Assembly: GCA_013824715.1 (NCBI GenBank)
Contig: PNOH01000005.1
Span: 1-64,000 of the forward strand
Length of the DNA: 64,000 nt
Source: Odoribacter sp.
Lineage (GTDB): Bacteria > Bacteroidota > Bacteroidia > Bacteroidales > Prolixibacteraceae
Direction: 5' to 3'
Positions 1 through 64,000 of the stretch are shown here, one piece after another. The notes beneath the pieces were generated by a model, which saw nothing but the letters and a program-made list of their open reading frames with translations, made no database searches and was not told where the DNA came from. The translations under genes were made by a program, and so were the position numbers. Within the stretch, counting starts at the first letter, position 1. Every line of letters begins with the position of its first letter.

Positions 1-19
1 ATATTTAGCAAACTATATA

Positions 20-59
20 AAAAGAGTGTTTCCATAGAAGTGGACACTCTTTTTTTTTG
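20..59. terminator. Rho-independent-type hairpin (AGAGTGT...ACACTCT + T9)
   Basis: 7-bp stem 23-29/44-50 followed by T-run; A-run on other side so could be bidirectional. Confidence 0.6.
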
Positions 60-143
60 TCAGATTGCCAAACTGTCCCCAGATTTTTCGAAGAACATGA
101 TTGTATATCAGGAGAAGTGAGTATTTGAAATCAACAAACGTAA

Positions 144-384
144 TCACACTAAATCATCCAGGCAAAGAAAGTCGAGCAAGTGCATGTGCCTGATGCCTTT
201 GTAGGTGGTTATTGCCGGAAAATCGTCCATCGTTACCACATACTTAGGGTAGTTATCGCGTATGGCCAATAAGTTGCCAAATTCCCAAATATTTTTCGCC
301 GCTTTCGAATATCTTTTTCCCCTGCATATCCTGTCGTTTTGCACCTGAAACGAAATAAGCCTGTTCGAGATAAGCTATATTCAT
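144..384 (-). pseudogene. Degenerate C-terminal fragment of a DUF4143-type AAA ATPase
   Basis: Minus-strand MNIAYLEQAYFVSGAKRQDMQGKKIFESGEKYL in one frame and EFGNLLAIRDNYPKYVVTMDDF...IRHMHLLDFLCLDDLV in another; both resemble parts of the DUF4143 C-terminus but the intervening sequence is missing. Confidence 0.6.
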
Positions 385-563
385 GTTCAGTACACTTAAT
401 GTTTTATGCAAATATGCAACATTTGTATAGTATAGTGAACGAAATGGTTAAGGTAAAATTGTAAAAATAAAAAATTTTGCCTCCGCTGGCGCTGGTATTA
501 ATTTGGGCCTAAATCTAAAAAAAACAATTCAGGCAGAATAACCTCCATGAATACCACTTACAT

Positions 564-2231
564 TTGCAGCTTCAATATTTGATGGGAATGGAACCAGTCT
601 TTCTACCGAAAACATGGAGCCTTTTCAAAAAAGGCCTCTTATTTAAAAACTTATCAAACGACATCTTTGCCGGAATAATTGTTGGAATAGTTGCCCTTCC
701 TCTGGCTATTGCGTTTGCCGTGGCTTCCGGGGTATCTCCTGAAAAAGGAATAATCACGGCAGTGGTAGCTGGTTTTCTGATTGCAGTACTGGGAGGCAGT
801 CGGGTTCAGATTGGCGGCCCAACCGGTGCATTCATTATAATTGTTTATGGTATTTTGCAAAAATATGGCATCAATGGCTTAATTATTTCAACTATTCTGG
901 CTGGCCTTATGCTGATTGCATTCGGTTTTCTTCGTTTGGGATCAATCCTGAAATTCTTTCCTCATCCTTTAATTGTCGGGTTCACCAGTGGTATAGCGCT
1001 GGTCATTTTTTCAACACAGATTAAAGACGCAATGGGCTTGCCAATCGAAAAACTTCCGGCTGAATTTATTGCAAAGTGGGAAGTTTACTTTCAGCAATTG
1101 CAGAATTTTAATCAGACAGCAGTCCTTATCGCAATCGGAACCATTCTGATCACGGTTTTCTCCGGAAGGTTAATCCCTAAAATTCCGGGATCATTTATTG
1201 CGATTGTTGTTATGACCTTAATTGTCTCGATTTTTGGACTTGAGGTTAGCACAATCCAAAGTGTTTTTGGAGCAATCCCGAATAGTTTTCAATTGACATT
1301 TCCTACGATCCGATTCGACGAGCTTGGCCAATATATGCAACCTGCGCTTACCATTGCCTTGCTGGGTGCAATCGAGTCGTTGCTTTCGGCAGTCGTCGCC
1401 GATGGGATGATCAGTAGCAACCATCGTTCGAATACTGAACTGATTGCTCAGGGAATTGCCAATGTGGTAACCCCGTTTTTCGGCGGAATTCCGGCTACCG
1501 GAGCCATTGCCCGTACCGCAACCAATGTCAGGAACAACGGTCGAACCCCGGTTTCAGGTATCACACATGCCTTTACACTTTTACTCATTATGTTGTTTTT
1601 CGGCAAATGGGCCATTCTGATTCCAATGCCTTGTCTGGCCGGAATCCTGATTGTGGTGGCCTGGAACATGAGCGAGATGAAGTCATTCTTTTCGATACTG
1701 AAAGGTCACAAATATGATATATTTATACTCCTCACTACTTTCATTCTGACTGTTTTTGTGGATTTGACTGTTGCTATCGAGGTTGGAGTAGTACTTTCAT
1801 CCTTATTGTTTATGCAGCGGATGTCAAGCCTTAGCAAGGTAATCCCGATCGAAACCGAATCGGATACACTGGAAAATTATGCTGATATTCCGAAGGGAGT
1901 CGAAATATTCGAAATCAGTGGCCCATTCTTTTTTGCAGCCGCCCGTCGGTACGAAGAAACCCTGAAGGAAATCAGCCACACCTCAAAAGTGGTGATAATC
2001 CGAATGAGGCATGTGCCATTTATTGATGGAACCGGCTTGCGCAACCTGAAACAAACCCTCAAAGATCTGAAGTCGCGGAGAATCCAGATAATTCTTTCAG
2101 GAGTTCAGCCTGAAGTGCTTGAAGAGCTTCAAAAAGGCGGGATCAGCGAGTTAATTGGGCCTTTGAATATCTGTGCTAATTTTGATCTTGCATTGGCCCG
2201 GATGGAGTTGATCATGAAAAAACAAGTGTGA
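564..2231 (+). CDS. SulP family inorganic anion transporter with C-terminal STAS domain
   Basis: 555 aa, multi-TM; GSRVQIGGPTGAFIIIV motif; STAS-like C-terminus (VPFIDGTGLRNL). Confidence 0.9.
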   Translation: MQLQYLMGMEPVFLPKTWSLFKKGLLFKNLSNDIFAGIIVGIVALPLAIAFAVASGVSPEKGIITAVVAGFLIAVLGGSRVQIGGPTGAFIIIVYGILQKYGINGLIISTILAGLMLIAFGFLRLGSILKFFPHPLIVGFTSGIALVIFSTQIKDAMGLPIEKLPAEFIAKWEVYFQQLQNFNQTAVLIAIGTILITVFSGRLIPKIPGSFIAIVVMTLIVSIFGLEVSTIQSVFGAIPNSFQLTFPTIRFDELGQYMQPALTIALLGAIESLLSAVVADGMISSNHRSNTELIAQGIANVVTPFFGGIPATGAIARTATNVRNNGRTPVSGITHAFTLLLIMLFFGKWAILIPMPCLAGILIVVAWNMSEMKSFFSILKGHKYDIFILLTTFILTVFVDLTVAIEVGVVLSSLLFMQRMSSLSKVIPIETESDTLENYADIPKGVEIFEISGPFFFAAARRYEETLKEISHTSKVVIIRMRHVPFIDGTGLRNLKQTLKDLKSRRIQIILSGVQPEVLEELQKGGISELIGPLNICANFDLALARMELIMKKQV

Positions 2232-2251
2232 AAAGAAAGTATTGAGATTGA

Positions 2252-2707
2252 CTAAGTCAGGATTGTTGAAAAATCTGGTATCTCCGTGCAAAAAGCATAG
2301 GTATTGTCACTATAATTGATCCGACAGCAGAAATGTTCCATTCCGTTGCTTACAATCAGAAATTTCACTTTCAACTGCATGTTGTACCTGACAATCTGGT
2401 CGAATGATTGCTGGCTTATTTTTACTTCAGGAGCTTTAAATTCAGCTACCAAAACCGGATTTCCTGATCGATCAAATATAATCATATCAGCACGTTGCGG
2501 ATTGTTGTTCACTTTTACCCCGACTTCGATGGCAATTAATGATACCGGATAGTTTTTCTTCTGAATCAGAAACTGCACAAAATTCTGACGTACCCATTCT
2601 TCCGGGGTAAGCCGTACAAATTTTTTCCGGAGCGAATCAAAAATTAAAGATTTTTCTTCTTTGTTTTTGATTCTGAAAGAATATTCGGGCAAATTCAATT
2701 TTTGCAT
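2252..2707 (-). CDS. Stand-alone HsdR N-terminal-domain (PD-(D/E)XK-type) protein
   Basis: RADMIIFDRSGNPVLVAEFKAPE: D...EFK nuclease-like motif; typical small Bacteroidota protein next to holA. Confidence 0.75.
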   Translation of the reverse strand: MQKLNLPEYSFRIKNKEEKSLIFDSLRKKFVRLTPEEWVRQNFVQFLIQKKNYPVSLIAIEVGVKVNNNPQRADMIIFDRSGNPVLVAEFKAPEVKISQQSFDQIVRYNMQLKVKFLIVSNGMEHFCCRINYSDNTYAFCTEIPDFSTILT

Positions 2708-2790
2708 GATGAAGCCAACAAAGTTTGTATTTTTGTCTGAAATCCGAAATCAAAATAACGAATAAAAGTTCGGAGTAACAGAAAATTGAC

Positions 2791-2872
2791 CATTATACTA
2801 TTTACAATTTACCATTAAACGCTTCTTGTAGTGAATAATTAGTAAATGGTAAATAATCAAATAGTAAATAAT
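2791..2872. repeat. Imperfect inverted repeat built of TTTAC/ATGGTAAAT words
   Basis: CATTATACTATTTACAATTTACCATTAA vs TAGTAAATGGTAAATAATCAAATAGTAAATAAT. Confidence 0.7.
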
Positions 2873-2875
2873 TTC

Positions 2876-3646
2876 ATGAAAACAAAAGAAGAAATTGTAG
2901 CAAACTGGCTTCCCCGTTATACCGGAAGGCCTTTGGATGAGTTTGATGATTTAATTCTGCTGACTAATTTTCACCTGTATGTGGATATGTTCGCCAGGAA
3001 ATTTGGTGTTCCGGTTATCGGAGAAAATAAAAACATGCCCAATGCCAGCGCTGAAGGAATTACGATTATCAACTTTGGAATGGGCAGCCCGAATGCTGCA
3101 ACAGTGATGGACCTTTTAAGTGCAGTACATCCAAAGGCAGTTCTTTTTTTAGGCAAATGCGGTGGCCTGAAACCAAAAAACCAACTGGGCGATTTTATCC
3201 TGCCGATTGCTGCCATCCGAAGCGAAGGAACTTCAAACGATTATTTACCGCCTGAAATACCGGCGCTTCCGGCATTTAACCTTCAACGTGCTGTTTCGAC
3301 TGCCATCCGCAACCGGAAACACGATTACTGGACTGGTGTTGTTTATACCACCAACAAACGCGTTTGGGAATATGACGAGCGTTTTAAAAAATACCTGGAA
3401 AAATCGAGGGCCATGGCTATTGACATGGAAACAGCAACCATATTTACTGTTGGTTTTTGCAACCAAATCCCTTCCGGGGCTTTATTGCTTGTATCCGACC
3501 AACCTATGATTTCAACTGGCGTGAAAACTGAAGCAAGCGATCAGATTGTTTCAAATACCTTTGTGAAGGAACATCTGGAAACTGGAATTGATGCACTTCT
3601 TGAGATAAAGAACAACGGAGAGTCGGTCAAACACCTGAAATTTTAA
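2876..3646 (+). CDS. amn: AMP nucleosidase
   Basis: MKTKEEIVANWLPRYTGRPLDEF...; PNP-like fold motifs (GMGSPNAATVMDLL, DMETATIF). Upstream ORF start at 2846 lies in a repeat, so 2876 is preferred. Confidence 0.85.
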   Translation: MKTKEEIVANWLPRYTGRPLDEFDDLILLTNFHLYVDMFARKFGVPVIGENKNMPNASAEGITIINFGMGSPNAATVMDLLSAVHPKAVLFLGKCGGLKPKNQLGDFILPIAAIRSEGTSNDYLPPEIPALPAFNLQRAVSTAIRNRKHDYWTGVVYTTNKRVWEYDERFKKYLEKSRAMAIDMETATIFTVGFCNQIPSGALLLVSDQPMISTGVKTEASDQIVSNTFVKEHLETGIDALLEIKNNGESVKHLKF

Positions 3647-3654
3647 AATCGTCT

Positions 3655-4659
3655 ATGGCAATATCTTTTGAAGAAATAATAAGCAACCTGCAAAAAAAAA
3701 TCTACCACCCCATCTACTTTCTAATGGGTGAGGAAGCCTACTTTATCGATAAAATCAGCAACTACATTACAGACCATGTACTTTCTGACGCTGAAAAAGG
3801 GTTTAACCAGTCGGTCCTTTACGGAAAAGACCTTGAGCCGCACACTATCATGGCCAATGCCCGCCGGTTTCCGATGATGGCCAACCACCAGGTGATTGTT
3901 GTACGGGAAGCCCAGAACATCAGAAAAATTGAGGAACTTGAAAGTTATGCCCAAAATCCATTAAGCTCAACCATTCTGGTTATCAATTACAAGTATAAAA
4001 CCATCGACAAACGGAAAACATTCGCCAGGCTGATTGATCAGAAAGGCGTACTTTTCGAGTCAAAAAAGATATACGACAATCAACTTCCGGCCTGGATTTC
4101 TTCGTACCTGAAGAACCTGAATTATACCATTGCGCCGCAGGCCGCTGTCATGATCGCCGAATATTTGGGCGCTGATTTGGGCAAAGTAGCCAATGAGTTG
4201 GACAAATTGGTTATTTCATTGCCTGCCGGCTCACAGATAACACCCGATCAGGTTGAAAAAAATATCGGGATCAGCAAGGAGTTTAACGCTTTCGAGCTTC
4301 AGAATGCTTTGGGCGAACGCAATCTCCTGAAGGCAAACCGGATTATTAACTATTTCGGGGCCAATCCATCTACAAATCCTTTTCCGGTTGTTATTTCATC
4401 CTTGTTTGGATATTTCTCGAAAGTGCTGAATTACCATTTTCTGGAAGATAAATCACAAAACAATGTGGCTTCTGTTCTCGGAGTTGTTCCATTCTTCGTA
4501 AAAAACTATGTGGTTGCGGCAAAGAATTACAACATTAAAAAACTGGTCGAAATTATTTCAATCCTGCGCGAATTTGACATGAAATCAAAAGGCTCGGGTA
4601 ATGTTTCATCATCGCCGGCCGACCTGCAGCGTGAAATGATATACCGAATTTTACATTAA
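3655..4659 (+). CDS. holA: DNA polymerase III subunit delta
   Basis: 334 aa; FLMGEEAYFIDKI, LGADLGKVANELDKL motifs. Confidence 0.9.
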   Translation: MAISFEEIISNLQKKIYHPIYFLMGEEAYFIDKISNYITDHVLSDAEKGFNQSVLYGKDLEPHTIMANARRFPMMANHQVIVVREAQNIRKIEELESYAQNPLSSTILVINYKYKTIDKRKTFARLIDQKGVLFESKKIYDNQLPAWISSYLKNLNYTIAPQAAVMIAEYLGADLGKVANELDKLVISLPAGSQITPDQVEKNIGISKEFNAFELQNALGERNLLKANRIINYFGANPSTNPFPVVISSLFGYFSKVLNYHFLEDKSQNNVASVLGVVPFFVKNYVVAAKNYNIKKLVEIISILREFDMKSKGSGNVSSSPADLQREMIYRILH

Positions 4660-4671
4660 ACGATATACTAT

Positions 4672-5280
4672 ATGACTATTATTCTGATTGTGATTACTGT
4701 AGCTGTTTCCTATGCCGCATTTAATTCGCTTAAACTAATGGAACTTCTTCAGTTCAACGCCAGTAAAATATTTTACAAAAAAGAATATCACCGGCTGGTT
4801 ACCCACGCCTTTGTTCATGCAAACTGGGAGCACCTCCTGGTGAATATGATTGTTTTGTTTTCGTTCGGTCTGGCAATCGAGAAGTATTTTAAATACAACT
4901 TCGGGAATAATCATATCCTTTATTTTTTTCTTCTTTATTTTGGGGGCATCCTGACTTCAAATATTTATGCGCTCTTTAAACACCGGAAAAACTATTTTTA
5001 CAATGCTGTTGGGGCCTCTGGTGCAGTTGCTTCCGTACTTTTTGCTTCCATTTTCTTCGATCCATGGAATAAGATTTATTTCTTTGGAATATTGCCTATT
5101 CCGGGAATTGTCTTTGGAGCATTATACCTGGTTTATTCGTACCAGATGAGCAACAAACAAAAAGATAATGTGGCCCATGATGCCCATTTTCTTGGTTCCC
5201 TTTTTGGTTTTATTTTTCCAATTTTACTGAATCCAAGACTCTTTGAAATATTTTTAGACAAACTCTTTGGGCTAATATGA
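4672..5280 (+). CDS. Rhomboid family intramembrane serine protease
   Basis: HANWEHLLVNM, GASGAVASV, AHDAHFLGSLFGF. Confidence 0.85.
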   Translation: MTIILIVITVAVSYAAFNSLKLMELLQFNASKIFYKKEYHRLVTHAFVHANWEHLLVNMIVLFSFGLAIEKYFKYNFGNNHILYFFLLYFGGILTSNIYALFKHRKNYFYNAVGASGAVASVLFASIFFDPWNKIYFFGILPIPGIVFGALYLVYSYQMSNKQKDNVAHDAHFLGSLFGFIFPILLNPRLFEIFLDKLFGLI

Positions 5281-5768
5281 GTGGAAAGGCTATTTTCCTT
5301 GACCGCGATGGTGTTTTAATCGAAAACAGCGATCATTATTACATCTGGAAACAGGAACAAATCAGGTTTGTTGATGGAGTTTTTGATAACTTGAAATGTC
5401 TGCTTCTGAAGGGATATCAATTATTCATAATTTCCAATCAGGGTGGGATTTCAAAAGGATTATATTCGAAAGATGATATTTTGAACTTACATGCCGCACT
5501 GTTACAAACTTTCAGGAATTTTCAGATTGAGATTACAGAAATTGTTTTTTGTCCGCATCATCCTGAAATTGAAAAATGTATTTGCCGGAAACCCGACTCG
5601 CTTATGATTGAAAAACTATTTTCCAAATACAAATTGAGCAAGGAAGAATCGTACCTGATCGGCGACAGCAAATCGGACATGGAAGCCGCACAAAAAGCAG
5701 GCATACAGAAAATAAAGATCAATTCAAATCAAAATATGTATCCGTTTATTTCTTTTTTGATCGGATGA
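5277..5768 (+). CDS. HAD-IIIA family hydrolase (histidinol-phosphatase / GmhB-like)
   Basis: FLDRDGVLIEN, ISNQGGISKG, CICRKPD, IGDSKSDMEAA; ATGA overlap with upstream gene. Confidence 0.85.
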   Translation: MSGKAIFLDRDGVLIENSDHYYIWKQEQIRFVDGVFDNLKCLLLKGYQLFIISNQGGISKGLYSKDDILNLHAALLQTFRNFQIEITEIVFCPHHPEIEKCICRKPDSLMIEKLFSKYKLSKEESYLIGDSKSDMEAAQKAGIQKIKINSNQNMYPFISFLIG

Positions 5769-6592
5769 ACAAAGGCAAATACATTTTAGTCAATGGTATA
5801 TTTGTCTTAACTGATGAATACCGGATTTCGATTCAGGAATCGGAAGCATTTTTATTCGCTGAAAAAATAAGGGCAGTACGTACTAATTTCCCATTCTTTA
5901 GCGAAACCCTTGAAATAATCAAACTTAAATTACTCCTTTTTAACCAGTCGTTTCCTGAATTTACCGACCGCGGTGGCGCTGGTTTAAGACGGCAGCTCGA
6001 ACGGACATTAACTAAAAATAAGCTTTTTTTAGGGGCAGTATTTACCATTTCTTTCAGGTTAATAAATGAAATGATTCAATATACGATACTGTCTGAAAAA
6101 TTTGAACAATCTGATTTTGAATTGAATGAAAAAGGCCTGTTTATTGAAATCTTTGATAAAATAAAGAAGCCGTCATCATCACTTTCGAATTTATCGCTGG
6201 GTTCTGAAATCTATTGGAACATAGCCTGGAATCATTTAAGAAATTCGGTGGCAGACCAATTATTGTTTGTGAATACTGAAGATCATATCATCGAAGCTCT
6301 TGAAGTGAACATTTACATCATCAATGGAGACCGGATTAGGGGCGCCAGTTGTGAGCATGGCGCTTATCTGGATATCACTCAAGCTCTTTTACATGAAATA
6401 TTCGGCAAATTAAACCTGAGGTATTCGGAGAATGAAGAAATAACCATTCATGATATTCGTTCGGCTGAAGAAATAATGACTGTAAATGCCATTGAAGGGA
6501 TAAGATGGATTGTTGGATTTGAAGGCAAACGGTTTTTTAACCATACGATCCGGAAAATAAGCGAAATTTTTGGAAGAAGCCTGCTTAGTTAA
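5765..6592 (+). CDS. Aminotransferase class IV-like protein (4-amino-4-deoxychorismate lyase/BCAT fold)
   Basis: Overall pattern of class IV aminotransferase (ASCEHGAYLDITQALLHEI, IRSAEEIMTVNAIEGIRWIVGF). Confidence 0.65.
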   Translation: MNKGKYILVNGIFVLTDEYRISIQESEAFLFAEKIRAVRTNFPFFSETLEIIKLKLLLFNQSFPEFTDRGGAGLRRQLERTLTKNKLFLGAVFTISFRLINEMIQYTILSEKFEQSDFELNEKGLFIEIFDKIKKPSSSLSNLSLGSEIYWNIAWNHLRNSVADQLLFVNTEDHIIEALEVNIYIINGDRIRGASCEHGAYLDITQALLHEIFGKLNLRYSENEEITIHDIRSAEEIMTVNAIEGIRWIVGFEGKRFFNHTIRKISEIFGRSLLS

Positions 6593-7175
6593 GGGAAGGA
6601 TTTTCCGGAAAGTTTTCCCACATGCTGTACTTACCGCCCATTGACCTGACTGATTGTGCCCACATCACATTTTCATCAATAGTCATCAGATCGGCCTGCG
6701 GAATATCGGCAACCAGCCACGAATTCTGGGCAATTTCTTCTTCAAGCTGACCGGCATCCCAACCCGAATAGCCCAAAAAGAACCGTACCTGCTGCGAATT
6801 TACCAGACCTAATTTAATCTGAAGTTTAAGCGCTTCAAAATCACCGCCCCAATAAAGATTTTCTTTAATCTTGATACTTCCGGGTATGGAGTCGCCAAGT
6901 GTGTGGATGAAGTAAATAGAATCAGTTCCTACAGGTCCTCCAATGTGGATTTCAGAATCGAAGTCGGGGAAATTAGCAAAAAGATCTTCAACCGGATAAT
7001 CAACTTTTTTATTCAGGATAAAACCAACAGCGCCTTTTTCACCGTATGATGCCAGGAGAATGATTGACCGGTTAAAGTAACTTCCGGCCAGAAAAGGTTC
7101 AGCAATCAGTATATGTCCCTGACTCGGGGCTACATGATTGGTCTCTATCCGGAATATGTTTGTATTAATTTTCAT
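6585..7175 (-). CDS. YqgE/AlgH family protein
   Basis: GHILIAEPFLAGSYFNRSIILLASYGEKGAVGFILNK; FLGYSGWDAGQLEEEI. Confidence 0.93.
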   Translation of the reverse strand: MKINTNIFRIETNHVAPSQGHILIAEPFLAGSYFNRSIILLASYGEKGAVGFILNKKVDYPVEDLFANFPDFDSEIHIGGPVGTDSIYFIHTLGDSIPGSIKIKENLYWGGDFEALKLQIKLGLVNSQQVRFFLGYSGWDAGQLEEEIAQNSWLVADIPQADLMTIDENVMWAQSVRSMGGKYSMWENFPENPSLN

Positions 7176-7365
7176 CGGTCAAACTTCGTTCAAGAAATAT
7201 AGTAATTCTCTTTCTCTTTTCAAAGGAAAAATTCATTTTCAGATAAAAATAAGCAAATACTTAGAAGAATGTTAGTTATGGAAGTTGAAAATAAAACTTG
7301 TAAGTAAAATTACGTCAAAAGACGAGAGATAGTTGCCAAATAAAAGATTGAAATGTCTTAATATT

Positions 7366-7644
7366 TTAGTTTTCTTCTACGATTACATAAATTTCCTCGT
7401 CGGCCTTTTTCATTAAAAACTGTTCACGCGCAAACTTTTCCAGATTGGCATCATTGGTTTGCAACTCGTATAATTTTCGTTTATCTGCTTCAATTTTTTG
7501 TTTGTAAAAATTAACCTGTGCTTCAAGCAGTGCGAGTTCTTGCCTGTTTTGTAAATGTTGCCGCAAATTATTCTCATCGAAAAACATGATCCAAACCAAA
7601 AATCCCACCAGGGTAATAAGGTATTTATTAAAGATTGGTCTCAT
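7366..7644 (-). CDS. FtsB/DivIC-like septum formation initiator
   Basis: N-terminal TM then coiled coil, small basic protein (MRPIFNKYLITLVGFLVWIMFFDENNLRQHLQNRQELALLEAQ); ORF track start at 7713 likely too early. Confidence 0.75.
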   Translation of the reverse strand: MRPIFNKYLITLVGFLVWIMFFDENNLRQHLQNRQELALLEAQVNFYKQKIEADKRKLYELQTNDANLEKFAREQFLMKKADEEIYVIVEEN

Positions 7645-7715
7645 GATTTTAATTCCTAATTCTGTGGCTTCCATCGTGATGATTTTAAACAAAAATAGAA
7701 TTTTCCCGGACAAAA

Positions 7716-7747
7716 AAAAAGGAGATGAAATAAATCATCTCCTTTTT
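7716..7747. terminator. Bidirectional hairpin AAAAAGGAGATGA/TCATCTCCTTTTT
   Basis: 13-bp perfect stem with A/T tails between two minus-strand genes. Confidence 0.8.
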
Positions 7748-7763
7748 GCTAAAATTATTATTC

Positions 7764-9401
7764 TTATTCCTGATCAGGCAAAAAGTTCGGATAAGTATAA
7801 TTTCCGGGCGGAACAAAATTTTCTTTTATGGTCCGGATGGATGTCCAACGAAGGAAATTGAATATTGAACCAGCTTTATCGTTAGTTCCTGATCCTCGGG
7901 CCCCACCGAAAGGTTGCTGGCCAACTGTTGCGCCTGTTGGTTTGTCGTTGATGTAAAAGTTTCCGGCAGCGTTTTCGAGACGTTTGGTAATTCGCTCAAT
8001 ATTATACCGGTCTTGCGAGAAAATGGCGCCTGTTAATGCGTAGATCGATGTTTTATCCAGAATCTCAAGTGTTTGGTCTATTTCTTCATCAGGATAAACA
8101 TAAACTGTCAGAATAGGTCCGAATAATTCTTCGACCATGGTAATATAATCTGCTTTTCTGGCAAGAATAACGGTTGGTTCAATAAAATACCCAACGGTCT
8201 TATCGCATTTTCCCCCAAATAAAACTTCGGCATCCTCATCTTTTCGGGCTTGTTCAATAAAACCGGCAAGTTTGTCGAATGAAGGTTCGTCAATAACTGC
8301 ATTAATAAAATTGGTAAAATCTTCGGGTGGTCCCATTTTAACGGTTGCCAATTCGCGCCCTAAACGGTCACGGACCTCGTCCCAAATACTTTGAGAGATA
8401 TAGGCCCTGGAAGCAGCGGAGCATTTTTGTCCCTGATATTCGAAGGAACCGCGAAGCAAAGCAATGGCAACAGCTTGTGGATCAGCAGTCGGATCGGCAA
8501 AAATGAAGTCTTTGCCGCCGGTTTCGCCAACAATTCGAGGATATGACTTGTATTTGTAAATGTTTTCGCCAATTGTTTTCCAGATACTTTGGAATACTCC
8601 GGTTGAGCCAGTAAAGTGAATACCTGCAAAATCAGGTGATTGAAGAACTACGTCAGCCGCAACCGGACCACCTGCATATACCAGATTAATGACGCCGTCA
8701 GGTAATCCTGCTTCCTGAAGTACCTCCATAATTACGGCTGCCGAATAAACAGCAGTTTTTGAAGGTTTCCAAACGACCACATTTCCCATCATGGCCGGTG
8801 CTGCCGGTAAGTTTCCGGCGATTGAAGTAAAATTGAAAGGTGTTAATGCAAAAATAAATCCTTCCAAAGATCTGAATTCATTATAATTCCAGATTCCGGG
8901 AGCTGATGCTGGTTGCATTTTATAAATATCGGTCATGCATTTTACTCCGAACCTGAAGAAATCAGCCATTTCGCAGGCAGCATCTATTTCAGCCTGATAG
9001 GCATTTTTCGATTGCCCAAGCATGGTTGCGGCATTTATTTTGGCCCGGTATGGCCCGGCAAACAAATCGGCAGCTTTCAGGAAAATGGCTGCACGATGGT
9101 GCCACGCCATTGAATTCCACTTCCCGCGGGCCATCATGGCGGCATCAATGGCCATTTGCACGTGTGAAGAATCTCCCTGATAATAATAGCCCAGTGTGTG
9201 TTTAATGTCATGAGGTGGGAACATTCTTACACGCCGGTCAGTGGTCACTTCTTTTCCACCAATAATCATTGGCAATTCAAGTTCTGCTGACCTTAGCTGA
9301 TTGAGCATTTCCTTTAACTCTGTTCTTTCAGGGGAACCCGGTGCGTAGCTTTTTATAGGTTCATTCCTTACTTCAGGAATATTAAAAAATCCTTTCGACA
9401 T
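7764..9401 (-). CDS. pruA: L-glutamate gamma-semialdehyde dehydrogenase (1-pyrroline-5-carboxylate dehydrogenase)
   Basis: 545 aa aldehyde dehydrogenase; FTGSTGVFQSIW, ETGGKDF, YQGQKCSAASR. Confidence 0.93.
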   Translation of the reverse strand: MSKGFFNIPEVRNEPIKSYAPGSPERTELKEMLNQLRSAELELPMIIGGKEVTTDRRVRMFPPHDIKHTLGYYYQGDSSHVQMAIDAAMMARGKWNSMAWHHRAAIFLKAADLFAGPYRAKINAATMLGQSKNAYQAEIDAACEMADFFRFGVKCMTDIYKMQPASAPGIWNYNEFRSLEGFIFALTPFNFTSIAGNLPAAPAMMGNVVVWKPSKTAVYSAAVIMEVLQEAGLPDGVINLVYAGGPVAADVVLQSPDFAGIHFTGSTGVFQSIWKTIGENIYKYKSYPRIVGETGGKDFIFADPTADPQAVAIALLRGSFEYQGQKCSAASRAYISQSIWDEVRDRLGRELATVKMGPPEDFTNFINAVIDEPSFDKLAGFIEQARKDEDAEVLFGGKCDKTVGYFIEPTVILARKADYITMVEELFGPILTVYVYPDEEIDQTLEILDKTSIYALTGAIFSQDRYNIERITKRLENAAGNFYINDKPTGATVGQQPFGGARGSGTNDKAGSIFNFLRWTSIRTIKENFVPPGNYTYPNFLPDQE

Positions 9402-9580
9402 AAATTTATGTTTTATTGAGATTGATTTATAATTTATAACTGCAAAACTAGGTTTTCAGTACAGTTTAATTCCTAATAAAAATCACCTTTCGATTTTCCA
9501 AGTAAATTGCGCCAAACATGTTTAGATTCTAAATTTTACTATATTTATTCCCTCGAAAAACTGAATGTTGACGCAATTTC

Positions 9581-11668
9581 ATGCTAAAAGCAATTATCAA
9601 AACGATTGTTAATCGTTACCATATTGAAGCCCAAAATGATATCTTGAAAATTATTGGCCTTCATGTGTTTATCATTCTCGGATTATTGACCGGTCTGGTC
9701 TTGTTTATACGCGACCTGACCGGCATCTCGGCTGATCCTTGTTTACCTGGCGATATTTCGATTCTCCTTATTTTTGGAATTGCGCTGTATGTATTGCTTT
9801 ATATCCGGATTAACTGGGCTTTACAAATTTTTTTCCTGATTCCATTAATTCCCTATTTTTTCTTCATCTCTCCTTCCACCGCAATTCTGCCCAATCACCT
9901 TTCTGTTCCGGATACTTTACTGACACTGACCCCTTTTTTGTTATTATTTCTGCTTTTCAGTGATAATAAAAAGGACATTTCCATTTTTTTTGTGTTTTCC
10001 TTTTTAACTCTTGGCCTTCATGTTTACCTGTCTGGATTATCTGATTATTTGTTCCAGTTCAAATGGGAGGCCGGAACAATTTTTATAAATCCTTTTTTAA
10101 CTCTTTCAGCTTTTTATCTTGTATCACTTCTGATTGCATGGAAATTTCAAAATGTCATCAATAAATTGACCGAAGAAAAGGAAAAGACAGAAAGTATTAT
10201 TAATCAAACCATTCGAAATCTTCCTCTGGGAATGTTGTTACTTGAAGTGGTTCAGGATGAATTTGGAACCCCGTCGCATCTGGTCGTTCGTAAAACCAAT
10301 CTTGCTTTTGAGCGGCTTTTCAGAATAACCTCACGTGAATTAAAAGATCAAAAAACGGATGATGTGTTTCCTAAAATATTCAGAAGTTCCTTCGACTGGA
10401 ATAAACAATACATAAATTCGAAAAAAAATCATTTCACCTTTTACCTCGACCGGCTGGATAAACATTATGAAGTGGATACCTTCAATCTCGCCAATAACCA
10501 GATTGTAAGTTTATTTACCGATATCACAGTTAAGCAACGGACAATTATTGAACTGGAGGAAAGTAAACTGCGTTATCAGGTGCTTCTGGAAGCCATTCCG
10601 GATTTGTTTTTTATTATTGACAAAGAAGGTGTTTATGTCGATTTTGTTTTCAAAGCTTCAGAAGCGCTAAAAATAAAACCGGATGACATTATCGGAAATT
10701 CGATTTTTGAAGTTGGATTTTCAGAAAAAATGTCGAGTAAAATATTCCAATGTATCCAAAGCTGTATTGAACTTGATTCCATCGAAACTATAGAATATGC
10801 TTTGGAACTTGAAGGTTCGTCGGCTATGTTCGAAATGCGGATTGTAAGACTTTCTGATCATTCAGTTATTTCGCTGGCTCGCGATATCTCGAAACGTAAA
10901 CTGGCTGAAATCCAAATGGAAGAAGCTAAAAATAAAGCGGAGGAAGCTGACCGGTTAAAAACCGCTTTCCTTGCCAATATTTCGCACGAAATAAGAACTC
11001 CGATGAATGCCATCATCGGATTCTCTAAAATGATAGGTTCTCCGGAGTTTGACGATGCGGAGAAGAGTAAATTTGTTGAGATCATTATCACAAACGGAAA
11101 AGTATTGCTGACCTTGATCAACGATATGATCAGCCTCTCTAAAATTGAAAGCAACACACTGGTGGTAAAAAAAGCGCCTTGCAAGGTCAATGACTTGATG
11201 GTTTCTCTTTATAAAGAATTTGGTTACGACCTGGAAGATCATAAAAACATCAAACTAAAGGTAAATTGTGAAAATTCAAATCAGAAATTTGCGATTACTA
11301 CCGACCCGGTTTTGCTTCAATCAATATTACAAAAACTTATCGAAAACGGAATTAAATTTACTGAGGAAGGCGAGGTTGAGTTTGGTTACCGGATTCTTGA
11401 AACAAACTATCTTGAATTTTTTGTGCGTGATACCGGTATCGGAATCGCCGAAAGGGATCAGGAACGGATTTTTGAAAGGTTCCACCAGCTCGACAACCGG
11501 ACAATTCGCGCTTATGAAGGCACCGGTTTAGGTTTATCCATTGCCCAGCACTATGTACGTTTGCTTGGTGGCAGTTTAAGTGTAAAATCGAAGCTTAAAA
11601 TGGGATCAACGTTCTCGTTTACCATTCCATACAAGAAAGAGGAAAGTCCGCTGAAAATTGTCCGCTAA
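9581..11668 (+). CDS. PAS-domain sensor histidine kinase
   Basis: N-terminal TM region, PAS regions, FLANISHEIRTPMNAIIGFS H-box, GTGLGLSIAQHYV. Confidence 0.92.
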   Translation: MLKAIIKTIVNRYHIEAQNDILKIIGLHVFIILGLLTGLVLFIRDLTGISADPCLPGDISILLIFGIALYVLLYIRINWALQIFFLIPLIPYFFFISPSTAILPNHLSVPDTLLTLTPFLLLFLLFSDNKKDISIFFVFSFLTLGLHVYLSGLSDYLFQFKWEAGTIFINPFLTLSAFYLVSLLIAWKFQNVINKLTEEKEKTESIINQTIRNLPLGMLLLEVVQDEFGTPSHLVVRKTNLAFERLFRITSRELKDQKTDDVFPKIFRSSFDWNKQYINSKKNHFTFYLDRLDKHYEVDTFNLANNQIVSLFTDITVKQRTIIELEESKLRYQVLLEAIPDLFFIIDKEGVYVDFVFKASEALKIKPDDIIGNSIFEVGFSEKMSSKIFQCIQSCIELDSIETIEYALELEGSSAMFEMRIVRLSDHSVISLARDISKRKLAEIQMEEAKNKAEEADRLKTAFLANISHEIRTPMNAIIGFSKMIGSPEFDDAEKSKFVEIIITNGKVLLTLINDMISLSKIESNTLVVKKAPCKVNDLMVSLYKEFGYDLEDHKNIKLKVNCENSNQKFAITTDPVLLQSILQKLIENGIKFTEEGEVEFGYRILETNYLEFFVRDTGIGIAERDQERIFERFHQLDNRTIRAYEGTGLGLSIAQHYVRLLGGSLSVKSKLKMGSTFSFTIPYKKEESPLKIVR

Positions 11669-11669
11669 T

Positions 11670-11716
11670 TCAGTCCATCAATCCATCAGTCTTTCAATCC
11701 ATCAGTCCATCAGTCA
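11670..11716. repeat. Short tandem word repeat (CAGTCCAT/CAATCCAT)
   Basis: CAGTCCATCAATCCATCAGTCTTTCAATCCATCAGTCCATCAGTC. Confidence 0.85.
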
Positions 11717-11719
11717 TTA

Positions 11720-13009
11720 TTACCTGATTGCCGAATTAAGGTTCGTAAACCCGACCAGGCGGTCGTACCGGCCAGCCTGATCGCGATAATAGGCAAATAT
11801 CTGGTAATCGTTTTCGGTCATATAATAAGTTCCTTCCAGATTTACCGAATCTGCTTTTTTTGCCCCGTCAGGAACATAAACGTATTGGTAATTGTAATAT
11901 CCTTGCTTGAGCAGCAACGAAAGTTCATAGCCGGCGCTTAAAAAATTCCATTTCATTTCGTTTGTTTTGTTGGCATTCCAGCCCGTTAATGCGCCAAATA
12001 CATTTACCGATCCGCCGGCCAACTGGCTTTGCATGGGTAAATAAAAATGCACAAACATATAATCACATTCTGTATCAAAATCAGTCACCCGGTCCTGGCT
12101 TTCGATAACGTAATTGCCATTCATCTCTTTATATGGGCTGTATTTTTTATTGCTTCGGATGGCATCGGGGAGAACCGTTACATGATAATAAGGCCTGATG
12201 AATTTGATGTCCTCAATATTTTCACCGTTGTACCTTCTTGTCCGGACGTCAAAATACCTGAATTCATTTCCGCCCGGAAATACATTTTCTTTATTGTAGT
12301 CGTAATCCAACACATTATCACGAATGAAACTGGGTCTCAGGTTAAGGATGGCATTATCCCACCGCCTGTTCTGCATCAGCACAACTTTAATATCTTCACG
12401 CGGGTTCAGGAGTTTTAATTGCTGGTTGATTATTTTAAAATCAACCTCCTGATTTTCGCCATTGAACGGATCGAAGGTTGCTTTTTTCACCAGTCCTTCA
12501 ATTTTGATTAAAGGCTCAACCACATAAAATCTTTGGATTAAAACCAGATTTTCGCGGTTGTTTTCCTCGAAAACCACTAATGCGTAATTTCCTGAATATT
12601 TTGGGGCACAATCATCATTGGGAATCTGTACCTGATAGTTTACAAATCTGACCGTCGTATTAAAGCTCATTGCATAATCTGTAACCGGGTTATCCGGGAA
12701 TCCGGACAGGTATTCGCTCTGTTGAATATAGGATTCATTCCAGTTTACATCGCAATGAATTAGAGTATAGGTAAAGTTTTTTACATCTTCGGCAAGTTCA
12801 TCAAATTTAAGCGCCAGTTTAGCATCGCTTCCAAGCTCGATTACCGGATTTGAAAGTTCATTTCCGATCCGGTATAACTGAACTGATTTGATTTCTTCGC
12901 GGTAAACTGCATTCTGATAATAAAACGGATCAGTTTTTTTTGAAGCTCCTGAATTTAACGTTAAGATAACATTCAGGATGATAAAAAAGAGCGCTATTTT
13001 ACGGTTCAT
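11720..13009 (-). CDS. DUF5103 protein (type IX secretion system Plug-like)
   Basis: Signal peptide; FTYTLIHCDVNW, SGNYALVVFE, FFYL patterns characteristic of DUF5103. Confidence 0.85.
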   Translation of the reverse strand: MNRKIALFFIILNVILTLNSGASKKTDPFYYQNAVYREEIKSVQLYRIGNELSNPVIELGSDAKLALKFDELAEDVKNFTYTLIHCDVNWNESYIQQSEYLSGFPDNPVTDYAMSFNTTVRFVNYQVQIPNDDCAPKYSGNYALVVFEENNRENLVLIQRFYVVEPLIKIEGLVKKATFDPFNGENQEVDFKIINQQLKLLNPREDIKVVLMQNRRWDNAILNLRPSFIRDNVLDYDYNKENVFPGGNEFRYFDVRTRRYNGENIEDIKFIRPYYHVTVLPDAIRSNKKYSPYKEMNGNYVIESQDRVTDFDTECDYMFVHFYLPMQSQLAGGSVNVFGALTGWNANKTNEMKWNFLSAGYELSLLLKQGYYNYQYVYVPDGAKKADSVNLEGTYYMTENDYQIFAYYRDQAGRYDRLVGFTNLNSAIR

Positions 13010-13201
13010 TTTTAATCCAATTTTATGAAAATATTGAGAAAAACAGCTCAGATAGGAAAAATCAAAAAAAAATGTGATATTTTGATAACGATTTCAAATG
13101 GAAAAATATTTCAATGAATATAAGTTTGTCAAACAAAGATTGTGAAAAGTTTTTAAATCCGTACTTTTAAAAACTCAATATTAACCATACAAGGGAATAC
13201 A

Positions 13202-14557
13202 ATGTTAAAGGTTATCAATTTAAAACGTGGATTAGATATCCGTTTAAAAGGGGATGCCGAAAAAGTTCTTGCAGCGTCGGTCGAAGCAGAAAAGGTTGCC
13301 CTTAAACCGACCGACTTCCCCGGGCTCATACCAAAAATTCTGGTGAAGGCCGGACAGGAAGTAAAAGCCGGGGATCCGATTTTTTTCGATAAATACAATC
13401 CTGAAATTTTACTTACTGCTCCTACCAGTGGTGAAGTATTGGCTGTGAACAGAGGTGAACGAAGAAAGGTCCTGGAAATCGTTATTAAAGCTGATGGTAA
13501 ATACAGTTCTGTTGAATTTGCTAAAGCTGATCCTCAAAAACTCTCGCGCGAAGAAATTAAAGAAGTTTTGAAGAAGAGCGGATTGTGGGCGTTTTTGAAA
13601 CAAAGACCTTATGGTACTGTCGCAAAACCCGAAAGCACCCCGCTTCATATTTTTATTTCAGGTTTTAATTCAGCCCCTTTGGCTCCCGATTATGAGTTTG
13701 TACTGAAAGATCAGGCATCTGCATTTCAAACCGGGATTAACGCGCTTGCAAAATTAACCGACGGCAATATTCACGTCGGAATTCGCCCCGATCAGGCAAA
13801 CGGTTTCTTCTCAGGTATAAAAAACATTGAAACCACACAGTTTTCAGGTCCGCATCCGGCCGGAAATGTTGGTGTTCAGATTCATCATGTCAGTCCGATC
13901 AGCAAGGGAGACCTCATTTGGACAATTAATCCGCAGGAAGTAATTTATATGGGCCGCTTATTCGAATCAGGAAAAATTGATTTTTCAAAAATCATCGCGC
14001 TTACTGGTTCTGAAGTCGTGGCTCCTAAATATTACAAGGTTATTCATGGATCTTGTCTTTCAAATCTGCTGAAAAAAGCAACGCGCCAGGAAGGAAAAGA
14101 ACGTATTATTTCAGGTAATGTGTTAACCGGTTCTCAGGTTGAAGCTGATGATTTTCTGGGATTTTACGATCAACAGGTTACCGTAATCCCGGAAGGTGAT
14201 TATTATGAATTTTTAGGCTGGGCAATGCCACGAATAAACAAATTTAGTATTTCCCATTCGTATTTTTCATGGCTTACCCCAAATAAAAAATACAAAGCCG
14301 ATTCAAACCTGAATGGAGAAGAGAGGGCTTTAGTAGTGACAGGACAATATGACAAAGTGCTCCCTATGGATATACTTCCGGTATTCCTGATGAAAGCCAT
14401 TATTGCCGGCGATATCGACAAGATGGAACAGTTGGGTATATATGAAGTTATAGAAGAAGATCTTGCTTTGTGCGAATATGTATGTACTTCGAAAATTGAA
14501 GTTCAGGGCATTTTACGCGATGGGATTACTTTGATGATTAAAGAACTGGGTAATTAA
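13202..14557 (+). CDS. nqrA: Na+-translocating NADH:quinone reductase subunit A
   Basis: 451 aa; first gene of complete nqr cluster. Confidence 0.95.
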   Translation: MLKVINLKRGLDIRLKGDAEKVLAASVEAEKVALKPTDFPGLIPKILVKAGQEVKAGDPIFFDKYNPEILLTAPTSGEVLAVNRGERRKVLEIVIKADGKYSSVEFAKADPQKLSREEIKEVLKKSGLWAFLKQRPYGTVAKPESTPLHIFISGFNSAPLAPDYEFVLKDQASAFQTGINALAKLTDGNIHVGIRPDQANGFFSGIKNIETTQFSGPHPAGNVGVQIHHVSPISKGDLIWTINPQEVIYMGRLFESGKIDFSKIIALTGSEVVAPKYYKVIHGSCLSNLLKKATRQEGKERIISGNVLTGSQVEADDFLGFYDQQVTVIPEGDYYEFLGWAMPRINKFSISHSYFSWLTPNKKYKADSNLNGEERALVVTGQYDKVLPMDILPVFLMKAIIAGDIDKMEQLGIYEVIEEDLALCEYVCTSKIEVQGILRDGITLMIKELGN

Positions 14558-14570
14558 CAAGAGATTTAAG

Positions 14571-15734
14571 ATGAAATCACTCCGAAAATTTATAGACAAA
14601 AATAAGCCGCTTTTTCAAAAAGGCGGTAAGCTGGCCAAATTCGGATCAACGTTTGGCGCTATCGAAACATTCCTGTTTACACCCAATCATACTTCCAAAT
14701 CAGGAGTTCACATTCATGACGCTATTGATTTAAAAAGGACAATGACTGTTGTGATTTTGGCTTTGGTTCCTGCTTTGCTTTTCGGAAGCTGGAATATTGG
14801 CTATCAGAACGGTCTTGCATTTGGTATCGAAAGAAGCCTGGTTGAAAACTTCCTTTTCGGATTTATGAAAATACTTCCTATCATGGTTGTATCATACGGG
14901 GTCGGACTTGGTATTGAATTCATTTCCGCACAAATCCGGGGGCATGAAGTTAACGAAGGATATCTGGTGACAGGAATATTAATCCCCTTAATTCTGCCGG
15001 TAAACATTCCTCTTTGGATGGTTGCCCTTGCCGTAACTTTTGCCGTAATTTTTGGTAAAGAAATCTTTGGCGGAACAGGTTATAACATCATGAATGTGGC
15101 GCTAATGGCCCGGGCGTTTTTATTCTTTGCGTATCCAATGCAAATGTCAGGCGATGCTGTTTGGATATACGAATTACCCAGCAAACTTCCTGTCGATGGT
15201 TTTTCAGGAGCGACACCCCTTGCTCAGATGGCGCAAGGGGCAGGCGCTAAAATGGCCTCATTTGGCGATATGTTCATGGGGTTCATTCCAGGTTCGATCG
15301 GTGAAACTTCAACACTAGCCATTTTAATTGGAGCCGCAATCCTGATTTTTACAGGTATCGGAAGTTGGAAAATTATGCTTTCAACAGTACTGGGAGCGCT
15401 GGCTATCGGGTTCCTTTGTAATATTCTGGCTGTAAACGAATATATGGCTTTACCTCCTTACTATCATTTGGTAATGGGTGGGTTTGCATTTGGGACCGTT
15501 TTTATGGCTACCGATCCTGTAACTGCATCACATACCGAAAAAGGCAAATGGATTTATGGTTTTATGATTGGGGTTTTTGCGGTGCTGATCCGTGTTTTCA
15601 ATCCTGCTTATCCCGAAGGAATGATGTTAGCCATTCTGCTTATGAATGTTTGGTCTCCGCTTATTGATTATTTTGTTGTGGAGGGTCATATCAAACGCAG
15701 ACTAAAAAGAGCCAAATTGAAAGGTAACACTTAA
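14571..15734 (+). CDS. nqrB: NQR subunit B
   Basis: VDGFSGATPLAQM covalent FMN Thr motif; multi-TM. Confidence 0.96.
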   Translation: MKSLRKFIDKNKPLFQKGGKLAKFGSTFGAIETFLFTPNHTSKSGVHIHDAIDLKRTMTVVILALVPALLFGSWNIGYQNGLAFGIERSLVENFLFGFMKILPIMVVSYGVGLGIEFISAQIRGHEVNEGYLVTGILIPLILPVNIPLWMVALAVTFAVIFGKEIFGGTGYNIMNVALMARAFLFFAYPMQMSGDAVWIYELPSKLPVDGFSGATPLAQMAQGAGAKMASFGDMFMGFIPGSIGETSTLAILIGAAILIFTGIGSWKIMLSTVLGALAIGFLCNILAVNEYMALPPYYHLVMGGFAFGTVFMATDPVTASHTEKGKWIYGFMIGVFAVLIRVFNPAYPEGMMLAILLMNVWSPLIDYFVVEGHIKRRLKRAKLKGNT

Positions 15735-15746
15735 AAAAGGAGAACT

Positions 15747-16454
15747 ATGAAGAACTTTAGTAATACCTATATATTTATCTTTTCCATCGTCATGGTTGTT
15801 ATTGTAGCTTTGCTGCTGTCATTAGCTGCCATGCAATTAAAACCATTTCAGGATAAGAATATTGAAGTGGAAAAAAAACAAAACATTCTCGCTTCGATCC
15901 GGATTAAATCCACGGTAAAGGACGCTGTTGATTTATATGGCAAATATATTACCGACAGTTATGTAGTCAATAATAAAGGTGAAAAACAGGAAGGCGTGGA
16001 AGCATTTACTGTTGAGTTAAAGAATGAACTTGGCAAACCTGTTTTGGAAAGATTATTGCCTGTTTATGTTGGTACACTCGACGACCAATCGAAGGCTTAT
16101 GTAATGCCGCTTCGTGGCAAAGGTCTTTGGGGCCCGATCTGGGGATATATTTCGTTACAACCTGATATGAATACGGTTTATGGTTCTGTGTTTGACCATC
16201 AGGGCGAAACTCCGGGACTTGGCGCTGAGATTTCAACCGAATGGTTTCAAAAACCTTTCATCGGAAAAACAATCTTTAAAGACTCAACAGAGTTTGTCTC
16301 CATAAAAGTATTGAAAGGCGGAGCAAAGAAAGACGATCCACATGCTGTGGATGCCATTTCAGGAGGAACAATCACCTCCAAATCGCTTGAGGCCATGCTT
16401 GATTCGTGTTTGGTTCAATACAAACCTTATTTCATTCAAAACCGTCACAAATAA
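15747..16454 (+). CDS. nqrC: NQR subunit C
   Basis: FMN-binding domain, DAISGGTITSKS flavinylation motif. Confidence 0.95.
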   Translation: MKNFSNTYIFIFSIVMVVIVALLLSLAAMQLKPFQDKNIEVEKKQNILASIRIKSTVKDAVDLYGKYITDSYVVNNKGEKQEGVEAFTVELKNELGKPVLERLLPVYVGTLDDQSKAYVMPLRGKGLWGPIWGYISLQPDMNTVYGSVFDHQGETPGLGAEISTEWFQKPFIGKTIFKDSTEFVSIKVLKGGAKKDDPHAVDAISGGTITSKSLEAMLDSCLVQYKPYFIQNRHK

Positions 16455-16466
16455 AACCCGAAAACA

Positions 16467-17099
16467 ATGAGCATATTATCATCAAAAAACTTCAAACTGT
16501 TGGCGAATCCTCTGAATTTAGAGAATCCGGTAACGGTGCAGATCCTGGGAATTTGTTCGGCCCTGGCAGTGACCACCAAATTGAAACCTGCTATTGTGAT
16601 GGGACTATCGGTTATCGTAGTTACAGCCTTCTCTAACCTGGCTATTTCTGCGATGCGTCAATATATCCCACCACGTATCCGCATCATTGTACAATTGGTT
16701 GTGGTTGCCTCGATGGTAATTCTGGTTGACCAGCTTCTAAGGGCATTTGTTTACGATGTCAGCAAACAACTTTCTGTTTACGTCGGTTTGATCATCACCA
16801 ATTGTATCATCATGGGCCGGTTGGAAGCTTTTGCGATGGGGAACAAACCGTGGCCTTCGTTCATGGATGGAATTGGAAACGGAATTGGTTATTCCATTAT
16901 ATTGATTGTAGTGGCCTTTATTCGTGAACTCTTTGGGTCGGGGGCCATACTTGGATTTCAGGTTGTACCACAATCGTTTTACGATGCGGGATACATTAAT
17001 AACGGAATGATGATTATGCCTACGATGGCCCTGGTTTTGGTTGGTGTTATTATCTGGATACAACGCAGCTTTAATAAAGAACTCATTGAAAAAGATTAA
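16467..17099 (+). CDS. nqrD: NQR subunit D
   Basis: Multi-TM, GICSALAVTT, AFAMGNKPWPS. Confidence 0.96.
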   Translation: MSILSSKNFKLLANPLNLENPVTVQILGICSALAVTTKLKPAIVMGLSVIVVTAFSNLAISAMRQYIPPRIRIIVQLVVVASMVILVDQLLRAFVYDVSKQLSVYVGLIITNCIIMGRLEAFAMGNKPWPSFMDGIGNGIGYSIILIVVAFIRELFGSGAILGFQVVPQSFYDAGYINNGMMIMPTMALVLVGVIIWIQRSFNKELIEKD

Positions 17100-17119
17100 T
17101 TCCTGTAAATAAAACGATT

Positions 17120-17737
17120 ATGCAAGAAATTATAAACATATTCATACGGTCGGTTTTTATTGACAATATGATCTTCGCCTACTTTATCGGGATGTGTTCA
17201 TATCTGGCTGTCTCGAAAACAGTTAAAACCTCGATTGGATTGGGCGTTGCAGTAATTTTTGTTCAGATTATTACCGTTCCAATCAATTATTTTCTTTTGG
17301 AATATGTAATGAAACCGGGTGCTTTGGCCTGGATGAGCGATAGTTTCAAAGATGTTGACCTTTCCTTTTTAAGCTTTATGGTTTACATTGCTACCATTGC
17401 TGCAATGACACAACTGGTTGAGATGATCATTGAGAAATTCTCGCCTGCCTTATATAATTCATTAGGCATTTTCCTTCCGTTGATTGCGGTGAATTGCGCC
17501 ATCCTTGCCGGATCATTATTTATGGAACAACGCGAGTATAAAAATATTGGTGAAGTTTTATCATGGGGCTTAGGTTCGGGGGTTGGCTGGATGCTGGCAA
17601 TTGTATCGCTTGCGGCTGTCCGTGAAAAACTGAAATACAACAAAATCCCAGCTCCATTAAGAGGAATTGGTATCACGTTTATCATTACAGGCTTAATGGG
17701 AATTGCTTTCATGAGCTTCCTCGGAATTAAAGTTTAA
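17120..17737 (+). CDS. nqrE: NQR subunit E
   Basis: DNMIFAYFIGMCSYLAVSK; AVNCAILAGSLFM. Confidence 0.96.
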   Translation: MQEIINIFIRSVFIDNMIFAYFIGMCSYLAVSKTVKTSIGLGVAVIFVQIITVPINYFLLEYVMKPGALAWMSDSFKDVDLSFLSFMVYIATIAAMTQLVEMIIEKFSPALYNSLGIFLPLIAVNCAILAGSLFMEQREYKNIGEVLSWGLGSGVGWMLAIVSLAAVREKLKYNKIPAPLRGIGITFIITGLMGIAFMSFLGIKV

Positions 17738-17758
17738 TACGAACAAAATTCAAATCCA

Positions 17759-19015
17759 ATGATATTAGGTTCAGTCATTTTTGTAATAATTTCAAGCATA
17801 GTGGCCTTTTTGGTTATTGTTCTGGTATTGGTTTCGGCCTTGTTATATGCCCGTGCCAAACTCACTGCAGTGGGTCAGGTACAAATCAGCATTAACGATG
17901 AAAAGGAAGTTACTGTTAATCCTGGCAGTTCACTGCTTTCCACCTTATCCGAAAGTGGAATATTTCTTCCTTCTGCCTGTGGTGGCGGAGGTACATGCGC
18001 ACAATGTCGTTGTCAGGTAGTAGAAGGTGGCGGCTCGATTCTTGCCACCGAAACCGATCATTTTACCCGAAAAGAACAACAGGAACACTGGCGGCTTGGT
18101 TGTCAGGTAAAGGTTCGGGAAGACATGAAAATCAAGGTTCCGGAACACATACTTGGCGTAAAAAAATGGGAATGCGAAGTTGTTTCAAACAACAATGTGG
18201 CTACTTATATAAAAGAGTTTGTAGTGAAACTTCCTGAGGGTGAAAGCCTGAATTTCAAATCAGGTGGATACATCCAGATTGATGTGCCGGAAATTACTGT
18301 TGATTTCAAAGATATCATCATTGGCGACGAATACCGCCCGGAATGGGAACGATATGGCATGTTTAAACTTCAGATGAAAAATCCGGAACCAACATTCCGC
18401 GCTTATTCAATGGCCAATCACCCTTCCGAAGGAAATATTATAATGCTTAACATTCGTATTGCAACTCCTCCATTTGACCGGGTTAATGGTGGATTTCAGA
18501 AAATAAATCCCGGAATTTGTTCTTCCTTCGTCTTTTCACGGAACCCTGGTGACAAAGTGACTATTTCAGGCCCCTATGGGGAATTCTTTCTGAAAAAGAA
18601 CGATAACGAAATGATGTTTATTGGCGGTGGCGCCGGTATGGCGCCCATGCGTTCACATCTTTTCCACTTGTTCCATACGGTAAAAGAAACCAAAAAGAAA
18701 ATTTCTTTCTGGTATGGCGCCCGTTCATGGAGGGAAGTATTCTACTACGAAGAATTTACCGACATTCAGAACAGGTTTCCAAATTTCACATTTAACCTTG
18801 CCCTCTCTGATCCTCAGCCCGAAGATAACTGGACCGGCCATAAAGGCTTTATCCATCAGGTAATTTACGATCAGTACCTGAGTAAACATGAGGAACCCGA
18901 AGAAATTGATTATTACCTTTGTGGTCCGCCAATGATGAACAACGCAGTAAACAAGATGTTGTATGATTTAGGAGTACCTGACGAAAACGTCATGTTTGAT
19001 GATTTTGGCGGATAA
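17759..19015 (+). CDS. nqrF: NQR subunit F
   Basis: 2Fe-2S ferredoxin motif CGGGGTCAQCRC plus FAD/NADH domain (YLCGPPMMN). Confidence 0.97.
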   Translation: MILGSVIFVIISSIVAFLVIVLVLVSALLYARAKLTAVGQVQISINDEKEVTVNPGSSLLSTLSESGIFLPSACGGGGTCAQCRCQVVEGGGSILATETDHFTRKEQQEHWRLGCQVKVREDMKIKVPEHILGVKKWECEVVSNNNVATYIKEFVVKLPEGESLNFKSGGYIQIDVPEITVDFKDIIIGDEYRPEWERYGMFKLQMKNPEPTFRAYSMANHPSEGNIIMLNIRIATPPFDRVNGGFQKINPGICSSFVFSRNPGDKVTISGPYGEFFLKKNDNEMMFIGGGAGMAPMRSHLFHLFHTVKETKKKISFWYGARSWREVFYYEEFTDIQNRFPNFTFNLALSDPQPEDNWTGHKGFIHQVIYDQYLSKHEEPEEIDYYLCGPPMMNNAVNKMLYDLGVPDENVMFDDFGG

Positions 19016-19024
19016 AACGACAAC

Positions 19025-19831
19025 ATGATTTATCATCGTAAATTCATACATCCGAAATCAAAAACCTGGGTTGTTTTTGTTCATGGAGCCGGAGGCAGCA
19101 ATGTAGTCTGGTTTCGTCAGTTAAAAGAGTTTAAAAAGCATTTTAACGTACTTCTGGTTGACTTGCGTGGCCACGGTAAATCGAAACCCGAAATTCAGGA
19201 AGAAGATTCGGTATATTCATTTAACGAAGTTGCATTAGATGTCATCCGGATTATGGATCATCTGGAAATCAGAAAAGCTCATTTGGTAGGAATTTCATTG
19301 GGCTGTGTGGTTATCCGGGCCATTGATAAAATTGCGCCTGGAAGAGCTGAGTCTATCATTTTGGGAGGTGCAATTATTCAATTCAATAAAACAATCAAAG
19401 TATTAATTGGGATGGCGAAAATCCTGAATTCGGTTTTGCCTTATATGTGGCTCTACAAACTGAATGCCTTAATACTGATGCCATACCGGAAACACCGTGA
19501 ATCGCGTAATATTTTCATTCAGGAAGCTATTAAACTTGGTGAAGATGAGTTTGCAAAATGGATGAAAATGACAAGGGAAATTAAAGCAAACCTGAAAGAT
19601 TTTTTGAGCCGCGAGCCATCGGCTCCTGTTTTATACCTGATGGGCGATGGTGACAATATGTTTTTACCAATGGTAGCCGATCTGGTGAAAAGACAGATTA
19701 ATGCAAGGCTGGAAGTCATCAAAAACAGCGGTCATTGCTGTAACCTCGATCAGGCTAACCTGTTCAACGAGATTTCAATTCATTTTATCAAAAGAAACTC
19801 CGGGAAGAAAGAACTGATTCAGGTGCAGTAG
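19025..19831 (+). CDS. Alpha/beta-hydrolase fold protein
   Basis: VHGAGGSN, DLRGHGKS, GISLGC nucleophile elbow, GHCCNLDQ. Confidence 0.85.
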   Translation: MIYHRKFIHPKSKTWVVFVHGAGGSNVVWFRQLKEFKKHFNVLLVDLRGHGKSKPEIQEEDSVYSFNEVALDVIRIMDHLEIRKAHLVGISLGCVVIRAIDKIAPGRAESIILGGAIIQFNKTIKVLIGMAKILNSVLPYMWLYKLNALILMPYRKHRESRNIFIQEAIKLGEDEFAKWMKMTREIKANLKDFLSREPSAPVLYLMGDGDNMFLPMVADLVKRQINARLEVIKNSGHCCNLDQANLFNEISIHFIKRNSGKKELIQVQ

Positions 19832-19849
19832 TTTAAACAGTTAAAAAAG

Positions 19850-20101
19850 TCAGCAAAAATACTTCGTTTTGGATTCCTCAAGTGAAAGTTGCTTAAAACG
19901 AAGTTCCTTTCTGGTCTTTGCCTGTTCCATTTTATCGAATGTTTGTGCACAGGTTACGCCATTCGCTTTCATATATTTATTACTACCTATATGAGTATTC
20001 GGAAAGTTTCCTCCCTTTTTAAACAATGTCTGTACTGCAAGCCCTACAAAAGCTAAAGCCATTATTACAACTGACAACAATATGACCTTTACAACTACCA
20101 T
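19850..20101 (-). CDS. Small single-TM protein, Cys-containing, convergent with nqr cluster
   Basis: 83 aa: N-terminal TM then FKKGGNFPNTHIGSNKYMKANGVTCAQTFDKMEQ. Confidence 0.7.
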   Translation of the reverse strand: MVVVKVILLSVVIMALAFVGLAVQTLFKKGGNFPNTHIGSNKYMKANGVTCAQTFDKMEQAKTRKELRFKQLSLEESKTKYFC

Positions 20102-20312
20102 GATGATTTCCCTCTTAGTTAATAATGTACAAAGCTATATTTTAAACTTAAAAGTACGAATTACCTGGTCACTAATTATATTCCCGGCCATTTTGGTGTG
20201 ATATTTTTTAGGTTTGATATTTTGATAGGATTATAGCATTAAAATTATTGATGAAATGTCGGATAATATGTACTTTTAAATCAGCTAAATTCCTTTACTT
20301 AAACATACTATC

Positions 20313-20684
20313 ATGGAAAAACACATTAATGTAGTTGCCGCCCTTCAAATTGGTCTTAGTATTTTCAACTTATTTATTGCTTTTCTGATTTTTACTGTTC
20401 TTAAATTAGTCGGTGGATTTGTAGATGAACCCAATGCAGGAACGATTCTTTCAATAATTGCTGATGTTCTTGCAATCGTTTTCATCCTTATATCTGTGCC
20501 GGGTATATTAGCCGGAATGGGTCTTTACAAAAGGAAGGAATGGGCCCGGATTTTGACACTGATTCTTTCTGTTATTGAAATTTTCAGTTTCCCTTTCGGA
20601 ACAGCCATCGGGATTTATTCCATTTGGGCATTGATTCAACCGGAAACAGTTGCCGCTTTCGGGAATATTCCTCCAGTGAAATAA
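20313..20684 (+). CDS. Small multi-TM membrane protein, unknown function
   Basis: 123 aa hydrophobic with 3-4 predicted TM segments. Confidence 0.6.
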   Translation: MEKHINVVAALQIGLSIFNLFIAFLIFTVLKLVGGFVDEPNAGTILSIIADVLAIVFILISVPGILAGMGLYKRKEWARILTLILSVIEIFSFPFGTAIGIYSIWALIQPETVAAFGNIPPVK

Positions 20685-20762
20685 AAAATTTCGAATAAGA
20701 AATAAGAAACACGAAGTAGCCATTCCTGATTTCATATTTCTCGTTTCTTGTTCGATATTTTA
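20685..20762. repeat. Imperfect inverted word repeat (GAATAAGAAATAAGAAAC...GTTTCTTGTTCGATATTTTA)
   Basis: Arms related by inversion; homologous to 24215-24298. Confidence 0.7.
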
Positions 20763-20763
20763 G

Positions 20764-21050
20764 TTGCAAAAAAGATATATGCCTGTAAAATCATACTATG
20801 TGGTTATTGATGGCCGGGTACAGGGCGTTGGGTTCCGATATTTTGCCTTGCACAAAGCCAACGAGTTTCAAATCTTTGGTTGGGCAAGAAATACTCCCGA
20901 CGGAAGAGTTGAAATTGAAGCAGAAGGTGAGCCTCACAAACTGGAAATATTCCTGGACTGGATGAAAATTGGTCCTGCCAGAGCTGTCATCCGTTCATTT
21001 TCGGTTTCAGAAATTGTGCCGCCAAGAAATTTTAACAGTTTTATCATTCG

Positions 21051-21054
<4 letters not shown>
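20764..21054 (+). CDS. Acylphosphatase
   Basis: VDGRVQGVGFR-like IDGRVQGVGFRYFALHKA, GWARNTPDGRVEIEAEGE; start probably at 20779. Confidence 0.92.
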
Positions 21055-22507
<1,453 letters not shown>

Positions 22508-22508
<1 letters not shown>

Positions 22509-22580
22509 CCACAAAGGCTCGAAGACACTATACAAAGATTTATTTTTTGGTGTAACTTGGACACTTTGAGCCTTTGTGGC
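22508..22580. repeat. Inverted repeat GCCACAAAGGCTCGAAG ... CTTTGAGCCTTTGTGGC
   Basis: 16/17 matching arms. Confidence 0.85.
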
Positions 22581-22700
22581 AGAAAAAGATGTTTGGAAAA
22601 AAAGTACTTATCCTGAAATTTAAGAAGTGTATCTTCTACATTTATTGTTTTAATTGCCTATTTTTACCCTTCAAAACTGAATCATTTTAAAATTAAAATC

Positions 22701-24209
22701 ATGATAAACACGAATGGATTAGAAGTTTGGTTTGCTACGGGTAGCCAGGATTTGTACGGAGAAGGAACCTTGAAACAAGTTGCATCTGACTCTCAGGAAA
22801 TTTGCCGTGGCTTGAATGCCGATGCAAACCTTCCGGTAAAAATAGTTTACAAACCGACCTTGAAAACCCCTGATGCCATTTATCAGTTCTGCCTCGAAGC
22901 CAATTCGGCTCCAAACTGTATCGGGATAATGACCTGGATGCACACGTTTTCGCCAGCTAAAATGTGGATCCGTGGGTTGAGCATTCTCGACCGGCCAATC
23001 CTGCATTTCCACACGCAGTTCAACCGTGATATCCCGTATGCCGATATTGACATGGATTTCATGAACCTGAACCAGTCGGCACACGGTGGACGTGAATATG
23101 GGTTCATCCTTTCACGGATGCGGAAAAACCGCAAAGTGGTGGTTGGTCATTGGCAAGATTCCGAAGTTCAGCGCCGCGTAAATGTCTGGATGCGCGCAGC
23201 AACAGCATGGTCCGACTGGCAGGGAGCTAAATTTGCGCGTTTTGGCGACAACATGCGCGAAGTAGCCGTTACCGAAGGCGATAAAGTTGAAGCCCAACGC
23301 CGCTTTGGGTACGCGGTGAATGGTTATGGCGTTGGCGATTTGGTCAAATACATTGAAGAAGTAAATAATACTGACATAGACGCATTGGTTGAAGAATACG
23401 ATGCTTTATACAACATCGTTCAAATTGCAAAAAAAGGTGGTTCGAAACACGAGAACATCCGGGTTCAGGCCCGAATCGAAATTGGCATGAAAAAATTCCT
23501 GACCGATGGTGATTTTAAAGGATTCACCACAACATTTCAGGATTTGCACGGATTGGCCCAGCTTCCGGGATTGGCTGTTCAGAGGTTGATGGCCGACGGT
23601 TACGGATTTGGAGCTGAAGGCGACTGGAAACATTCGGCTTTGGTACGCGCCATGAAAGTGATGGGCGCCGGTCTTGAAGGCGGATGCTCATTTATGGAAG
23701 ATTACACCTATCATTTCAACCCGAATGGAATGAAAGTTTTAGGCTCGCACATGCTCGAAATTTGTCCGTCAATTAAAACCGGAAAGGCTTCTTTGGAAGT
23801 TCATCATTTAGGAATTGGTGGCAAGGAAGATCCGGCCCGACTTGTATTTAATGTTCCAACAGGTCCGGCAATCAATGCTTCGGTACTCGACATGGGAAAC
23901 CGTTTCCGCCTGTTGGTCAATAATGTGGATTGTGTTGCTCCTGATGCCGATTTCCCCAAATTACCGGTTGCACGTGCTATGTGGGTTCCGCAACCCAACC
24001 TTCCTGACGGAGCTGCTGCATGGATTTTAGCCGGTGGCGCTCACCACACGAGTTTTAGTCAGGCAGTTACGGCTGAATATATGGAAGATTTTGCTGAAAT
24101 GGCCGATGTTGAATTTATGCTGATAGATAACAAAACCACCATTTCAGAATTCAAAAAAGAGCTGAAATGGAATGATGTTTATTACATGCTTTCGAACGGA
24201 CTGAAATAG
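22701..24209 (+). CDS. araA: L-arabinose isomerase
   Basis: [37 protein letters not shown]; 502 aa. Confidence 0.96.
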
Positions 24210-24214
24210 GATGA

Positions 24215-24298
24215 AATATTGAATAAGGAACAAGAAATAAGAAATGAGTAACGGGTTATTCCTGATTTCTGGTTTCTTATTCGATGTTCCTTATTTTT
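24215..24298. repeat. Imperfect inverted word repeat, homologous to 20685-20762
   Basis: GAATAAGGAACAAGAAATAAGAAATGAG / GGTTTCTTATTCGATGTTCCTTATTT; shares ATTCCTGATTTC core with 20.7-kb copy. Confidence 0.75.
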
Positions 24299-25487
24299 TT
24301 GATTGTTCCTGAAGTTGCCTGATTGCTTCCGAAAGGTTTTGCCGCTGAAAATGATTTTGGTGAGCCAGATTCAAAAAGCGAAGGATGATAAAAGCATCAA
24401 AAAACTGAAAAAACCTTTTCCGGAAAGATGATACTGAGGAACTGTTTTTGTTTATCTCATCAAGTTTACCCGAAAAATCAATTGTCTGAAGATATTCCTG
24501 AACTGAACCCGGCAATGAAGACATAAACACAGAGTAGTTTTCAGCATCAATACGAAATAGTGAATCGGCCCGGTCAAACAATACTTTCAAAGCGAGGAAA
24601 GCAGAGAAATTATACGTAAGCGCTAAATCTTCTGCATCATTCATCCATTTTGTCATTGAAGCGCCGGTACCAAAGGGTACCCGGTCTGAAATCCTTGCCG
24701 AAGGATAAACAAATGCGTCGTTGATTTCAGTAATCGTTCCAAGTTTTGTTAGTTTATGGAGAAAATAAAAATCTTCACCAGCTTGCCTTCGGTTCATGCC
24801 GCCTTGCTTCACGTAAGCTTCAGCCCTGACTGCAAATGCTGAACCGATGGTATAGATTGAATTCGGGAATCCGGTAAAATCAAGGGCTTTTTTGTAGTAA
24901 TGAAGATAATCTTCATAGAGCTGAATACCTGTTTTCTGCTTCTGATCATCCATTTCTTCAATCCGGTGTTTGAAATTGACGGTTGCAGCAAAACACGATT
25001 TGTTTTTAAAATTCGATTCAATTCTTTGCATATAATTCGACGAAAACAGACAATCAGAATCGGTGGAGATGATGATTCCATTCGGATTACTGACCGAGTT
25101 AAAACGTCTGACAGCCTCGTCCATACCTATTTTGCGCGCCATTCCCGCACCGGCATGTTTTGCATTTACCGATTTTGCATAAATCGGGTGTAAAACCAGG
25201 TTTGGCCGGTCATTTTTCAGTTTCCATACAACCAGTTTTTGAAAAGTATCCGCATTAAACTGTTTGATTTCAGGAGAACTGCTTTCTGAATCATTAACAG
25301 CTACGATAACTTCACAAAAAGAAAGAACCGGGTCACAAGCCCACAATGATTGCAAAGTAGGTATAATCTCAGGTTCATTCAGGCATGGAATCATCACAAT
25401 CATTCCGGGTGATGGCGAAACTTCGTCAGGAATGAAAGCCGGATAAATCACATTGTTTTGAATATAACGGTCGGCAAATGATCCCAT
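24291..25487 (-). CDS. Glycosyltransferase family 2-like protein
   Basis: GMIVMIPCLNEPEIIPTLQSL; IISTDSDCLFSSNYM; GEDFYFLHKL. Confidence 0.8.
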   Translation of the reverse strand: MGSFADRYIQNNVIYPAFIPDEVSPSPGMIVMIPCLNEPEIIPTLQSLWACDPVLSFCEVIVAVNDSESSSPEIKQFNADTFQKLVVWKLKNDRPNLVLHPIYAKSVNAKHAGAGMARKIGMDEAVRRFNSVSNPNGIIISTDSDCLFSSNYMQRIESNFKNKSCFAATVNFKHRIEEMDDQKQKTGIQLYEDYLHYYKKALDFTGFPNSIYTIGSAFAVRAEAYVKQGGMNRRQAGEDFYFLHKLTKLGTITEINDAFVYPSARISDRVPFGTGASMTKWMNDAEDLALTYNFSAFLALKVLFDRADSLFRIDAENYSVFMSSLPGSVQEYLQTIDFSGKLDEINKNSSSVSSFRKRFFQFFDAFIILRFLNLAHQNHFQRQNLSEAIRQLQEQSKK

Positions 25488-25513
25488 AGCTTTGGTCAGG
25501 TTTTATTAAACAA

Positions 25514-25539
25514 AAAAATCCGAAATAATCCGGATTTTT
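25514..25539. terminator. Hairpin AAAAATCCG/CGGATTTTT
   Basis: 9-bp stem with A/T tails. Confidence 0.7.
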
Positions 25540-25560
25540 CAAATGTATGGATAGTTGATA

Positions 25561-26160
25561 CTATTTCAATTTTTCCTTCGAATATCTGGCATTCAGGCCA
25601 GCCAAAATATCTTTGGTTATATTTTGAGTTTCGTCGCCTAATAAAACTTCGGCAGCATTCAGTATATAGCTGTATTTTTTATCCTTGTTGTAAACTTTCA
25701 GATAATTCAAAACACTATCCAAGAGCTGTTTATTGTTATCAGCCTGCATTTGGGCCAGTTTGGCTGATAATTCCTGATCGAGTTTAGTAATTTGCTGTTC
25801 TTCTCCAACCAAACGATCACGTTCCTGCATGGCACGTTCCTGTGTTAAGAATCCGCCACGCTGGACTTTTTCCTGAAAAGCAGCAGCCTGAGATTCAAAG
25901 CGGTTGCGCTTTTCGCCGTATTCTTTGGTAAAAGCTTCCTGTTGTTTGGTAAATCCGTCATGCATTTCCTGCGCAAAGTCGTAATTCACAACCAGAGAGT
26001 CAACCTTAATATAGGCAATTTTTAATTCGGAAGAAGCATCACCTTCAATCGCATTAACTTTCCCTGCACCATTAAATTTATTTCCACTAAAATGCAGTAT
26101 ATAAAGTCCTGCAACTGCAACAAACAAAACAACACTAACTATCAATGATGTATTTTTCAT
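25561..26160 (-). CDS. OmpH/Skp family periplasmic chaperone
   Basis: Signal/TM N-terminus, KIAYIKVDSLVVNYDFAQEMHDGFTKQQEAF, long helix, AAEVLLGDETQNITKDIL. Confidence 0.85.
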   Translation of the reverse strand: MKNTSLIVSVVLFVAVAGLYILHFSGNKFNGAGKVNAIEGDASSELKIAYIKVDSLVVNYDFAQEMHDGFTKQQEAFTKEYGEKRNRFESQAAAFQEKVQRGGFLTQERAMQERDRLVGEEQQITKLDQELSAKLAQMQADNNKQLLDSVLNYLKVYNKDKKYSYILNAAEVLLGDETQNITKDILAGLNARYSKEKLK

Positions 26161-26379
26161 ACGCCTCTTTCCAATTAAGTTTTGCCAAAAATAAAAATTT
26201 ATTGTCACTATCCATCCATAAACCAGATTATTTTTCAGAACCTGGGCCGATTCAGTTTTATGCAGAAAAAATGGGATAAAAGCTGCGTAAAATCATAAGT
26301 TCACCTTGATAAACATCATTGATTCCAGGTTATTTTCCGAAGTATTTTTACTTTATTGATTTAAAACTGAAATCGCAAA

Positions 26380-27294
26380 ATGATGTTTAACAGATTACTG
26401 GCAAATGTACTGCCATATATGCCCAAAAAATTGATTTGGGTTTTCTCCAAACGATATATTGCAGGGGAAACTATTGACGACGGTCTTAAGGCTTGCCGTG
26501 AGCTCAATAAACAAGGCATTGAGGTAACTGTTGATTTGCTGGGTGAATTTATTTCCACGATTGAGCAAGCTGAGGAGAACAAAAACAAGTACCTTGAAAT
26601 CATTGAACGGTTTACTTCGGAAGGAATTATTGGCAACTTTTCGCTGAAGCCCACCATGTTTGGGTTACTTATTGACAAAGGAATTTGTTTTTCAAATATG
26701 GAAGAAGTAGTCAAAAAAGCTGTCGAAAAAAAAAGCTTTGTCAGGATCGACATGGAAGATTCTCAGTGTGTTGACCGTGAAATAGAGATATATCGCAAGC
26801 TTCAGCATAAGTATCCGGCAAATGTCGGGTTGGTCATTCAAGCCTATCTGCGGCGTTCAAAAAACGATCTGATAAGCCTGAACAGCATTCATTCAAATGG
26901 CACTCCATTGAATTTCAGACTCTGCAAAGGAATTTACATTGAACCCAAACACATTGCCTTTAATGCTTATGAGGAAGTTCGCGAACATTATCTCGACGAC
27001 CTGAAATACATGTTCGACCATAATATGTATGTGGGAATAGCCACTCACGACAAATTTCTGGTGGATCAGGCTAACGAATTAATCAGGGAAAGAAATTTGG
27101 AGAAAACGAAATACGAATTTCAGATGCTATACGGAGTAACGCCTGAACTCAGGAACAGTATTGTAAAACAAGGATATAAAATGCGCGTGTATGTGCCTTT
27201 CGGGAAAGACTGGTTTGGTTACTCGACCCGCCGGTTAAAGGAAAATCCGAAGATGGCCTCACACATCGTAAAAGCACTTTTTTTTAGGGGTTAA
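26380..27294 (+). CDS. Proline dehydrogenase
   Basis: VTVDLLGE, FVRIDMEDS, YLRRS, EFQMLYGV, VYVPFGKDWFGYSTRRLKENP. Confidence 0.9.
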   Translation: MMFNRLLANVLPYMPKKLIWVFSKRYIAGETIDDGLKACRELNKQGIEVTVDLLGEFISTIEQAEENKNKYLEIIERFTSEGIIGNFSLKPTMFGLLIDKGICFSNMEEVVKKAVEKKSFVRIDMEDSQCVDREIEIYRKLQHKYPANVGLVIQAYLRRSKNDLISLNSIHSNGTPLNFRLCKGIYIEPKHIAFNAYEEVREHYLDDLKYMFDHNMYVGIATHDKFLVDQANELIRERNLEKTKYEFQMLYGVTPELRNSIVKQGYKMRVYVPFGKDWFGYSTRRLKENPKMASHIVKALFFRG

Positions 27295-27309
27295 TTTTAG
27301 GGGTTTATT

Positions 27310-27342
27310 AAAGGGAGGTTCTGAAAAGACCTCCCTTTTTTT
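27310..27342 (+). terminator. Rho-independent terminator AAAGGGAGGT...ACCTCCCTTTTTTT
   Basis: 10-bp stem and T-run downstream of proline dehydrogenase. Confidence 0.85.
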
Positions 27343-27410
27343 ATATCGAAAACCGATTCATTATCAAACCAAGAAATCAACTCTATTGCCTTATTTGTTA
27401 ATCTTCATAA

Positions 27411-28361
27411 TCATCCCCACTCAGGAAATTGAGTCTTATTTAGGTCCAGTGTGGCGATTTTTTGCAAATCAGATTTATCTAGCTCAAAATCAAAAATGTC
27501 CAGGTTTTCAATTATGTGTGCTTTTTGGGTACTTCTTGGAATAGCAACAATTCCCCGCTGATGATGCCACCTTAAGCACACCTGAGCAATGCTCTTATTA
27601 TGCTTTTTGCCGATTTCAGCAAGGGTTTGGTTACTAAAAATTCCATTGCGGCCCGCGGCAAAAGGAGACCAGGCTTCCATTTGCACTTTAACTTTCTTCA
27701 AGGCTTCATATAACTTGTGCTCCTGAAAGAAAACATGAGTTTCGATTTGATTGATCGCGGGTTTGATTTTGGCATTTGCCATCAATTCATCAAGTTGATC
27801 AGGTTCAAAATTGCTCACTCCGATGGCTCTGATTTTACCTTTCCCGTAAAGCTCTTCCATCGCCTTCCAGGAACCCTTTACATCTCCCCGGGGCCGGTGG
27901 ATGAGGTATAAATCTAAATACTCCAGACCCAATTTGTTCAAGGTTGTTTCAAAGGCTTTCTTTGCATTTTCATACCCCGAATCGTCAACCCAAAGTTTTG
28001 AGGTTATAAATAGTTCTTCCCTTTTAACGCCACTTTGCTTAATCCCAGCTCCTACAGATTCTTCGTTTCCGTAAACTTTGGCGGTATCAATAAGGCGATA
28101 ACCCACTGAAATTGCATCAGATACACTTCTCTCACAGACAGAGCCATTTAGAGTATTCGTACCAAATCCCAGCATTGGCATTGGGATGCCGTTGTTGAGC
28201 TTAACGGTAGGAATTGAATTTCCCATTTGGCTAACGCTAAGAGAGCCATATACTTTATAACCACTTAAAAATATAGCAGAAACTGCAAATACTGCACTGT
28301 TTTGTAAAAACTCCCGGCGTTTTATGCCTTCGGATTGATTTTTTTTCTCCATTTTATTCAT
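27411..28361 (-). CDS. Aldo/keto reductase with Tat-like signal
   Basis: KRREFLQNSAVFAVSAIFL leader; GFGTNTLNGS, GYRLIDTAKVYGNEESVG, YLIHRP. Confidence 0.9.
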   Translation of the reverse strand: MNKMEKKNQSEGIKRREFLQNSAVFAVSAIFLSGYKVYGSLSVSQMGNSIPTVKLNNGIPMPMLGFGTNTLNGSVCERSVSDAISVGYRLIDTAKVYGNEESVGAGIKQSGVKREELFITSKLWVDDSGYENAKKAFETTLNKLGLEYLDLYLIHRPRGDVKGSWKAMEELYGKGKIRAIGVSNFEPDQLDELMANAKIKPAINQIETHVFFQEHKLYEALKKVKVQMEAWSPFAAGRNGIFSNQTLAEIGKKHNKSIAQVCLRWHHQRGIVAIPRSTQKAHIIENLDIFDFELDKSDLQKIATLDLNKTQFPEWG

Positions 28362-28602
28362 GTTTGTTTGGTTCAAATATAGCATTTTTTCGAACGATCT
28401 GGATTGGACGCAAGGGTTTTATGTCAGGATAGATGTTCGTGAAACCCCGGAGCCTTATGCTTCTATGAAAGAACCCAAATATTTCGCAATTCCAGTATTG
28501 AATCATCCTTCCTAACAAATGGTCTTAAACAAAGTTTTCATACATGGTTTTCTATGCGTTGTCTAAACAAAAAGATCAACACATTTAAGCATTATCATTT
28601 AG

Positions 28603-28629
28603 TTTGTGTGTATATTATCCGTACATTTG
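28603..28629 (+). promoter_or_regulatory. Candidate Bacteroidota -33/-7 promoter for TA operon
   Basis: TTTG ... TACATTTG (fits TAnnTTTG) 20 nt upstream of the antitoxin start; spacing slightly short. Confidence 0.3.
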
Positions 28630-28648
28630 TAAAAATAATATTGCAAGT

Positions 28649-28939
28649 ATGACAACAAATTTGGTAGGTAAGGACAAAGCCCGGTTTGATGCACGAATAA
28701 CAAGCATCCAAAAACTGGAACTTGAAAGGGCGGCCAGATTGGGAGGATACCGAAGTCTCTCTGAATTCGTTATTGCTTCTGCACAAGAAAAGGCAAGAAA
28801 AATAATTGGTGAGTCTGAAACAATTGTAGCTTCGTACCGTGATGCTGAACTGTTTTTCGATGCTTTAATTAATGCCGGAACTCCGAATGAAGCATTGATA
28901 ACTGCGGCCGAAAAGTATAATCAACTTATTTCCGAATGA
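28649..28939 (+). CDS. DUF1778 (TacA-like) antitoxin
   Basis: RFDARITSIQKLELERAARLGGYRSLSEFVIASAQEKA RHH-type; followed by GNAT with 4-nt overlap. Confidence 0.88.
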   Translation: MTTNLVGKDKARFDARITSIQKLELERAARLGGYRSLSEFVIASAQEKARKIIGESETIVASYRDAELFFDALINAGTPNEALITAAEKYNQLISE

Positions 28940-29454
28940 GAGTTATTGAGTTATTGAAACCCTCTCACCCAAAAGACGATTTTTCGTGTGGGTTCGTTTT
29001 GCTCGATAATTATATCAAACATCAGGCTGGACAAGATGTCAGACGAAAACTGACTGCATGCTTTGTACTGACTGATTCAGAATCCGGCCTGATAGAAGGC
29101 TATTATACGCTTTCGAACAACAGTATTCCGTTAAATCTAGTACCTGAAAATTTCAGTAAACATTTACCCCCAAACTACTCATCGGTTCCGGTAACGCTTC
29201 TTGGACGCTTGGCTGTTGACAAGCGATTCCAGAGAAAAGGTATTGGAGAATTTTTACTCATGGACGCTTTGAAAAAAAGTTGCGACATATCCGAAACAAT
29301 TGGTTCTTTTGCTGTTGCAGTCGATCCGATGAACGAACAGGCAGAAGAATTTTACAAAAAATACGGTTTCCTACCCCTGCCTGACAGCCAAAAGATGTTT
29401 TTGCCGATGAAGACAATCAAGCTTTTATTCGGACAAAGAGATATGAGAAAATAG
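28936..29454 (+). CDS. GNAT acetyltransferase toxin (TacT-like)
   Basis: GYYTLSNNSI, LLGRLAVDKRFQRKGIGEFLLMDAL, YKKYGFLPL. Confidence 0.88.
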   Translation: MRVIELLKPSHPKDDFSCGFVLLDNYIKHQAGQDVRRKLTACFVLTDSESGLIEGYYTLSNNSIPLNLVPENFSKHLPPNYSSVPVTLLGRLAVDKRFQRKGIGEFLLMDALKKSCDISETIGSFAVAVDPMNEQAEEFYKKYGFLPLPDSQKMFLPMKTIKLLFGQRDMRK

Positions 29455-29485
29455 AAGCCGGACATTATTTGACATCCGGCTTCTA
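29452..29485 (+). terminator. Hairpin TAGAAGCCGGA/TCCGGCTTCTA + T-rich
   Basis: 11-bp perfect stem at end of TA operon. Confidence 0.8.
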
Positions 29486-29494
29486 TATTTTCAG

Positions 29495-29583
29495 CGGAGA
29501 GCGAGGGATTCGAACCCCCGGTCCGCCGGCTGGCGGACAACAGATTTCGAGTCTGCCCCGATCGACCACTCCGGCAGCTCTCC
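29495..29583 (-). tRNA. tRNA-Ser (anticodon CGA)
   Basis: GGAGAGC...GCTCTCC acceptor, CTCGAAA anticodon loop, long variable arm, GGTTCGAATCC T-arm. Confidence 0.93.
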
Positions 29584-29592
29584 AAGAAAGGT

Positions 29593-29660
29593 GATTGACG
29601 ATTAAAAGATTTACGATTTACAAATTAATCAAAAATCGTTAATCGTTAATCTTAAATCAA
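29593..29660. repeat. Imperfect inverted word repeat (ATTAACGATTTACGATTTA type)
   Basis: GATTGACGATTAAAAGATTTACGATTTA / AAATCGTTAATCGTTAATCTTAAATCAA. Confidence 0.8.
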
Positions 29661-29687
29661 TTTTACAAACACAAATATAGAAACTTC

Positions 29688-31691
29688 CTATTTTCTTCGC
29701 TCAAATTCAGCTAAAGCTGAATCTAAAAATTCAATAAAACGGTCGGCATTCAGGTCGTAAGCCCTCGGTTCAATAAGTTTTTGTTCTTTTCCATCAAGCA
29801 AAACATAGTAGGGCTGTGCATTTACACCGTAGTGCGAAATCTGGAAATCGGCATATTTTTTACCCAGCGTTTTCTTTACTTTTCCGTCATAAGTTGATGT
29901 AATCCATTCGCTTTCGGGCAAGGTTGATTTATCGTCAACATATAAGGCAATGACTACAAAGTTATTTTTAAGCCGTTCGAGTACACGTGGATCAGACCAC
30001 ACATTGGCTTCCATTTCGCGGCAATTTACACAACCATGCCCGGTAAAGTCAATGAAAACCGGTTTGTTTTGTTTGCGTGCACAGGCCATTCCCTGTTCAT
30101 AGTCAAAATAACCTTCCAAACCGTGAGGCAAATGTAAGAATTCGCTAAACTTAGGTTTTTCGCAAAGCTCTTTGCCGGGTTGAACTACTGCTGAAATTCC
30201 ACCTTTAGGCTGCGCCAGTTTGATTTCGTCCCTGATGATTTGGTGCAAATCAAAATCATGTGTTGATTGGGGGGGAAGATAGCCTGAAATTGCTTTCAGC
30301 GGCGCGCCAAACATTCCCGGTGCCATATATACGACGAAAGAGAAGGACACAATAGCCAGAAGCAGGCGGGGAACCGTTACATGTTTTACATCGCTGTCGT
30401 GCGAAAATTTCAGTTTACCAAGCAAATAAAATCCTAATAGCACAAAAATAACGATCCACAAAGCGAGATAAACTTCACGGTCGAGAATGCCCCAATGGTA
30501 AGTTTGATCGGCTACGCTAAGGAATTTCAATCCTAAAGCTAATTCCAGAAATCCGAGGACCACTTTCACCGAATTCAACCATCCCCCCGATTTGGGCAGA
30601 TTTTTCAGCCATCCGGGAAATAAGGCAAAAAGGGTAAATGGCAGCGCAAAGGCCAGCGAAAAGCCAAACATCCCAACAATGGGTTTCAATATTTGCCCAC
30701 CGGCTGATTCTACCAAAATGGCGCCAACAATTGGCCCTGTACACGAAAAAGAAACGAGCACAAGTGTTAATGCCATGAAGAACGAACCCATCAATCCTCC
30801 TTTGTCAACTTGTTGATCTGATTTATTAACAATCCAACTGGGCATAACGATTTCAAACATTCCGAAGAAAGAAAAGGCAAAAACCACAAATACAGCGAAG
30901 AAAATAAGATTGGGCAACCAGTGAGTACTTAACCAGTTGGCGGCCCCGGGACCAAAGATTACTGCAACCAGGGTCCCCACAATAGTATATATGGCAATGA
31001 TCGAAAATCCATAGAATGCTGCATTGATCTTTGACTTCAGTTTTGATTCCCCACTATTCATGAAAAACGAAACTGTCATTGGGATCATCGGAAAAACACA
31101 TGGAGTTAAAATAGCAGCTAGTCCGGCCAGGAAAGAAAAGAAAAAAAACCACAAAAGATTACCTGAACCTGGCTGTTGGTTTACTCCTCCTTCGCTTTTT
31201 GTGACAACAGGTTTTGTTCCTGAATCAGTGTCAGGAGATGAGTTCAGAATGAAGGAAAAATCAGCTTCGGCAGGTGGGGTACAGGTTTCATCGTTGCACG
31301 ACATGAATTCAACAAACCCTTTGATTTCTGTTTTTCCAGAGTTTATTAATTTGATCTTTTGAGTTAAAACAGCCTGCCGGGTGAAATATCCCAGCTTCAG
31401 GTTAAATATTTTATCGAAGTACTCAACAGGCAGCGGCTCTTTCATTAATTCACCAACAAACCCGAACAAGGTTGAATCGGCGAAATTGATGGATGTTTTT
31501 ACCGGACCGCCATCGGGCAATTGTGTGTCGTACAAATGCCAGCCTTCTTCAATAGCAGCTTTAAAAACCAGGGTTACTTCGTTTCCGTCCTGTTTCGATT
31601 CGAACGTCCATTTTACCGGTTCTATAATTTGAGCAAACAACTGGTATCCGACAAGGAATATTAAGCTGAGAACAAGAGCGGCACGTTTCAT
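29688..31691 (-). CDS. DsbD-like thiol:disulfide interchange protein (cytochrome c biogenesis TM region + thioredoxin)
   Basis: AILTPCVFPMIPMTVSFF, FSCTGPIVG, FTGHGCVNCREMEANVW. Confidence 0.92.
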   Translation of the reverse strand: MKRAALVLSLIFLVGYQLFAQIIEPVKWTFESKQDGNEVTLVFKAAIEEGWHLYDTQLPDGGPVKTSINFADSTLFGFVGELMKEPLPVEYFDKIFNLKLGYFTRQAVLTQKIKLINSGKTEIKGFVEFMSCNDETCTPPAEADFSFILNSSPDTDSGTKPVVTKSEGGVNQQPGSGNLLWFFFFSFLAGLAAILTPCVFPMIPMTVSFFMNSGESKLKSKINAAFYGFSIIAIYTIVGTLVAVIFGPGAANWLSTHWLPNLIFFAVFVVFAFSFFGMFEIVMPSWIVNKSDQQVDKGGLMGSFFMALTLVLVSFSCTGPIVGAILVESAGGQILKPIVGMFGFSLAFALPFTLFALFPGWLKNLPKSGGWLNSVKVVLGFLELALGLKFLSVADQTYHWGILDREVYLALWIVIFVLLGFYLLGKLKFSHDSDVKHVTVPRLLLAIVSFSFVVYMAPGMFGAPLKAISGYLPPQSTHDFDLHQIIRDEIKLAQPKGGISAVVQPGKELCEKPKFSEFLHLPHGLEGYFDYEQGMACARKQNKPVFIDFTGHGCVNCREMEANVWSDPRVLERLKNNFVVIALYVDDKSTLPESEWITSTYDGKVKKTLGKKYADFQISHYGVNAQPYYVLLDGKEQKLIEPRAYDLNADRFIEFLDSALAEFERRK

Positions 31692-31804
31692 TTTCTTATT
31701 TTTATAATTTACAAAAAGCAAAAATACACAATGGATTTTATCAATTTATGAAAAGGATCATCGAAAAACTCTAATTGCATATCGAGAGCCTAAATGTTAT
31801 TAAT

Positions 31805-31838
31805 AAAAAATCCCGTCACTTCAATGCCGGGATTTTTT
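31805..31838 (-). terminator. Hairpin AAAAAATCCCG/CGGGATTTTTT
   Basis: 11-bp stem downstream of RNase G gene. Confidence 0.8.
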
Positions 31839-31845
31839 ATCAAGA

Positions 31846-33396
31846 TCAGAATACGATCTCTTCCATACTTTCGTCGAAGAAATGATACTCAGTAATGGAA
31901 TACGAGCTCATTTCCTGAACCTTAATTCGTTTTAAATACCTGAAAGTCCATTTCCAGCGTAAAGACCAAAAGCCTTTATTCAGAAAGGCCGCCAGATAAG
32001 GATGGGCTTTAATAACCACTTTTGACTTATTTAGCTCTTTACAAATGTAATTGACTTTACTTTCCAATTCATCTACCAACAAAATAGTTGGTGTAACAGC
32101 TCCGGAACCTTTACAAACCGGGCAAACTTCAGCAGTTTCAACATGTTCCTCAGGTCGGACACGCTGACGTGTAATCTGTAAAAGGCAGAACTTGCTCAAT
32201 GGTAAAATGTTGTGCTTGGTGCGGTCAACAGCCATCGATTCTTTCATCCGCTCATAAACTTTATGGCGGTTTTCGGCTTGGTGCATGTCTATAAAATCAA
32301 CTACAATAATACCACCCATATCCCTCAACCTCAGTTGACGGGCAATTTCTTCAGCAGCCGAAAGATTAACTTCAAGAGCATTGGTCTCCTGGTCAATTCC
32401 GACTTTCGAACGGTTTCCGCTGTTCACGTCAATAACATGAAAGGCTTCAGTGTGTTCGATAATCAGGTATGCTCCATTTTTGAAGGATACGGTTTTCCCA
32501 AATGTTGCTTTTAGTTGTTTATCAATCCCATAATATTCAAAAATCGATTGATTACCCTTGTAGAGTTTCACAATTTTCTTCTTTTCAGGGGCGATAGACC
32601 CCAGATATTCGGTTATTTCTTCAGAAACAATAGGATCATTGACAATGATGCTATTGAAGTCGGGATGATAGATATCCCTGAGCAATGCGGTTGTTCTTCC
32701 TAATTCTCCAACTATTAGAGCAGGTGCATTTACTTTTCGTAATTTCTGAAATGTTGTTTCGAACTTGGTGACCAGTCGTTTTAATTCCTGATCGAGTTCG
32801 GCAACACGTTTTTCTTCGGCAGCAGTTCGGACAATTACACCAAACTTTCTTGGCCTGATGCTCTGAATGAGCTTTTTGAGCCTGTTTTTTTCTTCGGCTG
32901 ATTCAATTTTTTGCGAAATACTAACTTTTTCGCTGAATGGCATCAATACCATGTTTCGGCCGGCGATAGACAATTCCGAAGTTAAGCGGGGCCCTTTGGT
33001 TGAGATGGGTTCTTTAGCCACCTGTACCAAAATGTTTTGCCCGACTTTAAGAATATCTGAGATTTTTCCCTCCTTATCGATGTCAGGTTCTGACTGGATT
33101 TTTGAAATGGAGGTGATTCTGTTGTTTTTCGATGTGGCAATTTTCAGGAACTTGTTGAGTGTTGAAAATTGGGGACCCATATCGAGGTAATGCAAAAAAG
33201 CATCTTTTTCGTAACCTACGTCAATGAAAGCAGCATTCAGACTTGGCATTATCTTTTTTACGCGTCCAAGATAAATATCTCCAACGGCAAATTTTGCCCC
33301 TGTCTTTTCCCTGTTAAGTTCGACTAACCGTTTATCTTCCAATAAAGCAATTACCACTTCCGAAGGAGAGACATCTACAATTAAATCGCTACTCAC
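31846..33396 (-). CDS. rng: Ribonuclease E/G family protein (RNase G)
   Basis: DIYLGRVKKIMPSLNAAFIDVGYEKDAFLHY; GGIIVVDFIDM; CPVCKGSG. Confidence 0.95.
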   Translation of the reverse strand: MSSDLIVDVSPSEVVIALLEDKRLVELNREKTGAKFAVGDIYLGRVKKIMPSLNAAFIDVGYEKDAFLHYLDMGPQFSTLNKFLKIATSKNNRITSISKIQSEPDIDKEGKISDILKVGQNILVQVAKEPISTKGPRLTSELSIAGRNMVLMPFSEKVSISQKIESAEEKNRLKKLIQSIRPRKFGVIVRTAAEEKRVAELDQELKRLVTKFETTFQKLRKVNAPALIVGELGRTTALLRDIYHPDFNSIIVNDPIVSEEITEYLGSIAPEKKKIVKLYKGNQSIFEYYGIDKQLKATFGKTVSFKNGAYLIIEHTEAFHVIDVNSGNRSKVGIDQETNALEVNLSAAEEIARQLRLRDMGGIIVVDFIDMHQAENRHKVYERMKESMAVDRTKHNILPLSKFCLLQITRQRVRPEEHVETAEVCPVCKGSGAVTPTILLVDELESKVNYICKELNKSKVVIKAHPYLAAFLNKGFWSLRWKWTFRYLKRIKVQEMSSYSITEYHFFDESMEEIVF

Positions 33397-33439
33397 TACG
33401 TTACTTGTTTTTCAAATTAAACTACCAGACTTAAAAACA

Positions 33440-33477
33440 GATTAAACCTAAAGCGCAAAAGTGCTTTAGGTTTAATC
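33440..33477 (-). promoter_or_regulatory. Perfect 15-bp stem hairpin between bS22-like gene and rng
   Basis: GATTAAACCTAAAGC (33440-33454) / GCTTTAGGTTTAATC (33463-33477). Confidence 0.75.
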
Positions 33478-33517
33478 GTAATAAGTACTTTAAAAGCTAA
33501 TGCTTAATAAAGAAAGA

Positions 33518-33610
33518 CTATTTTTTCTTTTTATGTCTGTTTTTTCTTAGTCTCTTCTTACGCTTGTGCGTAGCCATCTTATGTCTTTTTCTTTTTTTTC
33601 CGCTTGGCAT
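33518..33610 (-). CDS. bS22/AURKAIP1-COX24-domain-like ribosomal mini-protein
   Basis: Own translation, absent from ORF track: MPSGKKRKRHKMATHKRKKRLRKNRHKKKK (30 aa). Confidence 0.85.
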   Translation of the reverse strand: MPSGKKRKRHKMATHKRKKRLRKNRHKKKK

Positions 33611-33616
33611 AATAAA

Positions 33617-33901
33617 TTATTTTACTTGGTCTTTAACTTGTGCTACGAAAGTTTTAGCGGGTTTGAAAGAAGGGATGAAATGTTCCGGAATAATGATGGT
33701 CGTATTCCTTGAAATATTACGAGCAGTCTTTTCAGCTCTTTTCTTTACGATAAAACTTCCGAATCCACGAAGATATACGTTTCTTCCATCGGTCAGGGAA
33801 TCTTTTACTGTTTCCATGAAAGCTTCTACTGCTTTCTGTACTGTTACTTTTTCAATACCAGTGTTCTTACTTACTTCGTTTACGATATCTGCTTTTGTCA
33901 T
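33617..33901 (-). CDS. HU/IHF family DNA-binding protein
   Basis: MTKADIVNEVSKNTGIEKVTVQKAVEAFMETVKDSL; RGFGSFIVKKRAEKTARNISRNT. Confidence 0.93.
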   Translation of the reverse strand: MTKADIVNEVSKNTGIEKVTVQKAVEAFMETVKDSLTDGRNVYLRGFGSFIVKKRAEKTARNISRNTTIIIPEHFIPSFKPAKTFVAQVKDQVK

Positions 33902-34040
33902 CTCTAAAAATATTTAATTATCAACAATTTATATTACTGAAACAATAGGTGTGCAAAAATAAAAATTATTTAAAAAATAGGAACATTTAAATTAGATTAT
34001 TTTTACAATTTGAAAAGATTTTAAAGTAGTTAGGCAAAAA

Positions 34041-35096
34041 ATGGACTTTTTTAACTCGAATATACACATTTGGTACTCTTTTTTTAAGCGCGAATTACCC
34101 TGGCGAAACACCCGCAATCCATACTTCATCTGGCTTTCAGAGATTATCCTGCAACAAACCCGCATCAATCAGGGATTAGCTTATTATTTGAGATTAACCG
34201 AAGAATTTCCGACTCTAAATGACCTTGCTAATGCCCCTGAAGATCAGGTTTTGAAACTTTGGCAAGGTTTGGGGTATTATTCACGTGCCCGCAACCTCTT
34301 TTTTACAGCCAAATTCATTCAAAAACATCATCATTGCAAATTTCCTGAAGATTACCATTCCATCCGTTCATTGAAAGGAATTGGCGATTATACTGCTGCG
34401 GCTATTGCCTCGATTTCATTTAATCTCGAATACCCGGCTGTTGATGGAAATGTATATCGGGTTCTCAGCCGTTTTTTTGGGATTCCGGAACCAATTGATT
34501 CAAATGCTGGGAAGAAAGTGTTTAATGAGTTGGCCAAAGAACTAATCAAAGGTTCAAATCCAGGAATGCACAATCAGGCATTAATGGAATTTGGCGCAAT
34601 ACAGTGTACACCGAAAAACCCTGACTGCCAGCGATGCCCCTTAATCGAAAACTGTTTTGCCTTCGGTTCTGATAAAATTAGTGAATTGCCGGTTAAACGC
34701 AACAAGACCAAACAGCGCGACAGATATTTTAATTATCTGGTTTTTGAATACCACAATTACACCTGGCTGCGCCAACGAAAAAAAAATGATATCTGGAAGG
34801 GGCTTTTTGAGTTTCCACTGATTGAAACTATTGAAGAAACTGACGCAGATCAAATTGTAACCCACAGCGAATGGCATAAAATAACGGATTGTTCCGGCTC
34901 AGCAATCCGAAGCACTAGTAAATGGAAAATACATATCCTTAGCCATCAGAAAATTCATTTCAGATTTATACAACTTGGTTTGTCGGAAGAAACTGGAATA
35001 TCGAAGGAGTTATTGAGGGTGGATAAGGAAGATATTCTTAACTTTGCTGTACCAAAGTTAGTGGAGACTTTTATCAATGAACTCCTGAGTAAATGA
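34041..35096 (+). CDS. mutY: A/G-specific adenine glycosylase
   Basis: LPWRNTRNPYFIWLSEIILQQTR; GLGYYSRARNL; 4Fe-4S C-x6-C-x2-C-x5-C. Confidence 0.95.
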   Translation: MDFFNSNIHIWYSFFKRELPWRNTRNPYFIWLSEIILQQTRINQGLAYYLRLTEEFPTLNDLANAPEDQVLKLWQGLGYYSRARNLFFTAKFIQKHHHCKFPEDYHSIRSLKGIGDYTAAAIASISFNLEYPAVDGNVYRVLSRFFGIPEPIDSNAGKKVFNELAKELIKGSNPGMHNQALMEFGAIQCTPKNPDCQRCPLIENCFAFGSDKISELPVKRNKTKQRDRYFNYLVFEYHNYTWLRQRKKNDIWKGLFEFPLIETIEETDADQIVTHSEWHKITDCSGSAIRSTSKWKIHILSHQKIHFRFIQLGLSEETGISKELLRVDKEDILNFAVPKLVETFINELLSK

Positions 35097-35227
35097 AAAC
35101 TTGGTGCTGAAAAATTACGTATTCATAATGAATTTCGGCTAATTCGTAAATTTTTGTCACAAAATAAAAAATACAGGCAAAAATTATTTTAAATTTATTA
35201 CTGTCAAATATTTAAAATCACACACTT

Positions 35228-35659
35228 ATGTCAGTAAACAAAGTAATTTTGGTAGGTAACGTAGGTCGCGATCCTGAAATCAGGCATCTCGACAAAGGTG
35301 TTGCAGTTGCAAGGTTCTCACTTGCCACAACAGAGAATTACACCGCAAAAACCGGTGAAAAAGTAAGTAATACCGAATGGCACAACATTGTGGCCTGGCG
35401 AGGTTTAGCCGAAGTAGCCGAAAAGTATGTAAAAAAAGGTAGCCAACTTTACATTGAGGGACGCCTGAAGACCAACACTTATGAAAAGGATGGCGTCAAA
35501 CACTACGCCACCGAAATCAGTGCTGATACCATGCAGTTACTTGGCAAACGCGAAGGTCAATCTGAAATTACAGGTCAACCTCTGGTGAATGCCGAACAAG
35601 CTCAGAGTGTGAATGAACCTGATTTTAGTCAACCCGAAGAAGACGATTTGCCATTTTAA
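35228..35659 (+). CDS. ssb: Single-stranded DNA-binding protein
   Basis: MSVNKVILVGNVGRDPEIR; acidic tip EEDDLPF. Confidence 0.96.
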   Translation: MSVNKVILVGNVGRDPEIRHLDKGVAVARFSLATTENYTAKTGEKVSNTEWHNIVAWRGLAEVAEKYVKKGSQLYIEGRLKTNTYEKDGVKHYATEISADTMQLLGKREGQSEITGQPLVNAEQAQSVNEPDFSQPEEDDLPF

Positions 35660-35678
35660 TAACTTAAACAAGATTTAA

Positions 35679-37010
35679 TTGGAAACTGATCCATTACCTG
35701 CGCTTTGCGCAATTTCCCGGAATATTCAAATTCACCCTTTTTCTGCCGGTATTGCAATTAGCCTGGTTGTTATATTAATCCTGATCATTTTTTCTGCTTT
35801 ACTTTCCGGTTCTGAGGTCGCTTATTTCTCGCTTAGTCCTGCAGAGAAAAATAAGATTAAGGGAAGATCGGCAAAAAAGAATTTTTATATACTTAATAAT
35901 CTGGAATCTCCCGAGCAATTGTTGGCTACTATTCTGGTAGCCAACAATTTTATTAAAGTAGGGATTGTCATCTTATCAAGTTTCACCTTCAATAATCTGG
36001 TTGATTTTTCGAATGAGCCTGTTTGGGGGTTTATCATTCAGGTAATAACTATTTCTTTTTTAATCCTGCTATTTGGCGAAATCATACCCAAAGTATATAC
36101 TACCCGCCATGCTCTAAAATTTGCATGGTTTATTGCCTTACCTCTTTATTATCTGATCAAAGTCCTTCGGCCGTTGAATTCCATTCTCATCTATTCCACT
36201 TCGTTTATTAATAACCGTATCCGTGCTTATAACCAACATATTTCGGTAGATGAATTGTCACAGGCGCTGGAACTTACTTCACAAACTGAGCTGAAAGAGG
36301 ATAAAGAGATATTAAAAGGGATTGTAAAATTCGGAAATAAAAGTGTCGCCGAAATTATGCGTTCGCGAGTTGATGTGGTTTCTGCTGAATTAAACGACAG
36401 CTACTCCAAAATAATGAGCCTGATCACCGAAAACGGCTTTTCCCGCATTCCGGTTTATTCCGAATCGTTCGATCATATTAAAGGAATTCTTTACATCAAA
36501 GACCTGTTACCACATGCCCATAAAGGGGCAACTTTTCGCTGGCAGAGCATTATCCGTCCACCGTTTTATGTTCCTGAAACCAAAAAGATTGATGACCTGC
36601 TTGAAGAATTCCAGAAAAACAAAGTTCACATGGCCATTGTTGTTGACGAATATGGAGGAACATCGGGGATTGTAACGCTGGAAGATGTGCTGGAGGAAAT
36701 TGTCGGCGAGATTACTGACGAGTTTGACGAAGAGGAAAAATTTTACACCAAAATCGGAGATAACAAATACATTTTTGATGGCAAAACCATGTTAAATGAT
36801 TTTTACAAGGTTATAGGTTCAGAAGATTCAGTGTTTGATGATGTAAAAGGAGAAGCCGACACCCTGGCAGGTCTTATTTTAGAATTAAAAGGTGAGATTC
36901 CGCTAAAGAGTGATACGATAAACTGTAAAAATTACGTTTTCTCGATTGAAGCTGTTGACAACAGGCGGATTAAGCAAATCAAAGTTGAAATTAAGACCAA
37001 TGAAGAATGA
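35679..37010 (+). CDS. gldE: Gliding-motility-associated hemolysin-type protein (CNNM + CBS + CorC_HlyC)
   Basis: SALLSGSEVAYFSLSP; FSRIPVYSESFDHIKGILYIKDLL; VDEYGGTSGIVTLEDVLEEIVGEI; follows ssb and precedes gldD; TTG start. Confidence 0.9.
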   Translation: METDPLPALCAISRNIQIHPFSAGIAISLVVILILIIFSALLSGSEVAYFSLSPAEKNKIKGRSAKKNFYILNNLESPEQLLATILVANNFIKVGIVILSSFTFNNLVDFSNEPVWGFIIQVITISFLILLFGEIIPKVYTTRHALKFAWFIALPLYYLIKVLRPLNSILIYSTSFINNRIRAYNQHISVDELSQALELTSQTELKEDKEILKGIVKFGNKSVAEIMRSRVDVVSAELNDSYSKIMSLITENGFSRIPVYSESFDHIKGILYIKDLLPHAHKGATFRWQSIIRPPFYVPETKKIDDLLEEFQKNKVHMAIVVDEYGGTSGIVTLEDVLEEIVGEITDEFDEEEKFYTKIGDNKYIFDGKTMLNDFYKVIGSEDSVFDDVKGEADTLAGLILELKGEIPLKSDTINCKNYVFSIEAVDNRRIKQIKVEIKTNEE

Positions 37011-37585
37011 AAAAATACCTGTACTTCTTCCTCGTACTATTTTTGCTGATCAGCTTTTCGTGCAGAAAGGAATATGTGCCAAAACCACGGGGATTCTTCC
37101 GGATCGAATTTCAGAAAAAGTCTTATCACCAACTCTTATCACCCACTTTTCCATATCGGTTTGAAATACCGGATTACGGCCAGATTGTGCCCGATGATGA
37201 ACGACTGACCGAACCTTTTTGGGTGAACCTGATCGTACCGGCACACAAGGCCGAACTGCATATCAGTTATAAAAAAGTGAACAACAATCTGGCAAAACTT
37301 ATTGAAGATTCGCGCTCATTGGCATACAAACATTCCATTAAAGCCGATGCCATCAATGAACGGCTTTTCATGAATCCTGAAAAAAAAGTTTACGGAACCA
37401 TTTACCTGATTGACGGGAATACAGCATCACCACTTCAGTTTTACCTGACCGACAGCACACATCACTTTCTTCGTGGCGCATTGTATATTCGCGAAGTGCC
37501 TAATATCGATTCTATTCGTCCGGTAATCGGCTTCCTAACTCCCGATGTTATTCATTTAATCGAAACCACAGAATGGATCCGTTAA
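37007..37585 (+). CDS. gldD: Gliding motility lipoprotein GldD
   Basis: Lipobox LLISFSC; PKPRGFFRIEFQKKSY; synteny with gldE. Confidence 0.92.
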   Translation: MKKYLYFFLVLFLLISFSCRKEYVPKPRGFFRIEFQKKSYHQLLSPTFPYRFEIPDYGQIVPDDERLTEPFWVNLIVPAHKAELHISYKKVNNNLAKLIEDSRSLAYKHSIKADAINERLFMNPEKKVYGTIYLIDGNTASPLQFYLTDSTHHFLRGALYIREVPNIDSIRPVIGFLTPDVIHLIETTEWIR

Positions 37586-38212
37586 ATGGCATTATTTAGA
37601 ATCATACCTACAGATGGCGGCCAGATTGGAGTTTGGCAACTGACTGAAACTTCAATCGGTTTGCTTGCTCATTTTTCTCCTGAAGAGCTTGAAAATTCTG
37701 ATTTTTGGAGATACAGCTATGAAAAGCGAAAAGTTGAATGGCTGGCAACACGACTTTTACTTCGTCAAATGATTGGCACCAACTTCGAAATTCATTATTC
37801 TGAATCAGGCAAACCAATTTTGAACCATTCCACCTTTAAATACTTGTCCATTAGTCATTCGCGTGAATTCGTTACGGTGTACATTCATGTGACTTGTGAG
37901 GTGGGCATTGATCTGGAAAGTATTAGCCGAAACTATAATGCAGTTGAAAAAAGATATCTTTCTGAAACTGAATTGAAACAAACCGGTAGAGATCCGATTT
38001 TGCAATGTCTTTACTGGTGCGCCAAAGAAGCTATTTTTAAATTGGTGCCTGATGATGGAATTGTATTCAGGGAACATATCCAAATTCTACCTTTTATTCC
38101 TGAGCAGGAAAATCAATTTTCAGCGCGGTTTACTTTCGGAAATAATCCGGTGGTTTATTCTCTCCACTTTCAGATTTTCGAAAATCATTGCATGGTTTGG
38201 GTTAGTTATTGA
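37586..38212 (+). CDS. 4'-phosphopantetheinyl transferase superfamily protein
   Basis: SISHSREFV, VGIDLES, WCAKEAIFK. Confidence 0.9.
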   Translation: MALFRIIPTDGGQIGVWQLTETSIGLLAHFSPEELENSDFWRYSYEKRKVEWLATRLLLRQMIGTNFEIHYSESGKPILNHSTFKYLSISHSREFVTVYIHVTCEVGIDLESISRNYNAVEKRYLSETELKQTGRDPILQCLYWCAKEAIFKLVPDDGIVFREHIQILPFIPEQENQFSARFTFGNNPVVYSLHFQIFENHCMVWVSY

Positions 38213-38275
38213 TCAAATTCACATTTCATTCGTTTAAGTAATATATTTCATTTTTTTAGAACGAAATCGTCAACC

Positions 38276-39787
38276 ATGAAACAATCTGAGCCGCATATAC
38301 TGGTCATTTTCGGAGCTTCAGGCGACCTGACCAAAAGAAAACTGATACCGGCGCTGTACGAATTGCACGCGCAGCAACTGCTTCCGGAAAAACTGGCCGT
38401 GCTTGGCGTTTCGCGGACTGAGCTTACTGATTCCGGGTTTCGTGAGAAGGTGAAAGAGTTTTTGTCAATCGAACCGCAAAATCAGAATGATATAGAATCA
38501 TTTCTGGAGCATTTGTATTATCAGCCACTTTCAACCTCCGATTCTTCGGAATATCCTGTTCTGAAATCAAGGCTTCAGGAGCTTTGCCGTGAACTGGCAA
38601 TTCCCGAGAATTTCATTTATTATTTGTCAACTCCGCCCAATCTGTATCAGGTAATTCCGCGAAGTTTGGCAGAAGTTGGTTTGAATGACTCAACGAATGG
38701 GTTTAAACGGCTGATCATTGAAAAACCTTTTGGGACAGACCTGGCCAGCGCTAAGTCGCTCAACAAAAATTTGCTCAATTACTTTAACGAAGATCAGCTT
38801 TATCGTATCGATCATTATCTGGGGAAAGAAACTGTTCAGAATATGCTGGTAACCCGTTTTTCAAATGGCATTTTTGAACCCATCTGGAACCATAACTTTA
38901 TTCACCATGTCGAAATAACTTCGGCAGAAACGCTTGGTGTTGAAGACCGTGGCGGATATTACGATCATTCGGGGGCCATGCGCGATATGGTTCAGAACCA
39001 TTTGATGCAACTCGTCGGGCTGATTGCGATGGAGCCGCCAGTGGTGGTCGAGGCCGATGCCATCCGGAATGAAGTGCTGAAAGTCTTTCAATCGCTGCGT
39101 CCAATCGGGCAGGAAAAGGTGGCGCAGCAGATCATCCGTGGACAATACACCGAATCGCATATAGGCAATGAACTTGTTAAGGGTTACCGCGAAGAATCGG
39201 GAATTGATCCAAATTCACGTACTGAAACATTTCTGGCCATCAAATTTTACATCGATAATTTTCGCTGGGCGGGAGTACCTTTTTATATCCGGACGGGCAA
39301 AAAAATGCCGGCAAGGGTTGCTGAAGTGGTGATTCATTTTAAAACTACTCCGCATCATTTGTTTGGCGACCAGCCAAATTCAGGTGCGCTAAACAACCAG
39401 TTGGTACTACGAATTCAGCCCGATGAAGGTATTTTGCTGAAAATTGGGATGAAAATTCCGGGGGCGGGTTTTCGGGTTCAAACCGTAAATCTCGATTTTC
39501 ATTACAACGAATTGTCGGACGGTTACCTTCCGTCAGCTTATGGACGTCTGTTGCTCGATTGCATGCAGGGTGATGCCACTTTATATGCCCGTGGCGATGC
39601 GGTTGAAAAGGCATGGGAATATGTTCAGCCTATTCTCGATGCCTGGCAAAATAACCCGGATATCCCGATTTACAGTTATCCGGCCGGAACCTGGGGCCCT
39701 GAAGTAGTTGATCATTTGATGGAAGAGGGCGAGTGGCGCTATCCTTGTAAAAATCTGGCACACGACGGCGAGTATTGTGAATTGTGA
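38276..39787 (+). CDS. zwf: Glucose-6-phosphate dehydrogenase
   Basis: FGASGDLTKRKLIPALYEL; RIDHYLGKETVQN; FYIRTGKKM. Confidence 0.97.
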   Translation: MKQSEPHILVIFGASGDLTKRKLIPALYELHAQQLLPEKLAVLGVSRTELTDSGFREKVKEFLSIEPQNQNDIESFLEHLYYQPLSTSDSSEYPVLKSRLQELCRELAIPENFIYYLSTPPNLYQVIPRSLAEVGLNDSTNGFKRLIIEKPFGTDLASAKSLNKNLLNYFNEDQLYRIDHYLGKETVQNMLVTRFSNGIFEPIWNHNFIHHVEITSAETLGVEDRGGYYDHSGAMRDMVQNHLMQLVGLIAMEPPVVVEADAIRNEVLKVFQSLRPIGQEKVAQQIIRGQYTESHIGNELVKGYREESGIDPNSRTETFLAIKFYIDNFRWAGVPFYIRTGKKMPARVAEVVIHFKTTPHHLFGDQPNSGALNNQLVLRIQPDEGILLKIGMKIPGAGFRVQTVNLDFHYNELSDGYLPSAYGRLLLDCMQGDATLYARGDAVEKAWEYVQPILDAWQNNPDIPIYSYPAGTWGPEVVDHLMEEGEWRYPCKNLAHDGEYCEL

Positions 39788-39998
39788 TAGAACGGCAGTG
39801 TTAAGTAAGCTTATACTGCAGAAATTCGGGGCGACGATTTTCCCGATGTTATCAGATTGCTTTTCCTGAATTTAGGTTATTCACCAAAGGTTTTTGAAGT
39901 TTATCGGCTTTATGATTAATTTCGATTAGTAAGATTGAGTTTGGAGATGAAGTTTGTGTTTTATGATTGAAGCTGTTTTTATAAGGAATAAAGTATGA

Positions 39999-41084
39999 TT
40001 AGAAGCGCATCCTCTTTGCAAATGAGTTTTGTGATTTTATGAATTTGTATATAAAATCCGGTATAACCATAAAAAAAGCAACCAATAATGTAAGCAGAAT
40101 TAGTAAAATATCGTTATTTAAACTCCGAAAAGCAAAAATAATCACAATGATAAATACATTTGTCAGCATAATAATCATAGTGGTTGTGCGGTGCGAGAGA
40201 CCTAATTTCAGAAACTTATGATGTATATGGTTCATATCCGGAATAAAAGGAGATTTTCCCTGAAAAATTCGAATTAAAAATAAACGTACCAGATCAAACA
40301 TAGGAACAGCCAGAATAGCCAGTGATAATATGGGTGAAAGTTTAAACATGACTTCATTACCTCCAATAGTAGATTCATTGTATTTAATGGCACAAACAGA
40401 GAGGATTAAACCAAGGGTTAAAGAGCCGGTGTCGCCCATAAGAATCTTATTTTTTTTGCCGAATACATTGAAAATAAAAAATGAAATTAAGCTTCCGGTT
40501 GTGGCAAAGCAAAGCACCGCATAATTTACTTCATCGGAAAAGAAAAATAGGAACCCGAAAATTGTTGAAGACAGAATGGCAATTAAAGCAGCTAAGCCGT
40601 CAATTCCATCAATCAGATTCAACGCGTTTATTATTCCGACAATGGTTAATAAGCTGATTAATATGCTGAAAGAATAATTAATTTCATTTATTCCCAAAAT
40701 ACCATGAAAATGGGTTAGCCGGATATCTCCAAGTATAACTAATATTAAGGCGCAAAGGATCTGCGCTGCGAATTTTTTACGGGCAGAGATTATCAGGATA
40801 TCGTCCTTAATCCCAACAAAAAAAAGAATAATCATGCAGATTAAAATATAGCGCCAATCCGGAAAAGAATTTTCAAAGATGCACAACAAGGTGCCAATTG
40901 AAATGCCTACAAACAGAGCTATGCCACCTAAATTAGGGATAACCGTTTTGTTGACTTTTCGTTCATTGGGAACATCGTACAAATGCTTTTCAATTGAAAT
41001 CCTGACAATTATTGGTATAGCATAATAGACAATAACGAGACCGATGAAAAATGCGGCAGAAATTTGAAGAATTGAAATCATCAT
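39999..41084 (-). CDS. MraY/WecA/WbpL-like undecaprenyl-phosphate sugar-phosphate transferase
   Basis: IPNLGGIALFVGI; NALNLIDGIDGLAA; MGDTGSLTLG; DMNHIHHKFL. Confidence 0.93.
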   Translation of the reverse strand: MMISILQISAAFFIGLVIVYYAIPIIVRISIEKHLYDVPNERKVNKTVIPNLGGIALFVGISIGTLLCIFENSFPDWRYILICMIILFFVGIKDDILIISARKKFAAQILCALILVILGDIRLTHFHGILGINEINYSFSILISLLTIVGIINALNLIDGIDGLAALIAILSSTIFGFLFFFSDEVNYAVLCFATTGSLISFFIFNVFGKKNKILMGDTGSLTLGLILSVCAIKYNESTIGGNEVMFKLSPILSLAILAVPMFDLVRLFLIRIFQGKSPFIPDMNHIHHKFLKLGLSHRTTTMIIMLTNVFIIVIIFAFRSLNNDILLILLTLLVAFFMVIPDFIYKFIKSQNSFAKRMRF

Positions 41085-41454
41085 AATCTTTTGATTAAGG
41101 CTCAAAGATAAATTTGATCCCCATGTTAATGCTTTGAAAATCTATTTTAATAATTAATTTATTGAATCATCTTATTTCGATTCGTTTGCCAGTGTTTCAA
41201 CCGATATGGACACTATACGTTTTTGCAATAATAATGATTCCTGTATTGAAGGAAATTTTCAATTAAAAACTCCTTCACCTCAAAAAGTGCATACATATAT
41301 ATCTAACATTTTATGTGCTTGTTAGTTCAACTAAGATATGCTATTTAAAGGATAGATTATGTGATATAAGCTAAGTTAAAAGTTATAAATTAATGAAGTA
41401 TGCATTTTCTTTCATGAAAGTACCATCTTGATCAATGAAGTGCCGATTTATTTT

Positions 41455-41640
41455 TTACTCCGATTCAAAAACTACTCCATCCTTTTCCGCATCTATAAAC
41501 TCATAATGCAAGGTGCGATGCAAGCCTTCGGATAAAGTAAACGGAGCTTTAAAACCGGAACTGTGTATTGAGGTCAGGCTTGTCTATATAATTAAACAAA
41601 CGGTAGCCAAGCTTTTGGGTTTCGATGCAATGTTTATAAA
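41455..41640 (-). pseudogene. C-terminal remnant of an NAD-dependent sugar epimerase
   Basis: Own minus-strand translation: NIASKPKSLATVCLII*TSLTSIHSSGFKAPFTLSEGLHRTLHYEFIDAEKDGVVFESE*; in-frame TAG at 41584-41586 and truncated at the junction with the 41634 gene. Confidence 0.5.
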
Positions 41641-42089
41641 ATTCCGTGGGTTCTCAATATTTCGGCCAGATCGGCGTGTTTTTTCGAGTATTCGCGAAGT
41701 ACCCGAATTAGATTTGAACTTTTTACTTCAGCTTCGGTCGATTTATCCAATGCAGGTTGTAAAGCTGTTCTGCGGTCCCAAATCGTATAACCGAGAATAA
41801 ATAAGATTAAAGCAACAATTACTCCTTGAAGCCAAAAAATATAATCAATCCTCGCATTGACAGCTTCGAATTTTATATCCATTCTAGTTTCAAGAGCTTC
41901 AATCCTTGCATTGACAGATTCGAATTTTACATCCATTTTGACCTCAAGTGCACTTATTTTGGCATCGGTAAGAATGGCGCGGTCACGGTCGGCTAAGGTA
42001 TAAGGCACTACAACCTGCTGCTCCTGTGCCAAAGCCGGAAGGCAATTCAAGGTGAGTAATAACAAACTGATAGATACAAGCGTTTTCAT
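41634..42089 (-). CDS. Secreted/membrane coiled-coil protein with 18-aa internal repeat
   Basis: Signal peptide; KMDVKFESVNARIEALETRMDIKFEAVNARID then TM. Confidence 0.7.
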   Translation of the reverse strand: MKTLVSISLLLLTLNCLPALAQEQQVVVPYTLADRDRAILTDAKISALEVKMDVKFESVNARIEALETRMDIKFEAVNARIDYIFWLQGVIVALILFILGYTIWDRRTALQPALDKSTEAEVKSSNLIRVLREYSKKHADLAEILRTHGIL

Positions 42090-42125
42090 ATTTTATTAAT
42101 TTAGTACGAAAATACAAAAAAATTA

Positions 42126-42147
42126 GAACACAGATGACACAGATTAA
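42126..42147. repeat. ACACAGATGACACAGATTAA word repeat overlapping fcl stop codon
   Basis: GAACACAGATGACACAGATTAA; tandem ACACAGAT words. Confidence 0.6.
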
Positions 42148-43316
42148 ACTAATATTTGTTGGTTTAAGTACCAGTTATACATTTTTTGAATACCGTATTC
42201 AATTTCAATTTTGTGATGCCAGCCCAGGGAGTGCAGTTTGCTTACATCGGTTAGTTTGCGCATGGTGCCATCGGGTTTTGAAGTGTTGAACACCAGGCTG
42301 CCTTTGAACCCAATGGTCTCTTTTATTAGTTCAGCCAGTGCTTGAATGCTGATTTCTTTTCCTGTGCCAATGTTGATGTGGGTGTTGCGGGTTTCTTTTG
42401 TTAGTGCGTCATTGCGAGAGAGCGTAGGGAACGAAGCAATCTTCTCGCGAACAGATTGCTTCACTTCGTTCGCAATGACGTGCTGGAAGTCGATGTTCTC
42501 CATGATGAAGACACAGGCGTCGGCCATCTCTTCACTCCAAAGGAATTCGCGCATGGGTGCGCCGGAGCCCCAGATTTCGACAGAATAGCCCCCCTCAATC
42601 CCCCCAGACGGGGGGAAGATGCCGTATTTCTGCAATTTCTGCAAAATATCTTCAGGTGCGCTATTGCCATTAATATCTTCAATGGGCCGCCTGTTCAGGT
42701 CTTCATGAAGAGCATCCCAGTTATTTTCTTCGAGACATTTTCCGAGATACATTTTCCGGAGCATGGCTGGCAGAACATGGGAGGTTTCGAGGTTGAAATT
42801 ATCATTAGGGCCGTATAGGTTTGTTGGCATTACCGAAATAAAGTTTGTGCCGTATTGAATATTATAGCTCTCACATAGTTTAATCCCGGCAATTTTTGCA
42901 ATGGCATAAGGTTCGTTGGTATATTCCAGTGGCGATGTCAATAAGTACCCCTCCTTCATGGGTTGTGGTGCGTCACGAGGATAGATGCATGTACTTCCGA
43001 GGAAAAGGAGTTTCTTAACTTTATTCAAATAGGCTGCATGTATTACATTATTTTGAATCATCAGGTTTTCGTAAATGAACTGACCCCGATAAGTATTATT
43101 GGCAACAATACCACCTACTTTGGCAGCCGCAAGGATGACATACCCGGGTTTTTCGGCTTCAAAGAATTGATTGACGGCTTTGGTGTCCATCAGATCCAAT
43201 TCGTTGATGGTTTTTCCGATCAGATTGATATAGCCTTTCGATTGAAGGGTTTTCCAAAGGGCAGAGCCTACAAGGCCAAGATGCCCGGCGACATATATTT
43301 TAGAGTTCTTGTTCAT
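42144..43316 (-). CDS. fcl: GDP-L-fucose synthase (with two in-frame repeat-derived insertions)
   Basis: KIYVAGHLGLVGSALWKTLQ; FLGSTCIYPRDAPQPMKE; HINIGTGKEISIQALAE; start at MNKNSK. Confidence 0.95.
   Translation of the reverse strand: MNKNSKIYVAGHLGLVGSALWKTLQSKGYINLIGKTINELDLMDTKAVNQFFEAEKPGYVILAAAKVGGIVANNTYRGQFIYENLMIQNNVIHAAYLNKVKKLLFLGSTCIYPRDAPQPMKEGYLLTSPLEYTNEPYAIAKIAGIKLCESYNIQYGTNFISVMPTNLYGPNDNFNLETSHVLPAMLRKMYLGKCLEENNWDALHEDLNRRPIEDINGNSAPEDILQKLQKYGIFPPSGGIEGGYSVEIWGSGAPMREFLWSEEMADACVFIMENIDFQHVIANEVKQSVREKIASFPTLSRNDALTKETRNTHINIGTGKEISIQALAELIKETIGFKGSLVFNTSKPDGTMRKLTDVSKLHSLGWHHKIEIEYGIQKMYNWYLNQQILV
42407..42480. repeat. Palindromic repeat (GTCATTGCGA...GCAATGACG family) inside fcl
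   Basis: 10-bp terminal inverted repeats CGTCATTGCG/CGCAATGACG plus nested GAAGCAATCT/AGATTGCTTC. Confidence 0.92.
42588..42618. repeat. Palindromic C/G-run repeat inside fcl (CCCCCCTCAATCCCCCCAGACGGGGGGAAG)
   Basis: CCCCCC-AGAC-GGGGGG hairpin; encodes FPPSGGIEGGY. Confidence 0.85.
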
Positions 43317-43329
43317 ATTTTTTGTTTGT

Positions 43330-43357
43330 CCACAAATTACACGAATAAACACGAATT
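43330..43357. repeat. Left inverted flank of GxxExxY gene
   Basis: CCACAAATTACACGAATAAACACGAAT; 24/27 to reverse complement of 43750-43776. Confidence 0.85.
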
Positions 43358-43359
43358 TA

Positions 43360-43737
43360 TTATCTAATGACACGTTTCCATTCGAGGCTGGTTCCTCCAA
43401 AATTGATTAAAAGACCAAGTCTAAAGCCAGTTGCTTTCAGATAATTAAGCACCTGACTGATATGAGTTGGACTTAATTCACTAACTGCTTTTAGTTCAAC
43501 GATAATTTTACTGTAACAGATAAAATCCGGAATATATTCCTTTTCCAGAATCTTATCCTTATACCTTATTTGTAACGGGTACTCCCTGACCGAAGGAATA
43601 TTTTGCAGTTCGAATTCATATTCCAATGCTTCCTGATAGACCGCTTCTAAAAATCCGTTTCCCAATTGATTATGAACCTCTATGCAGGCCTTGATAATGG
43701 TAAAATTTTCTTCCTTGTAAAGGATTGTCTCATTCAT
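43360..43737 (-). CDS. GxxExxY protein (PD-(D/E)XK superfamily)
   Basis: [13 protein letters not shown] (GxxExxY) and [16 protein letters not shown] (PD...ELK). Confidence 0.93.
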
Positions 43738-43747
43738 TATAAAATGA

Positions 43748-43776
43748 TTATTCGTGTAAATTCGTGTAATTCGTGG
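43748..43776. repeat. Right inverted flank of GxxExxY gene
   Basis: TTATTCGTGTAAATTCGTGTAATTCGTGG. Confidence 0.85.
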
Positions 43777-43782
43777 ATGAAA

Positions 43783-44973
43783 TTATTCGAAATAATTAAG
43801 TGTCCGATACCCCCCCTCGCGCAACCAGGCCTCTTTTTGCATCAGTTTAATGTCCGACTGCATCATCTCCTCAACAAGTCCTTTTAAGTCATACCCGGGT
43901 TTCCAGCCTAGTATTGTATTCGCCTTTGTTGGGTCGCCAATCAGCAGATCAACTTCGGTAGGACGGAAGTATATTGGGTCAACTGACACGATTACCCCGT
44001 CATTCCGGCGAAGGCCGGAATCTCCTCTTTCAAAGCTAATGCGATTCTTGATTCCCTCCAAATATTGCTCTCCAACTTTTTCACCGAAGAGTTTTTCATC
44101 CACTGACATCAGGTAACCTTTTTCGTCAGCTCCTTCGCCTGTGAAACTTATTTCCAGCCCTATTTCGGCGGCAGCTAACTTGATAAAATCGCGTATGGTA
44201 GTGGTAATCCCTGTTGCAATCACATAATCATCGGGTTGTTCTTGTTGAAGCATTAGGTACATGGCGCGGATATAGTCTTTCGCATGGCCCCAGTCGCGTT
44301 TGCTCGAAAGATTGCCCATAAAGACTTTATCCTGCATACCAAGTGCTATACGGCTTAAAGCACGGGTTACTTTACGGGTTACAAATGTCTCTCCACGGAT
44401 TGGCGATTCGTGATTAAACAGAATTCCGTTGCTGGCGTGCATTTTATAGGCTTCGCGGTAGTTTACCGTAATCCAGTAAGCGTACATTTTTGCCACAGCA
44501 TAAGGCGAACGGGGATAAAAAGGAGTTCTTTCGCTTTGGGGAACTTCCTGAACCATACCGTACAACTCCGATGTTGAAGCCTGATATATCCGTGTTTTTT
44601 CTGTTAGCCCCAACAAGCGTACTGCTTCCAGAATACGAAGTGTTCCCAGGCCGTCAGCATTGGCTACATATTCGGGAGTTTCGAAACTAACTGCTACATG
44701 GCTCATGGCAGCCAGATTATATATTTCATTGGGCTGAACTTCCTGGATGATACGCGTAATATTCATACTGTCGGTAAGGTCGCCGTAATGGAGAATTAGA
44801 TTCCGGTTGTCAACATGCGGATCCTGGTAAAGGTGATCAATACGATCCGTATTAAAAGAGGATGCACGCCGTTTGATACCGTGTACCAGGTACCCTTTTT
44901 TAATCAGGAATTCGGCGAGGTAGGCACCGTCTTGTCCGGTGATGCCGGTGATGAGTGCTATTTTTTGTATCAT
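43783..44973 (-). CDS. gmd: GDP-mannose 4,6-dehydratase (with in-frame repeat-derived insertion)
   Basis: [71 protein letters not shown]. Confidence 0.96.
43996..44025. repeat. Palindromic repeat CCCGTCATTCCGGCGAAGGCCGGAATCTCC inside gmd
   Basis: 8-bp stem ATTCCGGC/GCCGGAAT, GAAG loop. Confidence 0.93.
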
Positions 44974-45070
44974 GGTAATTGTTTTCGAGTTCTTACTGAA
45001 AATCAATTGGAGAAATTTTAAAAAAAATCTTTGTAAATAAAGGGAGGATCAGTTTAAAGTTGGTATTTAA

Positions 45071-46270
45071 TTATTCTGCTTGTTCAAAACGATTTAATAT
45101 TTGTGTACATGCCTGCTCAACTGAAAACTTTTCAATTAATAATTTTCTGGCATTTTCACCAATATTGTTACGAAGCTTTTCTGATTCAATCAATGACAAT
45201 GCTGCTTCATAGAGTGCTTCATCTTCTCCATTGTCATAAATAAATCCAGCTTCAGCTTTGTTTATAATTTCTTTTAAATCGTTTCCTACATTTACACTAC
45301 CTAAAATTGGTTTTGAATACTCCATATAACCCAATAGTTTTCCTGGGAAATTGTGTGTTTTATGGCCGGGGTGAAGACTAAATAATCCAATATCAAATTC
45401 ACTTAGCATGTTAAAATAGGTTTCCTGATCAACCGAAGGCAGATAGGTAATGTTTTTAAGTTGATGCTTTTCTTTCTCCGTGAGAATCAAGTCCACTTCA
45501 TCGCCTTTGCCTACGAATAAAAAATGAGCGTTGGAATTTTCTTTGAGTTTTATTGCCAGACGAACCAGGTTCATCATGTTTTGAGCGTGACCAATATTGC
45601 CTCCATAGAAAAAAACAATTTTATCTTCCAAATTCAATTGTTTGCGAAATGTATCTGTTGATAATGGGTTTGTACCAATTTTAGCCCAGTTATACAGTAC
45701 TTCAAATTTTTCTGTATTCTTTCTGGTGGCTTTGAAAAATTCCAAATTTGAGGGTGACATAACCCCTATACAATCTGCGTTTTTATAGTTTATATGCTCA
45801 AAAAATTTGAAATATATGTAAACAGGTGAGTTCTTTTTCATGAGTTCATTATCAACTGTCCACTGGGGAAATATATCCCGCAAAATCAAATAGGATTTAA
45901 CACCCCATAATTTTTTCAGTTTACCCACAAGATATCCCCAAAAAATGGAAGGAGAATAATAGATAATAGCATCATGCGGATGCGTTTTAAGATAGTTGTG
46001 GGTGGCTCTCCATGCAAAAAAAGAGAGCAAACTTTCGTTGATCGCTCTCTTTATCTTTGAGATGTTTTTAATTTCTCCGGACTTAAAAAAAAGAACCTTG
46101 ATTCCTTCTATACTTCTTTCTTCAAAGGATGTACTCAGGGAGGGGGAGGGCGTCAGAACTGTTACTTCATGGCCTTGCGTCTCAAATTCCAATGCCATCT
46201 CATGCATCATCTTGGCCGCCACTTTAATGCTATGCGGCAAATAGTCGTCAACTATAAGCAATAGTTTCAT
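45071..46270 (-). CDS. Glycosyltransferase family 4 (WbuB/FucNAc transferase-like)
   Basis: VDDYLPHSIKVAAKMMHEMALEFETQGHEVTVLTP; GGNIGHAQNM; located next to FucNAc genes. Confidence 0.85.
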   Translation of the reverse strand: MKLLLIVDDYLPHSIKVAAKMMHEMALEFETQGHEVTVLTPSPSLSTSFEERSIEGIKVLFFKSGEIKNISKIKRAINESLLSFFAWRATHNYLKTHPHDAIIYYSPSIFWGYLVGKLKKLWGVKSYLILRDIFPQWTVDNELMKKNSPVYIYFKFFEHINYKNADCIGVMSPSNLEFFKATRKNTEKFEVLYNWAKIGTNPLSTDTFRKQLNLEDKIVFFYGGNIGHAQNMMNLVRLAIKLKENSNAHFLFVGKGDEVDLILTEKEKHQLKNITYLPSVDQETYFNMLSEFDIGLFSLHPGHKTHNFPGKLLGYMEYSKPILGSVNVGNDLKEIINKAEAGFIYDNGEDEALYEAALSLIESEKLRNNIGENARKLLIEKFSVEQACTQILNRFEQAE

Positions 46271-46273
46271 AAG

Positions 46274-47404
46274 CTATTTAATCCATACAACTCTATTGAT
46301 GTAATCCGTATAACTTAAAATAATCCGTATTACTTTATCCGAAACATTTGGCATTGAATAATCAGCTACCGGATTTAGTATTCTTTGGTTGCCACGTTTC
46401 TGGTTCTCTATTAAGATTAATCCTTGTATAATTCTTTCCTGATTTAAACCGACCATCATCACTGATGCTTCTTCCATCGCTTCCGGGCGTTCGTGGGCAT
46501 CCCGAATGTTCAATGCAGGGAAATTCATGATGGATGATTCTTCGGATATGGTTCCGCTATCTGATAAAACTGCAAAAGCATTTTTTTGCAGATGGTTGTA
46601 ATCGTGAAATCCCAATGGTTTCATCAATTGAATCAGCGGATGAAATGTGATCCCTTTTTCATCGATCTTGTTTCGGGTGCGGGGATGCGTTGAAACAATG
46701 ATGGGTAATTGGTATTTTTCTGCAATCAGGTTCAGAATAACTACCAACTTATCGAAATTGCCTGAGTTGATGTTTTCTTCCCTGTGGGCCGATACCACAA
46801 AATACTTTTCCTTTTGTAATGATAATTTGCTTAAAACATCTGAATTATCAATTTGCAGCATGTTTGCGTTCAAAACCTCAAACATCGGGCTTCCGGTTTT
46901 GATAATCCGGTCGGCAGGCAAACCTTCTCTAAGTAGATATTCCCTGGCAATGTCGCTGTAGGTTAAGTTGATGTCCGAAATATGATCTACAATTTTACGG
47001 TTTGTTTCTTCCGGAACGCGCTGATCGAAACAGCGGTTTCCTGCTTCCATGTGGAAAATTGGGATATGCCTCTTTTTAGCGGGAATCGCACAAAGACAAC
47101 TATTAGTATCGCCCAAAACCAGAAATGCATCAGGCTGTTCCGCTTCGAGTACCGGATCGATATTGATGATGATTTGCCCGATTGTGGTTGTCGCATTGCC
47201 TACGGCTGCATTCAGAAAATGATCCGGTTTTCGTAATCCGAGATCTTTAAAGAATACTTCGTTTAATTCGTAATCGTAATTTTGACCAGTATGCACGAGA
47301 ATGTGTTCGATACTTGCAGTTTCATCCAGTCTTTTGATTACTTCCGACAAGCGTATGATCTCCGGGCGTGTGCCCACGACGGTGAGTACTTTAAGTTTCT
47401 TCAT
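46274..47404 (-). CDS. UDP-GlcNAc 2-epimerase family (CapG/FnlC-like)
   Basis: VVGTRPEIIRLSEVI; HTGQNYDYELNEVFF; FHMEAGNRCFDQRVPEE. Confidence 0.93.
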   Translation of the reverse strand: MKKLKVLTVVGTRPEIIRLSEVIKRLDETASIEHILVHTGQNYDYELNEVFFKDLGLRKPDHFLNAAVGNATTTIGQIIINIDPVLEAEQPDAFLVLGDTNSCLCAIPAKKRHIPIFHMEAGNRCFDQRVPEETNRKIVDHISDINLTYSDIAREYLLREGLPADRIIKTGSPMFEVLNANMLQIDNSDVLSKLSLQKEKYFVVSAHREENINSGNFDKLVVILNLIAEKYQLPIIVSTHPRTRNKIDEKGITFHPLIQLMKPLGFHDYNHLQKNAFAVLSDSGTISEESSIMNFPALNIRDAHERPEAMEEASVMMVGLNQERIIQGLILIENQKRGNQRILNPVADYSMPNVSDKVIRIILSYTDYINRVVWIK

Positions 47405-47409
47405 AATAA

Positions 47410-47492
47410 ATACGAATTACGCGAATTTTAACGAATTACACGAATTAAAAAATCAGTGGTCATCCGTAACATCAGTGTTATCTGTGTACTAA
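47410..47492. repeat. Composite intergenic repeat copy A
   Basis: ATACGAATTACGCGAATTTTAACGAATTACACGAATTAAAAAATCAGTGGTCATCCGTAACATCAGTGTTATCTGTGTACTAA. Confidence 0.85.
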
Positions 47493-47496
47493 TTGT

Positions 47497-48636
47497 TTAT
47501 ACTTTTTCGAAATAGGTGTCCGGATCATTCGCATCAAAATGCTCGTTGATCCAGAAAATGGTGTATAATTCTTCTTCGCCAATATTGGTGATGTTGTGGG
47601 TGTACCAAACGGGCATATCCACAAACGATGGTTCGTTGCCATCCAGATCAAAAGATAATATTATATCCGTCCCAATGCGTCGGAGTTCAATTCTGGCTTT
47701 GCCTTTGATTACTGCAAACCTTTCAACCTTATGTGTGTGAAAATGATTTCCTCTGGTTATTCCCGGAATAGTTGTAGAAAAAGAAACCTGACCTCCACTG
47801 TTTAGTTTGACTGTTTCAACAAACGAACCTCGATCATCGGTATTCAATTTTAGTTTGAATGGATAGAAAGCGGAGTGGTTGATGTAAGTTAAAAAAGTTG
47901 TAAATAAATCCCTTTTTAAAGGTGTGTCTAATGAAGGTATTTCTCCCTTTTCAAAATAATCTGCTTTGAACGATTCCAGGATCTTTAGTAAACTAGAAAC
48001 ATTTAATTCTATAGTATGCTGAATGGTGATTTCTTCGATTACACAATCGTTGGAGTGATTAGCGCTAATAAGCTCAATCCTTTCGATAAAATGATTTACC
48101 AATTGTGATACATAAATCAGTTTGACCTCACCATTAATTTCAATTTTGGGTGTTTCGTTGTGGGTTAACTGATGACAAAAGGTAGCTATTACAGAATTAT
48201 AGTATGGATTTCCGAAAGGTCCAAATACATTGGGAATTATGAAACCGGAAAATTGTGCTGAATTTTTATTGGCCCATTGTTCAAGTAGTTTTCTCCCTTC
48301 TTTCTTTGATTTTCCATACAAGTTGTCGCGTTCTTCCTGGGTGCTCGATGAAAACAGGATGTGTGGCGTGGAGCTGGTTGCTTCACAGGCAGCAATTAGC
48401 TGTTTAACGAGTCCAATATTGGTTTGAAAAAGTACCTCGGGATCGTTGTGACGATTCATGGCTGCAAGATGAACCACGGCATCACAATTTTGTACAAACG
48501 CTTTCAGTTTATCTTCATCCGAAAAGAATGCATCTTCAAAAGGGATTCGTTCAAATCTATCGGGATATAATCCAAGGGTGTTGTATAGATGGGTTCCTAC
48601 AAAACCTGACTGACCGGTTATTCCTATTCTAATCAT
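47497..48636 (-). CDS. CapF/FnlB-like bifunctional SDR-cupin reductase/epimerase
   Basis: IGITGQSGFVGTHLYN; C-terminal cupin TRGNHFHTHKVERFAVIKGKARI. Confidence 0.93.
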   Translation of the reverse strand: MIRIGITGQSGFVGTHLYNTLGLYPDRFERIPFEDAFFSDEDKLKAFVQNCDAVVHLAAMNRHNDPEVLFQTNIGLVKQLIAACEATSSTPHILFSSSTQEERDNLYGKSKKEGRKLLEQWANKNSAQFSGFIIPNVFGPFGNPYYNSVIATFCHQLTHNETPKIEINGEVKLIYVSQLVNHFIERIELISANHSNDCVIEEITIQHTIELNVSSLLKILESFKADYFEKGEIPSLDTPLKRDLFTTFLTYINHSAFYPFKLKLNTDDRGSFVETVKLNSGGQVSFSTTIPGITRGNHFHTHKVERFAVIKGKARIELRRIGTDIILSFDLDGNEPSFVDMPVWYTHNITNIGEEELYTIFWINEHFDANDPDTYFEKV

Positions 48637-48644
48637 ATTTTGAA

Positions 48645-48727
48645 ATTACGAATTGCACGAATTTAAACGAATTTAACGAACTAAAAGATCAGTGATCATC
48701 TGTAAAATCAGTGTTATCTTTGTTCTA
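48645..48727. repeat. Composite intergenic repeat copy B, homologous to copy A
   Basis: TTACGAATTGCACGAATTTAAACGAATTTAACGAACTAAAAGATCAGTGATCATCTGTAAAATCAGTGTTATCTTTGTTCTAA; ungapped alignment to copy A with ~13 mismatches by hand. Confidence 0.85.
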
Positions 48728-48731
48728 AATG

Positions 48732-49181
48732 TTATTTGTGTTCCAATATTTCATCCCAGTCCAACCACCAACCAGAAGGAAAATGTTTCTTTTCATTGTC
48801 CGAATCTTTGAGGTTCATGTCAGAGAAGATCATAAGCTCCGAGTTGGCTTCTAAAGCTTTTAATCCGTTGGCATATCCTTTGGGAACAGAAATGATTTCA
48901 CTATTTTCTGCTGAAAGGATATGATATTCCGGAATTAAATCTTTGGAGGGATTCTCAAAGTCATCAATCTTAACCCAGGCAACAACGAAACTACCTGAAA
49001 TAGGATAGAAGTATTTTTTCTCGAACTGGTGACCCTGCCAGGCACGAACAACGGAGGTGTCAGGATGTTTAATGAAATAGAATCGTTTGATATCATCGAA
49101 CCGGAAATCATTGACAAATCGCATGGTTCCGCGATCATCCGAGAATATACCTCCTTCAATTATTTTTGGTTTTTCTTTCAT
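48732..49181 (-). CDS. Cupin-type sugar epimerase (dTDP-4-dehydrorhamnose 3,5-epimerase / WxcM-like)
   Basis: RGTMRFVNDF; VRAWQGHQFEKKYFYPISGSFVVAWVKID; VPKGYANGLKAL. Confidence 0.75.
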   Translation of the reverse strand: MKEKPKIIEGGIFSDDRGTMRFVNDFRFDDIKRFYFIKHPDTSVVRAWQGHQFEKKYFYPISGSFVVAWVKIDDFENPSKDLIPEYHILSAENSEIISVPKGYANGLKALEANSELMIFSDMNLKDSDNEKKHFPSGWWLDWDEILEHK

Positions 49182-49187
49182 AGTAAA

Positions 49188-49220
49188 CGTATTTCACGAA
49201 TAAAAGCGTATTTCACGAAT
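49188..49220. repeat. Perfect 14-bp direct repeat CGTATTTCACGAAT, 19-bp period
   Basis: 49188-49201 and 49207-49220. Confidence 0.9.
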
Positions 49221-49241
49221 TTTCAATCTGGGTCCTATTCC

Positions 49242-50279
49242 CTAGTCTGGGTATTGTTTGATGTCTTCTCCCAGCACATCTCTGCGAATCATTGGCAATT
49301 TCATTAAAAGTTCTTTTGTGCCTTCTACATCCAGACGTCGTGTATTATGCGAGTGATAGTCTTCAATCACCGAAACTTTTTCTTCGCCCTCTGTAAAATA
49401 ACTCGCATAATTGAGATCGCGGTTATCAGCCGGGACACGGTAATAGTTTCCCATGTCTATCGCTTTTGCCATTTCTTCCCGGTTAACCAATGTTTCATAC
49501 AATTTTTCGCCGTGCCGGGTACCAATTACCCTTACTTTACTCTTGGATTGGTACAACTCTATCAATGCCTGGGCCAAATGAGCAATGGTGGATGCGGGAG
49601 ATTTTTGTATAAACATATCTCCGTTTTTACCATGCTGGAAAGCATAAATCACCAGGTCAACAGCATCTTCCAGAGTCATCATAAACCGGGTCATATTGGG
49701 ATCGGTAATGGTAAGGTCTTTACCTGCCTTTATCTGATCAACAAATAGCGGAATCACCGAACCACGTGATGCCATTACATTGCCATAACGAGTACCACAA
49801 TAGACTGTGCTGGTGTCATCACCCATCGACCGGGCTTTGGCTTGCATTACTTTTTCCATCATGGCTTTTGAGATGCCCATGGCATTGATCGGATATACCG
49901 CTTTGTCAGTGCTTAAAACAATCATTCGTTTTACGCCATGCTCCATGGCTGAATCCAATACATTCTGGGTACCCAACACATTGGTGTTAACCGCTTCGAT
50001 CGGGAAAAACTCGCAGGAAGGCACTTGTTTCAATGCGGCAGCATGAAAGATAAAATCGACGCCACGCATGGCATAATCCACACTGCGTTTGTCGCGTACA
50101 TTCCCAATGTAAAACTTTACCTTGGGGTTGTTTAAACGATGACGCATATCGTCCTGCTTCTTTTCGTCGCGCGAGAAAATACGGATCTCTTTGATATCGG
50201 TGTCTAAAAAGCGATTGAGAACGGCATTGCCGAAAGAGCCGGTGCCGCCTGTGATTAGTAGGGTTTTATTTTTAAACAT
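49242..50279 (-). CDS. UDP-GlcNAc 4,6-dehydratase/5-epimerase (CapE/FnlA-like)
   Basis: LLITGGTGSFGNAVLNRFLDTDIKEIRIFSRDEKKQDDMR; followed by CapF and CapG homologues. Confidence 0.92.
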   Translation of the reverse strand: MFKNKTLLITGGTGSFGNAVLNRFLDTDIKEIRIFSRDEKKQDDMRHRLNNPKVKFYIGNVRDKRSVDYAMRGVDFIFHAAALKQVPSCEFFPIEAVNTNVLGTQNVLDSAMEHGVKRMIVLSTDKAVYPINAMGISKAMMEKVMQAKARSMGDDTSTVYCGTRYGNVMASRGSVIPLFVDQIKAGKDLTITDPNMTRFMMTLEDAVDLVIYAFQHGKNGDMFIQKSPASTIAHLAQALIELYQSKSKVRVIGTRHGEKLYETLVNREEMAKAIDMGNYYRVPADNRDLNYASYFTEGEEKVSVIEDYHSHNTRRLDVEGTKELLMKLPMIRRDVLGEDIKQYPD

Positions 50280-50321
50280 GGAAATGATATTTTGTTTTAC
50301 AATTTCTTTCTATTTTAATTG

Positions 50322-51098
50322 TTAAAGGAAGTGCTGTTGTAATAGTGCAGCCTTTTCATTTGCAGTTGGATAGCTTATCAAAACAGCTCTGTATTTTCCT
50401 TTAAACACAAATAAACTACCGGCAGCAACTCCAATAATTCCATGTTGCTGAATTACACCGCCAATATCTTCCAATGTTCCGGCTCCTCCCATCACTGTTA
50501 TTGGAATACTGATGACTTCCCTGATTTTATTTATAAGATTCATATCATAACCTTTCATTACTCCATCGTGGTCAATAGAATTGATAACAATCTCGCCGGC
50601 GCCTAATTTTTGCATTTCAATAGCAAACTGAATCGGATCAATACCCGTTGATTTTGTGCCATTGTGTATATATAATTCGTATTTGCTGCTTAAGGTTTTT
50701 TTCTTTACATCTAAAACAACAACAACACTCTGATTGCCTACCCGTTCAGCCATCTCGGATATGATCTTTGGATTTTCGATCGCAACAGAACTAATGGCAA
50801 TTTTTTCAACACCCAGACTGAAAATTCGCTGAGCTTGCCCGAGGGTTTTAATACCTCCACCATAACAAAACGGCATACGGCATTCTGCTGCAAGGTTTTC
50901 TATCATTTTGTAATCAGGCTCTTTCCCTTCGCGTGAAGCATCAATGTCAACTACAATCAGTTCATCGACTTCTTTTTCGTTGAATATTTTTACAGCATTT
51001 ATAGGGTCACCTACATATTTTGGATCCTTGAATTTGGTTGTTTTCACAAGACCTTTGTTGTGAACCAGCAGGCATGGGATTATACGGGGATAGAGCAT
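50322..51098 (-). CDS. HisF-like imidazole glycerol phosphate synthase cyclase (polysaccharide-locus paralogue, WbpI/HisF2-type)
   Basis: RIIPCLLVHNKGLVKTTKFKDPKYVGDPINAVKIFNEKEVDELIVVDIDAS. Confidence 0.9.
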   Translation of the reverse strand: MLYPRIIPCLLVHNKGLVKTTKFKDPKYVGDPINAVKIFNEKEVDELIVVDIDASREGKEPDYKMIENLAAECRMPFCYGGGIKTLGQAQRIFSLGVEKIAISSVAIENPKIISEMAERVGNQSVVVVLDVKKKTLSSKYELYIHNGTKSTGIDPIQFAIEMQKLGAGEIVINSIDHDGVMKGYDMNLINKIREVISIPITVMGGAGTLEDIGGVIQQHGIIGVAAGSLFVFKGKYRAVLISYPTANEKAALLQQHFL

Positions 51099-51111
51099 TT
51101 TTTAGAGGTTA

Positions 51112-51160
51112 GGAGGTTGAAACGGGTTGAGAAGGTGAGAGGTTAAGAAGTTAAGAGGTT
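51112..51160. repeat. Tandem word repeat GAGGTTAA/GAAGTTAA
   Basis: AGGAGGTTGAAACGGGTTGAGAAGGTGAGAGGTTAAGAAGTTAAGAGGTTA. Confidence 0.85.
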
Positions 51161-51161
51161 A

Positions 51162-51779
51162 TCAGTCAAGTAGAGCAAAATTCTTCAATAGTTGCACACC
51201 ATTCGAATGGCTTTTCTCCGGATGAAATTGTATGCCATATATATTGTCTCTGTTCACAGCGCTGGCATAGGTAATACCATATTCTGTGGTAGATATGATA
51301 TTCTCCTCATTCACACAATCAAAGTAATACGAATGCAGAAAGTAAAAGCGTGATTGATCCGTAAACCCTGATAATAATTGACGGCCATTTACTGGAATAA
51401 TACTGTTCCATCCCATGTGCGGCATGCGGGTTTTGTATGGGATTAGTGAAGTATCAAATATTTTTACTTTGCCGTCAATCCAGCCCAGACCTTGCAAATT
51501 GCCCTCGTCACTTGATTTTGCGAGCATCTGCATTCCAACACATATTCCTACAACCGGAATTTTGTTTTCCAATACTTGTTTCTCCAATTCATCGCGCATG
51601 CCCGAAGCATTCAATTGCGACATGGCATAGTCGAAAGCGCCAACACCCGGTAAAATTATTTTCGTGGCACCCTTGATATCCTCTGCTTTGTGGGCAACCT
51701 TTGTTTTAATGTTTAAGCGCTCATAAACATTCACAAAGGCCCGAATATTGCCCAGACCATAATCAATTATTGTTATCAT
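51162..51779 (-). CDS. HisH-like glutamine amidotransferase (polysaccharide-locus paralogue)
   Basis: IIDYGLGNIRAF; VVGICVGMQML; GIQFHPEKSH. Confidence 0.93.
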   Translation of the reverse strand: MITIIDYGLGNIRAFVNVYERLNIKTKVAHKAEDIKGATKIILPGVGAFDYAMSQLNASGMRDELEKQVLENKIPVVGICVGMQMLAKSSDEGNLQGLGWIDGKVKIFDTSLIPYKTRMPHMGWNSIIPVNGRQLLSGFTDQSRFYFLHSYYFDCVNEENIISTTEYGITYASAVNRDNIYGIQFHPEKSHSNGVQLLKNFALLD

Positions 51780-52921
51780 TTTTTACGTTTCTTCACTTTT
51801 TCAACTCCCAGTATATGCAATGCCTTTGCGCCCAATCTGAACATGGTTTGTTGATTTTTGTAATCCCAATAAAACTTTTTAGGCATGGTGAAATAATGAC
51901 GGAGTTCTTCTGAGGTAATTCCCAGTTTTGTAGCTATGTAATTAAATTCATCTTCAATCTTGGCCGGATCGTAAGCAGGTTTTTTGAGTTTTTCAATGGC
52001 ATCTTCACGGGTCATTTGTCCGGTGAGAATCAGGCTTGAGTATTGAACTTTTCGCGTATCATAGCCAAAGCGCTCAGGCAACCAATATCCTTCATAAAAC
52101 TTAGTAAATCTTGATTCAAAGTGTTTCTGAGGATAAGGCTTCCAGTCGTACTCTTTTTCCAGAAGCGTCAAAGCATCTTCTTTTATAAAGGGCATGAAAT
52201 TAAGCGGTTTTAAAACATTGACACCTTTAAAATATTTTAGATATATTTTGTGCCTGAAAATGGAACTAAACGGGTAAGTTTCCATCTTGTTGGTTCCAAA
52301 TTTTTTTCTGATATCGTTGTTATGTACCATATCAGTTCCGTAATAAAACCATTCCATAGGGTATTGAACACACTCTGTTGCGAGATTTCCGCCATTTAAA
52401 ATGTATTTGATTTTATATTTTTCTGCAAATTGATACAATGTAGCCACAAAAGCATGATCCTGGGGGATATCCAAATGAGGAACTCCTGATTTGAAGAATG
52501 CAAGTTGAAAATCTTTCATTTCTTCCCAGTTGATTACTTCGGTATATAAATCAAGCCCAAGTTTATCGATCATGACATTGATGTTGTGCACGGCCAATTC
52601 TGAATTCCAGCCTCCATCCACATGAAAAACCAATGGCCGCAAACCAAATTCTTTAACTGCCAGATGCAACATATACGAACTATCAATACCGCCGCTAATA
52701 CCCAAAAGACAATCAAAGTCTTTTCCCTTACCATCTTTTTTAATGTTATCAATAAACTTCTCAATTTCTAATCTTCCTTTTTTACCGGTATGCCAGTTGG
52801 GTTTTACATTGTTTTCAAAATCATGGCAATGGTCACAAACCCCATTTTCATCAAAAGTGATGTTTGGATCGGTGGTATCCATGACACATTTGGTGCAGAT
52901 TTGATTTTTTTCATTCATCAT
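51776..52921 (-). CDS. N-acetyl sugar amidotransferase (WbpG/PseA-like)
   Basis: CTKCVMDTTDPNITFDENGVCDHC; LLGISGGIDSSYMLHLAVKEFGLRPLVFHVDGGWNSE. Confidence 0.93.
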   Translation of the reverse strand: MMNEKNQICTKCVMDTTDPNITFDENGVCDHCHDFENNVKPNWHTGKKGRLEIEKFIDNIKKDGKGKDFDCLLGISGGIDSSYMLHLAVKEFGLRPLVFHVDGGWNSELAVHNINVMIDKLGLDLYTEVINWEEMKDFQLAFFKSGVPHLDIPQDHAFVATLYQFAEKYKIKYILNGGNLATECVQYPMEWFYYGTDMVHNNDIRKKFGTNKMETYPFSSIFRHKIYLKYFKGVNVLKPLNFMPFIKEDALTLLEKEYDWKPYPQKHFESRFTKFYEGYWLPERFGYDTRKVQYSSLILTGQMTREDAIEKLKKPAYDPAKIEDEFNYIATKLGITSEELRHYFTMPKKFYWDYKNQQTMFRLGAKALHILGVEKVKKRKK

Positions 52922-53067
52922 AAAAATGATAATCAGTTGTTAATTTAATTTACTTAACTATTAGATATAAATGTTCTCTTTAAATTGCTACCTTATGTAT
53001 AGGGATAAATTCTATTCTTCGTTATGGTATAAAATTATAACTATTATGGCAACAAATCTAATTGAAG

Positions 53068-54222
53068 TTAAATTGTGAATAGCTTAATATTTTCTTCGAT
53101 GATCAAAGGATCATGGAGGATTAAAGCTGCTTTTTCACACCTTTCAATACGAAGTTGATTTTTAATTTTTATAGGGGTCAATGCCCAGGTCTCAATTATT
53201 TCAACAAATTTTTCCTTTTCCTCAAGATTAATATCCCATCCCAAACCTTTTTCTGATAAACCTTTCCATGGAGTATTATCGCTTATTAGGACTGGCGTAC
53301 CAACCGACAGAGATTCGGCTATTGAATGACCAAAATTTTCAGCAAATGTTGGCATAAAGAATAATTGATAGTTTGAGAGGGTTTCCTTAACGATTTCGTG
53401 TGATAACATGCCCTTGTATTCAACTTTTATGTTTTGAGGCAGTAAGCTGATCATTGTGATACATTTTCTCCAAATATATTCATCCTCAATAGGACCATAA
53501 ATGTCGTATTGTACTTGTGATTTAACTTTTGACAGCACTTCAAGTGCAAATGGTAAATTCTTATCTTTTGATATGCGGGCAAGAAAGACTATATTCAACA
53601 AATTTCCGGTCTCTTTCTGTTCGCAAGTATTATAGTACAGTGGTAATGTTTTGGTTGGAATAATACGTGCTACTTTTATTCTCTCCGGTTCAACCTTTAG
53701 CTTTTCTATAATCAATAATCTCTCTTGCTCATTTGTTGCTTGCCAATCCACCCTTTTGTAAAGCCTGCAGATTTTTGCAGCATTCATAAAAATCTTTTTT
53801 TTCCATTTTTTGAAATTCAATGCCTCATTATATAGTTCACCTCTTGGAGCTGCGATTAGCTTTTTGTCGCCCATCAAATTCAACTTTTGGGCCAAAACAA
53901 TAGATATTGAAAATATTGGATCGAAGAGCGAATTTACATAAATGATATCTGGATTTAATGCTCTTATGTGCTTGAAAATTTGGAAAAGACTTGTCTTGTT
54001 CTTGCGGATATAACAAACCTGACAGTTATCCAATTTCACCCAATTATTGGTAACTATTTCCGGGTACGGTATGGTTTCTCCCAAATCCCTATCAAATGTT
54101 AAGATGTAAAAGTCAAAATAATCCGAAAGATTAGTGGTGATGTTCATAATTGAAGTCAAAGGTCCTCCAATCTTGGTGCCTGGAAGATAATGAGATATTA
54201 AAATAAGTATTTTTTTTTTCAA
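53068..54222 (-). CDS. Glycosyltransferase family 4
   Basis: HYLPGTKIGGPLTSIMNIT; NIVFLARISKDKNLPFALEVLS; PTFAENFGHSIAESLSVGTPVLISD. Confidence 0.88.
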   Translation of the reverse strand: MKKKILILISHYLPGTKIGGPLTSIMNITTNLSDYFDFYILTFDRDLGETIPYPEIVTNNWVKLDNCQVCYIRKNKTSLFQIFKHIRALNPDIIYVNSLFDPIFSISIVLAQKLNLMGDKKLIAAPRGELYNEALNFKKWKKKIFMNAAKICRLYKRVDWQATNEQERLLIIEKLKVEPERIKVARIIPTKTLPLYYNTCEQKETGNLLNIVFLARISKDKNLPFALEVLSKVKSQVQYDIYGPIEDEYIWRKCITMISLLPQNIKVEYKGMLSHEIVKETLSNYQLFFMPTFAENFGHSIAESLSVGTPVLISDNTPWKGLSEKGLGWDINLEEKEKFVEIIETWALTPIKIKNQLRIERCEKAALILHDPLIIEENIKLFTI

Positions 54223-54309
54223 GGGAAATTATTTTTTTATTAAGTTATCTTTTGAAGTAACTCTGATTTTAACTGGCCATCTTTTGGGGAAGCTTACAGG
54301 ATAGGGATT

Positions 54310-55050
54310 TTAAGAAATATAACTTTGAAATGTATTAAAAAGGTTTTTTTCAAAAGAATTTTTAAACTCAGGTATTTCTTTATTTTCAATGTATATATTT
54401 TTGAATGATTTCAATATTAGAAGCACATTAGATACGGTTTGATATGAAGTTGGATCAACTTTATAGTATGCTGAATTTGTTTTATTTGAAATGGCTTCAA
54501 TTATAATATGCATAGCTTCAGAAACATAAAGCAACTCCATTTCTCTGTCTATTTCAATTTTTGGAGTATCGTTGTGTATAATTTGATGACAAAATGTAGC
54601 AATAAATGATGCATAATATGGTTTACAAAACGGGCCAAAAATATTGGGGAAAATAAAACCTGTAAAAAGGCAACCATTGTTTTTACTCCATTTTGCCAGT
54701 AATTCTCTTCCCTCCTTCTTAGATCTGGCATAGGGAAAATCCATATCTTCTTGTACAGATGAAGAATACAATATATGTGCCTTACTATTTACTTTTTCTA
54801 AAGCACAGATTAGCTTTTTAACAAGATCCATATTTGTAGTATAAACAACATTGGGATCTGGTGCGCGACTCATAGCAGCAAAATGAACCACAACATCACA
54901 TAAAGAGGCGAAGTGAACTAATTTGGTTTCATCATTAAAATAATCATCATAGAACGGCACAAGTTCATACTTATCCTTGTAAAGATTGATCGTATTATAT
55001 AAGTTTTGACCCAGAAAACCTGCCTGACCTGTAATTCCAACTTTAATCAT
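54310..55050 (-). CDS. CapF-like SDR paralogue lacking the cupin domain
   Basis: KVGITGQAGFLGQNLYNTINLY...ARSKKEGRELLAKWSKNNG; colinear with 47497-48636 N-terminus and ends at domain boundary. Confidence 0.85.
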   Translation of the reverse strand: MIKVGITGQAGFLGQNLYNTINLYKDKYELVPFYDDYFNDETKLVHFASLCDVVVHFAAMSRAPDPNVVYTTNMDLVKKLICALEKVNSKAHILYSSSVQEDMDFPYARSKKEGRELLAKWSKNNGCLFTGFIFPNIFGPFCKPYYASFIATFCHQIIHNDTPKIEIDREMELLYVSEAMHIIIEAISNKTNSAYYKVDPTSYQTVSNVLLILKSFKNIYIENKEIPEFKNSFEKNLFNTFQSYIS

Positions 55051-55113
55051 ATATCTGTTTTTATTATAATTTTGAGTTTCACGCAAAGAGTTTTAATAAT
55101 TGACATTACTATA

Positions 55114-56184
55114 TCAAATATCTTTAAGATATAGAATTGAAAGAAATGAATTGGCAGCTAGTTCAGAAGTTATCCTGTTTGCAAGAAAGCGGCTTCGTTT
55201 TGAAAATAACTCTAGCTCAACTGTTGATAGCTGAGTAATTTTGAGCAGAGCTTGATGAAGTGAATCCTTGTTGCCACTGCGAAATAAATAGCCATTATAA
55301 GCACTTATTAAGAATTCAGTTGAAGCACCGCAAGCAGAACTAAGAACCAAAGGATATCCAAGCATAGCCATTTCATGTATTGGAAGTCCCCATTGATCCT
55401 TGCGACTCGGAATACATGCAACTCCACCTTTCTGAAGTTCAGCCTGTAATTCCTCAATCTGCATGTAAGGTTTTATTTCGATGTATTTTGATTTATGTTG
55501 ATTAATCTGCTCACGAAGGCCTCCATCTCCAATTAAAACCAATGGCCATTCTTTCTTGATGTCCTCATGAAGTGATTCATATGCAGAGAAAAGAATATCC
55601 AATCCTTTCACAGGAACAAATCTGCCGACAAATATAAACCGCTTCAATGTATCAGCTGTATTGTTAAAAGCGTCAGAGTCAGCAGAATAAATATTCGAAA
55701 CGATCCGTTCTGGTCCATATCCAAACCGTTGGGCGTAATGATACTGTGGCTTTCCTGCAACCCACATAAAGTCATAAAGCTTTCGGTAAAATAATGAAAA
55801 ATATACTATACCTAATCTTTGTCGAAGAGTACCATGCCATTGATCATCAATGCCACAAACTGTTATCGATTTATATTTTTTTCTACGGTATTTTTTTAGC
55901 GTACTTACATATCCTTTATCCTGCCAGCCAGATATATAAAGAATATCGGGACTTGTTTTTGTCAAATGGTTAAATAGTCTATCATTCGTCATTGAAGATC
56001 GTGGTATAAAATTTACTCCAGGTAAATCTTCAACTTCATATTTATTGCTGTTTATATCATTTTTGTTCCAGTAAACTATGTCTATATCAGTAGCATAATT
56101 ACTTTTTTTTATTTCCTTAAGCATTCCAGTGAAGTAATGGCCTATCGTACTATAAAAAAAGACTATCTTAATTTTTTCTTTCAT
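55114..56184 (-). CDS. Glycosyltransferase family 4
   Basis: FIFVGRFVPVKGLDILFSAYESL; PSRKDQWGLPIHEMAMLGYPLVLSSACG. Confidence 0.88.
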   Translation of the reverse strand: MKEKIKIVFFYSTIGHYFTGMLKEIKKSNYATDIDIVYWNKNDINSNKYEVEDLPGVNFIPRSSMTNDRLFNHLTKTSPDILYISGWQDKGYVSTLKKYRRKKYKSITVCGIDDQWHGTLRQRLGIVYFSLFYRKLYDFMWVAGKPQYHYAQRFGYGPERIVSNIYSADSDAFNNTADTLKRFIFVGRFVPVKGLDILFSAYESLHEDIKKEWPLVLIGDGGLREQINQHKSKYIEIKPYMQIEELQAELQKGGVACIPSRKDQWGLPIHEMAMLGYPLVLSSACGASTEFLISAYNGYLFRSGNKDSLHQALLKITQLSTVELELFSKRSRFLANRITSELAANSFLSILYLKDI

Positions 56185-56267
56185 TTTTCTGTTTTTCCTG
56201 ATTGGAATTCTTAGTAAGGTTTAATATGAAGAACAGCATCAAAATTGGTTTGTATAAGATAATAATT

Positions 56268-57260
56268 TTAGCTTATATCGATTATTTTAATTCCTTTTAT
56301 ATTTTTCATTTGAAGATAAATAGCTTCATATTCTTTTTGAGAGTTCAATAGCAAATTTTTATTAAATTTCATGACCACTAAATTTGGAATATTTACAAAT
56401 CTTTGGGCTATATTCTGGATAACCGCGGTAGTATATAAAGAGCAAATTGTTGAAGGACAAGTGATAAGTCCTGAAAAGTAGTTTTCAAAGGGTTCATTTG
56501 TTTTCCATATGGTATAACCTATTGCTTCTATGTCTTTTAGGATCGAATCTTCTTCTTTTCTGTGTGGAAAGTAGAATACTTTCTTTTGTTTGAATACTTT
56601 CTTTATCGAAGTTAATAATTTCATGTAGTTTTCATATACCATTAGTTTTGTTTCGATTAGATTGGTACCTAAAAAAATAACTTCGTCATTAATTAAATGG
56701 GTTAGCGGATTATTGTGCTTTTCAATTGTATATTTTTCTGCTCTTTCTGAATTCTCAACGATGAAATCATGTTCAGTGAAATAAATAAATTTGGTATTAA
56801 ATTTTAAATATTTCAAATACAAAACTGATTTAACTAAAAGTATTAATATGTAAATATACCTTTTTGGTGATTTGTAGAAAAAGTAGTTTGTAAAATGACC
56901 GAGTCCATCATCCATTAAATAGAACTTGTCAATTTTTATTAATGATTTTACAAGTAATCCAGTTTCGTATGAAACCGTTGAGAATAGAATAAACTGGTTA
57001 TCTTCTTTTTTTAATTTTTTGATAAAAGAAATAAATTCTCTGTGTTTGGAACGATCTAATATTAGATCTTTAAAAACCCAATTTTCAAAAACTTTAGCAA
57101 CGGATAAATGCTGATATTTTTCAAGTTTTTTCGAAATATCTTCTTTTGGGTTCTTTATAAATAAAAGTATGGTATCTTCAGGTGGAATCTTAAAATGTAC
57201 AATAGCAGAATTTACTTGTACAAGATGATGCTGTGTGCCAACTAAGAATATATATTTCAT
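56268..57260 (-). CDS. Glycosyltransferase, possibly GT52/polysialyltransferase-like
   Basis: MKYIFLVGTQHHLVQVNSAI; FYLMDDGLGHFTNY; STICSLYTTAV. Confidence 0.5.
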   Translation of the reverse strand: MKYIFLVGTQHHLVQVNSAIVHFKIPPEDTILLFIKNPKEDISKKLEKYQHLSVAKVFENWVFKDLILDRSKHREFISFIKKLKKEDNQFILFSTVSYETGLLVKSLIKIDKFYLMDDGLGHFTNYFFYKSPKRYIYILILLVKSVLYLKYLKFNTKFIYFTEHDFIVENSERAEKYTIEKHNNPLTHLINDEVIFLGTNLIETKLMVYENYMKLLTSIKKVFKQKKVFYFPHRKEEDSILKDIEAIGYTIWKTNEPFENYFSGLITCPSTICSLYTTAVIQNIAQRFVNIPNLVVMKFNKNLLLNSQKEYEAIYLQMKNIKGIKIIDIS

Positions 57261-58308
57261 GCGAATTAAGGGTTAAAAATAAGTGAAATGTAAGCTGCGG
57301 CCAATCGGCCAAAGACATAAACCATAAGCCCTTTAGTCGACCTTACTTTTGACGCTCTTTGAATATCTGTTTTTTCAATTAGCCAATTGAATAACGATTC
57401 GATAGGTTGTCTGATCCTTGAAACAGCAGTAGAGAACAGGTCATTTGCGGCTTTATCCCTTTGCTTTAGCGCTTCATCCTGACCTTTGACCGCCTTAACT
57501 GGGGTTAACATCAATGAGTTTTGGCTGTTTTCAGCATCCTGAAAATATTGGGAGTCATTATATATTTTATCACCGAAGAAAGTACGGTTTTCAATTTCGC
57601 CCCAAGCCTGTTTAAAAAGGTTAAGATCGCTTTCTGAAGCAGGTGTCAGTTGAAATTGTTCAGGAAAAGGCAAATGATGTGGGCGATGAAAAGCTAGTGC
57701 GTGTAGTTTTAACCCATAATAATAGATGCCCTTAGTGGAACAATACCCTTTGTCTGTGATTTCTCTGGCCACTTTGCCCGAGCGTTTGCCTGAGCAGGTG
57801 ATAATTGGCATCGAATCCAGCAAACTTTTGTCTTCAACACAATCAGAGGGTACGAACATACTTATTATATTAGCAGACAGTAACTTAAAGGCTTCACCCA
57901 AACGGTTGAGCCTCATGTTGAAAGCTTCGTAAGAAGGCAGCAACGGGAACCACGAACGGAGGTGGTCACAGGCATATTCATAGATTTGTTTAACTTTAAA
58001 ACGTTGTTCGATATGCATAGCGTAAAGATATATAGTCATAACTTCCTCGTCAGTAAATTCAGGTTTTGAATTGTTACTGAACCGCTGGCAGGAATACATC
58101 AAGTCGTATTTATATATATCACTGATATATAGATACATAGCAATTAATTTAAGTTCTTTTACCTTAGGAATCATACGATAAGACATAGTTTGGTTACTTG
58201 CCTTAAAGTACTGATTTCTAAGGTTATAATAAAATATATTGCATATAAGTTATTGACAATCAGTCAATTAAATTGTTAATAACATATTGCTTTCAACCCT
58301 TAATTCGC
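57261..58308 (-). mobile_element. IS element (~1048 bp) with inverted termini and 9-bp target duplication
   Basis: Termini GCGAATTAAGGGTTAAAA / GCGAATTAAGGGTTGAAA (17/18); TSD ATATTTCAT at 57252-57260 and 58309-58317. Confidence 0.92.
57266..58186 (-). CDS. DDE transposase (IS982/IS4-like)
   Basis: FTDEEVMTIYLYAMHIEQRFKVKQIYEYA; KGYCSTKGIYYYGLKLHALAF; RIRQPIESLFNWL. Confidence 0.88.
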   Translation of the reverse strand: MSYRMIPKVKELKLIAMYLYISDIYKYDLMYSCQRFSNNSKPEFTDEEVMTIYLYAMHIEQRFKVKQIYEYACDHLRSWFPLLPSYEAFNMRLNRLGEAFKLLSANIISMFVPSDCVEDKSLLDSMPIITCSGKRSGKVAREITDKGYCSTKGIYYYGLKLHALAFHRPHHLPFPEQFQLTPASESDLNLFKQAWGEIENRTFFGDKIYNDSQYFQDAENSQNSLMLTPVKAVKGQDEALKQRDKAANDLFSTAVSRIRQPIESLFNWLIEKTDIQRASKVRSTKGLMVYVFGRLAAAYISLIFNP

Positions 58309-58354
58309 ATATTTCATATGAGCTTATAAGTATTTACGGTACTGATGGCTGAAT

Positions 58355-58888
58355 CTAATGGAATTGTCCCTTCTCCTTTAGCGTATAATAATGATTTTTA
58401 TCCCTATATTTAAAAACCTTTGCAGGGTTCCCTCCAGCAATCGCGCATTCAGGAATTGAGTTAACAACTACAGCGCCCGCTTGTATTATTGCACCCTCGC
58501 CAATCGAAACTCCTCCAAGTACTATTACCCTGGTACCAAACCAAACATTATCTCCTATCACAACTTTCTTGTCGATATACGTGTCATCGTATGGAATTTC
58601 CTTTCCATTATCATAGTTATGATTTCCGGTAAGAATAATACAATTATCGCCGGAATGGAAATTATCTCCAATTATTACTTCACCACTGCCAGTGATAATC
58701 ATTCCATTAAAATTTGGATTACGATTAAGTATTGTTTGTCTGGATAATTTGGTTCTGCCACCAACAAAAATTTCATTTTTATGAGATTTAACGTATTGTA
58801 AAACGATGTACCCCCGAACTTTCTTAGTTATAAACCTTGGAAGTTTCATTAATAGCGTGTATAATTTGAAAAGGTAACGCATAACCAT
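58355..58888 (-). CDS. Left-handed beta-helix acyltransferase (O-acetyltransferase)
   Basis: Hexapeptide repeats IGDNVWFGTRVIVLGGVSIGEGAIIQAGAVVVNSIPECAIAGGNPAKVFKYR. Confidence 0.92.
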   Translation of the reverse strand: MVMRYLFKLYTLLMKLPRFITKKVRGYIVLQYVKSHKNEIFVGGRTKLSRQTILNRNPNFNGMIITGSGEVIIGDNFHSGDNCIILTGNHNYDNGKEIPYDDTYIDKKVVIGDNVWFGTRVIVLGGVSIGEGAIIQAGAVVVNSIPECAIAGGNPAKVFKYRDKNHYYTLKEKGQFH

Positions 58889-58975
58889 TCTTTTTTTTGT
58901 TTATGATTTTATATAATTCTTATTTATTTTTGTTCAATAAAAATACGCCGGACGATTTAAGTTATAAAGCCTAAG

Positions 58976-60253
58976 TTATTTAAAAGAGAACCAGGGCATT
59001 GGATATGCTTTTTTTGAAAAAATAAAAAATAGAACTGAAAGTGAAACCCAACTGGCTAAATACGAATACCCAGCTCCCCAAATTCCATATTTGGGTATTA
59101 AGTAAAGATTTAGACCTACGTTAATTAGAGCGACAAATATACCTATTAACGCATTGTATTTTGTTTTTCCAGCATAGAAGGTGTATGGTGAAACGATTAG
59201 ATAAATTCCTTGAAATGCTAATCCCATAATAATTGGGTATGCTACACTTATGTAAGGGAAAAAACTCTCAATAAGAATAAATTTAGCTATAAACGGATAT
59301 AGTAAGCAAAAGATAATTCCACCAAGAAGCACTATGGCCATCAGATAGTAACTCGTTTTAACTATAAATTTATTAGTCCTTTGGTCATTTTTTTTTAAAT
59401 TCTCAAAAAGCCATGGCATCCATGCAACGTTAAATGAACCAACTATAACACTCATTACAGCAGCGACTTGACTAATTGCTGCATAGTGACCAAGTTCTTT
59501 TGAACCAAGAAAATAATTGATTAAAAATCTATCTGACATCACAAAAATAAAAGCGGATAAAGAGTAAATAACTGTTGGAAGGGATAATCTTAATGCTTTT
59601 TTAATCACCGACAAATCAATGCCAAAGTTAAATTCATGTTTGGTTCTTAAATATATAATGGATATCGCGAATACAAAAATAGCATAAATAGATTTTGCAT
59701 AAATAAGCATTTTATAACTTGGATGGATAAAAACAAATAACAAAAGTAATACCAATAGAAGACTACTTTGACTTAAATAATATTTGCCGTAAGCTATTGG
59801 TTTACGTTTTAATCTTATAAGTGAAGAGGTATATACTAACGAACTACTAAAACATGCCGTGAATATCGCAAATAAAATAATGTTTGATTCTAATCCGGAG
59901 GATGTTATCAGCTTATCAGGAATCATTAAGAAAATTAGACCAAAAAGTATAAATAGAAATGGCAGTGAAAATATAATAGATGAATTATATTTTGGTAAAT
60001 AAATGTCATCATCATAGAATTGTTTTGAGATACTGCTATAAATATTTAATGTCACAATAGGTACTAAAAGAGACTCCGCTGTTAAAAAAAGTGAATAAAT
60101 TCCAAATTCTTCAACAGAAATCAGACGTATTATCACTGGTAAAAGCACAAAAGGGACAACTCTGTCCAGAACATTTATAAATGTATAAAGACCACCTTCT
60201 TTAATTAGAACTAAATAATCTGTTGGAATTAGTTTATAGAATTTTTGTAACAT
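58976..60253 (-). CDS. Polysaccharide flippase (Wzx-like, MATE/MOP)
   Basis: 436 aa, ~12 TM; GGLYTFINVLDRVVPFVLLPVIIRLISVEEFGIYSLF. Confidence 0.88.
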   Translation of the reverse strand: MLQKFYKLIPTDYLVLIKEGGLYTFINVLDRVVPFVLLPVIIRLISVEEFGIYSLFLTAESLLVPIVTLNIYSSISKQFYDDDIYLPKYNSSIIFSLPFLFILFGLIFLMIPDKLITSSGLESNIILFAIFTACFSSSLVYTSSLIRLKRKPIAYGKYYLSQSSLLLVLLLLFVFIHPSYKMLIYAKSIYAIFVFAISIIYLRTKHEFNFGIDLSVIKKALRLSLPTVIYSLSAFIFVMSDRFLINYFLGSKELGHYAAISQVAAVMSVIVGSFNVAWMPWLFENLKKNDQRTNKFIVKTSYYLMAIVLLGGIIFCLLYPFIAKFILIESFFPYISVAYPIIMGLAFQGIYLIVSPYTFYAGKTKYNALIGIFVALINVGLNLYLIPKYGIWGAGYSYLASWVSLSVLFFIFSKKAYPMPWFSFK

Positions 60254-60375
60254 TCTGCTTATTGTGATTGGGTGTAATGAATACATCCTAAATTAGTATT
60301 GAAAATTTAATAGGTAGTGTTGATAGTGTAAGTTGAACTTTTTAATTGAGTACGAACTGCCCGGAATAAATATTT

Positions 60376-61542
60376 CTATTGCTGAGTATTCGGAGCTACT
60401 ATCGCGGAATTTGAGTTAGCATAAACAGGCAATCCTATTTGTGGTTCTTTTTTAATAAATAACATCAGATAAATACTAAAATCCCAAAAATTAGGGAAAT
60501 AGAAACCTTCAAACATTCCATATATAATAAACGGGATAAAATAAATAAAAGGAATTTTATATTTATCTTTCAGAATAAATCGCAATATAATTATTACTAT
60601 AAATATAAAAACAGTAAAAAAAGTGTAATAATTCCAAATACTTAAAAACTGATTTTGTACAGAAGAAAATTTGGAGGCAGTAAATGTAGTCTTCCCGTAC
60701 CCCCAAAAAAAAGAAGAAACGTCTAATCTGGTGAAAAATTCCTTAGCCTGCAAACCGCGGGCATCGTTTAAATAATCAGACTCTTTTGATATACCTCCTA
60801 TGATATCAGAATACGCAATAATAAAACTCAAGTTAATTATGATGAATATCATAAAGGATATTGCAGTCACCCAAAAAAACTTTCTATAAGTACTGAAAAG
60901 TTTAATCAATAAGTATATAATTGAAATTATTATTCCAGCTCGACTTTGTTGTATCAAAATTAATAAGACATTAATTGCAGCATAGATTGTAATTATTTTA
61001 TCATTTTTATTTTCATATTTGATTTTAGATATTATATCGTAGGCAAATAGATTAATTATTAATACACATGGAATCAGATTTGATGAGGTATTCAGAAAAT
61101 ACAATCCATCAGTTTCATCATCTATTCTTAAGAAAAAAGAACTTAGCTTTGAATAGTAAACTATAATAAAATAAATATAATTCGATACAATTAAAATGTT
61201 AAATACCTTAAATTCCAATTTATTTTTATGAGTAAATACATATCCTAAGTATGCAATAAGTGGGGCCAGTAAATTAAAATAACTAAAATAACCATTAATG
61301 ATTTGATTAATGACACCAAAAAAAACAAACATTAACGTAAAAAATAAAACGTTTCTGTATTCTTTATTGAATAAATATTTATTCATAAACAATCCAAGAA
61401 AAATATAACAACCTATTAGCATGTAATATACTAAATATACGTTTCTTAAACTTATATCAGACGTAACTAAGTACGGCAAAATGAATAAAGTTATAAGAAC
61501 TAAAGAATTTAATACACTTTTTCTTACAGATTTAAATTTCAT
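60376..61542 (-). CDS. O-antigen polymerase (Wzy-like)
   Basis: Multi-TM, low conservation, QQSRAGIIISIIYLLIKL motif, position beside flippase. Confidence 0.75.
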   Translation of the reverse strand: MKFKSVRKSVLNSLVLITLFILPYLVTSDISLRNVYLVYYMLIGCYIFLGLFMNKYLFNKEYRNVLFFTLMFVFFGVINQIINGYFSYFNLLAPLIAYLGYVFTHKNKLEFKVFNILIVSNYIYFIIVYYSKLSSFFLRIDDETDGLYFLNTSSNLIPCVLIINLFAYDIISKIKYENKNDKIITIYAAINVLLILIQQSRAGIIISIIYLLIKLFSTYRKFFWVTAISFMIFIIINLSFIIAYSDIIGGISKESDYLNDARGLQAKEFFTRLDVSSFFWGYGKTTFTASKFSSVQNQFLSIWNYYTFFTVFIFIVIIILRFILKDKYKIPFIYFIPFIIYGMFEGFYFPNFWDFSIYLMLFIKKEPQIGLPVYANSNSAIVAPNTQQ

Positions 61543-61619
61543 TTTCTAACCGTTAGTTCAATTATCGCAATAATTATTTTGAGGATATGCAACAAGGAGG
61601 TCAATATTTGTTTCATTAA

Positions 61620-62573
61620 TTAATTCCGATACCCAGCAATTTGTTCATAAAATTCAAAGTTTGCCTGATGCTCTTCGATTGTACAAACCAGATCAGAACT
61701 TGATCCTTTCAAAAAAGCATCAACTTGTAAATAAAGACCTGGTTTGAAATCTATATCTATATCATAAGATTCATTCAATTCTTCAATTTTTACTGATCCT
61801 ATGTCTTGAATAGATAAGCGTTCCATCGGTTTGAAATAAATCCGATGCAATGAAGTTAGAATTTCAATTGCCCAACGACCAGGCGCCCCCCAATTTGAAT
61901 GATATGTAAAAGGAATATCATTAATAGAAATTCCACTTCCACAAAATATAGATCCAGTAGGATGCCATTTCACGGCATTTCCACGAATAATTGCATTTAT
62001 TTCTTTTGGCCTTCCTAATAAATGGAAGATAGTATCAATAACATGAGAGGAGTTCGCTATTATAAATTTACTTAATACCAACGGTGGAAATTTATCCTGA
62101 TCAATTGTATGTATCCATTCTGTAAACTCAAAATGAGCTGATAATATACCGCCATCTTTTTCAATGATTTTTTTCGCATGTTTAATTGATTGATAAAAAC
62201 GCCTGTTATATCCAACAAGTAACCTTACATTATTCTTAGTAGACAGTGTTTGTAAATCATTAATTTCAGCTTGAGTTAGTCCAGCTGGTTTCTCTGTTAA
62301 TATATTCTTTACTCCATTTTCCATAAATGCTTTTGCTGCTTCATAACCGGTTTCGACAGATGTTGCAATAATCACATTTTCAAAAGGGGTATTAGTTTTG
62401 AGATAATTTTGATAACCACCTTCATAACAAATGATATTAGGGTAAGCTTTCTTGAAAATATTTAATTTTTCAATTCTATTACCAATTACCTCAAATTCTA
62501 TATGCTGTGCTTGAAGTACTTTTGCATATTCTAATGTCATGTACCCACATCCTACAATCAAGACTTTATTCAT
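61620..62573 (-). CDS. Gfo/Idh/MocA family oxidoreductase
   Basis: VLIVGCGYMTLEYAKVLQ; ILTEKPAGLT; LLVGYNRRFY. Confidence 0.88.
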   Translation of the reverse strand: MNKVLIVGCGYMTLEYAKVLQAQHIEFEVIGNRIEKLNIFKKAYPNIICYEGGYQNYLKTNTPFENVIIATSVETGYEAAKAFMENGVKNILTEKPAGLTQAEINDLQTLSTKNNVRLLVGYNRRFYQSIKHAKKIIEKDGGILSAHFEFTEWIHTIDQDKFPPLVLSKFIIANSSHVIDTIFHLLGRPKEINAIIRGNAVKWHPTGSIFCGSGISINDIPFTYHSNWGAPGRWAIEILTSLHRIYFKPMERLSIQDIGSVKIEELNESYDIDIDFKPGLYLQVDAFLKGSSSDLVCTIEEHQANFEFYEQIAGYRN

Positions 62574-62582
62574 ATTATTATA

Positions 62583-63563
62583 TTATGTTATTGGAAGTGT
62601 TTCTGTTATTTTATTCAATGATTTATTATAAAATTCTAATATAGAACTAATGTAGGGTATATGTATTTGTGCAGATTCATCAAATGAAGTCAAGTTACAA
62701 TTTCCATTTGTTAGAATTTCTTCTACAATGTCTCCAGTAAGTTGGCTCTGAAACAGAACCCTTAGCTGTCTATTTTCCCATCTCCAATCATTTTTAGATA
62801 GAGCCATTCTTATTTCGCCGCTTGTTTCATCTATAATAAAAATAGAATTTTCACCAGTAATTGTTATTACATGTGGCGCATTGGATCCATCACGAGCATT
62901 AATAATAATATCACTTCCATTGCTTTGTTTTCCTTGTAAAATACCAGTAAATTCAATAAAACCAGCTCTTTTACTCATTTGAGAATCATTGTCAAGACAA
63001 GATGAATCAAAAGTGAAATTGTTATTGTCATTTAAGAATGCCAACAAATCTACAAAATGAATTCCGTTGCAGGCTAATCCCCAATTACCTCCAGTTAAAA
63101 GAAATGTTAACTTTTCATTTGGCACAATATTTTTTTTAATTTCAATATAATCGGGGAATACTCTTCTTGGGCAATTTACCCAAGCTTTTATTTTGTTTTC
63201 GTGAAGAATATCTTGAACAAATTTATAGTCCCTAATTTTTTGAAACAGTATTTTTTCAAAAATGATTGTTTTGATATTCTTCTTTGCTACTAATTCCTGA
63301 GTAACAAGTGCTCTTATATTCGAATTAGTCGCAATAATGCATAAATCAATACTTTCATTCAACTCATCAATTGAATTTAAAAATCTAATTGACTTTATGA
63401 ATTCATTATTTTCAACTTGCTCAAATCTCTCTTTTGCTATTGCTAATGACCCTATACTTGGATCAACTACATCAATATTAGTTGCTATATTAATTTTTTT
63501 TAACCCTTGTAAGTGCCGACTTCCTAACTGACCAGCACCAATTAATGCAATATTATACGTCAT
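62583..63563 (-). CDS. Gfo/Idh/MocA family oxidoreductase
   Basis: IALIGAGQLGSRHLQGLKKI; IIFEKILFQ; WVNCPRRVFPDY. Confidence 0.85.
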   Translation of the reverse strand: MTYNIALIGAGQLGSRHLQGLKKINIATNIDVVDPSIGSLAIAKERFEQVENNEFIKSIRFLNSIDELNESIDLCIIATNSNIRALVTQELVAKKNIKTIIFEKILFQKIRDYKFVQDILHENKIKAWVNCPRRVFPDYIEIKKNIVPNEKLTFLLTGGNWGLACNGIHFVDLLAFLNDNNNFTFDSSCLDNDSQMSKRAGFIEFTGILQGKQSNGSDIIINARDGSNAPHVITITGENSIFIIDETSGEIRMALSKNDWRWENRQLRVLFQSQLTGDIVEEILTNGNCNLTSFDESAQIHIPYISSILEFYNKSLNKITETLPIT

Positions 63564-63574
63564 GTTTTTTGTAT

Positions 63575-64000
63575 TTATAATGTAAAACCATCATCAACAA
63601 TAACATTCTGACCATTTACAAAAGATGAAAGGTCTGATAGCAAATAAACAAGAGTTCCACTAATATCTGATTTATCAAGCATGCCTTTGTTCAAACTGTG
63701 TGACTTGTACCCTTCTATAAAAAGTGCAGGTTGATTATCGAAAAGTCCTCCAAGGCTGATTGAATTCACCCGAATATTTTTTCCTTTGTAATACTTGGCC
63801 ATGTATTTGGTTAGATGAATTAAAGCTGACTTTATGGCTGCATATTCAACCGGCATTGTCATTGGAGTATTCTCATAAATTTCGAAACGGGGAGCTATTA
63901 CCCCATAAATGGAAGAAATATTTACAATGTTGCCAAATCCTTGTTGAGAAAAGTAGGTTAAGAATTGTTGCGAAGTGAGAAAGTAGCCTCCCAGATTGAG
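63575..64000 (-). CDS. SDR family oxidoreductase, 5' end beyond window
   Basis: Frame stays open from 63862 to window edge: LNLGGYFLTSQQFLTYFSQQGFGNIVNISSIYGVIAPRFEIYENTPMTMPVEYAAIKSALIHLTKY (YxxxK). Confidence 0.88.
   Translation of the reverse strand, partial: LNLGGYFLTSQQFLTYFSQQGFGNIVNISSIYGVIAPRFEIYENTPMTMPVEYAAIKSALIHLTKYMAKYYKGKNIRVNSISLGGLFDNQPALFIEGYKSHSLNKGMLDKSDISGTLVYLLSDLSSFVNGQNVIVDDGFTL

Follow-up and report, generated by a model that had tools for sequence, protein, structure and literature searches.

An inserted GxxExxY cassette with word-array ends between gmd and fcl, and gene-less word arrays in Bacteroidota

The cassette between gmd and fcl and its protein

The window, i.e. 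the whole stretch of 64,000 nucleotides analyzed here (contig PNOH01000005.1 of Odoribacter sp.), carries a small GxxExxY gene between gmd and fcl, and this gene is bracketed by two short inverted arms (Table 1). The left arm (43330-43356, CCACAAATTACACGAATAAACACGAAT) and the reverse complement of the right arm (43750-43776, CCACGAATTACACGAATTTACACGAAT) match at 24/27 positions, and a repeat search of the window returned the pair as an inverted repeat of 28 nt with 89% identity. Both arms are arrays of seven-base words (CACGAAT and, once, CACAAAT), three per arm, which face inward. The bracketed feature measures about 447 bp and is tightly packed: the GxxExxY ORF leaves 3 bp between its stop codon and the left arm and 12 bp between its ATG and the right arm, and the arms are 13 bp from the fcl ATG (43316) and 6 bp from the gmd stop codon (43783). 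The inverted match, the ORF and the distances reported in the preliminary description of the locus were thus all recovered upon re-measurement. An Rfam search of the window gave a tRNA as the sole match.

Table 1. Features of the gmd–fcl region and gene-less arrays in the window
Feature	Position	Strand	Remarks
One-sided CACAGAT array abutting fcl 3' end	42130..42153	+	same spacer holds a second cassette in congeners
fcl, GDP-fucose synthetase	42144..43316	-	downstream boundary of the spacer; same orientation as cassette gene
Left terminal array	43330..43356	+	three words, CACAAAT-CACGAAT-CACGAAT, toward gene; outermost word CCAC
GxxExxY gene	43360..43737	-	125 aa; TIGR04256 / PF13366
Right terminal array	43750..43776	-	CACGAAT x3 toward gene; 24/27 inverted match with left array
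gmd, GDP-mannose 4,6-dehydratase	43783..44974	-	upstream boundary of the spacer
Gene-less unit filling its spacer	47408..47497		inward arrays, ACGAAT x4 (+) and CAC(T/A)GAT-type x4 (-)
Second copy of gene-less unit, next spacer	48644..48733		84% identical over 90 nt
Degenerate one-sided ACGAAT-type array, next spacer	49186..49222	+	

Both boundary genes contain in-frame palindromic repeats, at 42413-42482 and 42588-42615 in fcl (CGTCATTGCGAG...AATGACG and CCCCCCTCAATCCCCCCAGACGGGGGG) and at 43996-44023 in gmd (CGTCATTCCGGCGAAGGCCGGAATC), and these inserts resemble coding-region palindromic elements. The fcl product of the window has 389 aa; in several congeners a stop lies inside fcl. Downstream of fcl, where fkp sits in congeners, an ORF for a small secreted-looking protein (41634-42089) contains a 53-bp internal tandem duplication at 41845-41951.

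The product of the cassette gene is a clear member of its family: it matches the TIGR04256 profile with 148.7 bits (E 8e-44; cut-off 35) and the PF13366 (PDDEXK_3) profile with 140.8 bits (E 3e-41; cut-off 22). All 53 sequences compared have E31, D71, E81, K83 and Q95, and nearly all have Y99, the constellation E, D, E-x-K, Q-x3-Y of a RecB/Cas4-like PD-(D/E)XK nuclease. The fold agrees: the best PDB match to the AlphaFold2 model (pLDDT 95.2, pTM 0.88) is 4ic1 (SSO0001, a Cas4 protein; E 3.6e-4), and other near solved folds are those of LHK-Exo, lambda exonuclease and MGME1. The earlier assignment of an intact GxxExxY ORF to the PD-(D/E)XK_3 superfamily is borne out by the profile matches as well as by the invariant catalytic residues. 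Judging from sequence and model, the protein is a 125-residue RecB/Cas4-type core, apparently active, in which we see no obvious extra domain. The literature searched reports neither DNA binding nor DNA cleavage for any GxxExxY protein.

Word arrays around GxxExxY genes

The source genome (4.6 Mb in 85 contigs, Bacteroidota) holds seven GxxExxY genes, and inverted word arrays surround 7/7 of them, with words that differ between cassettes: CACAGAG (here the inverted repeat spans 35 nt and is nearly perfect), CACGAAT and CACAGATT (two copies each), CACAAAG/CACGAAG, and CACTAAG. To each cassette we assigned a score, the best ungapped inverted match between its 250-bp flanks, with 12 or more counted as a pass; the controls were 404 windows taken from these loci at shifted positions. 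The gmd–fcl cassette scored 20.5, whereas the controls reached 13.5 at most (median 8.5). Among Bacteroidota cassettes, 77/96 passed versus 6/404 control windows (MWU p 5e-40), as did 56/80 named loci from GTDB genomes versus 2.2% of controls; the sampled loci being mostly the best-scoring members of the family, these percentages describe well-conserved members. Only 1/26 loci passed for Gp49/HigB, another family of small accessory genes that served as a control. Inverted word flanks are thus enriched at GxxExxY genes relative to elsewhere, the comparison that the preliminary description had put forward as a check, and chance is rejected as the source of the inverted arms, the seven bracketed copies of the source genome included. 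About 20% of GxxExxY genes fell under the score threshold.

Outside the phylum, 15/15 loci that could be scored passed, drawn from three cyanobacteria and one Ignavibacteria MAG, and a single planctomycete locus and a single Treponema MAG locus carry the same words. A plasmid search returned eight records with GxxExxY, a phage search no GxxExxY match. The cassette belongs to a compact type of inserted unit that is very widespread, accompanied by gene-less miniatures and apparently not recognized before: the literature searched names GxxExxY only in passing and draws no link to flanking repeats, and a text search for the repeat words found none of the strings (subscription papers lay outside the search, which makes priority uncertain). 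Note that some loci (L165, L162, L164, L319, L321) have strong inverted arms with another grammar, built of GATTT/CTGAATCAGGATT-like words rather than CRCNRAK.

The words of GxxExxY cassettes fit the consensus CRCNRAK, recur once per 9-10 bp and are mostly inward-facing (530 versus 220 in the opposite sense). AAC precedes the outermost word in 30% of the arrays versus 2% for inner words, the end signature being TTAACC-RCNRAK followed by CRCNRAK words spaced by roughly a helical turn. The single repeat family of the preliminary description hence holds as a common grammar and not as one sequence, the word set differing from cassette to cassette. When mapped onto the protein tree, word position 7 (G or T) requires 7 changes versus 16.0 (minimum 12) in 300 shuffles, and position 2 requires 15 versus 26.5 (minimum 18 in 300 shuffles); the signal at position 5 is weak (21 changes, shuffled minimum 20). 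The words are thus coupled to the protein clade, a pattern that vertical inheritance of whole cassettes could partly explain. Since the words follow the protein tree, they point to word recognition by the GxxExxY protein, though cassette co-inheritance contributes.

Insertion, turnover and dispersal of the units

The occupant of the gmd–fcl spacer varies widely among congeners: the spacer is empty in L176, L179 and L182 (4, 11 and 17 bp), and it holds a full cassette with other words in L185 and L200, a cassette with an internally deleted gene in L178 and L187, and a gene-less array pair in L173, L180 and L184, the words of the last being of the PF05635 type (see below). On the fcl tree, this distribution amounts to at least 8 state changes among 13 taxa, and empty L182 is sister to filled L185, so that close relatives display the empty and the filled site. 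The order gmd–GxxExxY–fcl, whose possible ancestry the preliminary description had raised, is therefore not ancestral, congener spacers being empty or otherwise occupied, and the proposal that the repeats are the ends of a unit of about 447 bp gains support.

The neighboring fcl–fkp spacer behaves alike: it is empty in four congeners, five others have GxxExxY cassettes of two word types there (GCGAAT and CACGGAT), and one has a PF05635 cassette. The latter (L184, 2640-3300) has heptamer-type GGCGAC words and is nested in GxxExxY-type CACGGAT arms. In L178, local alignment revealed cassette sequences 80-86% identical in two neighboring spacers whose flanking genes are unrelated, one of the two copies being internally deleted; in L184, a full PF05635 unit occupies one spacer and a gene-deleted one the neighboring gmd–fcl spacer. 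Units are thus inserted, rapidly turned over and copied at gmd–fcl and neighboring spacers. We saw no target-site duplication or transposition intermediate, the empty and filled gmd–fcl spacers being too diverged for base-exact junctions.

The window also contains arrays without a gene, and the word pattern does occur at 47.4, 48.6 and 49.2 kb, where the preliminary description had placed them. The units at 47.4 and 48.6 kb, paired by local alignment, each fill their spacer. They differ from the cassette ends in that their left half consists of ACGAAT words and their right half of CAC(T/A)GAT words, and hence they are not simple copies of these ends.

Genome-wide statistics rest on pattern searches for paired words in 200 Bacteroidota genomes, 102 gene-positive and 98 gene-negative. 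Paired CACAGAG words were found in 51/102 gene-positive versus 4/98 gene-negative genomes (p 2e-14), or 36/63 versus 3/43 at the genus level, and paired CGCAAAG words in 61/102 versus 18/98, with up to 95 matches in a genome with four GxxExxY genes. The words of the sampled cassettes predict the array words of the genome (rho 0.57, n=41, in a count that includes the cassettes' own arms). Gene-less arrays are therefore associated with the presence of the gene across genomes. Most sampled arrays are gene-less and are arranged in pairs, facing inward or outward, or in tandem.

Three genomes (G176, G025, G172) have 56 to 95 paired CGCAAAG matches and 4-6 GxxExxY genes each. In L337, L338, L340, L346 and L342, array pairs face outward with their outer ends meeting in the middle, which looks like two ends joined or like a miniature type of its own. 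In L334-L336 (G126), array sets recur in tandem along the same strand, about 245, 320 and 115-137 bp apart.

In our view, the feature of about 447 bp is probably a compact selfish insertion unit, whose Cas4/RecB-like protein would recognize its own words and drive copying into operon spacers. Several molecules of the protein would sit on the words of their own element, which are in phase with the helix; they would pair its ends and act on the DNA at that place. Host replication and repair would then copy the unit into other operon spacers, and gene-less miniatures would be copied in trans by the same route. The GxxExxY protein itself would thus move the repeats, in line with what the preliminary description had suggested. 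The four gene-negative genomes with CACAGAG arrays and the roughly 20% of GxxExxY genes under the score threshold are evidence to the contrary. By contrast, a locus beneficial to the host (a defense nuclease or an autoregulated addiction unit), with the arrays as operators or self-recognition marks instead of ends, would suit the invariant catalytic residues and a nuclease fold akin to those of exonucleases and Cas4. We hold this to be highly improbable, because the arrays lie on both sides, inverted and with a terminal signature, appear and disappear together with the gene at a single site, and proliferate without it; moreover, the PADLOC defense library gave no convincing match.

A selfish unit of this kind would work like RAYT/REPIN systems, in which a gene is flanked by inverted repeats, gene-less pairs occur in extragenic space and the repeat type is tied to the resident protein (PMC3116915). 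The likeness extends to the single gene with inverted repeats and to the many dispersed gene-less inverted pairs tied to the resident protein type, all found here. However, the window protein has a PD-(D/E)XK Cas4-like core and is not a Y1/HUH tyrosine transposase, PF13366 / TIGR04256 being the only family in the unit, and its repeat unit is a direct array of 7-nt words with a period of 9-10 and not a palindrome. The absence of an HUH transposase and of a palindromic unit excludes it from RAYT/REPIN. Units of this kind point to another way, not based on HUH, in which REPIN-like miniature elements may arise. MITEs and classical insertion sequences likewise have terminal inverted repeats and non-autonomous miniatures, but the present unit is without a known transposase, its ends are variable words, and no target duplication was detected at the diverged junctions compared.

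PF05635 cassettes, heptamer repeats and the RNA question

Genes of PF05635 (the 23S-rRNA IVS / four-helix-bundle protein, an unrelated family) are bracketed likewise, in 19/30 cases across the phylum and in 21/22 cases in the source genome and three cyanobacteria, versus 1/198 control windows. Their words have a strict period of seven, versus 9-10 for GxxExxY words. The phenomenon is therefore wider than the GxxExxY nuclease, and, as PF05635 is not a recognized nuclease family, both kinds of cassette could be moved by a factor from elsewhere. The arrays would then be spread by that other factor, by slippage or by recombination, and the GxxExxY and PF05635 genes would be passengers that recombination between similar arrays copies from spacer to spacer. 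An architecture common to two unrelated protein families, the nesting of PF05635 arrays within GxxExxY-type arms in L184 and the word types common to neighboring spacers of one operon are all as such copying would have them. Still, it strikes us as rather unlikely, because the word period is specific to the family (7 versus 9-10), the words track protein clades, and the occurrence of gene-less arrays in a genome hinges on the gene.

GxxExxY and PF05635 units may be two branches of an undescribed selfish super-class, in which a small protein would read lineage-specific words at both ends, with a period of 9-10 nt for the Cas4-like nuclease and of 7 nt for the four-helix bundle. Such a super-class may also be the source of the cyanobacterial heptamer repeats, the TAACTGA arrays, the Bacteroidota arrays of the CACAGAG/CGCAAAG type and the rRNA intervening sequences. 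We offer this combined proposal tentatively, as an open possibility that falls somewhat short of being probable. The cassettes themselves supply a candidate cognate protein for abundant short intergenic word repeats of open origin, and they suggest what two protein families, both very common and multi-copy, may do; the coupling of word and protein makes the idea of recognition directly testable.

In three cyanobacterial genomes (L347-L363), PF05635 genes are bracketed by heptamer arrays (TCAGGAG, GGGGAGT, ATTAGTT) that have the form of the long-known heptanucleotide repeats of cyanobacteria. These dispersed repeats, the cyanobacterial STRRs, and the TAACTGA arrays resemble the arrays described here in being short intergenic arrays of direct words, patchy across distant phyla and of unexplained origin. 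They differ in having been described as orphan, whereas the heptamer arrays found here in three cyanobacteria surround PF05635 genes. As for the TAACTGA arrays of Beggiatoaceae, Cyanobacteria and Bacteroidetes, their mechanism was not evident and no mobile element was named as their source (PMC4679880).

Finally, the cassettes show a strong orientation bias: of those with ORFs called on both sides, 71/92 are co-oriented with both neighbors and 4 are against both, as compared to 9 with versus 4 against in the Gp49 controls. The cassettes thus live in sense inside operons, an orientation that would let their gene be expressed from a host promoter. The bias would also be expected of an RNA-level element like the 23S rRNA IVS, in which an RNA stem is cut by RNase III, the gene sits in the loop and spread is passive. 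Three both-sides changes between the arms of L172 and L173, the same bracketed architecture of the rRNA IVS protein PF05635, and the Coxiella IVS, with its 28-bp terminal stem/repeat and tandem GACAGAT heptamers before the S23p ORF (PMC4990558), point in the same direction. We nonetheless regard an RNA-level origin as unlikely. Indeed, arm mismatches comprise 164 sense-strand wobble pairs versus 177 antisense (p 0.52), and this lack of a sense-strand excess speaks against selection for a stem in the transcript; the wobble count thus gave the RNA-stem explanation no support. Moreover, the gene-less units of the window carry different words on their two arms, and many arrays are one-sided, outward-facing or tandem.

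With the 23S rRNA IVS, a unit of about 430 nt, the window unit shares a terminal inverted repeat around a small sense ORF, and PF05635 cassettes outside rRNA also have heptamer arrays, as does the Coxiella IVS. By contrast, the window unit lies between gmd and fcl and not in an rRNA gene, bears no sign of RNA-stem selection, encodes a PF13366 and not an S23p/PF05635 protein, and repeats its words with a period of 9-10 nt.

Follow-up and report, generated by a model that had tools for sequence, protein, structure and literature searches.

RAYTs (TnpA_REP) are Y1 HUH tyrosine transposases that act on hairpins. Homing endonucleases, of which I-Ssp6803I is an example of a free-standing PD-(D/E)XK enzyme, have single unique sites in conserved genes. 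The described S23/IVP element sits within a 23S rRNA gene, and in Coxiella it is RNase III that removes the S23 intervening sequence from the 23S rRNA (PMC4990558).

The elements considered here, in which a GxxExxY gene is accompanied by arrays of short words, are somewhat like a REP/RAYT system or a homing element, yet they fail the defining tests of REP/RAYT and of CRISPR. As with REP/RAYT, there are many small intergenic repeats, one or a few copies hold a small-nuclease gene between inverted repeats, and the repeat type follows the protein clade. However, GxxExxY is a PD-(D/E)XK protein and not a Y1 HUH protein, and its units are multi-word arrays with folding z near 0 and no dyad covariation. 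The likeness to homing endonucleases lies in a small PD-(D/E)XK gene that sits within a sequence its product may recognize, in related empty and filled alleles at one site (the junction between two ABC-transporter genes, hereafter the ABC–ABC junction), and in a manner of spread, by break and repair, that would fit these elements. Unlike homing sites, the GxxExxY arrays are dispersed, degenerate and at non-allelic intergenic sites, and cutting is putative. The protein shares its fold and its (D/E)xK and QxxxY motifs with Cas4 and RecB, and the copy at locus L032 gives a weak match to the Cas4 profile (E = 1e-4), but it has no conserved Fe-S cysteines, is ~125 aa long and lies outside cas loci here. 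MITEs are likewise short gene-less units with inverted ends that are related to gene-bearing copies, whereas GxxExxY units have no DDE transposase, and their arms are internally repetitive and composed of degenerate words. These words, of 7-8 nt with gaps of 2-4 nt, also contrast with the identical repeats and constant ~30-nt unique spacers of CRISPR. S23/IVP is similar in being a small ORF on a selfish element; its genes in the genome studied here have locus-specific word arrays, and one S23/IVP gene occupies the same ABC–ABC site. It differs in that its four-helix-bundle protein is unrelated to GxxExxY and its words are wholly different.

The window, by which we mean the whole 64,000-nt stretch of DNA analysed, contains two composite repeats on either side of a capF-like gene, copies A and B (Table 1). 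An earlier note had placed them and counted about 13 differences between them, and both the positions and the count were confirmed. The two copies are 84% identical over 90 nt in an ungapped alignment, lie in direct orientation with a start-to-start distance of 1236 nt, and match each other with a BLAST E-value of 3.5e-22 in a whole-genome search. The exact composite has two full copies in the 4.6-Mb genome, and the weaker matches are all partial; arrays of the same type in other spellings are present elsewhere in the genome. On the minus strand, which is the operon's strand at both sites, the left arm reads CACAGAT-AA-CACTGAT-GTTA-CGGAT-GAC-CACTGATT and is followed by a short loop, after which the right arm reads AATTCGTG-TA-ATTCGTT-AAA-ATTCGCG-TA-ATTCGTA. 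Each unit has eight words, some of them degenerate, at steps of 9-10 bp: four CACNRAT words make up the left arm, and four reversed words, of the AATTCGTG type, make up the right arm. Because each copy consists of four words, a loop and four reversed words, the two-part architecture recognized in the earlier note is that of two convergent arms facing each other. The note had also favoured a dispersed composite family over chance similarity or a recently duplicated capF, and this agrees with the occurrence of the same architecture at GxxExxY loci in many phyla. A recent duplication of capF was ruled out, since the spacers of a second capF-like ORF are free of such arrays. Two further proposals did not find support. 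Clean deletion of capF by recombination between A and B is not favoured by the longest exact run that they share, which is ~13 nt by eye, and a role in RNA processing or termination is not favoured by folding, in which A and B did no better than shuffled sequence on either strand (z = +0.28 and +0.35 on the minus strand), or by an Rfam search of the window, in which only a tRNA matched.

Table 1. Coordinates of the word arrays and associated genes in the window.
Feature	Position	Strand	Remarks
Copy A, gene-less 4+4 word unit	47408..47497	-	between capF and capG (UDP-GlcNAc 2-epimerase)
Copy B, gene-less 4+4 word unit	48644..48733	-	between FdtA-like gene and capF
CapF-like gene between A and B	47497..48636	-	Epimerase + Polysacc_synt_C domains
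GxxExxY gene, 125 aa	43360..43737	-	TIGR04256 / PF13366 PDDEXK_3; predicted RecB/Cas4-like nuclease
Array on 5' side of GxxExxY gene (ATTCGTGTAAATTCGTGTAATTCGTGG)	43748..43778	.	
Array on 3' side of GxxExxY gene (CCACAAATTACACGAATAAACACGAATT)	43330..43357	.	inverted with respect to the 5' array
Half array (ACACAGATGACACAGA) in spacer adjoining Fcl gene	42126..42143	.	
Partial array (ACGTATTTCACGAATAAAAGCGTATTTCACGAATTT) between FdtA-like gene and capE	49187..49225	.	

The GxxExxY gene of the window, which marks the one element there with its gene in place, scores 148.7 bits against TIGR04256, for which the curated cut-off is 35. Genome searches gave seven such genes in the window's own genome, with arrays on both sides in 7/7 and with the spellings CACGAATT, CACAGATT, CACAGAG, CACGAAG/CACAAAG and CACTAAG/CACTGAG. 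The same arrays, with few exceptions, accompany 80 named loci in Bacteroidota, Planctomycetota, Chloroflexota, Acidobacteriota, Proteobacteria, Verrucomicrobiota, Cyanobacteria, Omnitrophota and other phyla; the contig scan used a clade-II alignment, so these loci are biased toward that clade. For counting, CRCNRA with G or TT after it was taken as a word and was sought in 200-bp flanks of 149 distinct GxxExxY loci; the first ~37 loci, which are within the 149, were read before the definition was framed, and those added later are independent of it. The flanks held 6.7 words on average, versus 1.03 for control windows (5399 pairs, taken from the same loci), and at least three words were found at 133 of the 149 loci, versus 9.8% of control windows. 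Per 100 bp, GxxExxY flanks contained 2.28 words, other intergenic spacers 0.46 and other ORFs 0.24. Some GxxExxY genes, chiefly those of the GNGFQEVIYQRAL clade, had no recognizable words under this definition. Agreement between flanks did not depend on the choice of words: local alignment of each flank with the reverse complement of the opposite one scored 21.0, versus 11.6 between loci, and the same alphabet-free test on other ORFs gave 11.4 versus 9.8. The association between gene and array is thus observed across phyla, and it is strong.

The arms have a regular internal design. Words run mainly forward upstream of the gene (264 plus, 92 minus) and mainly backward downstream of it (92 plus, 277 minus) over the 149 loci, so that the arms converge, and the two sides share a dialect in 125 of the loci. 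From one word to the next the step is 9-10 bp, with further spacing peaks at 21 and 31, and intact arms mostly follow steps of 10-11-10 or 9-11-9. The ideal arm comprises four words of 7-8 nt (CRC-N-R-A plus G or TT) at steps of ~10, 11 and 10 bp, a phasing that places the words on one face of the duplex. The inverted termini of the units have a common outer TTTAAC edge. At two loci (L202 and L211) array units stand in tandem, as ~115-120 bp repeats with four to five copies in a row.

The spelling of the words follows the protein. The AG and ATT dialects could be placed on the tree of the 149 proteins with 3 changes, and 0 of 500 shuffles gave so low a number. The correspondence extends into the AG clade, where proteins that are further apart also differ more in word usage (Mantel r = 0.31, p = 0.001; 0.30 after GC). 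Both dialects co-occur in one genome, each beside the matching protein, which shows that host composition does not explain dialect. The arms of one unit are more similar to each other than arms of different units are (0.756 versus 0.561). In 59 AG units, however, dyad partners at variable positions were identical at 0.753 and non-partners at 0.757, and a hairpin or cruciform constraint was rejected for lack of covariation. The comparison of dyad partners with non-partners points to recognition of individual duplex words and not of a hairpin.

The arrays also depend on the gene at the level of whole genomes. Of 148 genomes sampled in the phylum, 74 carry GxxExxY, in up to 12 copies. Exact tandem CACAGAG pairs occur in 37/74 genomes with GxxExxY and in 2/74 without it (Fisher p = 1e-11), and the effect is present both within the window's class and outside it; pairs of the ATT dialect (CACGAATT) occur in 11 genomes with the gene and in 1 without. 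Arrays outnumber genes in some genomes, the example being G025 with 80 CACGAATT-pair matches and 4 genes. Eight plasmid records hold GxxExxY, while 0 of 50,697 phage records match it. A phage origin was rejected on this result, which offers no phage route for horizontal carriage and so counts against the explanation that we prefer.

The predicted structure of the protein is compatible with a nuclease. The AF2 model, from structure prediction on sequences other than those of plasmid records, has a pLDDT of 96, and its nearest solved fold is SSO0001, a Cas4 protein (4ic1), followed by LHK-Exo; the Foldseek match is distant (TM ~0.6), and a search of the PDB by sequence gave no match. Residues E31, D71, E81 and K83 are invariant and Q95 and Y99 nearly so, a set that we take to fit the PD-(D/E)XK plus QxxxY pattern of RecB/Cas4 nucleases; no cysteine is found among the invariant or nearly invariant columns. 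From the model and these residues, GxxExxY is predicted to be a minimal RecB/Cas4-type nuclease. Reading frames of 883-896 residues with a GxxExxY domain occur in four genomes (G054, G026, G038 and G163). In the one examined, L173, the domain and a RecQ helicase form one in-frame fusion, and the upstream spacer of that locus has no word array. This natural fusion favours DNA as the probable substrate of GxxExxY.

Sites orthologous to those of A and B change their content among relatives. At the site of copy B, a GxxExxY gene lies directly upstream of capF in L217, L222, L223 and L224, and also in L218 and L228, and the genes of these six relatives belong to differing clades and have differing words. 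At the site of copy A, a gene-less unit alone was seen in relatives; in the sister genome G300 (L217) it is a 4+4 unit with the same architecture and different words, and its left arm differs from that of copy A almost solely at the fourth base of each word. No scar of the capF deletions that the earlier note proposed to look for was seen, and relatives show turnover of GxxExxY elements at the junction instead. The ABC–ABC junction, where L032 carries a GxxExxY gene in the window's own genome, displays a series of presence-absence states. It is full in L032 and L266 (genomes G000 and G311, of the same genus), carries an internally deleted gene in L259 (G300), is gene-less with an AG left arm and an ATT right arm in L253, L254 and L256 (G315, G308 and G314), is empty with spacers of 13-20 nt in L251, L258 and L268 (G302, G313 and G310), and holds an S23/IVP gene or its remains in L261, L260 and L267 (G305, G306 and G307). 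An internal deletion of a GxxExxY gene is also seen at L199. Near the site, empty and filled alleles are 15-20% divergent, too far apart to place element boundaries or a target-site duplication. In other congeners (L263, L264, L265 and L269) the same junction has a third repeat family (GAAGCCCCTCTAAATCTCCCCGAAGGGGAGA...GGGGGAGGCT). Given the turnover of genes and arrays at the capF and ABC–ABC sites, the best reading of A and B is as chimeric units without a gene, lying at sites where elements come and go.

We therefore propose, with a probability of roughly 0.6, that A and B represent the gene-less form of GxxExxY mobile elements, in which a nuclease gene lies between convergent word arms. 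The full element would consist of a gene for a ~125-aa PD-(D/E)XK (RecB/Cas4-like) nuclease between two such arms. As for the mode of movement, we infer that the nuclease, probably in multimeric form, binds duplex DNA at words of its own dialect, and that it breaks or resects DNA at the array. The gene may then be copied into gene-less arrays by repair from a gene-bearing copy, with the arms as homology, in a homing-like manner, and loss of the gene or annealing of arm to arm would leave behind units that lack it and are often chimeric, as in A and B. The arms within A and B belong to two sub-dialects, which makes it uncertain which nuclease acts on them, and this is a point against the proposal.

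A different account, which we consider unlikely, is that the arrays are MITE-like units moved by an unrelated transposase, with GxxExxY as a passenger or a settled parasite. The shared outer TTTAAC edge of the inverted termini, insertion at intergenic sites and the far greater number of gene-less copies than genes in some genomes, G025 among them, speak in its favour. However, no transposase gene is linked to the arrays, the words track the clade of the GxxExxY protein, and arrays are nearly absent from genomes that lack it; moreover, whole arms vary in dialect and in number of words, whereas transposon ends are fixed. Somewhat less probable again is a regulatory or RNA-processing function, with the arrays as GxxExxY operators, attenuators or RNase III sites and the protein as the regulator. 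Arrays do lie in co-directional operon spacers and adjoin start codons, phased four-word arrays do resemble operators, and excision by RNase III has its precedent in the Coxiella S23 intervening sequence (PMC4990558). Against this stand the folding of A and B RNA, which is no better than that of shuffles, the lack of a matching Rfam family, the lack of dyad covariation at variable positions, the turnover of presence, absence and content among congeners at the ABC–ABC site, and the conservation of nuclease residues in GxxExxY. We regard RNA roles for the arrays as unlikely. That A and B merely reflect local duplication together with capF, or a chance likeness of AT-rich spacers, is hardly credible: although A and B alone are full genome copies of the exact composite, their match has the E-value given above, the architecture is common to many phyla, the second capF-like ORF is without arrays, and the G300 unit at the site of copy A has the same architecture in different words.

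The GxxExxY word-array element, taken here as the gene with its convergent arms, is a widespread and apparently undescribed bacterial element. In the open-access literature, to which the search was confined, GxxExxY is named in unrelated papers, and no paper on this element was found; literal array sequences appeared there solely in papers that look unrelated, and PDDEXK_3 gave no paper in the open-access literature. Pfam and NCBIfam give no role for GxxExxY beyond a nuclease superfamily or motif name. The link between gene and repeat gives both the protein and the repeats a testable role, with the likely substrate written beside the gene, and the dialects make the specificity of GxxExxY directly addressable. 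If true, the proposal would explain a large class of intergenic repeats as well as the frequent turnover of spacers in polysaccharide gene clusters. We suggest more tentatively, and at somewhat less than even odds, that helically phased, clade-spelled multi-word arrays recognized by a Cas4-like nuclease, and S23/IVP genes, mostly with different arrays of their own, are two parallel classes of minimal mobile elements, in which case word arrays could be a general means by which tiny genes move or persist in the spaces between bacterial genes.

Several other features were seen in the window and its genome. S23/IVP genes gave 15 matches in the genome (loci L278-L287 among these), and the genes mostly lie between word arrays of their own. 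Their words differ at each copy, e.g. AACAATAGAAAC, CCCGAAAC, AATGGTTA and GCATGGGGC, and flank-to-flank similarity is 21.0 versus 10.8 between loci, with 6/10 above the 95th percentile. An intergenic array at 51099-51161 (AGAGGTTAAGAAGTTAAGAGGTTA) resembles a gene-less array of the S23/IVP kind. Two more related intergenic word-array repeats (AATAAGAAATAAGAAA / TTCTTATTCGATGTTCCTTATT; families D4, D8, I5 and I11) lie at 20677-20761 and 24212-24297. The second capF-like ORF (54310-55086) is without the C-terminal domain and has a stop in the matched frame, and it is likely a capF pseudogene. The Gmd (43783-45006) and Fcl (42144-43400) genes contain in-frame inserts (18 residues; VIANEVKQSVREKIASFPTLSRNDA) that look like palindromic intergenic repeats placed into coding sequence.
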